The notes below the pieces were generated by a model. It did no database searches, was not told the DNA's origin, and worked only from the letters and a program-made list of their open reading frames with translations. This document shows, one piece after another, positions 1 through 54,585 of a stretch of 54,585 bases of DNA. The DNA is taken from NCBI GenBank assembly GCA_900095095.1, contig FMBT01000120.1:1-54585 (forward strand), given 5' to 3'. Made by a program: the position numbers and the translations under genes. The DNA is from Fragilariopsis cylindrus CCMP1102 (taxonomy: Eukaryota; Bacillariophyta; Bacillariophyceae; Bacillariales; Bacillariaceae). Each line of letters begins with the position of its first letter. The first letter of the stretch is position 1.

Positions 1-1432
1 AAGGTGGGGCCCAAGTAAACGCAAATACGGCCAATACCCATCGTTGAATGACGCGATCTTCTAAATATTCGTAATAGGTAGGGTCTCGAGAAAGCCAATT
101 AGTCGCTAAATATTGTGGAGAATCGATATCGCTCTCGAACCTTGCTGCATCACGTTCATTCACAATCTCTCGACTGATCAAAAGATCTAGTACTTCGGTG
201 AAAACAATTTCTACGGCTGCGTTTGTCGTCGGTCTGGGGGAAGGAGCTGTGTCGTTGTGGGAGGAGGTGATGTCAAAGAGAACGATATCGAAAGATACAG
301 ATAATAATTGGTATAATCATAAAAATACAGGTTTTGATTCAAGAGTGAAGAGTTCAAAGAGGAAAGATATTCAGAAGAAGTGAGATTTTTAGTGGTAGTG
401 ATGGTAGTGGTAAAATAATACTTTCAGGAGAAATGAGGACTCCTAAGATTGACTTAAGAAGATATATCACTCACCATTATCGATTGGACTGTCAGTTGGG
501 GAAGGAGGAGGTTGTGTTGGATTCCTGATATCGATTGAGTCGTCTTCTTCAGTGATAGGTGAATCATCCATATCGATCCCAGCATCAAGATCTGGCCAAA
601 TATCAAGGATATTGTCATCGTTTTCTTTATCATTGCTCCCACCACCCTCGATAGAAGAATTAATAGATGACGTCGGACTGTTGTTGTTATCGTAATCGCC
701 GCCACGCATACCTTTAAGTGCTACCCCTAGGGCGATAATTGACGCAAATAATACTAGAGCTAGTACACCAGCGATAATATACACACGCCTCGTTGGAACA
801 GAAGATGACACATCCTTGCCACTATTAGACCTAACTTTTCCTTCGTCTTTCCTGTAGGATGAAGTAGTGCTTTGCCCGGGAACTCGGATCATGCCAGGAG
901 GAGTTTCCGGTAAAGTTTCGTCGTCGTTGTTATCATTGTTGTCGGTATTGCCATTGGGAATTTTATCTTCACTCTTGCTATTCCTACTACTACTACCCTT
1001 GTTCTTATGTTTCTTTTCTGGTGTGATGTATTCCTTGAACAATCGGATTCGAGGTTTAGAATCGGCACGACTAGAGCCGTTACCAGAAAAGAAGCTCCTC
1101 GTAGTTTCATTGACGGTATCGTTAGCGATAGTACTAACATCATCTTCAACACCAACAATCGACATAGTTTCGTTGGGAAGTTGAGCAACATCTGTTGATA
1201 AAGAGTAACCATCGATGGTATCTGCATCTACATCAGCACCGCAACCGTTGTTATTGCCACCATTCATTACACTAGCTAAAGTTTCCCCACCAGCAACACT
1301 ATCATCCATATTGTCTTGATTCTTGACACGTCCAGTCTGATTATCTTCCATCATCATTTTGAAGTAGTTCGTTTCTGCCGTCTCGTTCCAGACGGCATTT
1401 TCCATGTCGGAACCGACAGATTCGAAATCCAT
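1..1432 (-). CDS. LRR-receptor-like single-pass membrane protein, N-terminal part (runs off left edge)
   Basis: Two exons are visible. Exon 1 runs from 1432 to 475. A GTGAGT donor at 474 and a CACAG acceptor at 247 remove a 228-nt intron, and the frame continues from 246 through position 1. Exon 1 encodes an acidic, Asn/Ser-rich N-terminal region beginning MDFESVGSDMENAVWNETAE, a Lys/Arg-rich stretch, then one hydrophobic helix around residues 218-240 (VYIIAGVLALVLFASIIALG) and a Ser/Pro stalk with SPTDSP. Exon 2 reads DSPQYLATNWLSRDPTYYEY and then DRVIQRWVLAVFAF. From memory, this block comes just before the leucine-rich repeats in diatom LRR membrane proteins; the repeats themselves would lie outside the window. 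Function unknown; a cell-surface role is inference. Splice sites and frame agree, so the gene model is fairly secure. Confidence 0.75.
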
Positions 1433-2671
1433 TATTTTGAAGTATTTTATATTCTTTATATTTTCCGTTTGTCTTTTTCTTTGTGATCTTTTTCTTCGAA
1501 GTAACGAAGTTTCGAAACGAATTGCGGATTGATATTGTTCGACGATAGTAACTAGACTTTTGTAAATCTTCAGAAAAAAGAGAACTCCTCTCGATTTGAA
1601 GTTTGCTCACACCGTACTCGATACAGCAACAACGTAGCAATGCAATCGTTTAAAATCGGTAGGAAGAGCACGTCGATCTTCATAAGCCGATTTGTGGATG
1701 CGTTCATTAACGTCTAGTTTTGTGTCACACCAACAGAAATTTTATGCACAAAAATCCACAACAGAAACAAAATGGACGAAAATTTAACGTAAAATGTCAT
1801 ATATACCTGTTTTTAAGGAACACAGGCGCGCGCATTTTTTAAAATTTCTTACAACGGAAAAATTAGAGCATAATTCTACTAGGACCTAAGTTAGTACTGT
1901 AGTACATACAACATAGTATTATTATGATTGAGCACTCACTTCAACACCATGTATGAGGTTCTGTGGATTGATTGATACATAGATCTTAGTCAGCAAATTT
2001 TGAGCACACTACAATAAATAGCAGCAGCAATGATGTATGTGATCAAACATCCCCGTATATGAAAAATATAGACTCATAACATGATATATCCTATATATAT
2101 ATATATATATATATATATAGGATTATATATATATATATGTGTGTGTGTGGTGTGTGTGTGTGTATTTATGTAGCACAAATTGTACATCATGTTACATCAA
2201 TAGTATCAATGCAATCTGAGTTACAGAATGTCCTACTAGTATAGTACTGCCAAGTAACAGAAATCAGCCACCTAATGTAGATCAGTTGAGAGATCTATAA
2301 AATATGAATACAGCTTGTATTAATAGAGGACAGAATAATGACTAGAACTCGTATACAAGTTGCTCTGGGAAGAAATGTTTTCTGGTCCTAAGTAACTTTA
2401 CTGGATCGTATCTAGCTAGTACGGTGCAGTAGGGGGCAGAAACTAAATAATATGGATAGTAATAAATATAATGCATATAATTATGATATTTTTTAATGTA
2501 ATTTTTTTAGGACACCATCGTCGACAAATTTGATCAAAGAAGAAGATTCTTACATATATACCAAATACAGTTGTACGTAGATAGGAGAAATTTCAGCATA
2601 ATCGACACTTCAAATTCAAAAAGGGATCCTTGGGGATTTACATTCATTCATTTTTCTTTAATCAATAAATC
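1433..2671. other. Spacer with microsatellites, no gene seen
   Basis: AT-rich sequence between two minus-strand genes. It holds the TA/TG repeat block described separately. Short frames here show no recognisable protein. Confidence 0.6.
2089..2164. repeat. TA palindrome followed by TA and TG microsatellite
   Basis: Positions 2089-2122 form a perfect 34-bp palindrome: TCC, a run of TA dinucleotides, then GGA. It is followed by a second TA run and an interrupted TG run to about 2164. Such tracts tend to be length-variable and can extrude cruciforms. Confidence 0.9.
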
Positions 2672-4382
2672 TTATACGGGACATTCAGTGTTGGAATTAT
2701 CCACTATACGAAATTCGGGACTACTAGCAAAAGACGAAAAGGATGTAGCTTCACCGTTACGAATTAGGTAAGCACGGTATCTTCCCGCAGGGGCTACATC
2801 GGTAACTCTTGAAAAGGATAGTACCTCAGTCTGGATCGTTTCAGTACATCGTCGATCACCACAGGTATATAACCATGAAACAGAATTATCATCGAATAGA
2901 TTTTGAGGATCAGAGGAAATGTCATACAGCGCAACCCAGTCGCCGGATTGAGGAGTACATACATTAAAGTAAACTAACACATCCGAACCTCTACCAAAGC
3001 AATCTAAACTTAATTCCAATTTATCCACACATTCGGTTTCTTCGGATTCAACTTCTTCTTGATCGAGTACAGTGGAGATAGTGGGGGTAGGTGCCATGTT
3101 AGAACTCGTTATTTTTTCTTCCTCAGTGACAACACTGGTTGTTGTTTCGGCTCCTGAATCAGGTGCCATGTTAGAACTCGTTATTTCTTCTTCCTCAGTG
3201 ACAACACTGGTTGTTGTTTCGGCTCCTGAATCAGCATCCATTTGTTGCTGTTCTTGCGCTAGATCCGTGGATGAAATCATATCTGCAGTGTTGATAGATG
3301 ATGATGATGATGTTGATGTTGATGATGATATTGCTGCTTGATCTTGTGTTATAGCTGCATCTTCTTTGCCCATTGTCATAACAAATGTAATAATCAAACC
3401 AATTAGGATCAAATGAAGTGCACAACAAAAACCCAGCGCAATACGGAACCGTCGACTACCTCTAAAATGAGTAAACATTCCATGTTTTCCTCCTTTAGAA
3501 AATTGGTTGCGGCCTGATAATGGCGATCTCTCCATTGTAAGAGTCGTATCAATCATTGAATCTTCAACATCCATCAATGCAACTCTTCTGCTGTTTTGAT
3601 ACTCATCATCAAATTCGTCTTCAGCAGGGGGAAGTTGTAAATTACTTATAACGTATTTATCATCATTGTTACTCATCGGGTACGGTGATGATTCCGGACA
3701 ACAAATGCAAATGGCATATCACCAGTGGTACCAACGGAGGTATTTGCTGCTGTGGTAACTGGAATTTGACCTTCTTCTCCTTTAGTTTGAGCAGTATTTG
3801 TATCATTTTTATTATTATCAACTGAATAATTAGATACGGGCATCATTTGTGCTCTGGACTTATTATCCTTATTACTATCCGGAGTTTTTGCGCTATTGGT
3901 ATCAAAATCAGCAATATCCTTATTATTACCGGTACTTTTATTTCTAAACTCCTCATCATCAAACTTCTCGTCGTTATCATTGTTGTCGTCCTCATCAATA
4001 GAATCACTAGTCCATTCATCGTCTGGTGCTGCGTCTGCGTCTTTGTCTTTTCTTTGATTGGTAATTATAGCTGATGATGCTTTATCTAAAAACTTACGAA
4101 ATCGTGGCCCTTTGTTTGCACCAAAGTCCTTCGGTGATATTTCTTTATCTAGAACCGTTTCAAGTTGAGTCAAAGGCAAGTCTACACCAGCTGCCTCGTA
4201 TGAATTCAAAATCATTTTCGTGAATCTTCAGCAGACATGATTGTACTAGGACTACTACTACTTCGCTCATCCGTCATTGTGCTACCACTGCTACCATCAC
4301 CACGCTCAGGAGCAGGAGCAGGAGCAGCACTACAAATCACTGGAGGTGGGTCGGTAGGGATAGGAGGGCGTTGTTCATCCAT
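2672..4382 (-). CDS. Single-pass membrane protein with Cys/Trp ectodomain (cluster member 2)
   Basis: I read this as one gene of about 570 codons starting at the ATG at 4382. It is split into three overlapping frames: 4382 to ~4215, 4215-3673 and 3676-2672. Adding one base at the A run (plus strand 4215-4218) and one at the C run (plus strand 3678-3680) gives one open frame whose length divides by three. Order: Pro/Ser-rich start, acidic Asn/Asp-rich cytosolic part, hydrophobic helix (FRIALGFCCALHLILIGLII), Ser/Glu stalk with an exact 24-residue duplication, and a C-terminal domain with spaced Cys, GDWVALYDI, WLYTCGDRRC and AGRYRAYLI. This domain resembles SKICH/Ig-like beta-sandwiches in outline only. 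It is paralogous to the genes at 6192, 8353 and 11118. Function unknown. If the shifts are real, only the 334-residue 3' frame would give a membrane protein. Confidence 0.6.
3090..3233. repeat. 72-bp tandem duplication inside a stalk
   Basis: Units 3090-3161 and 3162-3233 are nearly identical and in frame. They encode two copies of DSGAETTTSVVTEEE plus ITSSNMAP in the stalk of the membrane protein at 2672-4382. Confidence 0.9.
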
Positions 4383-4879
4383 GGTCTATATTTTTATTAT
4401 TATTATTACTACTGTTATTATTATTATAATAATGATTTGTACTACAGTACTCAACTAAATAGCTACAGTAGCACCCACATCTCACATCGTGGTGAGTTCT
4501 TGTTTTTCATGGGAATTTTTATTTTGTCGGAGGTTTCCCATTACTTACGCGGGAATGCATATTTAAATAGGGGCTCGTCCCCTTCCGTTCGGCCAAAGCA
4601 AAGCACGTGGTCGCTTAACATTCCCCCTCGTTTTCTATATCCCCCTTAAATATATCATTCCCCCGAATTTAATTTCAGAATCATTGATCGGATGTGTCAA
4701 ACTTGAACTTCATACCGTTACAGGTTACATTTACAGCATGTCGGTATCTTTGCTTGTTCTTGTTGACACCCAACGACGACATGATCGGCATTCTCTATTG
4801 ATGACGATCATAGGTTTAAAGACACAGAACACAATTGTTTTACAACAAGTCTAATACAATATATTATAATTATATCACC
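4383..4879. other. Divergent intergenic region
   Basis: Spacer between the minus-strand membrane protein gene and the plus-strand plastid gene, so it should carry both promoters. A run of TTA/ATT triplets lies near 4390-4435. No clear core promoter motif was identified. Confidence 0.4.
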
Positions 4880-5470
4880 ATGGAGACTCGACTTCTAGTA
4901 TCGTTGAATTTCCTACTTCTTCTAGCCACCGCGTCAGGATTTAGTCCAGTGGTAGTTCATCAACATCGAAAACTCATTTGAATTTAAAGCGACTGTCGTC
5001 AGAAAGAGGTGGAGGATATAAACAAGATGGTGTTAATATTATGCCAAGAAGAAAGACTTTCTCGCTTTACTTGGTACGATCGTAACAAGCTCTATTGTAT
5101 CGACTAGTCCAGCGATGGCGGAAGAGATTAAGACGTTTGATCTATCACTTCCATCGTATGATTCTATCAATACGTTGAAAATTACCGATGAAAAGGCATT
5201 GGGTGTCGAGACTCCTTCAGGAAAAGATACGACGACTAAAGTGAAGAAAACGAAAGAGAAAAGAAATGGAGGAGATAACAATCCACTAGGAAATGTTTTA
5301 CCGTCTATGAACAAGAAAGCTGTCGTCAAGAAATCCAAACCGCAAAAGACTGTTGAAAAAGCTTCCAAACCGGAAAAAGACGAAAATACGAAACAATGGA
5401 TATGGCTCTACCTTCCTACTCTTCGAGTACAGAATCCAAAGAAAAAGATTTCTTCTCTATCCAAAAATAG
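4880..5470 (+). CDS. Plastid-targeted, probably thylakoid, protein with LPSY motifs
   Basis: Start ATG at 4880. The product opens with a signal peptide (METRLLVSLNFLLLLATA) followed by SGFSP, matching the diatom bipartite plastid presequence with its ASAFAP-like site. After a basic transit-like stretch comes MPRRKDFLALLGTIVTSS and then STSPAMAEE, a thylakoid-transfer signal with twin Arg and an A-x-A cleavage site. The mature part is Lys-rich and has DLSLPSYDS near its start and MALPSYSSS near its end. The frame breaks three times. One base added at each of the A runs 4969-4972, 5052-5054 and 5391-5393 restores a 197-residue protein ending at the TAG at 5468-5470. Recovery of both the twin-Arg signal and the second LPSY motif supports this reading. 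Family not recognised. Confidence 0.6.
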
Positions 5471-6191
5471 TCATTCAATAAAGTATACGGCTTTGGGATT
5501 GATTGTCTACTATTATTGACTATTTTTACGAAAATTATTCATAATTAAATCAGTTTACTGTCATATAGCTTTTTCGTACTTGTACTATGATACACGTTAA
5601 TCTTCTCGATTCGAATTTATTCTGATGGAAAGCTAATTGTGCTGTTTAGGATTCTCATGGAGGGTTTATGCGCTTTCGATGCAATACTTTGCTGATACTG
5701 GTCCGTATTGAACATCAAAAGCCACAAAACATCGGAAGGTAATCATATAAATAAGCAAGATGCCATAGATTAAAATTCGTATCAATCCAATAATCTTCTG
5801 TATCTATTGATAAGTAGTGTATAAAAAAAATTGTGTTATCAATTATTAAAGTCAATAGATAGTCCACATCAGTATCATTAATTTAGATATATAATTTACA
5901 ACTAAGTGCGAACTAAAATATTCTCCGCTGCATCACTGAATCAAAGCAGCAACAACAGCTTTGCATCAATGTACATGATGTTTCAATCCAGAATTTCCTC
6001 AATCATATTTTTTTTGATTGTCGATTATATTAGACCGACGATTACAAGAATAACAATAATAATACCATATCTTAATCATCGTATTTTAATATTCTTCTCA
6101 TTCAACATGCATTTTGTTATCACATCATATATACATTGTATTGTGCTACGCCATTCATCTAAGTTTATGGAAATCAATAAAGTTATGGCCG
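5471..6191. other. Spacer, no gene seen
   Basis: Shared 3' region between the converging plastid gene and the next membrane protein gene. The plus-strand frame across 5906-6379 runs into the antisense of that gene and has no recognisable features. Confidence 0.5.
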
Positions 6192-7495
6192 CTAGTGATA
6201 TACATCATATGGTTGCATACTATCCCGAACGAGTGAAATCTCATAATTTCCTTTCCCAAGATCTGCCAATGTTAATTGTCCTTCCATTTCATCTGTATAG
6301 TCCCATGAATCGTATTCCGAAGTTCCTTCATCATCACTGGTACCTCGTATCCAATACCAATCACCGTCACGTTTGGTAGCAAAGCAATATTGGACCGTAG
6401 AGAATGCAGTAGTAGAGTCATCTTCAACACAATTCGAAGAAACAACAAGACTATGATCTGGGCAATTCTCATTAGACCAGGGGCTATCTGTAACCTCTGA
6501 AGTAACTGCCGTAGTCGATACATCAGTTACCGGTACAGTCTGTTGAGGTGTTGGAGCAAGTGTTGGAGCAAGTGTCGGATCAGGAGTAGGTGGAGAGGTA
6601 GTTTCGACATCAGTAGTTTCGACATCAGTAGTTTCGACATCCGTAATTTCGACATCAGTAGTTTCGCTTTCCACTTTCGCTTACATTTTCATTGTTATCG
6701 TTGTCTTCTTGTGGAGGGGTGGTTTGGTCAGAGACAGGTGGCGATGTTGCAGTAGATGATGTTGGTCCGTTTGTTGTGGACGTATCATCAGGTATCGAAG
6801 CTATTGTTGGAACTGCTGTTTCTGGTGTTGTAGGTGTTGGACGTGGCGCTGAATCAGACCATAACGAGTCTTCTTTTTGTTTATTATCGATCTCTTCTTT
6901 TAAATCAATTTCTGCATCATTATTTGCACTATTGTCTTCACCAGCAGCATCGTTAGGAGAAATATCGAGATATCATCACTGATGTTCGTATTACATCTAC
7001 AACCTCTGCACCTTCTTCATCGACTAGACCGGCGGCCGCAAAGGATTTCGAGGACTTGTCATTGGTTATTTTCAGTAATGCCAAATACCCAACAATGCCA
7101 CTAGCAATCATTATTATAGCAAACGCGATAAGGAACAATATCATTCTCCTCGAACAACAATTACGTCGTTTATGGACATCGTCATAATTCTTAACCGCGT
7201 CGTATTCAGCGCTAAATTCGACAGCTTCTACTTCAATACCATTTTGACTAAAATCATCAGTAATGATCGTATCTTCACGAGGTAAATAATGGTCTTGTTC
7301 TAATTTGTTTCTGTCAGCACCAGGTTGAACAAATGTTGAAATATTTTCGGTTTCTTCCTTTTCCGCACCACCAGATTCAAAAAGGTTAAAAGGATTAAAT
7401 CTAGTGGGTTGAAATACCGATTGACTCAATGAGGAACAATCAGAGACGTCGTCGTCGCTATTAGTATTTGATTTCTTGCCCTTTCTAAACGTCAT
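6192..7495 (-). CDS. Single-pass membrane protein with Cys/Trp ectodomain (cluster member 3, frame-broken)
   Basis: Start ATG at 7495. The first frame encodes a polar, acidic N-terminus, a basic block KRRNCCSRR and a hydrophobic helix (ILFLIAFAIIMIASGIVGYL). Coding continues in other frames: an acidic DAAGEDNSANNDAEIDLKEE segment, a Pro/Thr stalk, TDVETTDVETTDVETT repeats, and a C-terminal domain with CPDHS, GDWYWIRG and KGNYEISLVRD. One base added at each of plus-strand 6991-6992, 6960-6962, 6675-6677 and 6668-6670 joins everything into about 435 codons. The end is uncertain: paralogues carry a further ASSEF-x-I-like strand, and the TAG after DVYH may hide another shift. Four breaks make this the likeliest real pseudogene in the set, but the breaks have the same form as those in housekeeping genes here. 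Confidence 0.55.
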
Positions 7496-8352
7496 CGTGC
7501 GTCTTCGTCGTTATGGGATAATGGCTATGGAGCAAAATTATGCAATGTCTAATCACTTCCTAAAGAACTTTAACTTTTCCAGCAGCTCTTCGTTGTTGCT
7601 ATGTACTGGCTAATCACTTCCTAAAGAACTTTGACTTTTCCAGCAGCTCTTCGTTGTTGAACTAACATCAACAGCACACTTTCGAACTTCGATTTTTTCG
7701 CATTTGTCATGCATTTGTCATCGGTGGTTGTTGTATTGTCACATACAAACCTTTTCGTAGGTCCTAATGAACATGTATTTTCCCCGCGAAACCAGTCAGG
7801 CGCTCAAAATCGGCCACTGCACGAGTCTTAATTTCGACTCATCAAGCAAGCCGTACGTGTTTGGGCATAAATATAAATAATTATTGACTACTTTCTCCGA
7901 ACTGTACTACTATATACTGTGGTACTGTACCATAGCTGATTTTTACGATGACATTGATATATTATAATATTACTGGTATATAAAATTTTACTCTGACTAG
8001 TACAGCAATAGCGAATTGCTGCTGTTATTAAAGTAGCATTTAAAAAGCATCTTAATATTCTTCTATTCAATAGGGGGTTGCTGAGTAGTATTTTTAAAAG
8101 TAAGCATGATCCATTTATTCATCCAGAGTTTATTTTTACAATAGGAAAAGTCGATATTAAAATGGATACAAATTATTATTGCAATGGTATGATTCGATTC
8201 TGATACTTGAATTGCTTTATTAATAACTTAGTTATACAGTAGGATAGATAAAATATATGTAGTATGTATGAAACGAGAAGAAGATTATCGGAAAGAAAAA
8301 AGACATACATCACTCAAGATATTCTTTTTTCTTTCTTCGTCATCTATCTTCT
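7496..8352. other. Spacer with a 50-bp direct repeat
   Basis: Upstream region of one membrane protein gene and downstream region of the next. Apart from the direct repeat at 7549-7659 nothing gene-like was seen. Confidence 0.5.
7549..7659. repeat. 50-bp direct repeat, two copies
   Basis: Copies at 7549-7598 and 7610-7659 differ at one base (TTAAC versus TTGAC) and are 61 bp apart start to start. They lie 54 bp upstream of the start codon of the gene at 6192-7495, so within its promoter or 5' UTR. Confidence 0.9.
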
Positions 8353-9354
8353 TTAGTTAGTTGCACATAAGATGGTGAATTCAGATGATGCAATGAGAGG
8401 ATACTCATCCATATCCTCATTTCCATTTGAGTACAGTCCGAGCACGTAATTACCTTCCGGAAGACCAAGAACTTCTCTATCCTGTCCTTCTCGTACCCAT
8501 CCCCAATCTCTAAATTGAATTGGCGCATATGCCTCAGGAGTTTCAATCCACGCCCAGAATTGATCAGATGTTTCATCGGCTATACACATTCGAATACTGG
8601 TAGATGAAACACCATTATCACAACTAGAGGAAGCGGATATTTCATCGACGGCACATTCAGTAACTGCGAAATCATCAGTTAAATCATCATCATCGGTACC
8701 AGCATCAGTAGCACCTCCTGTTGCAGCATCAGTGACAACTACAGAAGAGTCAATGGTGGGGACTTGCGTCAATTCGCCAACGGTGGGAACAATGGGGGTT
8801 GTGACTACTTCTGGTTCGATTTCTACCGGGGGAATAGTATCACTTGTAGTAAAGACATCTTCTTCGGCGTCGCCACCAGCAATTGGCGAGTCAAAGGAGG
8901 AACCATCATTGGCGGCGTCAGCGTCTGTACCGTCAAGGTCTGATGCGTTTGCAGAAGACCTATTCTGTAATTCTTTGGAATCCAAGCCTAACTTGATAGC
9001 GAGACCTAATAAAATACAGAAGGTAGCAATAGACGCAAAGATTAGCAACATTTTGTTTCGTCTGCTTGAGTCTTGATCTTTGTCCTTCTCATCCATTGAG
9101 GAATTAGGATCGTCGGATAACATCGAATCACCGACATCGTTAGCTTCATCAGCAGATGGCGAATCTTCAACGGTATGTGAATCATTTAGTGACAGATTTT
9201 GTTTCGTTGATCCTGCTCCTGGAGGTGGAGGAGGTAACGAATCTCCCTCTGTTGAACAATCATCGTCGTTACCATAGGCTAGATTTAATTCGTTGTCATC
9301 CTGTGCCTCCTCAACAACATCCTCTTCTTTCTTCTTTCTACCGAATAGACCCAT
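8353..9354 (-). CDS. Single-pass membrane protein with Cys/Trp ectodomain (cluster member 4)
   Basis: Intact 333-residue frame. It starts MGLFGRKKKEEDVVEE, then an acidic Asp/Ser-rich cytosolic region of about 110 residues, a hydrophobic helix (LLIFASIATFCILLGLAIKL), an acidic Thr/Val-rich stalk, and a C-terminal domain of about 100 residues. That domain has CAVDEISASSSC, IRMC, DQFWAWIETPEA, RDWGWV, GNYVLGLYSNG and SSEFTILC. The Cys spacing, the Trp pair and the G-N-Y turn line up with the genes at 2672, 6192 and 11118. It is the shortest intact member and a good reference for the family. Topology is probably N-in, C-out. Function unknown. Gly2 could be myristoylated, but Arg at position 6 fits the consensus poorly. 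Confidence 0.75.
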   Translation of the reverse strand: MGLFGRKKKEEDVVEEAQDDNELNLAYGNDDDCSTEGDSLPPPPPGAGSTKQNLSLNDSHTVEDSPSADEANDVGDSMLSDDPNSSMDEKDKDQDSSRRNKMLLIFASIATFCILLGLAIKLGLDSKELQNRSSANASDLDGTDADAANDGSSFDSPIAGGDAEEDVFTTSDTIPPVEIEPEVVTTPIVPTVGELTQVPTIDSSVVVTDAATGGATDAGTDDDDLTDDFAVTECAVDEISASSSCDNGVSSTSIRMCIADETSDQFWAWIETPEAYAPIQFRDWGWVREGQDREVLGLPEGNYVLGLYSNGNEDMDEYPLIASSEFTILCATN

Positions 9355-10449
9355 TTTTACTACTTGATTTCTTTGTAATTGTACGTGAATTGTGTTGTAT
9401 CAATAAATGGAAGCTTTATGCATTTCTTTACCTTTCTGGTAATACCTGCCGTTTATTCTCGTTAAACTACGGTAAATTTTTCGAGGAATTAGAGAAATTC
9501 AATCCAATACAGAACCAACGACGTCAAAACACACGATTGGCCAGCCAACTTCGGCGAGAATGTGACAGATCGATAGCGCGCGTTGACTGCTCGACTGAAA
9601 AACTATTTTTTTGTTATGATGGCACGCACGGTTTCATTTTACTATGAGTTAAATAATGTTAAAAGAATAACAACAATACAATGATCATATCTTGCTATTG
9701 TGGATTGGTCAGACTGCAAACAAAAGAGGGTCAGAATGGAAATATCAGCAGAGAAGCAGCATCTTTTAAAGAAGAACCTCCAATAGTAGACTGCTTAGTC
9801 ATGATCTTCTAATCATTGGCTGGCTTACACTTGCCCATCCATTTCACCATTATTTGTTTTTTTCACAAACAGCAAAGATAATTCTTAGAACCAAGTATTT
9901 GGATGGAGAAACATTTTGGTGCCAGCAATCCTTGCTCATTGAGAGCCTTCAACAATATGATATGATGATTGAATTCAAAAAATCTTCCAAACCATTTTCA
10001 GACTTGATGTACTACACCAATGCAGAGTTAACAAAGGGAATGTAACTGATCCACCTCCACTTTCAAAAATAGGCTGTATGGGAAATGAATAGAAAACTCA
10101 TCCTATGCTTAATTCTTAATAGTTACTTGTTAGGTGGCACTGCATTATTAGTACCTACTACAACTCGATGTCTTGGGAATAATTTAGAGGATGCAATATT
10201 TTAAATTTTTCATATACATTTTTATCCACGTATGAACGGATTTCGAATTTGTTTTCGAAAAGATTTCGTTGTTTCGATTTTCTTCAAAAATAACATCGAA
10301 TCATTAGTCATTTTCATCATCTCTATCGTCTATCATTGTCTATGTCACTGCATATATTGAAAACAATCTGACATATTGAAACAATTTGAATTGAGAGTTA
10401 TTACTGTCATACATACCTTTCGAATTATTAAGCTTACTGATAATATAAA
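9355..10449. other. Divergent intergenic region
   Basis: Lies between the minus-strand membrane protein gene and the plus-strand FKBP gene. A 62-codon frame near 9854 has no recognisable motif. An 18-bp string at 10218-10235 recurs at 13163-13180. Confidence 0.4.
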
Positions 10450-10839
10450 ATGGGCGTCGATAAAGAAGATATTTCCCCAGGAGATGGAACTACATTCCCC
10501 AAGAAGGGAGATCAGTTGACGATGCACTATACTGGAAAACTTTCTGAGAATGGAAAGGAATTCGATAGTAGCGTATCAAGAGGTAAACCATTTCAATTTG
10601 TAATTGGTATAGGTCAGGTCATACAGGGATGGGATGAGGGTGTAATGAAAATGTCTCTTGGTGAAAAGGCCAATCTGAAGATCTCGTCAGATTATGGGTA
10701 CGGATCACGTGGAGCACCAGGTGCAATTCCACCGAATGCTGACTTAACGTTTGAAGTGGAACTATTGGCGATTGGAACTAAGAATTCTCCAAACTACACC
10801 GGCAGTAGCAGCAGTGGTGGCAACTGTACTGTCATGTAG
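10450..10839 (+). CDS. FKBP12-type peptidyl-prolyl isomerase with possible CaaX terminus
   Basis: Intact intronless 129-residue protein. One FKBP domain fills residues ~10-108: [15 protein letters not shown], the [19 protein letters not shown] pocket strand, [11 protein letters not shown], and [25 protein letters not shown]. Pocket residues typical of active FK506-binding isomerases (Tyr, Asp, Phe, Val-Ile, Trp, Tyr) are present. Unusually, a Gly/Ser linker follows and the protein ends CTVM, which fits the C-a-a-X farnesylation signal with Met last. Membrane attachment by prenylation is inference. The gene converges on the membrane protein gene at 11118-12845. Confidence 0.93.
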
Positions 10840-11117
10840 ATATTTTTTCATTCGTCCCGTCGACAACTACATTATGCAGTAATCAGAAATGCTTCATATC
10901 CTACTTGCATAGTATTCTTATGTGAATCTATGAAGTTGACACACTCAGAATTAACAACCAAACAATTAATAACGGGAAAAGTTTTTCGTTCGTGATGAGT
11001 TCTATTATTCTTGGTAAAAGTACTATTGAATAGATTATAGTGAGTAATCTAAAATATTAGTAGCAGGACATATAATTCTAAATTTCCGCTTATTGTAAAT
11101 AGCTAGCTTCATTAATT

Positions 11118-12241
11118 CTAATTACAACTTGAAGATATCCTGAAGGTATTTCCAATCCCGTACGCTAAGAATGTACCATCACCATCTGCATTGTCTCGAA
11201 GTAAGAGAATTATAAATTCTCCAAAACCTGATACGTTAAACATTGTTGCCTCACCATTACCATCAACAGGATCACTACAAAATTGATTCCCACATGACCA
11301 TAACCAAGCAAGAGGATTATCAGAAATATCTGATAACTCCAAGCTCGAAGCAGGGTAAATTCCTATCCAATCAAGGGATGTCGCATCACAATTGTTGAAT
11401 GATATTTCAATATCATCGCCGTTCTCGTAACAAGTATTTGTAGTCGCTATAGATGATACACATGAAAAAGGTGGAGGTGCGGGTATTGCTTGTGTTGTTG
11501 GTGAAACTGTAGACGGAGACCATGTTTGAAAGTCTATTGTTAAAGGGGTAGTAGATGGATCCAAAGATGGAGATCGCACAGTGACGGTAGGCGTAGTGGT
11601 AGATATGTAAGTTGGATATGACGTTGGTGTAATGTCATCACTTGGCAGACCTGTTGGTGAGGTCGTGCTTATCCTTTTTGTTGGAGAGTTTGTAGGGGAG
11701 TACGTAGGCGATACAGAAGTCAATGAAGATGATGATGTTGGTACAATTGTTAGTAGGGTACTTTCTTTTCCAGTAGGGGGAGATGTTCTTGATTTCGTCG
11801 GTGAAGTAGATAGAGGCAATGTGGTCACTACGTCTATTGATTCAGGACTCGAAGGACTACTAGTAGGAGTGTTCGTAGTAGTTGCGGAGCCAACTGAGGA
11901 TGATGATGAGGATGATGATGATGAAGACTTTGGTGACATATTTCGGGACACGATTACTGCCGTAAAAATGGAGGCACCAATCATAACAAAAATTAAAAAT
12001 GTCATAATTTGAGTTATCGAAAAACAACATATGAATTTTTGGTTATCATCGTCACTGTCGTTCCTTTCTTTATTACGTTGCACTGTTGATATCTTTTTTG
12101 GACTTTGACTACTAGATGACGAAAAATCATTTTCTCCCATACTTGTGGTCCATGTATATATATTCGAAGGACCTTCCGTGATAAATACAAAACCTGGTAT
12201 TGGCATTGGAATACTTGTGGGCTCTGCTACAATATCTTCGC

Positions 12242-12280
<39 letters not shown>

Positions 12281-12845
12281 TATAATTATCAGCAGCAGCA
12301 TCGCCTTTATTATTCGATTGATTACTTGGACGATTTTGACGCTGCTGCTGCTGTTTCCGGTGGTTCTCCTTCTGATGTTCCTTTTGCTGGTGTTCCTGCT
12401 GCTGCTGATAAGGATATCGCGCTGGATGAAATATTGTTTCTGTCGCAGGTGATAATTCTTCTTCATCATCATTATCATCATCCGTATCCCCCATCAGATT
12501 AACCTTGGAAAGCCCTGGAAAGATCGATTCATCTTCGTCGTCGGTGTAGATATTATCAACGGTATTATTCTCGTCCTGCTGACTGAGACCGGATGTATTA
12601 AGATCTCCAAAAGCAACTGACGTTGGTGATTTTCGTAAGAGATTTGAATCCTTTCGTCGATCATGATGATGGTCTTCGTATTTTTCGTATTCAAGCATAT
12701 CACCAAGTGTAGAGTCACCAATTAAACTATCTTCCGTGATACGCTTCGTCATCATGGAACGAAAGTACTCTAGCTCGGGGTTGTCTGTCCAAACTATAGC
12801 TGATTCCACATCAGATATGTCATCAATTACTTCACCGCCGTTCAT
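11118..12845 (-). CDS. Single-pass membrane protein with Cys/Trp ectodomain (cluster member 5)
   Basis: Intact 575-residue frame. The N-terminus has ESAIVWTDNPELEYFRSMM, closely like the N-terminus of the LRR-type gene at 1-1432. The cytosolic part holds Gln-rich and poly-Asp tracts (the ATC repeat near 12240-12280). A hydrophobic helix (ITQIMTFLIFVMIGASIF) is followed by a long Ser/Thr/Pro stalk with repeated SPT units, probably O-glycosylated in the wall space. The C-terminal domain has CVSSIATTNTCYENG, NNCDATSLDWIGIYPA, LAWLWSCGNQFC and NTFRISSSC. It resembles the ectodomain of the gene at 2672 (DWVALY...WLYTCGDRRC). It therefore combines a receptor-like N-terminus with the cluster-type ectodomain. 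Ligand and role unknown. Confidence 0.8.
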
Positions 12846-13375
12846 TCTTTTACTGTTGCAATTAGTAAGTTCAGTTCTGGCAGCGAAGAAACAGAAGACG
12901 ACCGAGAGATCGAAGATGAGAAAAACAAGACAATGAGATGGACAATCTACTAGAGAGAGAGTGTGACGAGGAATCGAGAAATTTCGAAATACATACCGGT
13001 AGTAACTGAAGTGAGAAAAGGAGACGACAGCAAAATTTATCGTAAATTTATCTGCTTATTTATTAGACAACGAACACAACCCCGACTCAATTTGAATTGA
13101 TTGATACACATACAACGTGAAGAAATGTCGGTCAGCACTATTTGCGACTATTTGCGACTTAAATTTTTATCCACGTATGAGGTTCAGATTTTGGTACCAG
13201 TCAGTGAAAACATGGAATTTTGCGTCCAAACAACTAAGATAAATTTGTGGAAGGAAGAAATTCCATCATCCTTACAGAAAGATGAGTGCCCTGCTGCTAT
13301 AACATTTTCATTTTTACTCTACACTGATTGCATCTCAATCATTGTGCATTCACCCACCCGTATATTGCTATACTT
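12846..13375. other. Spacer, no gene seen
   Basis: Upstream region of the minus-strand gene at 11118. It contains a short duplication of CTATTTGCGA near 13139-13158 and the second copy of an 18-bp shared string at 13163-13180. No coding signal was recognised. Confidence 0.4.
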
Positions 13376-14197
13376 TTAACATATACCATACCAACTTGTT
13401 TTCTCTGAACATCTTTGAGCTTGTCGACAACATCGCAAATCACTCGGAATCCCTAGCTGAGTGCAATTGGTGTAGATCCAGGTAATAATTAGCATAATAA
13501 TTGTGGTTTTTTTCATGTTGTCATCATAATAATAGAAAATGGAAACTGGAATAATCATAGGAAGAATTGCCATCCAGAAGATGCCAATGTATGTTCCAGC
13601 TACTAAATCAATATGCTATTGTTGTCAGAGATTGGGCCGGAGGGGTTGCTACTACTGAAGATTGGTGTTGAATGTGGATCAACTGATGCTGACAGCCAAC
13701 AAAGGATATGTCAACCACTGCATAATGACAATTGTAGTCATCAATTTAGATTCTATTGGATAGTGTCAAAATATGCACTAACATCAGTTGCAGTAGATTA
13801 TGTATCAATTATTGGTGACCTCAGGATAGTCAATTTGATAGGGACTTTGTTTTTCATGGGTAGATTGGAATATCTACATAGTTGGTTGATTGTATTTCTA
13901 CAAAATAGTCTGTGGGCATAATTTGAGAAGAGAGGATACAAAATCTAATGCTACCCTTCCTGTAGATAGAAGTCCGGTGGTGGTAGATATTCCTTTAATT
14001 GATGTCTGTGCAGCAATACTACTCATACAATCAACGACCAACCAACCATTATCATTCCAAATTGAATGGCATGGATCATGGTGGAAGGAGATCGCATGTG
14101 CAATGACAATTATGATGAAGGCAAAGACAAAGACAACAGCAGCAACAAATTGATACAAACTACAACTCCTATTTGATGACATGAGTTGCTGTCTCAT
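13376..14197 (-). pseudogene. Possible decayed multi-pass membrane protein gene
   Basis: A minus-strand frame from the ATG at 14197 starts with a polar segment and a strong hydrophobic helix (FVAAVVFVFAFIIIVIAHAI), then a Cys/Trp-containing segment, and ends at 13898. In other minus-strand frames fragments such as VEIQSTNYVDIPIYP, DDYNCHYAVVDISFVGC and a second helix IDLVAGTYIGIFWMAILPM appear in order down to 13376. Many stops separate the pieces. This fits a degraded gene with two or more membrane segments, or one with several undetected introns. Family unknown, weak call. Confidence 0.25.
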
Positions 14198-14782
14198 ATC
14201 TTAATTATATAAGCCTCATCTCACAAAGTAGTGACATTTTAAACAAAAATAGAAAATAGAAATAATGCATAATATAAAAAAATGTAAAATGGAAATGGAG
14301 ATTTGGGGGAGACGGTTGTCTTGATTTTTTTCGTAATGTTTTGCGCGAAAATTGATTCATTCTTTTTTTTCAAAGGAAGCAAGGAGTGACAGCAGTGTTG
14401 CTTTTTTTTACTGGAGTTGTACTTCGTAGTTTATTCGATCCCGTACTGAAAGTAACGTTACTGGGAGTACAGCTTGCATGAGCACTGTAAATAATTGTCA
14501 TAACACTATCGGATAGTATTAACAATGATAGCTTCTTGCTACTTGATGTCTCCTTACAAGTATCAGATATCTAATATAATTGAATTACATCTATTATCAC
14601 TTTAATTCTCCCCGCCGCTGTCGATTGGTTGATTCGGTCTCGGCAAGATTACTTTGTTAGACAGAGTTCGCAATAAACGATATATCAAATTCCGTCGACA
14701 AAAAAATATTGAATACCGCCACCGACCGATTAAAAACTATCTGACTTTTTAAATACTGTGCACAACAACAGCAACAACAACA
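14198..14782. other. Upstream region of kinase gene
   Basis: AT-rich spacer before the kinase start. A CGATTGG string near 14622 could be a reversed CCAAT-type element. Nothing else was seen. Confidence 0.35.
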
Positions 14783-17201
14783 ATGTCGGGTGGTGACGGT
14801 GGTCTTGGGACAACTCTCGTTGGCGAAAAAATTACTATTGGTCAGCTGAATGTGACTGTAACGAATCTAATCGGAGAAGGTAAGTTGAAAAGTGATGACA
14901 TGACAGGACGAGGGTTATTTGTATCTTAAAAAATTCAGCAGAGTATATCTCACCATTAAGGAAAATATGCGTCGACACGAAAAATGACAATGACACCCAA
15001 CTGCATTGTAAATGACACGTCACAGGTGGTTTCTCGTATGTATATCTTGTCAAGGACACCGACGGTGGAAACCTGGTTGGTTCATCACATCATTCGAATA
15101 ATGAAAGAGAAGTATCACCCAATAGAAACAACACTGGATCGGAAAAATATAATGACGGAATACCTAAAGGAGGGCCCTTAGTACTAAAAGTAACATCAAT
15201 ACACTCTAGAGCACAGCGTGATATTGCAGAAAAGGAAGCCAAGTTACTATCTAGACTATCGCATCCGTCGATTGTAAAAATGTACAACGCGTGTTACAGG
15301 ACAGCATCTCAACAGCAATCTGGAAAGCGTGGGAAAGATCAATCTAATACAGGAAAAGAACGACCACAGCATTTAATATTAATGGAATATTGTGAGGGTG
15401 GTCACGCTTTGGATGTATGTAACAAATTAGCATCACAAGGACAACGATTTGATCTTAGCACGTTGATCATTGCATTTGGACAAATATGCAACGCGGTTAG
15501 TTATTTACATGCACAACGACCACCTATTGTTCATCGTGATCTAAAGCCTGTAAATTTTTTAGTTAAAAATGGTGCATATAAGCTTTGTGATTTTGGATCG
15601 GCTGTGTTTGGTCACGTCGATTTACGAACTCCGAAGGCCCGTTCCGATGCAGAAGATGTCGTTCAAAAAACGACGACACAAATGTTTCGAGCACCTGAAA
15701 TGATCGATCTTTTTGTGACCAAGAAACTAACGCAATCGTGAGTAGCTCTTTTTTTGTTCTGCTAGCTTCTTTTTTGGTGCATGAATGTTGATTGAATCAA
15801 TCTGATGGTTGAATGTGTTGAAGTCGTGATGTTTTATTGATTTGTTGTTGAAACCTAACGGGTGTAAGTGTGATTCGCATGACACTAATATATTGATCAT
15901 TCTATTGACTTATAAATTGATCGGTACTTGCACAAAAATTCAAACAATATTATAAAACCAGAACTGATGTGTGGGCTCTAGGTTGCTGCTTATATTCCCT
16001 AGCTTTCCTGCAAAATTGCTTCGAGGAAGGTTCAAATCTTGCTATCCTGTCTAGAAAATATACAATCCCAGACGACAATCCGTACGGCGATGGTTTGGTT
16101 GAGCTGATAGATAGAATGTTAGCAGTTGACTATAAAGCCCGGGCAGATATGACAGAAGTTATCTTATGTCTCTCAGCTGTATATTCGGGACGACCACTAC
16201 CGCCGAGAAAGAAAAATACTCGATCTTCGAAGTCAGATGAAAAGGAGTCAAGTAAGAAATCGGTAGAAACTACCCAAAAAGAGACAATAGGGAAATTTCG
16301 AATCGACTCTCAAGGATATCAGGAGAATATTTATGATCCAACCAAAGCAACAGAAGCGAAAAAGTTGGCTTCCAATTCCGTAGCAGCTCGACGGAAACGG
16401 GCCGCTGCATCATCATCATCATCATCGTCAGCCGTCACCTCTAAAATTTCGGGTGGCCCGTCTGCAACAATCGCTACCGCCACTGCCGCACCTACTCCGG
16501 TACCAGCGCCGGTGGGATTACCGTCATCAAAAGATTCTCTTACTTTTAGTTCCATTCAAGGGTCAGAAGAGAACAATAATTCGGATGTTGCCTTTTCATC
16601 CTTCGGGGACCTAAGTCGTGAGTTTTCCACTAGTCAAAGTAAAGGGGACGTTGCTTTTTTCCAAGCTTTTGATAACGCCAAAGAAGGACAAAAACCTAAA
16701 GGGAATGATGGATTCGATGCTAACGCTTTCGGAGCTACAGGGTGGGACGAAAAGGCTGACGGCAATGGGATAAACAAAGTACAAACCTCATCGACGAATA
16801 AAAACGATAATCTTGATAGTAACGGAGAAAAGACGAAGAAAGACGGATCAGACAATCCCCGTACAAAGTCACGGAGGAAACGAGAAGGGGGAGGGCGGTC
16901 TCGAGCAAATCGGGATGTCGAAGCAGGAATGGAGACTTTAAAAATAAACAATAATGATGACGCTGGAGCTGGTGCTGGTGCTAGTCGACGACCAAGAAGT
17001 TCTAGAGGTGAAGAAGATAAAGAATCGAGGCTGCGTAAAAGATCGGGAAGTTCGAAACGGAAAGCACGAGGACCGCGACCTTCTACCACAAAAGCAGTTG
17101 ATGAGACAGGGATTTCCGTCGATGACGACGAAAAGAAACCTTCGAAACAAAATAACATTCGGAATATATTCAATCGAAAGCAAGGGAGTCAAGATCCTTA
17201 A
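14783..17201 (+). CDS. NAK/AAK1-type serine/threonine kinase
   Basis: Three exons: 14783-14879, 15026-15737 and 15962-17201. The introns have GTAAGT/CACAG and GTGAGT/CCAG borders and the exons join to 682 codons. The kinase domain has EGGFSYVYLV (Gly loop), the VLKVTSI Lys, the E-K-E-A-K-L-L helix, IVHRDLKPVNFLV, KLCDFGSA, then TTTQMFRAPEMIDL and DVWALGCCLYSLAF. The DFGSA, RAPEM-x-D-L and YTIPDDNPY blocks fit the NAK family (AAK1, GAK, Ark1/Prk1), which phosphorylates clathrin adaptors. The activation loop is short. The C-terminal ~270 residues are disordered, with Phe-rich pieces (FSSFGDL, FFQAFDNA, FDANAFGATGW) that could bind endocytic adaptors (inference), then a basic tail. Likely role: control of vesicle traffic. 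Confidence 0.88.
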
Positions 17202-17787
17202 GCTGGGGAATTACTACCGTCGAAGCTCGAAGCGAGTTGGCTAATTTATGTCTATTACTACACTAGTTGTAATTTATAGTTGATAAAACTGTAGCTACTA
17301 TATAGTATCATATATCTGTCTCTATTGATTGTCGCACCAATGCACACTGTACCATCTAGTCAACACGGAACCATAATACCAGGTTGTAAAATGGTAGGCA
17401 ACATCATCAGTCATTTACCTGGCAACGTAATCTATCTCTAGTATTTATGATATTCCCGTTTTACCTAAACCCTCACTTGCCGACAAAAAGTAATAGGTCC
17501 AAAGCATAAGTAAAGTGCTACGAGATCAGTGGGACAATTGGTTGCATTGTCATACGCACATAGTAGTTTTTCATAATAGTGTCTTGTTTGTGCATGCAAA
17601 ACAACGTCGTTCGTTATTGAGATAGATAGATATTGATTGATTGATTGATTGATTGATTAATTCTGGCTCAGCATTTGATTCCTATCTATCACTGTAATTG
17701 ATTTATGGTAGTGTCTCGTTTGTGCAGCAACACTACGTCGTACTACTACTGCACTGCAATTGGAACATCGTTTGTTGGTGAGATAGG

Positions 17788-17819
<32 letters not shown>

Positions 17820-18328
17820 CTGGTCCAGCATTCTTCATATCTAATACTATAATCAATCTATGATTTTGTCTCGTTTGTGTAGCAAAACTACATCGTACTA
17901 CTACTGCACTGCATGCAATTGGAATACTAGTTTGAATAACTACTTTAATTTCTTATAATTATATTATTATCATGGTTATGAATCTATAGTATATGCCTCA
18001 TGGAAGTCTCCGTCAAGTAGACTTCTCTCTGGGTAATGGTTGTGGTAGTACTTAATAATAGTATTTGATTGATATAATCAAGTAGGAAAAGCAACTCTCT
18101 TCTCCCCTTGTCGTCCCCATAGAACCGAATCGGACCGGGCGTTCTTTTTTAAAACGATCGTAGATTTATATTTGTTGCTCTCAGTTGTTGTCGTTATCAA
18201 AGTTTGTGCTGCCCTTTCAAAGAGTCAGCAGAATACAATGTAAGAAATGATAGAATCAAAGGTTTGATTTCATTCATGGATCTGAGTTGCTGTACAGTAC
18301 GATCTGTCGTCACATATTGACGAGAAAA
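17202..18328. other. Spacer with diverged tandem repeat
   Basis: Shared 3' region of the kinase and cyclin genes, which converge. It is dominated by the diverged repeat at 17579-17930. No gene seen. Confidence 0.5.
17579..17930. repeat. Diverged ~130-155-bp tandem repeat with GATT microsatellites
   Basis: A unit opening GTCTCGTTTGTG, followed by a C/A-rich ACTACGTCGTACTAC segment and a GATT tetranucleotide run, begins near 17580, 17712 and 17868. The first two units each end in six or more GATT repeats (about 17632-17660 and 17789-17819). The third is partial. Confidence 0.75.
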
Positions 18329-19869
18329 TTAAAAGTCGTTGCTCAATGTCAAGCTCGCTACTCCTCCGTAACGGCTGCTAGTGTACTTTTTGTTAACTGC
18401 ACGAAGCTCCTGTGCCGCATTAGCCTTCTCGTTCATGACAGCTTTAGCAATCGGCATGATATCTTCCTCGCGATATTTAGCATATTTCAATAGCGTTGGA
18501 CTCCAAGAATTGCGACCAACTGTGCGCCGTGCGATGAATACCGCCGCTGCTGCAAGTTGACTTGGAAGGTAATGAAGTAAGTTGTAGGACTGAAGAGTAC
18601 CATCTAAGATGTAACAAGAGAGTTGCACAATACGCTTATCAGCATGAGCAGCTTTCAAGAATCGGACCAAGAATGCATGAGCAGAAGGGATGGTGATATT
18701 GTATTCAAGTGTTTTCAATATCTTTTCTTCCATTTCAATAATCTGGAAGAAGATAACAATAAGAGAAAGAAATGAAATCGTTGAGAAACACGAAACGAAA
18801 TGAAATAAAACCAAATAGGGTATACAATAGTGTTTTCAAGTACAGCTACGTTAATATTGTACATACCTCGGTACGAGTATAAGCGCGGTCGCAAATATAC
18901 ACCAAATCCCGTAGCTCAGGTGGATAAATCTCTTCATACTTCGAAGCGATTAAGAGAGAGGTTACACCAACAAGTTGAAGTCTAGGACGAGATACCTCTT
19001 GACGTTCGAGGTAACGATCGATTAGATTAATAGTAAGATACAAAGTTTCCGGTACCAGCTTGAACTTCAAATGAACCTCGACTAACCAGTCGACAAGAAT
19101 GGATCTCATACGTTCGTTGATGTGGGTTTGGTTGTCCATGTATAGTGGACGGACAGAAGTGCTGCCTTCCTTGAGTCGAAAATGTTCGTACATATCCTGG
19201 ACGTATTCAGTTGCACAGAGTGGATCTTCTGCATCACGTTCATCGATGTTATCCGATGGTCCCATTTGATAACTAGATGGATTGGAAGCGATGACTGGAT
19301 TTTCTGGTTGAGTGCTGATAGTTCTATGCATGACACGTTGACGAGACTGAAGTTCTCGTTGTTGATTAACCTCCTCTGCTGGATCGCGTTGCTCCAATAC
19401 GATGGGCTGGTGGTTGTTGTGCTGATAGCTATTTGGTTGTTGTCGATTTACTGGAACGAACTCGGTACGGGCCTCACGCTTTTCTGGTAAAACATTTTGA
19501 CCAGGCTTGCCACTTTTTTCGACAGGGTTAGCGTTTGTTAAATCCTGTTAATAAAATAAAAACAGAGAGAGTAAAAGTATGTGAGTTTACTTGACTGAGT
19601 GTCGATAATATATTGAAAGTCTCGCTACTCTAGTAAACCACTGAACCAATAAAGTCGAATGGAAATCGAAACGCTACCGACAGACGACGGAACGTCCTCC
19701 CAAAAAGCATCGTCGTTATTCGTATCTAATTGTACTGATGTATGATCTCAACACCCGAATGAAATGAATTCATCTTCAACTTAAAATAACTCACTCTGAA
19801 TGCCCCACGCCGAGAATTATTCCCAGTGATTGATTGCGATCGCGTATTAACGGTATTAGAATGAAACAT
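18329..19869 (-). CDS. B-type mitotic cyclin
   Basis: Three exons on the minus strand: 19869-19795, 19544-18867 and 18742-18329. Introns have GTGAGT/AACAG and GTATGT/CCAG borders. The product has 388 residues. The N-terminus contains RRGAFRDLTN, which straddles the first splice junction and looks like the cyclin D-box region with Phe where Leu is usual. The cyclin box includes MRSILVDWLVEVHLKFKLV, PETLYLTINLIDRYL, LQLVGVTSLLIASKYEEI and PELRDLVYICDRAYT. The C-terminal cyclin fold has MEEKILKTLEYNITIPSAH and SQLAAAAVFIARR. These are hallmark B-type cyclin sequences, so a CDK1-partner role is established-family knowledge. Upstream exon choice rests on reading frame and splice signals only. Confidence 0.9.
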
Positions 19870-20649
19870 GATATTGTATTATATTAACAACTGAATAAGT
19901 AATGTAGTTTCGATAGGGAAAGCTTTATAATTGTATGATTGCCAGAAGAAGGAGTGGATGAATGATAATGATATGAAATCAAGATGATAGATCGAATTGA
20001 ATTGAATTGATAGACTGATTTGATTGCTGGTTAAAGGCAAGCGAGTAGTAAATTGATTGGTACTGTTCTAGAAAAAGAAATTGTGAGTATTATCAATTCA
20101 TGAAACTCCTTTGTTGTTGCTCCTATCTCACTGTATTCTCCTTTATTTTTGCGTCATCAGAGTGCTTCGAGCTATTTCCTATTATTGCCAATAAAACCAC
20201 TAGGTTGGGAGACTCGCAGAAAATTGGCGATTTCGCATCCGTTTCTCGCGATTAAAACGATTTTGAAACTGATTAGTTTTTGAAAGTGTACCTACTTAAC
20301 GTTTATTCCGTTGTGCGATTTATTTAGCTTATGGAATTCCAGATCAAATTCAAGTTTGACGAACTCGTTATGTGTCTATTGATAACGGCTCGAAAGTGAT
20401 CAAAACAGGGTGTAAAATTTATTCGTTATGGATAATTTTATATTTAAAAAATAAAAACGTGCGTCCAGCCAGCCTCATTCGCCGAAACGTTGATGTGGTG
20501 CTTTTGAAACGGGCGGACTACACACAATATATTTGCTCGTATTTGTAATACGCTTTTCTACGTACAACGAAAAATACAAACGCTTTAAAATTTATTTCAA
20601 GTCGCACAGGCGTGTAACTTTGATACTGTTAAAGATAAAAGTAGATTCA
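19870..20649. other. Upstream region of cyclin gene
   Basis: AT-rich sequence between the cyclin start and the transposon-like element. No gene or clear regulatory motif was identified. Confidence 0.35.
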
Positions 20650-21661
20650 GGGCCGTTATACTCGTGCGAAAATCAGTGTACTTTTTCATGTACTTATGAC
20701 TAAAAAAAAAGTACATCGATCGAAATGCCAGGTACATGAAATAACCTACCCAAATATGGGTGGAGGTTTTTCCATGTACTTTTTTTTTTTGCCCTGTCTT
20801 TTTGGTCTGTCCTGCCGTATGGGTCCCCAGTTTTTCCCTTTTTTAATTCGTATTGCCTTCCATTAACAATCTTGTTTTTACAACTACAAGTACTACTGCC
20901 TTTACAACCTATCAATTAATTGACTACAGATCGATCAGTTGAATTAAAATAAACCATTATAGTTTAATGTGACGGGAATAATGAAGATGAGGATCCACCC
21001 AGCGGCATGGAGGTGCGGCTTTTATTTATTTAATTAAGTTGATTCTACTAAGATACAAATGATTTTGATTTTTTTGAAAAAACACGTCCAACATACTCGT
21101 TGATAATGGGTTCTCTCTTAATGTACCAATAATAATAAAAATTAACGCATTGACTAATAGAATAGTAATGGAGACATCTGTATTAGCACTTTATCTATTA
21201 ATCCATTATTTAATTTTTAATTCTTCTCTCTTATGCACCTCTTCCTGGCGATTCGAAATTTGCCTGCCACCCATATACATCCTCATAGAATTTTCCCCAT
21301 CAGTCAAATCAATCCTAACTAATTTTACCTGATTAACCGTATTTATATCTAAAATCCGACACCCTATTTGTATTGATTCGTCCGTACAAGTGGAGATTCA
21401 GTTAATAACATTTCCCATTGTCATGATGATGAGATAATTTTCCATTTCAATTCTTAATGCACATAAAAATTAAAAAATGGGGGTTAGAAAAGGGGTTGTT
21501 CATTTTATAAATAAAATACAAGCTTAAACCCCTCAAAAAAGTACAGCGAATTTTTACCTAACTGTTATACTCGCGCGAGGGTGATTTGATGTACTTTTGG
21601 TTAAAATGAGTCATAAGTACACCAAATAAGTACACTGATTTGCGCACGAGCATAACGGCCC
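20650..21661. mobile_element. Non-autonomous DNA transposon (MITE-like, PIF/Harbinger-type ends)
   Basis: The left end at 20650 starts GGGCCGTTATACTCGTGCG. The reverse complement of the right end at 21661 starts GGGCCGTTATGCTCGTGCG. The two ends match over about 51 bp (20650-20700 and 21611-21661) with few differences. TCA directly flanks both sides (20647-20649 and 21662-21664), consistent with a 3-bp target duplication. A 3-bp TNA duplication and GGGCC-type termini suit the PIF/Harbinger superfamily; this is inference. A third partial copy of the end lies inside at 21564-21598 in the left-end orientation, so the right end can fold into a hairpin. No transposase frame is present. Confidence 0.75.
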
Positions 21662-21664
21662 TCA

Positions 21665-22717
21665 GTGTTCCATTCAGTACGGTTATGGAAGAGAGGAGGG
21701 GCAATGTTACAAAAAATAAATTCATACTCGTAAAAATAAATAAAGCAAACTGTAATTCTAAGATATAACAGTCAAAAATATGCGGTGGATTACAGTAGCT
21801 TAGGAAACTACATACAGCACATCATTACCGGTATAGTCGTGTTGGGAGTAGGGGATATGTAACAGCTCTTCCTGCCTTTCACTACTAATACTAGAGAGTA
21901 TCATTGATACTGTCTCGAGTAATCTGATTTGTTCGTTCGCCACATCGCATACACACTAACAGAATTGGGTTGTGTTCCAAGGTGTACATGCTATGATGTA
22001 TCTATCTGCTCATCTGGTGAAAAGTCTCCTGACAGAGAAAGTGCGCATTTTATATTGGGGGGAATCAATCTGAATGAATGATCGGTAAGTAAAAGCGTAA
22101 CAGTGTTAGTAGTATCTAATAGAGATGTGAGAGTAATGATATGTTGTCAATAGTTAGCTATTTAGGAATATATATGTCCTTTATGCATGTATGTATACTT
22201 ATATACCTTGTACAATACATAGTCAGAATGATTCTCACATTCCACCACAATGACCATAATGGAGTAAGTTAAGGATTGTATTTCCAGTAAACAGTACAAA
22301 AATAAAGATTCGAGAGGGTTAGAGAAATTATAATTTTTCGCAAATTTTTATCTCCATGCTGTTGAGAGATGACGTTTTTGCTGAGACGTGGATAAATGGA
22401 TAAAATCACCATAATTACGTCGCAAACAAATGAGGATGTCGTCCATCCGAGATCCAGCGCACGACGATAAGAGAATCTCTCACCCCCAAACTTCATCTTT
22501 GCGTTACAATCAGTGCGGTTACGTGGTGTACCTTTACGTCGGTATCTTTAAAGTCCAACCTAATAGCTTTTCAAATTCAGTTATTCATTCGATTGATTCT
22601 GTCGAGCATTGGATCTCATTTGCTTACTTCTACCATTATTTTTCGGAGAACGAGTTGTCATTATACTGCACAGTAGTATTTAATATTGACATAAAAGAAA
22701 GAAGAAGTGGAAGTAAA
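21665..22717. other. Spacer upstream of acyltransferase gene
   Basis: AT-rich, without a recognisable gene. Short frames near 22269-22496 and 22430 have no family resemblance. Confidence 0.4.
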
Positions 22718-24349
22718 ATGTTTAGCCTCCCTCCAGTTGCAACGGTTGTGATCGATGATGCACTTGAGTTTATCTATTCGTTTGGACCATTGGCCGAAAA
22801 AACTTTGGTTTTGGGTAAGTAATAATAGTATAGTATTGGATTATTTGTGACGAGATTGATCCAAAAACAAACTTAATCAATGTACTCAACGATTTTATGT
22901 TATGTTATATTACGTGTTAATTTATCTTTTTTACACAGTTCCAGATGCTTTGAGAGATCAAGTAGCTGTCGTCGCCGATATGGCGGGTATGGATACAGAA
23001 ACTATATCATACGTTCTTGGGTTATTTGTTTGCTACCCACTTGGTATGATCATGGCTCAAATTCCGTACGGAATGCCAAGACACATCTTTTCATTTATTC
23101 TTGGTGCCTTCCTTCTCCAGTTTACATTAGGCGTCCAATGGATCCATCAGCTTATTAGTTCCTTGATTGCATACGGTATGATTTTAGTTCTACCACGCAA
23201 GACGCTTAAGATGGCATTACCTATTTTTGCTATGCTTTATATGACCCTAGGTCATCTCCATAGACAATATATTAATTATCTTGGTTGGGATTTAGACTTT
23301 ACAGGAACCCAAATGGTTTTGACCATGAAACTCTATATGATCGGATATAATTTGTATGATGGTGAACTTTTGGCTAAGGGTACCGACAATCGAGCTGCGA
23401 AGAAGTGTGCACCGTTCGCATTGGAAAAAGCACCGGGGTTACTAGAATTTCTTGGTTATACCTTTTGCTTCTCAAACATACTTGCCGGTCCTGCTGCAGA
23501 ATACTCAACATATTAAAGGCAATTGATGGAAGTATTTTCAAGAGAGCCGATGGAACATCGAAGATACCAAGTTGTATTTGGAAGACTCTCGAACCACTTC
23601 TTACCAGTCTATTAAATTTAGCTATTTTCATGACACTTAGCGCTAAGTTCCCTCTACTTAATGAAACCGATCCGCAACATGCCACCCCATTCATCCTTGG
23701 GTCCGAATTTATGGCAAGACCTATCTATCTTCGTTTTTTACACGCATGGTTAGGATTATTTGCCCTTCGTGAGAAGTACTACTTTGGATGGAAGAACGCC
23801 GAGGGTGCACAAAATATTTGGTATGCAGGATTTGATGGATGGGATAAGGATGGAAATGAAAAGGGTTGGGAAACTTCGAATAATATTGACATTATCGCCT
23901 TTGAAACAGCCCCGGATGTTTCTAGATTGTCAAGAAGCTGGAACAAAAAGACATCCAATTGGTTGTCTCGTTATGTGTACATGCGTCACGGTGGTAACTT
24001 AATGGCTGTATATTCCATGAGTGCATTCTGGCACGGATTCTACCCAGGATATTATATCTTCTTCATGTCTGTTCCTTTGCCTACATTCTGTGATCGAATG
24101 GCCAAGAAGAAACTCTCACCGTACTTTTCAACATCGGATTATTCTTTGTACGGTATCATTGGTACACTGGCTACAACGATTACAATTAACTATATGATTT
24201 TACCATTTAATATGCTTGATCGAACATGGTCATTTGAAGCATACAAGAGCTTCTACTTCTTTGGTCACATCGGTTGCATTGTTTATTACGTCGCTCTATC
24301 TATGCTTCCGAATGCTGCGAAGAAGGACGACAAGAAAAAAATTGCATAG
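22718..24349 (+). CDS. MBOAT-family lysophospholipid acyltransferase
   Basis: Exon 1 is 22718-22814 and exon 2 begins at 22939 after a 124-nt intron (GTAAGT/CACAG). The frame breaks at the TT at 23513-23514, where one added T turns AEYSTY-stop into AEYSTYLKAIDG and rejoins the downstream frame to the stop at 24349, giving about 503 residues. It has several hydrophobic helices and the family motifs: LGHLHRQYINY, NILAGPAAEY, SWNKKTSNWLSRYVYMR and SAFWHGFYPGYYIFF, the last carrying the catalytic His. The pattern is closest to LPCAT/ALE1-type enzymes, which re-acylate lysophospholipids at the ER. Exact substrate cannot be read from sequence. The ending KKDDKKKIA is a Lys-rich tail suited to ER retention, although not a strict KKxx signal. 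Confidence 0.9.
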
Positions 24350-24974
24350 GAAGGAAATTATTATATAATATGTTCTAATAATAATACTATTAAGAACATA
24401 TTCAAAGGAAAAATGATATTTTCATACCAATATGAAGTATGGTTTGAGATTGTGCATGCTTGTGTGTGAGAGAAAGATTGACCATGCTAGAAAATTTAAT
24501 TAAAGTGTTTGCAAAATTGACGATATAGTTTTAGGAACGTATCTTTTTCGACAATTTAGATTAATTACGCATCATTACATGTAATTGAAGGAGAAGACTT
24601 TCTCTCTTGAATTGGGGGCATAAGGAATATCAGTTTGTGATGGAAACATGTTGCTTCTTTTTGCCAAGTATCATTGTCGATGGTAGCTAGTTAATGTTAG
24701 TGGTAAAGAGTTTCTTACACACATTCATGTAGCACTATCCAAACTTCAACAAAAACATAACCTTTAGGGCTGACTAATCTAAGATATATTATCAAATATA
24801 TATAAACAACTCATTAACGTACATTACAGTATTGAGGAGAAGAGCAAAATCTCGTAAGGGGCCGATTTCGATTTGTACATTATTGTTGTATTATTACTCC
24901 TGTAATTATATAGAGCTAAAGTGACTAACTCAGTACTTCGGACGACAGCAGACGGAACCAATGTCAGCCATCTA
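24350..24974. other. Spacer, no gene seen
   Basis: 3' flank of the acyltransferase gene. AT-rich, with nothing recognisable. Confidence 0.4.
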
Positions 24975-25300
24975 TTAATTTTTGTTCAGTTTACGTAATA
25001 AGGTTAGATTATTACGACGTGAATGGCGAGCATCAAATCTTCTGTCTTTTTTGCTTTTTCGACTTGCGTTGTCAACCTCATAGTTCCTCAAAACTTTGTG
25101 GTGAAGACATAGCATAGACGAGCGCCCCGTAACAATGTTACCGAGGGCATGTTGCCATTCAATGGTCACAAGCTTGTTTGGGAAATTCCCCGAATGTAAT
25201 CGCAGAGATGCGACTTCGGAAACGAAAACCGGTAGATGGTTTGCCACTCCTGCAACGACGGCTTCTTTTTGAGAAGCAAGAGCTTTGGAGTAGGCCTGCT
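24975..25300 (-). CDS. Small basic hypothetical protein (possibly partial)
   Basis: An open minus-strand frame reads AYSKALASQKEAVVAGVANH, then LPVFVSEVASLRLHSGNFPN, then about 65 residues ending in the basic tail DRRFDARHSRRNNLTLLRKL plus NKN and a stop at 24975. Amino-acid use looks coding (even composition, basic tail like a small ribosomal or RNA-binding protein), but I recognise no family. There is no good in-frame ATG. An ATG in the next frame at about 25308 (MAAAGLL) would need a 1-nt shift. The tRNA repeat block begins 20 bp further upstream. Could be a decayed gene. Confidence 0.3.
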
Positions 25301-25354
25301 GCCGCCATTAGAGCAAAGTTATGCTATCAAACTCAACGGGGATTACTCTCACCA

Positions 25355-25365
25355 CAAAATAATAG
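25355..25365 (+). promoter_or_regulatory. TATA-like element upstream of tRNA-Sec copy 1
   Basis: CAAAATAATAG lies 18-28 bp before the tRNA 5' end and recurs in copy 2. Copy 3 has CAAAATGATAG. Eukaryotic tRNA-Sec genes are usually driven by upstream TATA and PSE elements, so this placement is suggestive. No PSE could be identified. Confidence 0.3.
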
Positions 25366-25382
25366 AGGAACTATCCAATTTT

Positions 25383-25469
25383 GTGCGCATGATCCAATTT
25401 GGTAATTGGTACAGGCTTCAAACCTGTAGACGGCTAACGCCGTAGTTGTTCGATTCAACCTTGCGCACG
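25383..25469 (+). tRNA. trnU(uca): tRNA-Sec (anticodon TCA), copy 1
   Basis: Folds into the eukaryotic 9/4 form. The acceptor arm pairs GTGCGCATG with CTTGCGCAC (9 positions, T-T at position 8, as recalled for the human gene), followed by G as discriminator base. The D arm is CCAATT-TGGT-AATTGG (6 bp, 4-nt loop). The anticodon arm is ACAGG-CTTCAAA-CCTGT with TCA. The long variable arm is ACGGC-TAAC-GCCGT and the T arm GTTG-TTCGATT-CAAC (4 bp). Six-bp D stem, long variable arm and TCA together define tRNA-Sec, which is charged with Ser by SerRS and converted to Sec to read UGA in selenoprotein mRNAs. No T4 terminator follows closely. Confidence 0.96.
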
Positions 25470-25545
25470 TACGTACATTGGAAATGCTATCAAACTCAAC
25501 GGGGATTACTCTCACCACAAAATAATAGAGGAACTATCTAACTTT

Positions 25546-25632
25546 GTGTGCATGATCCAATTTGGTAATTGGTACAGGCTTCAAACCTGTAGACGGCTAA
25601 CGCCGTAGTTGTTCGATTCAACCTTGCGCACG
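25546..25632 (+). tRNA. trnU(uca): tRNA-Sec (anticodon TCA), copy 2
   Basis: Identical to copy 1 except C to T at acceptor position 4, giving a G-U wobble pair (GTGTGCATG with CTTGCGCAC). All arms, anticodon and discriminator G are intact, so it is probably functional. Confidence 0.95.
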
Positions 25633-25708
25633 TACGTACATTGGAAATGCTATCAAACTCAACGGGGATTACTCTCACCACAAAATGATAGAGGAACTAT
25701 CTAACTTT

Positions 25709-25795
25709 GTGTGCATGATCCAATTTGGTAATTGGTACAGGCTTCAAACCTGTAGACGGCTAACGCCGTAGTTGTTCGATTCAACCTTGCGCACG
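25709..25795 (+). tRNA. trnU(uca): tRNA-Sec (anticodon TCA), copy 3
   Basis: Same sequence as copy 2 across the tRNA, with the acceptor G-U wobble. The 5' flank differs by one base in the TATA-like string. The 3' flank diverges after 25809, and no run of four or more T occurs close by. Confidence 0.95.
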
Positions 25796-25948
25796 TACGT
25801 ACATTGGAAATTTGACTTTAGTCTTGATAATAACAATCTTTAATATAAAATAATTAGTATTATACGTAGCTATTTCTATATAAATGTTTCGATACTGTGC
25901 AACACGTCATAACAAATTACACTATTATTTGAAATGGTCTTTAACTAT

Positions 25949-28700
25949 CTAATTTACTCTCCACACCAAATTCTTGACAGGTTGTGACCCGATCGAAGGA
26001 AAATCTACTGACATTGGCTGTATCCGTTCAAGTTTTGATTGCACCCCTGCTCTTTCCAGGCCTGTTTGACATGAAGTTGTAAACTTAAGTGAAGATAGAC
26101 TGGCATTGTTGGTGCTTGTAATCATAATTCCTCCCTTTTTCACTAATGGAGCAGCCATCTGAACGAGTTCAGCCATATCACGCCCTACACTCCAACGCTT
26201 CTTCTTCTTTCCAACACTCGAGCTGGGGGGATCTAAAATCACAACATCGTATTTTTCACCTCTCTTGGATAATTTTTCTAACCATTCAAAACAATCACCA
26301 TAGATGCAATCGTGGCGCTCGTCAAAGTCGATTCCATTCGCCTCAAGTTGGGGCTCAATTCGGTCCAACCATTTCTTATTCAGATCAAGACTTACTGTTG
26401 ATGCTCCCGCTTTGGCGGCGGCAATTGTAAAAGCACCACAATGTGCGAAACAGTTCAAAACGTGAGTATCTTCATTACAATACCGAGAGAGCCAAGCCCG
26501 ATGCGGTCGCTGATCCAAAAATATTCCAGTAGACAAATCTCGATCTAATGATACGTGGTAGGTGATCCCGTTCTCAAGAATTGGGACAATCTCAGGAGCT
26601 TCTCGACCTTCAATCAATAGGGGTCGAATTTTGTCCTTAGAGCCCATGGCCGCACGATCTTGATTCGATGGTAGGAGGTAAACTCCGGCAGTATACCCAT
26701 CGTGTATCGATGGTAGAGGACCTCGAGGCTCCTTTTCATCGTGTTGCACAAAAAGCCAGTCACTATATCGATCAACGGTCCAGCCAGGAAAACCATCGGC
26801 AGCTCCATTCACCTCTCGGTATGAATTCGTTAGAGGGTTATCGCGAAGAGACTGACGACCTAGAAACGACCCTTCCTGAAATTTGTGATTATTAAGGCGG
26901 TCGGAGAGAATTGCAATGTCGTCCGGGATTTCAGCAGTCTCGGCCTCTGCAGTTTCATCAAACAATAAGCTCGACACTGACATCGAATTACAATGAATAA
27001 GTCGTCGAGGAGCTCTACGATCGAAAGGATTGGCTGCAGGATCTCCACGAATACCATCTTCAAATTGAGCCTGTGCATGGTTGATAACATTTGAGCAGGT
27101 AGAAAGATGTTCCGAAATTACAAATCGTACTGTCTGGGATACATCACCTTCTCTGCCTTTTCTGACTCTAGATATCATATCCACCTGAAAGGCATCATTT
27201 GGTAAGGGCTTTGCATCCTTCTTCGATTTAAAAGCAAGGAAATTGCCGTTCCCGACGACAGCTACATACTCGGCGTAGTCAATGAAGAGATTCGCGACGT
27301 TTTTCTTTGGGCAAATCAGTACCAGTCCAGAATCATCAACATCAGTTGCACCAGCTAAAGCAGTCCAAAATTTTCCACCCCGTATTGGATTCCCTTCATC
27401 CTCTCTTTTCTTTTTAGCCACGAAACAATTGAAGGTCTCTGATAGGACGAGAAAGAAGCAGCATCGTCTTTATTTTTCACTAATCTTGCTTTTATTCTTT
27501 TAAGATTTTCAACCGTACTTTGATCAATACCTTCTTCATCCATTGACTCGTACCTTTGTTGGATACTATCATTGCTTTTATCGTTGTTCGGTTCTTCTTT
27601 ATTCGCGTCGTATTCCTGACGTTCTTCGGGAGACAATAACGCAAGTATATCCGCCTCATCAAAATTTTCTGGTACATCGTTTGGATCGTAATCTTCATCC
27701 TCAATGCCAGCCTCCTCACGCTCTTTAGCTGTCATGCTTTTAACATCGGACCATCCAGGAATATCGATCTTGTTAGCTGTACCTGCTGATGAATCAAACA
27801 AGGAATCAGAATCAGCCTGCTCTTCGAGCATAGCCTCCCTCTCTTCTGGCGACAACAAGGCCAGGACATCAGACTCATCAAATTCAATAAATTCATCCTT
27901 TCCATTTTCATTTTTGATTCTTATCGTTTTGATTGTGTTTTTTGGTTTGTTAGATGGACCCTTAGTATTTGGAACCTTTTTGGGTGCGGGCGACGATTGT
28001 GGCTGCTTGGGGGTCGTCTTTTGCTTTTTGGAGATACTGCCACCCAAGATGGACCAACCTGCAGGTTTATTGATCAAATAGGCATAGGAACCACTAGCAC
28101 CATTTCCAGTGTCATCATCTTCCACACGAATTTGACCTACAATTTCTGGTTCCACTGTGTCTACCAATGGATCACAATGTTGATTGGCAGGATTTGATAG
28201 TCCCGTCTTTTTCGCCTCAAGTATATGGATACTATCTTTATTTGTGCTCATATTCGTATTTGGACTCTTTCTTTCAACGTCGTCGCCGTTATCATTTTCT
28301 TGTGATCTGTCATCATTTTTGGACTCGCCACCACGTTGGGAAGCGTACACATATCTTGTTTGGGATTATCGGTTCGCTGTCGTGTACGCTTATTTCTTCG
28401 GCCATTCTTTTTTTGTTTCTCCATAGTTGATCCAGCATATTTTTCTTGATTCCTGAGTAGTTCCTTTTTTAAAGCACCAATTGTCGTCTGCTTCTTCTTG
28501 AAATTATTACTGTTTTCTGTATTATCGTACCGTTTCTCTTTTTCCACCGCATTTAAGCTAGTCGCTCTAGGCATTACTGAGGTCGTCGTAGGAAGAATGA
28601 ACGCAGTGACATAGTAAAATTGAAATATAGCACCTAGTAAAAGTAATGTCCTGCAACTAGTAGATATGTGCGCGCCCGTCGTGGCATGTCTTTTCGGCAT
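25949..28700 (-). CDS. Plastid-targeted RlmI-type SAM-dependent methyltransferase
   Basis: One gene of about 917 codons from the ATG at 28700, split into three frames. One added base at each of the plus-strand T runs 28359-28361 and 27411-27415 joins them (minus strand NPKTRYVYASQRGG and VSWLKKKREDEG). The N-terminus is a signal peptide ending YYVTAFILP, a diatom plastid ASAFAP-type site. The middle ~350 residues hold LINKPAGWSILGG and two copies of an FDE-D-LALLSPEER motif. The C-terminal ~490 residues are a PUA-plus-Rossmann methyltransferase: VNGAADGFPGWTVDRYSDW, STGIFLDQRPHRAWL, NCFAHCGAFTIAAAKAGA (SAM site) and YDVVILDPPSSS (motif IV). The family methylates a cytosine (m5C) in large-subunit rRNA; action on plastid 23S rRNA is inference. 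Confidence 0.8.
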
Positions 28701-29703
28701 ATTGAAGGGTTTTACTTGTTGCAATCGACACTGTTTAATCAGGCTGCGAGCGGTTTTGATTGACGGTGATGATGATTTTCAGTTCGATGTCGAGATGTGA
28801 TCAAAATGATGATTGATGATGGATTACTACTTGTATGATGTCGGCAGATGTAAAGAAATGAAGATGAGCGATTTGCTATTTTCTCTTAACTTTTTTGGTT
28901 GGACGTCACATATCTGCCCACGTTTGGGATTCTTCATTCGTGGTCGTTGATTGATTTAATTCAGCTGAGTTTCTATTTTTCCTCTGTTTGAGATAAAAAT
29001 TATAGTACTCATCACATAACAATACATGCGGTTGAGAGTGGAGTCCTTACTACTTGGAATAAGCTTAGGGTGCAATGTATTGAATATTGTATCATGTAGC
29101 TACTAGAATTAATTGTCCTAAGTCATTTACTGTCTGCTGATGTGTACTGGTTGACAATATTACCTAGAACTTTAAAAACTGTTGACAGACTAAACTAGTG
29201 GGTGAGATGTTGAGAGTAATTTGGCTGGTAAAAATATTGTTCCAGGCAACTTATTATGATCTCGCTTCTATTTTTTATTGTGGCTAGTATATTGGGGGAG
29301 TATGCGTTGTGGTAAGAGTGCTGCTAGCTTGTTGTCAGGTTCTACTTGCTCGCAACTACTGTACCCAACATAATTATCTGAAGTTAATATTATTTCGATT
29401 GACGTTTTAGAGTAGTTACGCTTAATTGACACGAGGTATATTATAGTACAGCGATTATGTCGTCTTCGTTATCGCTTTAAAAAATTGACAAGAAAGCGGC
29501 TTCTTTTCCTTTTTCCCAAGGCGAAATACTAATCAAGCTAGAAATGATATATAATGTATCATCATCATCATCATTGTGGGTATTCACAACTGAAACACGA
29601 TAAATTTGTTGCTGTGCGTTTTATTATGCAATGCATACATCTACGCCAATTTTAGAAGCATCCAGATTTAAAAAGAACAGTTTCGGTAATACTTCACTAT
29701 CTC
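28701..29703. other. Spacer, no gene seen
   Basis: Upstream of the methyltransferase and downstream of DPH4. It contains a GACGTC bZIP-type core near 28903 and an ATC repeat near 29560. No coding signal. Confidence 0.4.
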
Positions 29704-29954
29704 TCAATCTACTTGCCGATGATTGATTCGATAGACAAAGCAACACCCAGGACAGTCTACCAAAAGATCTTTGACGTCTTTATTACTCTTCTTGTTGGAA
29801 ACAGATTGTTCGTGACCATAGTCGTAGTCGTCGTCGTCGTCGTCGTCAGATCGAGATAAATTATTATTATTAACATTGATATCGTCGTCTTCCATAATTA
29901 TTTCTTCGTCATTGTCATTCCTTCTATCAGTCTTTTCTTCTTCTTCCCCAGGAA

Positions 29955-29985
<31 letters not shown>

Positions 29986-30432
29986 ATCAATGTGAATTTC
30001 CTCTCCACATCGACAGTCGTACACCATGAATTTTTCATTTGTTTCCTCATCAAAAGCCTCCTCTAAATCATCATCATAGTCTAATTCAATTGCACCATTA
30101 CGTTTATTTTCGATTTGTAATTCCTTCTGGAGTAAATCGGAATCGTATAATATCCTTTGATCAGAATCTCTTAATACTTGCCATGCTTGTTGAATCTTTC
30201 GAAATTCAGCAACAGCAACTTCTTCTTTATTGTCATTATCATTCTCATCATCCTCATCATCATCATCAACACTTTTTCTACTGCTGTTGTTGTTGTTGCT
30301 ACGCATGCGATGCTGCCTGTCGGGGTGCTTAGCTCTTGCTAATCGATGGAACGATTCTTTGATTTCTTCATACGTAGCATTTTTTGAAACATTCAAAACG
30401 TCGTAGTGGTTCGTGATTATCCCGTTCATCAT
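29704..30432 (-). CDS. DPH4: Diphthamide biosynthesis protein 4 (J-domain plus CSL zinc finger)
   Basis: The first ATG of the frame is at 30432 (MMNGIITNHYDVLNVSKNAT), giving 242 residues. The J domain has YDVLNVSKNATYEEIKESFH, the HPD signature in AKHPDRQ, and FRKIQQAWQVLRDSDQRILYDSD after an inserted Asn/Ser/Asp-rich stretch of about 35 residues. The C-terminal DPH-type (CSL) zinc finger has YDCRCGEEI and DCPGCCFVY (C-x-C and C-x-x-C), separated by about 65 residues of poly-Asn and acidic repeat. DPH4/Jjj3/DNAJC24 acts with DPH1-3 in forming diphthamide on EF-2. The low-complexity insertions are encoded by ATT and GTC triplet runs at about 29951-29984 and 29821-29848. Divergent with prohibitin. 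Confidence 0.88.
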
Positions 30433-30847
30433 GACACAACTGACTCCCTCCACTCGATCACTCTCCACTCATCTCATCAATTCGTTTGACTTACAGTATT
30501 ATCGTTTGACTTATCGTTTGACGAAGAAATTATTACTGTATGTGCGTGTATGCATGTGAGATTGGCGTCCGTCCATCACCGATCAAAAATTAAATTGTGT
30601 GCTGTTTCGATCACAAAAAATCACGATTTTAATCAAAAAGAATGGTGCATGATTCATTCATCTTCATTCCCATTCCATACTGTACCATCGAAGATATTGA
30701 AACAGACATACATTCACTTGTAGTAAGAAAGCAGGTCCTTTCTTCAAATATACCTCGTACAGTACATATTCAACAACGTTGTCGCACTTTGCACTCCAAT
30801 ACCAATCCATTAAAAATTAACTTAAATTAAACACATCTTCCGCAAAT
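30433..30847. promoter_or_regulatory. Bidirectional promoter region of DPH4 and prohibitin
   Basis: About 415 bp between two divergent start codons. It contains three direct copies of CGTTTGAC at 30483-30490, 30503-30510 and 30515-30522, all near the DPH4 side. Binding factor unknown. Confidence 0.45.
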
Positions 30848-32027
30848 ATGGCTCAAAGATTCAAAGATGCGTTTGCTACTATGGCCAAACAGGTCAACAA
30901 AGCTGCTGCCAGTGGTGGTGGTGGTGGTGGTGGTTCTGGTGGCGGTTCTGGTGGCGGTGGTGCTGGACGTGCCGCAGCTGCTGCAGCTCAAAGTGTCACG
31001 GCACTTGCGGTTGCCGGTGGTTTAGCCTACGGTACATACAATTCCATATACACCGTCCCGGGTGGTCATCGTGCCGTTATGTTTAATCGTGTAACTGGTA
31101 TGAAGGATTCAGTTTATGGTGAAGGTTTGAATTTTAACATTCCATGGTTTGAACGTCCTATAATTTATGATATCCGTACCCGTCCCGTGAATTTACAAAC
31201 GTTGACAGGATCAAAAGATTTGCAAATGGTTACCATTGCCGTCCGTGTTTTGCATAAACCCAATCCGAATAAACTTGTTTGGATTTATCAGACCTTAGGA
31301 ATGAACTACGACGAACGGATTTTACCTAGTGTGATGAATGAATCCGCGAAGGCTATTGTAGCACGGTATAATGCCAATGAACTATTAACTAAACGTGATC
31401 TCGTATCAAGAGCAATTTCTGAAGATTTGCAACGACGTGCTTCTCAGTTTAATATCGTATTGGATGATGTTGCTATCACACACTTGAGTTTCTCTCCTGA
31501 ATATGCTCGTGCTGTTGAGGCTAAACAAGTCGGTACGTTCCGGAGAATAGTTAAATGAATGGGGAGAAAATGCAACGTCCGTGATAACTTTTGCTTGCTT
31601 GCCTTTAGAAAGTACCTTTCTCTCTCCATTTGACAGAATTTATTTCTAACAGGTAGTTTTTTCTCTTTTTCTTTTGTTTCATATGACACACTTACAAACC
31701 ATTCTATCTTTTCTTTTTCCTAATACAGCTCAACAAGATGCAGAAAAAGCTAAATACGTCGTATTGGGTGCTCAACAGGAAAAGAAGACCATCATCACCA
31801 GAGCAAGAGGTGAAGCCGAATCCGCCGAACTTATCGGTCTTGCCGTTAAGAAGAATCCTGGGTTTATGAAATTACGAAGAATCGATGTGGCTCGTGATAT
31901 TGCTGATATTGTTGCCAAGTCAGGTAATAAGGTATACTTGAACGCAGATTCGTTATTGCTCAACCTAGTGGGCGATGCTGATGAAAAATTTGAGAAGAGT
32001 ATTAAGAAAAAAGGATGGTTTTGGTGA
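30848..32027 (+). CDS. PHB2: Prohibitin-2
   Basis: Two exons, 30848-31532 and 31729-32027, with a 196-nt intron (GTACGT/TACAG), giving 327 residues. A Gly-rich linker (about residues 23-41) precedes a hydrophobic membrane anchor (VTALAVAGGLAYGTYNSIYT). The PHB/SPFH domain has PGGHRAVMFNRVTGMKDSVY, EGLNFNIPWFERPIIYDIRT and VLHKPNPNKLVWIYQTLGMN. The C-terminal coiled coil has VEAKQVAQQDAEKAKYVV and RARGEAESAELIG. The KQVAQQ-x-A region is typical of PHB2. With PHB1 it forms ring complexes in the mitochondrial inner membrane that scaffold and protect membrane proteins. Confidence 0.95.
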
Positions 32028-32443
32028 AGTGAATGAATTTTGCAAATAATATACGCAAACGCGCACACATCACACACACCATCTACTTCTAATAATGTTG
32101 ACATATGCAACCTTCCTAATAATTGCATTTGGTTTCAACAAAAAATGAAAAGAGTTATTTCCCCGGGCAATATTTTTTCTTCAACTATATTTTATGAAAA
32201 TAGTTTATATAAAGTCAGTAATATATTATGCTTCTAATTGTGTAGCTTTTTTCTAGATAATATTATAAGTTGTCATGATACTATCTATAAGCACATTCCC
32301 TTGCAACTCAGGTAGTATATGAGTTTCTATGCAACTTAACTTTCCTAAATTCAAAATAATGTTTACAAAATAACAATTTGATAAACTAAATTAAAGTATA
32401 GCGCGTATCAAATTTCATTGCAAAGGAGCATCATAACAATCCA
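32028..32443. other. Spacer between converging genes
   Basis: Shared 3' region of prohibitin-2 and PRP18. AT-rich, no gene or defined terminator seen. Confidence 0.4.
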
Positions 32444-33640
32444 TTATGTCACCTTTTTCGAGGGATTGACATCCGTTCGTCTCTTTTGATCAAAAGTTAA
32501 TAGTCGTTTGACGGACGTGAGATACTTTCTTTGGAATTCACTATTCATGACATGCGCAACATTCGACGATTCGATTTTAGCTCGTCCACTACGAGCATGA
32601 ATACCGACCATCGTAACCCCAATAGGCCATGCGGCTCTTCCGATCGCCATATCAATATAAGAATCATGAGCCTGAACAAATTCACCTTCTTTAGCAAAGT
32701 TGACAATTTTCAATAAATGAAATTGCAATCCATCCTCTAACTTTCGACTCTTCAAGAGTTTGAATAGGGGTCGGATGTAATCTTTACATTGTTTTAGTGT
32801 CTTCGATTCATGCCTACCAGCCACAGATCTCGTGATAGATTCTGGTCTATTTGTCAATTCACGTTCCCATTCCTTCAATAGAAATTTCAGATATTTATAT
32901 ATAACTTTTGGATGATCGGATGGGTCTTCTTCCTTTTCTACTTCTGTATTATCCTCGCTTTGATCTTTCTTATTCTTGGCTGCTTCGTTACGGGCCTTAT
33001 CGGCCGATATCTCCTCAATACCAAACTGCTGTTGATTTTGAGTGTTAGACTTGTCCCTATCTAAGAATGGGTTACGAATACGATGTTCTTGCCCTAGCCG
33101 AAATTCTTCGAGTTCTGATAGACCCTCTAAGGTTTTAGATTGCTGTTCGAGTGCCTTCTTCAATCGTTCTAGTCGCATCGTATTGCCTTCTCCAAAATAC
33201 CGAATGACAAGACCCATTTGCCGAAGTTTCCGCGTAATAGATATAGGAGAATTTTCCGAATTTTCGTCTAATGAAATAGAAGTTGAGGTAGAAGACGAAG
33301 TATCTTTCTGCGAGTCACTGTTCGATTCAATTTTGTTCTTCTTGTTAGAGTTCGTTTGTACTTCGTCAGATGTCTTATTTTGATCCAATTTCTTAGACGA
33401 CGATGATGACGACGATATGGACATAGTTGGATCGTTCTTTAGCTTATCCCGCTTTCTCTGTTTTTTCCATCGTTTTCTGTCTTTCTCTTCTTGTTCTTTC
33501 TCCTCAATCCGACGAAGATCACTCACCTTAAGGTACTTGCGTTTTGTATTTCCGTCACCGCTACTGCTTGCACCCGCCTCTTCCTTTGCTTTGGCGAGCG
33601 TCTGCTTTTTGCGTTCTAATTCTCTTCTAAGAAGGTCCAT
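32444..33640 (-). CDS. PRPF18: Pre-mRNA splicing factor PRP18
   Basis: Intact 398-residue frame. N-terminal helix MDLLRRELERKKQTLAKAKE, a Lys/Arg/Glu-rich region, a Ser/Asn-rich linker, then the SFM motif (ISITRKLRQMGLVIRYFGE). The C-terminal PRP18 domain (about residues 225-390) has IYKYLKFLLKEWERELTNRP, FKLLKSRKLEDGLQFHLLKI, DSYIDMAIGRAAWPIGVTMV, GIHARSGRAKI and FQRKYLTSVKRLLTFDQKR. The loop IGVTMVGIHARSGR is the family signature. PRP18 acts with Slu7 in the second catalytic step of splicing, linked to U5 snRNP. Slightly longer than animal homologues because of the linker. Confidence 0.96.
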   Translation of the reverse strand: MDLLRRELERKKQTLAKAKEEAGASSSGDGNTKRKYLKVSDLRRIEEKEQEEKDRKRWKKQRKRDKLKNDPTMSISSSSSSSKKLDQNKTSDEVQTNSNKKNKIESNSDSQKDTSSSTSTSISLDENSENSPISITRKLRQMGLVIRYFGEGNTMRLERLKKALEQQSKTLEGLSELEEFRLGQEHRIRNPFLDRDKSNTQNQQQFGIEEISADKARNEAAKNKKDQSEDNTEVEKEEDPSDHPKVIYKYLKFLLKEWERELTNRPESITRSVAGRHESKTLKQCKDYIRPLFKLLKSRKLEDGLQFHLLKIVNFAKEGEFVQAHDSYIDMAIGRAAWPIGVTMVGIHARSGRAKIESSNVAHVMNSEFQRKYLTSVKRLLTFDQKRRTDVNPSKKVT

Positions 33641-34864
33641 GATATCAGGAACACTCTACTTGTATGTCTATTATTTAATCCGCAAGGAAAGACGGGTGTG
33701 TTATTGGTGTAGTTCAGTGCAAAAGTTGTTTTGTGTTCTCAATCATGTTGTCATAGAATCATCATTTTCATCGTGTTGTTTGATGAGAGAGGGAAGTTAG
33801 TTACTAAAAGAGCATGGTTGATTAAGAAGGGGAAAATGCTAAACGAGGAAAGTTGGGATCGTTATTGAACAAGCACTCCTCCCCGCCCGTATCCCCCAAA
33901 TCAATAAAATTGGCTACTACTAGTTCAAACTCTTTGTGTATCATTTGAGTGCTTTACTACTTAGGAAAGACTAAGCACACCATAATGAGCAACAATGCAC
34001 TCTTCAATTATCAGTGTGACACTATGTGAGAAACTATATTTTGCATCCTATACGTACAGTAGTGATATAGTCTCCTATTCACTTTGTGAGAAGAAGTGTG
34101 TGTGTGTGTGTGTGTGCTATGATGTGTGCTATATGATGTAGGCTGTAGTAGTAATATAATTTATTCAACCAATGTGGTAAAATGTTAAGTTCTTTTTCCA
34201 TTGGTCAGTTCCAGTTTGTTAATGCTAGTGCACTGTACCAGTGGTTGACATGATGTCATCGGAAGAATGTGATTTCATACCAACAAACTGACCATTCTCC
34301 GCAATAAAGCATGGTGTTAGAGCTCTTAGTATGAGTGGTCCTAGTCTATCCTTTGCTTTGTATGTCAACACTGATAGTAAATTTCCTCTGTGCATGGCAT
34401 GGTGTGACTAATTCTACTTCATTCATCAGAGAAATACAGGTGAAATTAATATAGTATCGTATTTTAGAATATAAACTTCCGGAATTATTCCGTACTTTGA
34501 TTTAATTTTTAAGCTTGGAGCATGTTCGGAAGAAAACAATCGCGTCGTGTTGAACGGAGTGTAAAGAGGTTAGAAATGTAATTACGACACGCTAAAACGT
34601 TACACGATGGTACACAAGTTCTGTGCTCATATTGAGCACACATCTTTTGCTTAGGATATTTCGGAAGTACCAGTCGTCCACATTACTTCTTTTATTTATC
34701 ATTCAAACGCGATGAGAACGAAACATACTGTTCTAGTACATCTCGTCTTGTATGGATTAAAGAAAGTAAGAGGTTTGACTAATAACAACATACATTAGCA
34801 ACTCTTGCTCTCCCCAATAAATGATCAGAGGACGGGACAACACTACTAGTACAGCGTATCGGGT
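33641..34864. other. Spacer, no gene seen
   Basis: Between divergent genes (PRP18 minus, next gene plus). It holds a GT microsatellite at about 34097-34115. No coding signal. Confidence 0.4.
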
Positions 34865-36101
34865 ATGTCACCTAATACAGCCAACCCAGATCTTGTTTTT
34901 GTAGAAAACAATATGATGCATTCCAAATCTGAACAACAATTTGTCCGCCATAGTTGTGCACCTAATCGTATAATTATCGATGAGGACGACTTTGACCTCG
35001 ACATCAATGATGACGTTGTCGACAACATTGACGCTGATTATAGTGACGGCGGAAGTAGTTATAAGATTAGAAGCCGTCGCATAGATAACAGCAATAACAA
35101 CATCAACAGCATAACAGCAATAACAATAACAATAACGTTCACATCCACAATAACAATAGCTATAAAAAACCTCAACGGTGTATGTCGTTGCCAGCAGATT
35201 TACACAAAATAGCTACACGTACTGTGTCGATTATGATAACAAGGACAATCGATGAAAGCTTACATAGTACGTATGGTTCAGACGAAGAAGGGCCAACAGG
35301 ACGTAGGAGGAGGAGTAAAGATCGTCTTTCGTTACAATTTGACAAAATTAAAATACGAGAGTATTCAAGAACAGTAGGAGACAACCCATCGTGTAGTTCC
35401 GGACCACCAATAAGGTAAGATTAATAATAGTAATTGATTACTGTGCGTGCATTCGTTCGTTCGGTTATTTGCTTGGAATTCCTTCTATTTTCTTAATCTT
35501 TTTTTCATACAATGTCAATCACTCCACTCTTGCTTTGAAAATTGAATCGAATTCCATTATAATTTCCAGTATATCATGGGAATATAATATTTTGGCAGAA
35601 ATGAACCTAGACGATTATGAAAATCATAGACCACCTAGAAGAGTAAGGAATGAAATGGTCTTACCCGAGCCGTTCGACATGAGATATTACGTCAGGAATG
35701 GGGTGCAAGCAACAAAGAGATTGCAGAAGCAGTTCGTATGAATGTTAAGGTTAAAAATCAAAGAAAGACAACTGTTAATAATCTAGATAATAAAGCAGCT
35801 CAATTGGAAGAAGTAATAATAAGTGCTAGCAGAAAGTTGAGAAGAATTGTTACATTTAAAAATCTATAAATCAACAAGTAAAAGACCTGGAAGAACAACT
35901 CGATTTAACAAATCGTAGACGATCCAAGTTGCTATATTTGGAGCAGCATAACAAATCTCAACATACGAATAGAGAAAGCAGCGCTGACACGGCTCCAATA
36001 GAAAACGGATTTCGGATGATTTCAACGATGCGACGAATGATCCCGCCGTACATGTACCACGACTACAAGAAGGTTCTAGTAGTAACGGGAACAGTTCATA
36101 A
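34865..36101 (+). CDS. Diatom GDNPSC/GPP-family protein, paralogue A
   Basis: Exon 1 34865-35414, exon 2 from 35570 (GTAAGA/TCCAG, 155-nt intron in phase 2). Frames must be joined at four places with one added base each: 35099-35100, 35695-35696, 35858-35862 and 36014-36015. The reading is then 361 codons to the TAA at 36099. Order: acidic start, Asn/His-rich stretch, the family core FDKIKIREYSRTVGDNPSC then SSGPPIS and ISWEYN, a variable segment, WGASNKEIAEAVRMNVKVK then NQRKTTVNNLD, a predicted coiled coil ending VKDLEEQLDLTNRRRSKLL, and a Ser/Asn tail. I recall this core as widespread in diatoms with no known function. The last join is the least certain; without it the frame ends at 36138. 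Confidence 0.6.
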
Positions 36102-36589
36102 CATAAAGGTTCTCTCTCTCTCTCTCTCTCTTCATTAGGTGGGATTTTCCAGGAATATGTATGTATATATAATACATACAAGCATTCTACATATCCTGCA
36201 ATGCATGCATACACGCATATTGCGTCAAACTGGAGAATATCTTAGAATGGATAGGCTTTTTTGTTTCGATCCTCAAGCCAATTTTAATTTTTCACCAAAC
36301 TAAGATCATTCTAATAACTACATACATGAGTAAATATTCTGACAAAATTTTAAAATTTACCAATTAAATACGACTATATTGTCTGAGAGTTTATTTCAAT
36401 TAATTTATAAGGTAGAAGGATACAGTAGGCCTTGTTATTTTTATTTACTTTTAGATTATAAGTAGAACAGGAGAGGAAAGATGACATTTAAAATATATAC
36501 ATATAATTTGTTCTTCTAACTGGATCAGAAAACCAACATTGCAGTATCATATATTGATCATACTTGTCTACTTCTTAATTGAGATGCAA

Positions 36590-37028
36590 AATAATTTGAG
36601 GAGGAACTGGAGTATGATAAATATGTATACAAATAATCAAGGTGCAACAAAAAGGAGCTGTTGTTGTCCACAGCTGAAGAAAATTGCAATAACAAGAATC
36701 AAGCAAGAGAACATCTTAGAACATGATTTGGATAGTGTTTTTTCTGAAGATGACATCAGACAGGATTGTAAAGAAGAGTTACATAAGTATAAGAAATGTG
36801 TTCCAAAAGTTTCAATGAAAGGCAAGTTTCCCCATGCCATTGCTTGGTGGAAGAAATATGAGAAGCATTTTCCACATCTAGATGCATTAGCCCACAAATA
36901 TCTATCTATTCAAGCTACACCTGCGCTGTGCTTCGAAGTAGAGAATTTTTGGTCTAGCTGGTAGAATAATTGAGGATGGATGTACAAGATTTGATCCTCA
37001 CACGGCTGGAAAATTACTATGTAGCTAG
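36590..37028 (+). mobile_element. hAT transposase relic (C-terminal dimerisation domain)
   Basis: A frame ending at 36964 reads KYKKCVPKVSMKGKFPHAIA then WWKKYEKHFPHLDALAHKYL and SIQATPALC, a clear match to the hAT C-terminal dimerisation region (pattern WW-x-x-x-x-x-x-FP-x-L-x-x-LA-x-x-x-L-x-I-x-AT). The expected continuation is in another frame: RIFGLAGRIIEDGCTRFDPH then TAGKLLCS up to 37028. The catalytic parts and both ends are missing, and no terminal inverted repeats or 8-bp duplications were found. It is therefore a dead fragment. Confidence 0.8.
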
Positions 37029-38116
37029 TGATTAATTATGGATGGTACGATATACTGTAAATTGGAGAGTATAATTTTTTTAATTAACTACTACATCTAT
37101 AATTTATATCTTATACGTGCATTTGTCAGTGAGAGTCACGCTCATTTATGAACTCATTAGCAACAGATTACTACAAAAAAGCTATAAAATTCCCCCCAAT
37201 ATTTGAAGGGAGTGGCCAAATGCCGTGGTGGCGTTGGGCAGTCTCCACTAAAAACCCATCAATCATGCTTCAACATGCAAACATCGCTTACATACACTTA
37301 TTGTTTGAAAATATCAGCAGCGATACGGGTATGCAGTGCGATGCCAGAGGCAATTATAATGAAAGTGTACTAGTTGCAGGGCCTTCCGGCACTGTAAATA
37401 TTGTGGGAGTTGGTTGAAGTCTAATAATTTGTTCTTTTGAAAAACGGGTATGCTCAGCGTGGAGCATACCTGCTTCCCTAAAAGTGGGTAGGGACACCCG
37501 CTTTACTAACCTGCTTTGTAAAAAAGCAGGTACCCATACCCGCTTTGTAAACCCACTTTGTACAAAAGCGGGTATGCTCCACGCTGTAAACACTGTAATA
37601 GAATAATTTTCATACCCGCTTCCCTAAAAAGCGGGTAGGGATAACCGCTTTGCTTACCCACTTCGTAAAAAAGCAGGTATTGGGTAACCGCTTTTGCAAA
37701 AATTAACATAATTATTTAGTTTCTACGAAACCCCCAAAATTTATTAGTGCCGCAAGGCCCCAGTACAATACTTAGTATTGTATCTGGAACGTGAACCCAG
37801 AGAAGGAGGGAGGCAAACAACTCCCCCCACTCCCCCAACGTCAACATACCAGTAGCAACAATAGAACATAGTCTTCAGAAGCCTACATAACGAATACGAC
37901 ATCTCAACGGAGTAATTATAATAAAAAAGTGATACCTTGAAATGTCATATCAACAAGAGGGCTCTTATCCACGATATACGAGTCTTTGTTTTGTCATGAA
38001 GAAACGCTGAGTCAAACACTAAACATCAAATCGTTTATTATCAAGACTAGCAGCGTCTTCGGCAATCCACAACCGGCCTCTCTCGCTCTCTCTAATATAC
38101 GTTACTATTTTTGACA
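37029..38116. other. Spacer with hairpin-forming repeat cluster
   Basis: Between the hAT relic and paralogue B. An 89-codon frame at 37148-37417 has no recognisable motif. The repeat cluster at 37441-37700 is listed separately. Confidence 0.4.
37441..37700. repeat. Cluster of inverted TACCCGCTTT / AAAGCGGGTA repeats
   Basis: At least ten variants of TACCCGCTT or its complement AAGCGGGTA occur in 260 bp. Nested within are perfect 15-bp arms, AGCGTGGAGCATACC at 37456-37470 and its reverse complement at 37569-37583. The block can fold into several alternative stem-loops. Confidence 0.8.
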
Positions 38117-40248
38117 ATGGTTTGGAAGATAAACAAACACAGAAAGTCAGGTGACAAGCGGGATATCAGCATTAAACAAGCGCAAAAAGCAGTATTTGAG
38201 AGTCAACCAAAAATAAAAAGTTGCCTGAAGAAAACGAAAGATTACTCCGAGCACAAACAACCGTCACAGGATTTTTCTCCGTTTCAGAATGATGATTCCA
38301 TCGGCAGCAGAGTACAACGAGACCAGAGCAGTAAGTCTGGTGGGAGTAGATCGCGGAGCGCTAAATCTGGTGGGTCTAAAAGATTTAGTGATAGATCGGT
38401 AGAAAGTTTAGGATCTGGAAACTCTTCCTCGGTTCATAGTAAGCAAATAGCTCTGGTTGAGCAACATTCTGAAAGCTCTAGAAGTAGGGACCAAGAGTCG
38501 CGAAAGTCAGAAAATGCCCAATCCATTCAAACGATAAGCAGTGAACATTCAACAGCGTCGAGAAGTCTATCAGAGGTGAAGAAGAAGAAGAATGTTCGTT
38601 TCAACGTGATTTATTTTCGTGATTATGAAAGGATGATAGGCGACAATCCGAGTTGTACAACAGGACCGCCTGTTGGGTAAGTACCATGATGATTCGTTTT
38701 GCTTCGTAAATAGATAAATAATTTGGTGCTGAGTATGAAATGCAGAAAAAAAACATTATTCTACCGTATGTGCTCATTTAAATCCACACATTGTTTGATA
38801 ATGAATGATATAGCATCGGGTGGTCCTATGGAAAAACGCGTGTGATTGATGTCAACAGTTATGAGGCGGCAAGATCCTATAGAAAGTCTCCATCACATTT
38901 GATTCTTTCAAGAGAAGAAAGGGAGGCGCTGCTGTTAAACTGGGGGGCCTCGTTTCACGATATAATTGAGGCTGTTCGAAGCAATTTGAAAATTAAAGTG
39001 AGTACAGATACTACAATGTTTATTAATGGATTCTGGAATTAATGTGTTCGTTGACGCATGGTCTCGATGATACTGTACCCCTAATATCTTCACTCATTTT
39101 TAATTCAGAATCAAAGAAGACAGACGGTAACAAATCTTGGGAAGGTTGAACGTATAGAGGAAGCTTTTGAGAGTGCTACACGAAAACTAAAAAGCGCGTT
39201 GATGCTTCGACGCAGTACGGGGAATAAAGTGAAACGGCTACAGGAGCAGGCAAATCTAGCTCAAAGTGCGCTCACATCTTTGAAAATTGCAGAAGATAGG
39301 GCATTGAGTGAAATGCGAGGAGCACGTCGTGTTCCAATCCAAGAAGCGCCTAAAAATAATGAAGACTTTGGAATATCGTCGTCATCAACCGAAGATGCAG
39401 AAAGCCGTAGGTCGCATTTGATTCTGCCCGAAAAAGAAGACCAAGCATGTTCGTCTAAAGGGGGCAACAATAGCACAACACAATCAGAGCTTGAAATTGA
39501 AAGGTTCTATCGAGAATTGGAGCTTGAAATGTTTGGCGACGACGAAGAACTATACGAACTACCTTCTATGGTTGGACAAATGTTAGAAGTTCCCGCGATT
39601 AATATTCTCAATAATGATGTCAGCGTTCTGAGACTGGATAATGCTGCTGCTGATTCGAATGAGTCTTACCAAGATTACAAAGATGATTTTGATGATGCCC
39701 TCCTTGAACGGGAACGAAATCGATCGATGATAAGTCAGTCGTTACTACAAGATGCAGAAAGCGATAATTCCAAAAACAGAAACTATGTCTCGTCTAGATA
39801 CCAACACTATGAAGGAAGGAGACCAAGTTACTCAGCGGACTCTCGAGGGCAAAACCCCAGAATGACACGAGTGAATGAATCATCGAAATATCAGGAATCA
39901 CATACTAACCATCAACAAACAATACCTTTGCACGCAGGAATGACTATGTTTGAAGACTGCGCGCTTCTTGGCGGTCAAAATGGTATGTCAGCATATCGCG
40001 AGAAGAAGAAGAAACGACTCTCTTCCCATGGTAGAGATCCGAATGCTGGACCAACAGTTCAATATATACCTCCACCGTCACATCTACCTCCATCACACTG
40101 GATGGAGGATTCAGATCAGTCTCTTGTTCCTTCTAGAGGTCACGACACAATAACAATTTGTGAGGACAATTTTGGAGGTAAGAATCAAAATGGGAATCGA
40201 GATTATTACTCCTACAACAATGTAACATTTGCTTCGAATTATTATTGA
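38117..40248 (+). CDS. Diatom GDNPSC/GPP-family protein, paralogue B
   Basis: Intact three-exon gene: 38117-38676, 38814-38997 and 39109-40248, with GTAAGT/ATAG and GTGAGT/TTCAG introns, 627 residues. Basic Ser-rich start, then the family core VRFNVIYFRDYERMIGDNPS, CTTGPPVGIGW and SYGKTRVIDV, then HLILSREEREALLLNWGASF and HDIIEAVRSNLKIK. A coiled-coil-prone segment follows with KVKRLQEQANLAQSALTSLK. The remainder is disordered and Ser/Tyr-rich. Intron 1 sits at the same phase-2 site inside GPP-V/I-x-x-W as in paralogue A; intron 2 is absent from A. With no frame breaks it is the best model for the pair. Function unknown. Confidence 0.8.
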
Positions 40249-41929
40249 TCATTTCATCGCTTTGAAGAAGTCAATATGCTTTTGGAAAAAAACTACCTCA
40301 AAATAGTACTGTGTGAATGGGGTCATACAAAAGATGCTCTCAAAAGCTCTCCACTACAATATGCAATTTCATAATAGCTTTGCTGCAGGTGGAAAATTGT
40401 GCTACCATTGATGACTTCGTTTACATGTATGTACATGCCAATGGACTAATCACATACAACGTCAATCAGCTAGCTACCTTGACGAAGGTTATTCGTACAG
40501 ATGACATCATCAAACGTCAGAATTGAATCATTTCGTGCACTGGAATAAGCTAAGGTACATGATGCGATATTTTTGTAACATTTTTAATTTTTGAAGAAGT
40601 GTAAGAAACACATCCAATTATTCTGTCAAAAGAGTATCTATAGTCGTAGTGAAATATGATTCCTACTAGATGCAACAGTCAAGAAATAATTTAATAGAGT
40701 TTGTTAAAAACTATATGTATACTCTTATATAAGTACCAAAAGTTGGATAGCTGTGATTGTGCTTGAATGAGGTAGAAATAAAATCATGTAGGATATTACA
40801 ATAGGATCGAGAAGAGAAACGATGTTTCTTCTTTTCTTCATCCATCTTGAAGAATCTAGGATGGTGGAGCCCAAAATAGCAGCATATTGTAGAACAAAAG
40901 ATCCTCAGATCTACCCCTAGTTGAGAATATGTATCCGCATTATATTCCTTGAGCGATGGAACATATTGGAGTACCAACACAGTATCATTGTCATCTATGT
41001 CAAGGCTGTGTATATTGTACTGGTTGGACACTTACTCTCATCATACTACATACAGAATGCATGTTATGTATCACAATAATTGTCAAAGTAGTAGGAAAAG
41101 GAGCCAAGCAGTGGCAGGAATGTCACAAACTGGCAGATAGAACTCTACCACAAGCCTTCAACCTTTGCTACTCAATTGTAATTCTGGTATCATTTCTGCT
41201 CTAAAGATAATCAACTATGATAACACTTTGACTACTGAAAGAACTAACAACTAATAACAACATGGATTTGCATTTCTTTGCTATTCAAACAATTCCAACC
41301 AATCTGCCACTAAGAGATTCAATCACATGCCGTGTTTTAATGACCTACATATTTGAAACAGCTATTGACCTATATTTTTAGAAATTGCATTCTACTTTAG
41401 ACTCAGTTGTATGAAGTAGTATAGCAACTATCTTCTACAGTAGTTAGTACCACAGTAGTCATTTATTTACTGTAGTGTTATTTAGCGTATGTCGTCGCGC
41501 GCATATTCTTGCTATTTCCATTTGTTTTCCCGCGCAACTGTACTACATTTTTGTAGTACAGTAGCATAAGCACGGTACGCCGTACAATCTCCATGCGAGA
41601 AAAGACTAATAAATCGAGATTTCAATATTAACTCAATCAACAACGCATAACACTACCGCTTCGGTAATCTTCAGTCTCTGGGATTAATGTTATCCCTTGA
41701 CAAACTCATAGTTTCAAATCTTACATCGCGATAGACTTAAATTACTACTTTTTCTATTCACTTATTCACTAAATAGCTCATACACATTCTTCATTTTTGG
41801 GTGGATTGAAAACGACCATTCCTCATAGGCATAGCCTGGTTGGAAAGTAAGAACATTATCGCACAGGATTGCAAACAGGAATTGAACTTTTATCACTTCA
41901 AAAAAAAAAAAAAAAAAAAAAAATTGAAG
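40249..41929. other. Spacer upstream of HECT ligase gene
   Basis: 1.7 kb with short frames on both strands but no recognisable protein. AT-rich, ending in the poly-A tract just before the next start codon. Confidence 0.45.
41900..41923. repeat. 24-bp poly-A tract immediately upstream of a start codon
   Basis: An uninterrupted run of 24 A ends 6 bp before the ATG at 41930. Probably in the 5' UTR. Its exact length is uncertain if the assembly under-calls homopolymers. Confidence 0.85.
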
Positions 41930-44900
41930 ATGGCGCCAGTCTTTGCGGCGATTGGAATTACGCCACAGATTATCGACGATGAAAGACTCAAAACAATAAG
42001 AAGCTCTCTGGAGGCAATATTTCTGAAAGGACCATTGGATTATGCGAATTGTGCTTCAATAGAGGAAATTACCATGCCGCTCGATATCGAACGCATTGTG
42101 ACGCTGTTAGAACCCTGCCAATCGTGGACGTTTGAGGAACAGGTAATTATTATTCTATTGTTTTCCCTCTTTATATATATTGAATACTTCAGACAATCTA
42201 ATCTAACCTTGTCAACACCATCTTCTTCTTTTCGCAGGTCGATCTTCAAGAATGGGTTGAGGTTTTGAACAGAATTGACGCTTCTTTGTCGTATTACATT
42301 CAGAAATATCCTTCTCTATTACTGATTGGTCCCGTTGAACGGAGAAAGTCAAAGGATGCATCAAAGGCTCTGGAACAACCTGTATCCAAACCAGCAAGAT
42401 CACTCGAGGACGTCAACAGTGTACCTGATACTGTTCGAAAGAATATTGTTATTATATTGAAATTCTTGTCGGGTTTACTTGCAAACTCATCCAATAAAAC
42501 AATCTTTAATTCTGTTGAAGAGCTGGTCGATCTTTTAGCGGCTGCAGATGACAATATTTCATCCGCATCTTTAGAAACATTATGTGCTTTAGCTACTCCT
42601 CCATCTTTGCACAAACAACAGGTTCCGGAGATTCAGCAGCATTGTTCTGCCTTGCACCAATCAAAATCTGCCTCACATAAACGACTTACAGCGCTGGCTA
42701 GGGGATGGGGTACTCGTGGATCGGGTTTAGGGTTATATACGTGTGCCGTGGCCGACGACTCTTCATTCGGCCAAGGTACACTTCCACAGCAGGCAGGAGA
42801 ACTAAATTTTAACTTTTTCAAAACTCAAACAACATCCGAAGAAAATAAGACCGGGGACGACGAGGAAATGGAAATTGACGATTCTTCTTTATTGGTTCGT
42901 ATAAACCTATCAGCTAACAATTTTGTAGAAGATTCCTCCGAGGTGGCGGTCGACGCGATGACGGCAATGAAGACCAGTGACGAAAGTGATGATTCTACAG
43001 GGAGTAAACAGAAACGGAGAAAAGTTGCTTTGACTGGAAAAGGGGAGAAAAGAGTTCGATCTACTGCTGACCTATTCTTCGATTGTCTTCAACAGGTTGG
43101 TGGATCGGAAAAATCCCTGCAGATCGACTATTTCCATTGCTAGCGGATATTCGTCTCACAAGATCATTCTACTGTCAGGCAACAAGAGTTGGTGCAATTG
43201 AACGAAGACTTCAAGCTCTCATTACTATTCTTCACGCACATCCGTCTCAAGAGATTATGGCTGGATACTTTCAAGCACAACCAGAACTTTGTGTCGAGTT
43301 GGTAGATCTACTTCGTCCAACTGTTTCATCTGGAGCGGTATCAGCAGCTTCGTCATCACCGACATCTGTTAACCACCCTGCACTCAATCAAGATAGTATT
43401 GCAGCTCTTGCAAATTCTCCGATTGTTCCGTACCAAGTTCGGGAATTAGCTCTTCAATCATTGACAGCATTGGCTGCTCGTCGAGATGGTAGTAACGGGG
43501 CCCTAGCAGGATTCGCACGACATTCAAATATTCTATCAGAACTCGGAGTCGGTAAGGGACAGTATCTAGGTCTTCTTCCAACTTTAATTAGGTACTCGCT
43601 TGCTTCTTTAGGATCTCTGGTTTCCACCTCTCCTAGCCCTGATGAAAATAAATCAAACGAGATCTTTGGTGGTTCCATACCATCAGACAAAGGAACAGTA
43701 GAAGATGATATATGTACCGATATCGGTTTGGCATTCATAGAGGCAACTTCAGCCCCAGCTCTGCCAAGGTTTCAACAACTGGAAAAGGCACTTCTTTTTA
43801 TTGACTCTGTACTTACACTAACATCAGCGATTGTGTCAACGCCTTCGGGGACATCATCTCTCACTGAATGTGGCTTAGTACCTGCATTGTTGAATACTGT
43901 ATCCATTCACTCCGATGAATCTATGGGGAATATCATGCCAGAGTCGTCTTCTACATTTGAAGTCTTGCGAATACAATCGCTTCTTAGATTTATAATAGCT
44001 CAGGCGGTACAAATACTAGAGGGCGCCATTGTCACTCACAACAATGCATTATCTGCATTTCACAATCTGCAGGGAGTGGAGGTTCTTACCACTCGTCTCT
44101 CGAAGGAGATATTGAGTGTACGTGACAAGAGAATTAACGCTGAATCAAATCACGAGTGTTCACCTATGGATATAGACAATACAGATACAAATAGAATGGA
44201 GTTGGATTCTTCTTCGTCTATTTCTTCTGATGTTGGACCACGGGCATCGCAAAGAGTGCTGCTGTTTGGTATTGTGACATGTTTGACAGTGGTTTTCCAT
44301 CAAGAATCCACATCTTCGTCTGTCTCAGTACCATCTGGTACGGCAGAAATACAGAAACCCGAGTTAACGGAGGCATTGATTGAGATCCTAGATAATGTCG
44401 ACTTGTATGGTGGGCACCTCGCCTCACTCATTTCGACACTTTTGTCAGATGTAATGAATAGCGACCCTCATGTGGTACGTTACGTCCACGAGAGTGGCCT
44501 AGCGCGTTCGTTCTTGAAGATGCTCGATTTTGGACCTTCAGTTGAACCCATTCCTCCACCAGTACCCGAATTGATTATGTCCATTCCTACCGTCCTGGCT
44601 GCACTAGCTTTGACGGAAGATGGCGCAAAGAAAATTAAAGGAAACAATCCCTTCCCTGGACTGCTCAAAATCTTTTATCATCCGAAATATGCTATGCCTA
44701 GGAGTCGGTGCTTACTGAATGAAATGACCTCAATAGTTGGAACTGGTCTTGATGAAATTATGCGTCATGTTCCAGCTTTGAGTAAACTTATCTGTAAGGC
44801 AATTTCGGAGGCTATGATGGAAGTTGTGTCTTTTGGAGAAGTAGTATCAAAAAAGGAATTAGACCTCCCACCTGCAGTCGAAGGTGCTACACCATTGGAT

Positions 44901-47900
44901 GTAGACAATGATCGATCGTGTCTCATACAGTACACCCTCAACTTTGGACAAATTCTTGAGCAGATTCTTCATAATGAAGAACATTGTGAACCTTTCGTCG
45001 AATCTGGAGGTCTAGATGCAATACTGAAGATGTATCCCCATCTGATGCCAACAGGTGATAGGTTCCTCGCGCATGTCAGTTGTCTTAGCTGTCCATCTTT
45101 GAGTACAATCAGCCATTCTACAACAGAAGAAGCTTTGACTTTGGCGTTCAAATGCATCTCTCTGAGATACGATCCATTGAAACTCATTCGGAAAACAGTT
45201 GATGCAATGAAGCAAAACATCGATCTTCTCAAAGTAGCGCAGCTTGAAATGAGATCGGCTTTTCCATCGGATGATTATAACACCGAAGACGATTTCGACG
45301 CCATTTACGTCCTCGATGGTTTACCTCGTCTATCTATATGTGACATTAAAGATCCCTCATTTATTTCGAATAAAGTTGTACTGGCGAAGTATCTTAGAGC
45401 AACTGTTACTATCCAATGGCTAGCTGGGCTTCTTTCGGCGGTGATTCAGGCATCTTGTCAACGTAGCTCAGAGAGCGGTGCTGCCTGGAGTCGAACAGAA
45501 CGCGAATGGAAGAAAGAACTATCTTCTCCCGAATTTCAAGATGTATTCGCTTGCTTGTCGAGTTTTTTTCAGTCTGCCACATTTGAGGCATGTCGCATTC
45601 GTACCGAGGAAGGGTTTGAGGAAAGAGAGATGAAGAGACAACGAGGGAATGATTTAGATCATGTGCGATATAAACTGCGAATCGTTTGTCCAGAAGGTGC
45701 AGTTGTACGTGATGGGATCGAAATTGATAGTTGCGAGAGTGTCGGAAGCATGGAGATGGGTGAGATTGTTGAATCGTTTGATCGTTGTGTAAATTCTTCA
45801 GGTGTTTTACGGTATCGGACGCAGAGAGGCTGGCTCTCAGAGCAAACTCGGGGTCATGGGAGAGAACCAATTGCTGAAGTTTTGGCTGTTTGGAAGTCTA
45901 AGACCAATGATAAAAGTGAGCAATCAGAGCGGGACACCAAGGGACGCATTGAAGATGGTATACCTGATCTTCGTAGTTCTAGTGCCAATGTCCTAGCCAG
46001 GATGCAAACAATCTATGTTGAATTATATTCATCTTTAATTCGATTAGCGCTTCAGAGCTTGCCTTCTCTGTCCGTCCGTCATATCTCGTTCCAGCCAGGG
46101 GCTGTCGGTTGGCATATATCTACTCTAATGAGAATGTTGAGCTCAGGAATTACCAAAGGCTTTGCAAGACCAGAAATTTTCAATACAATTCGAACAACAT
46201 CGGAATGTAAAATCAATAAATTGGGTGTTTCTCTCTATCTAGGATCTTTGCTCAGCCATCTCCAAGCATGCCTCTTCGAAGATAAAAGAGATAAACAGAC
46301 TGTACATTTGCCTTTGCTTATTTCCCTTGCAAGTACGCATATTGACATGGTCGACGAAGTTTCTGACAATGCAGAGACAACTAAGATAAGTTTTTTCGAT
46401 GGAATTCAATTTATTTTTGAGCTATGTCTCGCCGATTTTGAATCGAGAGCTGCAAAATTGATTATTCAAGATACCGACAAAAATATCCCTAGACAGAGGT
46501 TGAACAGAACAACAGCATCTTGTCTGCCTCCCGCAACTACTTTACTTCGTCGTCTGTTATCAGTTCCTTCAATTGTATCCTCTCAAACGGTCGCGCTTCT
46601 TGGAAAGATGAAAGAACAGGACATCTCTCTTCTTTTTGGCATGACGACGCAAGCTGAACAATCTACTCCGAACGGCGACGATGAACCGAAAAACTTTGTA
46701 ATTGAACAATTTTCGCGAAAGTTGTTATGCAAAGTGTCCGATATTATAATAAAACCTTGGACTGACCCTAGAATAGTTAATGCACCACCGCATGTCATAC
46801 ATCCACTATCGACTCTGGTATCGGAAACAATGATCGCTCTCGAAGACTCAAAAAAATCTTCATTGCCATCAGCAGCCCCTACACCACCAAGTACTAATAG
46901 TGCAAGGGAGAATCCTGCTTCCAATATTCCATTTCGTAGTATGTTGGAAGGATTTAGAGCAGCAACAAATGGTGTAAATCCAAGTGATGACTTTGAGCCA
47001 TCAGAAGAAGCAATATCGCGTTTAATGGAAATGGGCTTCAGTCGAGATCATTCTTGGGATGCTATAGACAGAACAAGATCCAATACACTAGAAATTGCAA
47101 TGGAATATGCATTATCCAATGCACCTTCGAGTACTGAAAGCATAGGAGAAAGAAGAAGTCTACGACAAATGAATCGACTTCAACGTCTACGTCGAGAACA
47201 AGTAATGTTAGAAGAAACGGCTGCTAATGCTGTAACAGGAGAAAGGAGTCAACCTGATTCTGGATCCAATGCCAATCCGTCTGATGCGAATGCGAGCGCT
47301 GGAGCCATGGATGTAGATCAAGCCACTTCGAATGAAGTTGCAGTTACAAAAACTGAAGCAGACCGTTCACGTGATGCGTTGATTGAAATGGTCTCATCAC
47401 GTATCACTTCTTGGAAGCTGGAAAGCTCCAGAGTTGCTTGTACCATCTTATCATATGAAAAAAAGACTGGTCCCGTTGAAACTGCTAACTACGAGAGCAA
47501 GGGTGGTGGTGAAAGCGAAGCTCTGACAACTGTCATATCATCTTTTCTACTCAACCTATGTCAACGGCATCCTGACGACAGAGATGTAATTGCCGGGGAT
47601 ATTTTTAATCGTCTCAAGGATCAGATGTTAGAAAAGAAAGACGGCGAGACCAAATTCTGGAGTGTAATCCCTGGCAACGAATCAAGCTTTGCTTCACTTT
47701 GTCACTGTGCAGTGCTCTTTATCCGTGCGATACCAAAGATGCGGACGTTATTGCTAAAGGAAGGGCTTGTGGGCTCCATTATTTCTATTATTACTAATTA
47801 CTTGAAAGATTCAAACTTTAATAATGCCTCAAACCCGAAAGGAAAGAGATGGCCTATATGGTTTCCCTCTACTCTTCTGTTGCTGGATATTATGGCTCAA

Positions 47901-50900
47901 CCTATTGTTGCTTTCTCAGCCAAAGATAACATAGACGATTCCGATAAGATCGACGGTAAAAATTCTTATCAAGAGTTCTACCAGGTAAAAGAAGAACATA
48001 AAAAACAGACATTGGAACTTTCTGCTTTGGCACATAAGCTATTCTCTGCGTTGAATAAAGTGGATAATAAAACTATCTCGAAATCCAAGAAAAGTGTTGA
48101 AGGGGACGATTTGCCGTCGAGTACAAGTACAGATAGCAAGAACGAAGAATCCGAGTCAAGTTCGACGAAGATCGAAATGATATTCCAGTCTGTCCCTGCC
48201 TACTTCCCGCTGATTCCTTCTCAGACTGTTGAGACCTGTGCAGATATTTGTCTCGCGATCCTTGGAGACGAATCACCCTCAACTCAACCGGGAGTTACCC
48301 ATGGAGCACTCCTATTGCTAATGAGACTATTGCGAAATCCGAAGATGTCTACATACTGTATGAAAGCGTGTGCAGGGCAAAAAATCTTGAGTCTTCAGCG
48401 ATCATGTCGTTTCAACGGACACTCGGGTTTAGTTGCACTTATCTTCCGACGTCTATTAGAAGATGAAACCACGCTTCAATCTTCTATGGAAACTGAAATT
48501 AGAAATGCCATCGTTAAGTTAGACGGAAAAAAAGTGAGCGCTGTCCCAGGTGAGAAAGAAACAATCAGTGTTCCTCGTAAATCCTTTCTGAAGGCAATCA
48601 CACCCATTCTATGTCGTGATCCAGCTTGTTTCTTGAAGGCATTGGCGGGGACAACAGTTTTTGAAAAATCTAGTTCCGATTCTGATGGGCGTGTAACTCT
48701 TCTTACAACTGCTCAGCGGTCAAAACAAATGGAAATCATTTCAGAAACACTGAATCTAAAACAAGCACATTCGCAAACCGGAAAGGTATCAACCGACCGT
48801 AGGCGATCAAGTGCAAGTAAACAAAAGAGACTTTCAAATGGGGGTAGAGGAAGAAGTAAGACTCCCACTCGTTCAAACAAGCGGCGATCGATTAGTAAAA
48901 AAGATAAGGGAGAAACAAAAGAAAATAACGAGGAAGATCATTCCAAACATCATGGTCATCACACACCTTCAATATCACAACAAATCACTTGGCTTTTATT
49001 GAATCAAATTATCCAAACAGGTGTGCCGAAAGCACGTGGTGATAATACTGAATCATCCAAAGATGACTTTGATTTGTTTGGATACGAAACGTCATTTCTC
49101 TGGACGGCTAATATGTTGGAGATTCTTGCCGACTTGGTTCTATCAATACCTGCGTGTGCCACTGCCATCCACAAGTTCAAACCTCGGAAGAATCGAGAAT
49201 CATCTTTTTCTACTATTAATAATGCTCTTCAGGACAGTCCAAGCCCCCCTCGAACATTTGTTAGTTTTTTGCTTCATGTACTTCTTTCACAGGATCGCTG
49301 GAATGTAAAAGCGAACAAGAGAGTTGATAATGAATCAAATTCTGATGGCAATGATTTATCAGCATCGGAAAAAAGAACGAAAAAGTATGCATCTCTTCGA
49401 ACGAAAGTTGTTCGGTCAACAGCGCGACTTCTTGTGGCGTTAGTAGCACGACCTGGGGAGGGGAGACGAAGAGTAATTGTCGAGCTAATATTTGCTCTAA
49501 GTGGAGGTCAAGTGCAGAAACAATCTGCTTCATCAATTCTTCCAACTAAGACACCACTCCATCCACGTTCAAGTGAGCTTCATGCCCTTCAAAGTTGGGG
49601 TGAGCTTTGCATCGGGTTTGCTGCTCCGAAAAGCAACGGGAGTAATTACGATTCAAATAGTTCATTGAGTTTTGAGGTCATCAAGATTATGCTTGAAAAC
49701 GGTATGGCTCATGCTCTCTTGGTAGCCATGCATCGGGTTCCATTGTATCATCCTATGGCGTCAGGTACGGTAGGTGCTTTGATCCTGCCATTTGAAATAA
49801 TAACTCGATCGAGTGTAGCTGACTCTGTTAAGACGATTGTCGAAAAAGAGGCCAGGGCGCGGGAGGGTAAAGAAGGAAAAGCAACGAAGTCGGCCAGGCT
49901 AAGTATTTCAAAAGAGAAGAATTCAGATGTTGCCCAACGTCTTGACTCTTTTGTGGCCGATGATCATATGCTGGAGGATGCCTTCGCGGAAGAGATTTCA
50001 CCACGTGGACGAAGGTCTGAGGATGATGATGATGATGATGATGACATAATAATTGATGATGATGAGCACGATTTGGTTGACGTGGAGGATGCTACCGGTA
50101 TGGATATTGAAGATGACATCGACGGGGAAGCAAGTGATGATGACGACGATGATGATGAAATGTCCAGCGAAAGCGATTCGTCAAATAGTGATGACGATGA
50201 TTCCGACATCGATGATGACGATGATGGAGATGATGATGACGAAGATAGCGAAGATAGCGACGACGATGATGACGACGACGACGATGATGGTGGAGACGAC
50301 GAGTCCATGCTGGACGATGGTGAAGAATCAGATGGTGTTCATAGTATGGCAGAATTTGAGGAAGACGCCTTCAACCTCGACTCACGATCAAATGGACTAG
50401 TTGCTGAAAATAATAGAAATGAATTCGAAGAAGCCCTCGAAAGAGAGCGTGCAGAAAATCACATTGAAGAAGGGTGGACTCGCGTCGAGCAAGGTGGTGG
50501 TCTTGGTGGAATGGTTCTTGGACGAAGGGGGGTCGGTCAACACTTGGCTGGTTTAGCTGGACCATCCGCGGGTAGATCTCCAAATAGAAATTTTCTTGAT
50601 GCAGCAGAAGCTATGATTGGTACGCTCCTTCGGACCGGAGAAATTCGAAGTGATGCTCTTTCAGAGATTGAAAATACTCTTGGTATCCGGATTGTTGGTG
50701 GAAGGAATACCGGTGCTCCAGGAGGGGGAAACCCTCCGAACAATAGTGGTACTTTTGGAAGTTTGTTCTCGAGACAACAGGGTAGGACGGGAAGCAACAC
50801 TAGATCGTCAAGAGGAATAGTTGGGGCACTTCCACAAATTATCCAAATGAGTCAACCTGATCTAGGATATTCAACAATGGGAGGAAGGGGAAATCGATGG

Positions 50901-53900
50901 AATGAAACAAATCCGGCGGAGTACTTGTTTGGTGGACCGTGTATCACGGCTGGAAGCAGGCATTATGATTTGATCTCTCCCGTTGTTGAATCAGAGGATG
51001 ATGATGAAAATAACACATCGTTACCAACTGGGTCAGGACCAGGTGATAGTACACAACTTTTCCCCGGAGGTGTAGCTGCTGCAACTCACGCACGAACGCA
51101 ACATTCTGCGCATCCTCTTCTTGGCGATATCAATCTACCACCAATCAATGCTCTTGTTTCAGATATACAGCCACATGGTATCAGAGCGAGTAGAAGTAGA
51201 CAGTCTAATGCCCGGAGATTTGGTGAATGGACGAGCCCTCACGGGGGATTTTTCGTTTCAAATTCAAATGGGACTGTTGTTCGATCGAATCGGATGATGA
51301 ACAATACCTCTCAAGGTGGATCAGCACCTGGTAGTTCTGGTCCGTTTGGATGGACCGATCATGATGGTCCTCCTTTTGACGCTGAGCAGTTCAGCTCAGC
51401 CTTTGAAAATGCACTTGGAGAGACTGAGACTCTGCTTGCTACTTCTTCAACGAACCAAGGAGAATTAGAACCGACTATTCCCGAAAACCCTGGGCTTAAC
51501 GACGTCGATAGAAACGAAGAGCAACCATCAGCACTCACACAAATTACTCTAACTCAAGAAGAAGAAGTTGTTGACCCGAATAATGAAACATCGAACGACA
51601 ATGAAAATCTGGATAGTAATGGGGAAGAACAAGATGGGGATGGTGTGGCCTCTTCGCTGGCTGTTGGATTACGCCTTTCACCACCAGCAAATGAACCGAA
51701 TGGAAACAACGATCAAAATCCAGGTTCCAATGACGATCTAATAGCAAGTAATGATTTTGTTGCCAATCCACATCCAGGAGTTCAAGAGGATGCGAACACT
51801 ACATCTCCTACCGAAACAGAGGGCCAGCAAGTGGAACCCGATGCACAAGATACGACAATGGACATTGGAGCTGATGCTGGTTCTGGTGCTGGTGGTGGAG
51901 TGCCAAATGGGAACGGACTTGTTTGTCCTTCAGGAATGGATCCTGAAGTATTCAACGTCCTTCCGCTTGAAATGCAGGAGGAAGTAGTTAGCCAAGCGAG
52001 AGAAGCATCAGAGTTGGCGGAACAACTTGATGCTACTTCGTCCCTAGACCCCGAAGCTCTTGCAGCTTTACCAGAGGATATGAGGCGTGAAGTTATCCTA
52101 CAGGAACAGCAAGAACGTCGTAATAGAGAACAAGCACCCGCAGATCCATCAAATGCTGAAGAGATGGACAATGTACGTACACATTACACATTATATATTA
52201 GTATTTACTGCTTTTGTTCCTTTTCTCGTGATCGATCGATTCTCTCTATCTTGACAGCACAATTAAACCCCACTCACGGCAATATTATTCTCTCTCTTTT
52301 TCTTATACACTTTCCATACTACTATTGAAACAACTACAGGCATCCTTCGTCGCTTCTTTAGCTCCCGATCTCCGAAATGAAATCCTCCTGACGGCGGATG
52401 ATGCGTTTATTCAAAGTCTTCCTCCAAATATTGTTGCCGAAGCTCAGATTCTTAGGGAAAGAGCAAGAACTCGAATTACTCAACGTATGTATGCAGAGCA
52501 AGCTGCTACCGAAAATAGCCAACGTGAAGCAGCAGGTACGAATAGAAATGCAGCAGGAGCAGGAGTGGCAAGGGTTCGTCAACCACCCCAAGGTGGGAGT
52601 GGGCGAGAGCATGCTTCTTCTTCGCGACGAAAACAACGCAATGGTAAACTCCGTGTTGAGTTGGACAGGAAGGAAATTGCTTTTATACCTAGTAAAGGAC
52701 CGTTGTCTTTGACAACTCCCATCTCCAAGTCTGATTTGAAATCCTTGATTCGCTTCATGTATCTACTTTACCCAGTTCGACCTCATCGAATTCTGCAGAA
52801 GGTATTCCAAAATATTTCAATGAACGGCTCTCTACGACTGATCTTATCATCAACTTTTTTGAATCTACTTAACGACGAAAAAGATGGAGCTTTATATGCG
52901 TTAGATACAACTGATAATCTTTACAGCGGTCCTGACGACTGGAGGAAAAAAATTGATGTACTTTTCGAAGGTTCTCTCCAGGATTTTCCTCCCAATTTAT
53001 TGATTGGAGCCGCACCAGACGTTCTAGAAACTGATGGGTTGAATCCAAATATCCTAATGATTCGTCGAAGACAAACCTCGGACATGGCTGCATCAACTGC
53101 AGCAAATTTACCTATCACCTCTCGAGGCTCACAACATGAACAGTTCCTATCACCTGTCGTATCTACACGTATGATAGAAAATCTTTTACAGATGTGCAAG
53201 AACTCCCAGCGTTTTTGTCTTGATATGCTTGTGAAAAATCTTATCACCAATTCTAACTTAAGGGCTCCTACGGGATTTGAGAGTTTGCTCGATCTCCTAA
53301 AAAATTCGAGGTATTCGAAAAGTTCTGCGAATCTTGAGCAACTTTTGAACCTCCTGGAAGTTGTCGTATCTCCTTTATCTCATATTCCAAAGCTTGGAGA
53401 AGACAACGTTATTCTTTCTCAGAATGAAATTGACGAAGCTGCTTCTCAACGAAAAGAATGGGTAGATGTTCCTCGTGTAACAGTTTCACAAGAAAGACTT
53501 CAACTTCTTTGCTCTATTCTTCGAATGGAAACATGCAAGGATACCGCTTTTGCTAAGGTCAACACTATTGCACGTAGATTATGTCGTGTCGACGCAAATC
53601 GTGGGTATGTGCTGGCTGAACTTGCTTCGGTTGCTAGATCATTAGGCGTTGATGCAACCCGTGACCTCACAGCCCTTAATATACGGATTAGCGCTACTAT
53701 TGATAAGAATCAAGATCAGAAGGTAAAAAGTGGTCCAGGTGACTTATCGAAAAATGACGGAAATTCAGTAGTGGTCGTTGATGGTAAAAGGAGTACCTCA
53801 ACCTCTGTTGCTGTGTCGACAAGCACAAGTGAATTGAAGCTACTTAGGGTCCTTCAAACTCTCCAGTCATTATGTGCAGAAACGCCTGAAGATGGATCGT

Positions 53901-54585
53901 CAAAAAGAAATGAAGGGCTTGTTTTTGTAACGGGCGAATTTGTGTCATTGTTGGATGCAATGAATTTCGATAATTTGTGGACCGAATTGACGTCATGTTT
54001 GAAAGTGGTTCAAGTTCTAGAAGGTGTTAGCATTGAAAAAGATGCAGACAAGGACTCTGATGACAACAATACGGACGACGGTGCGGACGAGACTGAAACT
54101 GGTGAAAAGAAGAAGCTAGAGAATAGTATTGCAGGACTATTGACTCGGTTTTTGCCTTCAATCGAGTCTTTCTTCGTAGCTAATGGGAGCTTGACTAGGA
54201 GCTTGAAAAATATCGATCAAAAAGAAAGTGATGAAGCTGAAGTTCAAGAGGACTCATTGGTCGGTGGAAAGAAACTGATTGATTTTGTTGACGCAAATAA
54301 GATACTGCTCAATGCACTTGTTAGGAATAATTCGGGTCTACTTGAGAAGGGCTTGAGGGCTCTGATTCAGCTTCCTCGTTGTCGGATGCTACTTGATTTT
54401 GACGTAAAAAGACACTGGTTCAAGGTCCAAGTTAGACGACTTCGTCAACACGCAAATCGTCGGTACGGTAGCATTCGTCTGCATATTCGACGCGATCAGG
54501 TCTTTTTCGATGCTTATCATCAACTTTCTCTTAGAAGTGCAGAAGAAATGCGAGGAAGACTTCACATAACGTTTCGGAACGAGCA
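41930..54585 (+). CDS. HUWE1-like: HUWE1-type HECT E3 ubiquitin ligase, C-terminus beyond window
   Basis: Exons: 41930-42142, 42238-52172 and 52340 to the right edge; introns of 95 and 167 nt. About 4,130 residues are visible. The frame shifts once at the A run 43109-43113; one added A joins FFDCLQQVGGSEK to IPADRLFPLLADIRLTRSF, as HUWE1/UPL1 proteins continue. The first ~1,000 residues fit the DUF908/DUF913 armadillo region. A VRDGIEIDSCES...RGHG module lies near 45669-45890. A UBA domain at about 46990-47120 has EEAISRLMEMGFSRDHSWDA. A long Asp/Glu tract spans 50017-50330. Ubiquitin-binding-type helices follow: VFNVLPLEMQEEVV, ALAALPEDMRREVI and LAPDLRNEILLTADDAFIQS. The HECT domain begins near 54440 (RRDQVFFDAYHQLSLRSAEE), and the catalytic Cys lobe is outside. 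Family role: ubiquitinating misassembled and regulatory proteins. Confidence 0.95.

What the first reader, a model, noticed from the sequence alone, without database searches (positions are those of the whole stretch)
25321..25809. Three head-to-tail tRNA-Sec genes in identical 163-bp units
Each unit carries a complete 9/4-type selenocysteine tRNA with a 6-bp D stem, TCA anticodon, long variable arm and discriminator G. tRNA-Sec is normally single-copy or nearly so, and a tandem triplicate is unusual. It suggests either selection for high UGA-Sec decoding, as in marine algae rich in selenoproteins, or very recent unequal crossing over. Copies 2 and 3 share an acceptor G-U wobble that copy 1 lacks, which gives the order of duplication.
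Basis: partly seen in the sequence, partly recalled or inferred. Interest (0 to 1): 0.88.

Follow-up and report, generated by a model that had tools for sequence, protein, structure and literature searches.

The report
Tandem tRNA-Sec trio in a diatom
A polar diatom carries three head-to-tail genes for the selenocysteine tRNA at this spot and ten more copies elsewhere in its assembly; that it has many copies was already published, and the tandem layout, the copying between loci and the lack of the usual stop signal behind most copies are details added here.

Summary
Window 25321-25811 has three 163-bp head-to-tail units, each with a full eukaryotic tRNA-Sec. The units are nearly identical, with 1 to 4 differences. 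The genome is almost certainly Fragilariopsis cylindrus: contig C90 has exactly the length of that assembly's longest sequence. It holds at least 13 tRNA-Sec genes on five contigs. I read these as three loci: this array on two haplotypes (C547, C69), a second trio on two haplotypes (C56, C138) and a single gene (C678), so 7 per haploid set.

Multi-copy tRNA-Sec in F. cylindrus is published (PMC5330540); T. cruzi has eleven tandem copies (PMC12421993).

Added here: C138 carries the window's spacer where its allele C56 does not, so units were exchanged between loci. Only 1 of 6 distinct Sec 3' flanks has T4 within 32 nt, against 46 of 46 ordinary tRNA genes. Read-through or Pol II transcription is my inference; no RNA data were available.

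The parts
25321..25483 (+). Unit 1 of the 163-bp tandem array (62 bp upstream, 87-bp tRNA-Sec, 14 bp downstream)
25484..25646 (+). Unit 2
25647..25809 (+). Unit 3
25383..25469 (+). tRNA-Sec copy 1, acceptor pair 4 is C-G (derived)
   Evidence: 80.2 bits
25546..25632 (+). tRNA-Sec copy 2, acceptor pair 4 is U-G
   Evidence: 78 bits
25709..25795 (+). tRNA-Sec copy 3, acceptor pair 4 is U-G
   Evidence: 78 bits
26033..26036 (+). First run of four T downstream of copy 3 (+237), inside the neighbouring methyltransferase reading frame on the other strand

Best explanation
The array is a real tandem triplication of intact, probably functional tRNA-Sec genes in the nuclear genome of Fragilariopsis cylindrus. 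It is one of three loci of a family of about 7 genes per haploid set. The family keeps its tRNA fold through compensatory changes, and tRNA-plus-spacer units have been exchanged between loci. Each gene would make tRNA-Sec that is charged and converted by the usual eukaryotic route (SepSecS is present). Transcription most likely uses the internal B box; with no T4 close behind most copies, read-through from one copy into the next is likely, giving longer precursors cut apart by RNase P and RNase Z. Shown: copies, fold, near-identical contig pairs, exchange, missing T4. Inferred: haplotype reading, expression, read-through, processing. The confidence is for the gene family and its history; for the read-through step alone it is about 0.35.
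For: Gene calls and scores. 13 copies over the cut-off on 5 contigs and 13 by DNA search. C547/C69 align at 99.2% over 8.1 kb, C56/C138 at 98.75% over 9.8 kb. Among 7 distinct tRNA sequences 96.2% of 210 cells pair and 6 of 30 pairs change on both sides, 5 of them among the 6 D-stem pairs; 0 of 500 shuffles reach the covariation score. C138 from its Sec2 to its Sec3 differs from the window at 5 of 251 positions, while its allele C56 is only 38-64% identical to it in the three 50-column bins of that spacer. SepSecS on C651. T4 within 32 nt: 46 of 46 ordinary tRNA genes, 1 of 6 distinct Sec flanks, Fisher p 2.3e-6.
Against: No RNA evidence. C56_3 has a second broken acceptor pair and the lowest score, 64.8, and may be decaying. 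Haplotypes are inferred from identity, not from phased reads. In one search one measure goes the other way (further pair types 11, shuffled mean 12.6, 499 of 500 shuffles as high) and 5 of 500 shuffles reach the number of two-sided pairs. The 32-nt limit was set after seeing the ordinary genes, and the Sec flanks come from one family. RF00031 (SECIS) found none, but rang in none of the 14 prokaryote controls either, so it says nothing.
Confidence: 0.82

Rival explanations
1. tRNA-Sec in this diatom is transcribed by Pol II, or by Pol II as well as Pol III, as reported for trypanosomatids, so no T4 is needed.
For: T4 missing close behind 5 of 6 distinct Sec flanks. A box weaker than in ordinary tRNA genes. 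L. [quoted passage not shown] In the window and at C678 the genes lie behind a same-strand gene.
Against: B box as in ordinary genes. At C56 the nearest gene upstream is on the other strand. C56_1 and C138_1 have T4 at +11 and +10. No polymerase data.
Confidence: 0.2
2. The extra copies are kept by selection for high Sec decoding in a selenoprotein-rich alga.
For: Diatoms are reported to have 20-44 selenoprotein genes (PMC7539508, passages) and F. cylindrus 36 (PMC5330540). Most copies keep the fold.
Against: PMC5330540 says that the genomes with several copies do not have especially many selenoproteins for their groups. Not tested here.
Confidence: 0.3
3. The triplication is an assembly artefact of a single gene.
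For: PMC5330540 found that many identical tRNA-Sec predictions in genomes look like assembly artefacts.
Against: The units differ from each other, and the array is the same on two contigs with differing flanks. The array is 491 bp, while the published assembly used PacBio reads with read N50 of 8.2-8.9 kb in its 20-kb library (PMC5634323 passages).
Confidence: 0.04

Closest known systems
F. cylindrus multi-copy tRNA-Sec in the Secmarker study (PMC5330540)
   Same: Very probably the same species and genes: eleven non-identical predictions, some with compensatory mutations, two with a disrupted pair (passages).
   Different: In that text the words 'tandem' and 'terminator' have 0 hits. Layout, haplotypes, exchange between loci and missing T4 are added here. 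Its supplementary alignment figure was not seen.
Trypanosoma cruzi tRNA-Sec array (PMC12421993)
   Same: Eleven tRNA-Sec copies in tandem at one locus (passages).
   Different: Unrelated lineage, one locus, more copies.
Leishmania major tRNA-Sec (PMC6463643)
   Same: tRNA-Sec set apart from other tRNA genes in how it is transcribed (passages).
   Different: [quoted passage not shown] here only the missing T4 hints at something unusual.

Membership tests
eukaryotic tRNA-Sec | UCA anticodon | tested here: met
   13 of 13
eukaryotic tRNA-Sec | 9/4 fold, 6-bp D stem, long variable arm | tested here: met
   13 of 13 by stem check, except that acceptor pair 8 is not a standard pair in any and C56_3 has one more broken pair
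eukaryotic tRNA-Sec | discriminator G73 | tested here: met
   13 of 13
eukaryotic tRNA-Sec | covariance score over the family cut-off | tested here: met
   13 genes at 64.8-80.2 bits, cut-off 47
eukaryotic tRNA-Sec | Sec machinery in the same genome | tested here: met
   SepSecS on C651; PSTK, EFSec and SBP2 were not searched
eukaryotic tRNA-Sec | serylation, conversion and UGA decoding | not testable with these tools
   needs biochemistry
ordinary Pol III type-2 tRNA gene | internal A box | tested here: inconclusive
   1-2 mismatches to a recalled consensus in the 8 of 13 Sec genes tested; of 46 ordinary genes 43 have 0 and 3 have 1
ordinary Pol III type-2 tRNA gene | internal B box | tested here: met
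   2-3 mismatches to a recalled consensus in the 8 of 13 Sec genes tested; ordinary genes 0-4
ordinary Pol III type-2 tRNA gene | T4 or longer close behind the gene | tested here: not met
   window copies: none in 400 nt, none in 400 nt, +237; 46 of 46 ordinary genes within 32 nt. C56_1 and C138_1 do have it (+11, +10)
U6-type external Pol III promoter | TATA element shared by this genome's U6 and U4 genes | tested here: not met
   8 of 13 Sec upstreams tested: best match 7-8 mismatches of 19, as in background; U4 has 0
U6-type external Pol III promoter | PSE of the U6 genes | tested here: inconclusive
   10-14 mismatches of 25 in 8 of 13 Sec upstreams; C138_1 (10) is in the lowest 3.5% of background. 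U4, U1 and U2 upstreams also have 12, so the test has little power

The most novel reading that the evidence does not exclude
In this diatom tRNA-Sec, unlike the ordinary tRNA genes sampled, is mostly made without the Pol III stop signal, from tandem genes read into one multi-copy precursor or by Pol II, and its copies spread between chromosomal loci as whole tRNA-plus-spacer units.
Probability: 0.3. Interest if true: 0.62.

Novelty: new member of a known kind. Interest (0 to 1): 0.4.

Why it matters
tRNA-Sec is generally assumed to be a single-copy gene (PMC5330540), so a genome with about seven per haploid set is a natural test of whether its dosage limits selenoprotein synthesis. If the missing T4 reflects another polymerase or a shared precursor, tRNA-Sec would have been set apart from other tRNA genes in a lineage far from trypanosomatids. 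The C56/C138 pair is also a clear case of exchange of a tRNA gene unit between loci.

Tried and rejected
U6-type promoter for the Sec genes: no U6/U4-like TATA upstream; the PSE test had little power. A 9-base match to the U6 PSE seen by eye about 150 nt before C56_1 was not tested on its own. Shared upstream element among Sec loci: of 10 pairs only C56_2/C56_3 are strongly alike (z 14.8); C56_1 with C56_2 and with C56_3 weakly (p 0.008, 0.016), W1/C56_3 p 0.04, the other six not. Sec genes as read-through products of same-strand neighbours: fits the window and C678, not C56. SECIS count: RF00031 gave 0 and rang in no control. U5: none, same caveat. U1: three hits, all below the cut-off. tRNA-Sec patterns in viral contigs: 0 for two patterns. 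The two sub-threshold Sec hits (C23, C451) are tRNA-Ser(TGA). Direction of the window/C138 exchange: not decided, since the window's spacer is also distantly like the C56 spacer.

Full report
What is there. ARAGORN finds three tRNA genes in the window, all tRNA-Sec(TCA), at 25383-25469, 25546-25632 and 25709-25795. Rfam RF01852 gives 80.2, 78 and 78 bits (cut-off 47). TRF reports 163 x 3.0 at 98%. Units 1/2, 1/3 and 2/3 differ at 3, 4 and 1 positions, so 'identical' is too strong. The fold is the eukaryotic 9/4 form; acceptor pair 8 is not a standard pair in 13 of 13 genome copies. The array lies between an MBOAT gene on the same strand, ending at 24349, and a methyltransferase gene on the other strand, 25949-27469.

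Whose genome. Its contig C90 is 1,265,703 bases long, exactly the longest sequence given for Fragilariopsis cylindrus in Table 5 of PMC12159174 (section 17 read). That table gives 1028 sequences and 69 Mb, so the held copy would be a subset. The first relatives of two window proteins that bear a species name in the lists are Pseudo-nitzschia multistriata, 80% for the methyltransferase; for Prp18 P. multistriata is at 64%. No protein named as F. cylindrus is among the 120 rows listed in either search, which I cannot explain; the name rests on the length match.

Copies in the genome. RF01852 finds 15 matches, 13 over the cut-off (only the best 53 of 3172 candidates were scored, so 13 is a lower bound). 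The two below it are tRNA-Ser(TGA). A DNA search with the unit also gives 13. They lie on C547 (the window, 3), C69 (3), C56 (3), C138 (3) and C678 (1). C69 aligns to the window at 99.2% over 8.1 kb, C56 to C138 at 98.75% over 9.8 kb. I read these as two pairs of haplotypes plus one locus without a second contig, 7 genes per haploid set. The published assembly did keep alternate contigs (PMC5634323, passages).

Function of the copies. Among 7 distinct sequences 96.2% of 210 cells pair, and 6 of 30 pairs have changes on both sides, 5 of them among the 6 D-stem pairs. The covariation score was reached by 0 of 500 shuffles, the number of two-sided pairs by 5 of 500, and the number of further pair types by 499 of 500, which goes the other way. 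Related rows inflate such measures. C56_3 has an extra broken acceptor pair and the lowest score, 64.8. SepSecS is present on C651.

History. The array is identical over 491 bp in C547 and C69; the 24800-26400 stretch differs by one indel only; 8091 aligned positions have 26 mismatches. The triplication is therefore probably older than the split of these two haplotypes, though polishing may have removed differences (a passage of PMC5634323 says it possibly did in places). U-G at acceptor pair 4 is found in 11 of 13 copies, so copy 1's C-G is derived. C138 from Sec2 to Sec3 has the window's spacer and period, with 5 of 251 positions different. Its allele C56 is 64, 38 and 42% identical to it in the three 50-column bins of that spacer, and 94-100% in most other bins; the exceptions are the alignment ends, 64% and 84% in two upstream bins with indels, and 88% in the bin over the middle of Sec3. 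So a unit was exchanged between loci. The direction is open: the C56 spacer is itself distantly like the window spacer (score 15 against 7.5 +/- 1.5 in shuffles).

Transcription. Of 63 tRNA matches I left out 7 on C419, which looks organellar (inferred), and the 2 tRNA-Ser copies. The other 54 loci gave 56 ARAGORN rows; one intron-bearing Sec call that overlaps a tRNA-Ala was dropped as spurious; 46 of the remaining 55 are distinct. All 46 have T4 within 32 nt and 45 within 22. Two AT-rich ones may be organellar; without them it is 44 of 44, p 2.8e-6. On C419 three genes seen had T4 at +8, +112 and +38. For the Sec genes the first T4 lies at: window copies 1 and 2, none in 400 nt; copy 3, +237; the three C69 copies the same; C56 +11, +81, +45; C138 +10, +208, +45; C678 +43. 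These are 6 distinct flanks, 1 of them with T4 within 32 nt (p 2.3e-6; the limit was set after seeing the ordinary genes). In a 76-bp spacer the lack of T4 is no surprise by chance (my estimate); what is odd is the lack of a signal that every sampled ordinary gene has. U6 and U4 share a TATA element at -30; the 8 Sec upstreams tested lack it. The U6 PSE is not found there either, but U4, U1 and U2 lack it too, so that says little. The B box is as in ordinary genes and the A box weaker.

What is known. The Secmarker paper reports eleven non-identical tRNA-Sec predictions in F. cylindrus, some with compensatory mutations, lists 4 tRNA-Sec and 36 selenoproteins in its Table 3, and calls the significance of such duplications unclear (passages). 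T. cruzi has eleven tandem tRNA-Sec copies (passages). L. [quoted passage not shown] My searches for tRNASec with gene copies and diatom (2 of 2 listed), tRNASec with tandem (20 of 83 listed) and Fragilariopsis with selenocysteine and tRNA (8 of 8 listed) showed no paper that, from titles, abstract starts and the passages I read, describes the tandem layout or missing terminators in F. cylindrus. I did not read every listed paper, and most subscription journals are not held.

Verdict. A real and unusual array in a genome whose tRNA-Sec multiplicity was already noted. Added here are the layout, the exchange between loci and the missing T4, which makes a testable prediction about transcription.

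Noticed in passing
window 20651-21661: About 1 kb present in the window but absent from C69; part of it (21055-21264) is 80% like sequence near the tRNA-Ser(TGA) genes of C23 and C451. Possibly a mobile or repeated element.
   Followed up: no
window about 36717-37580: About 0.87 kb in the window has no direct counterpart in C69; a piece near its end is repeated.
   Followed up: no
L088 (U4), L017 and L018 (U6), about -30 from the gene start: U4 and U6 share the same TATA element (0 mismatches in U4), unlike the U1 candidate and U2 upstreams tested, so U4 may be a Pol III gene in this diatom.
   Followed up: partly
L084 (C651:13064-13414): The second SepSecS segment contains one in-frame TGA; intron, frame choice or recoding not examined.
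   Followed up: no
L009 4744-4830 (C56_3): Mosaic tRNA-Sec copy: upstream like C56_2, D arm like C56_1, plus a broken acceptor pair.
   Followed up: partly
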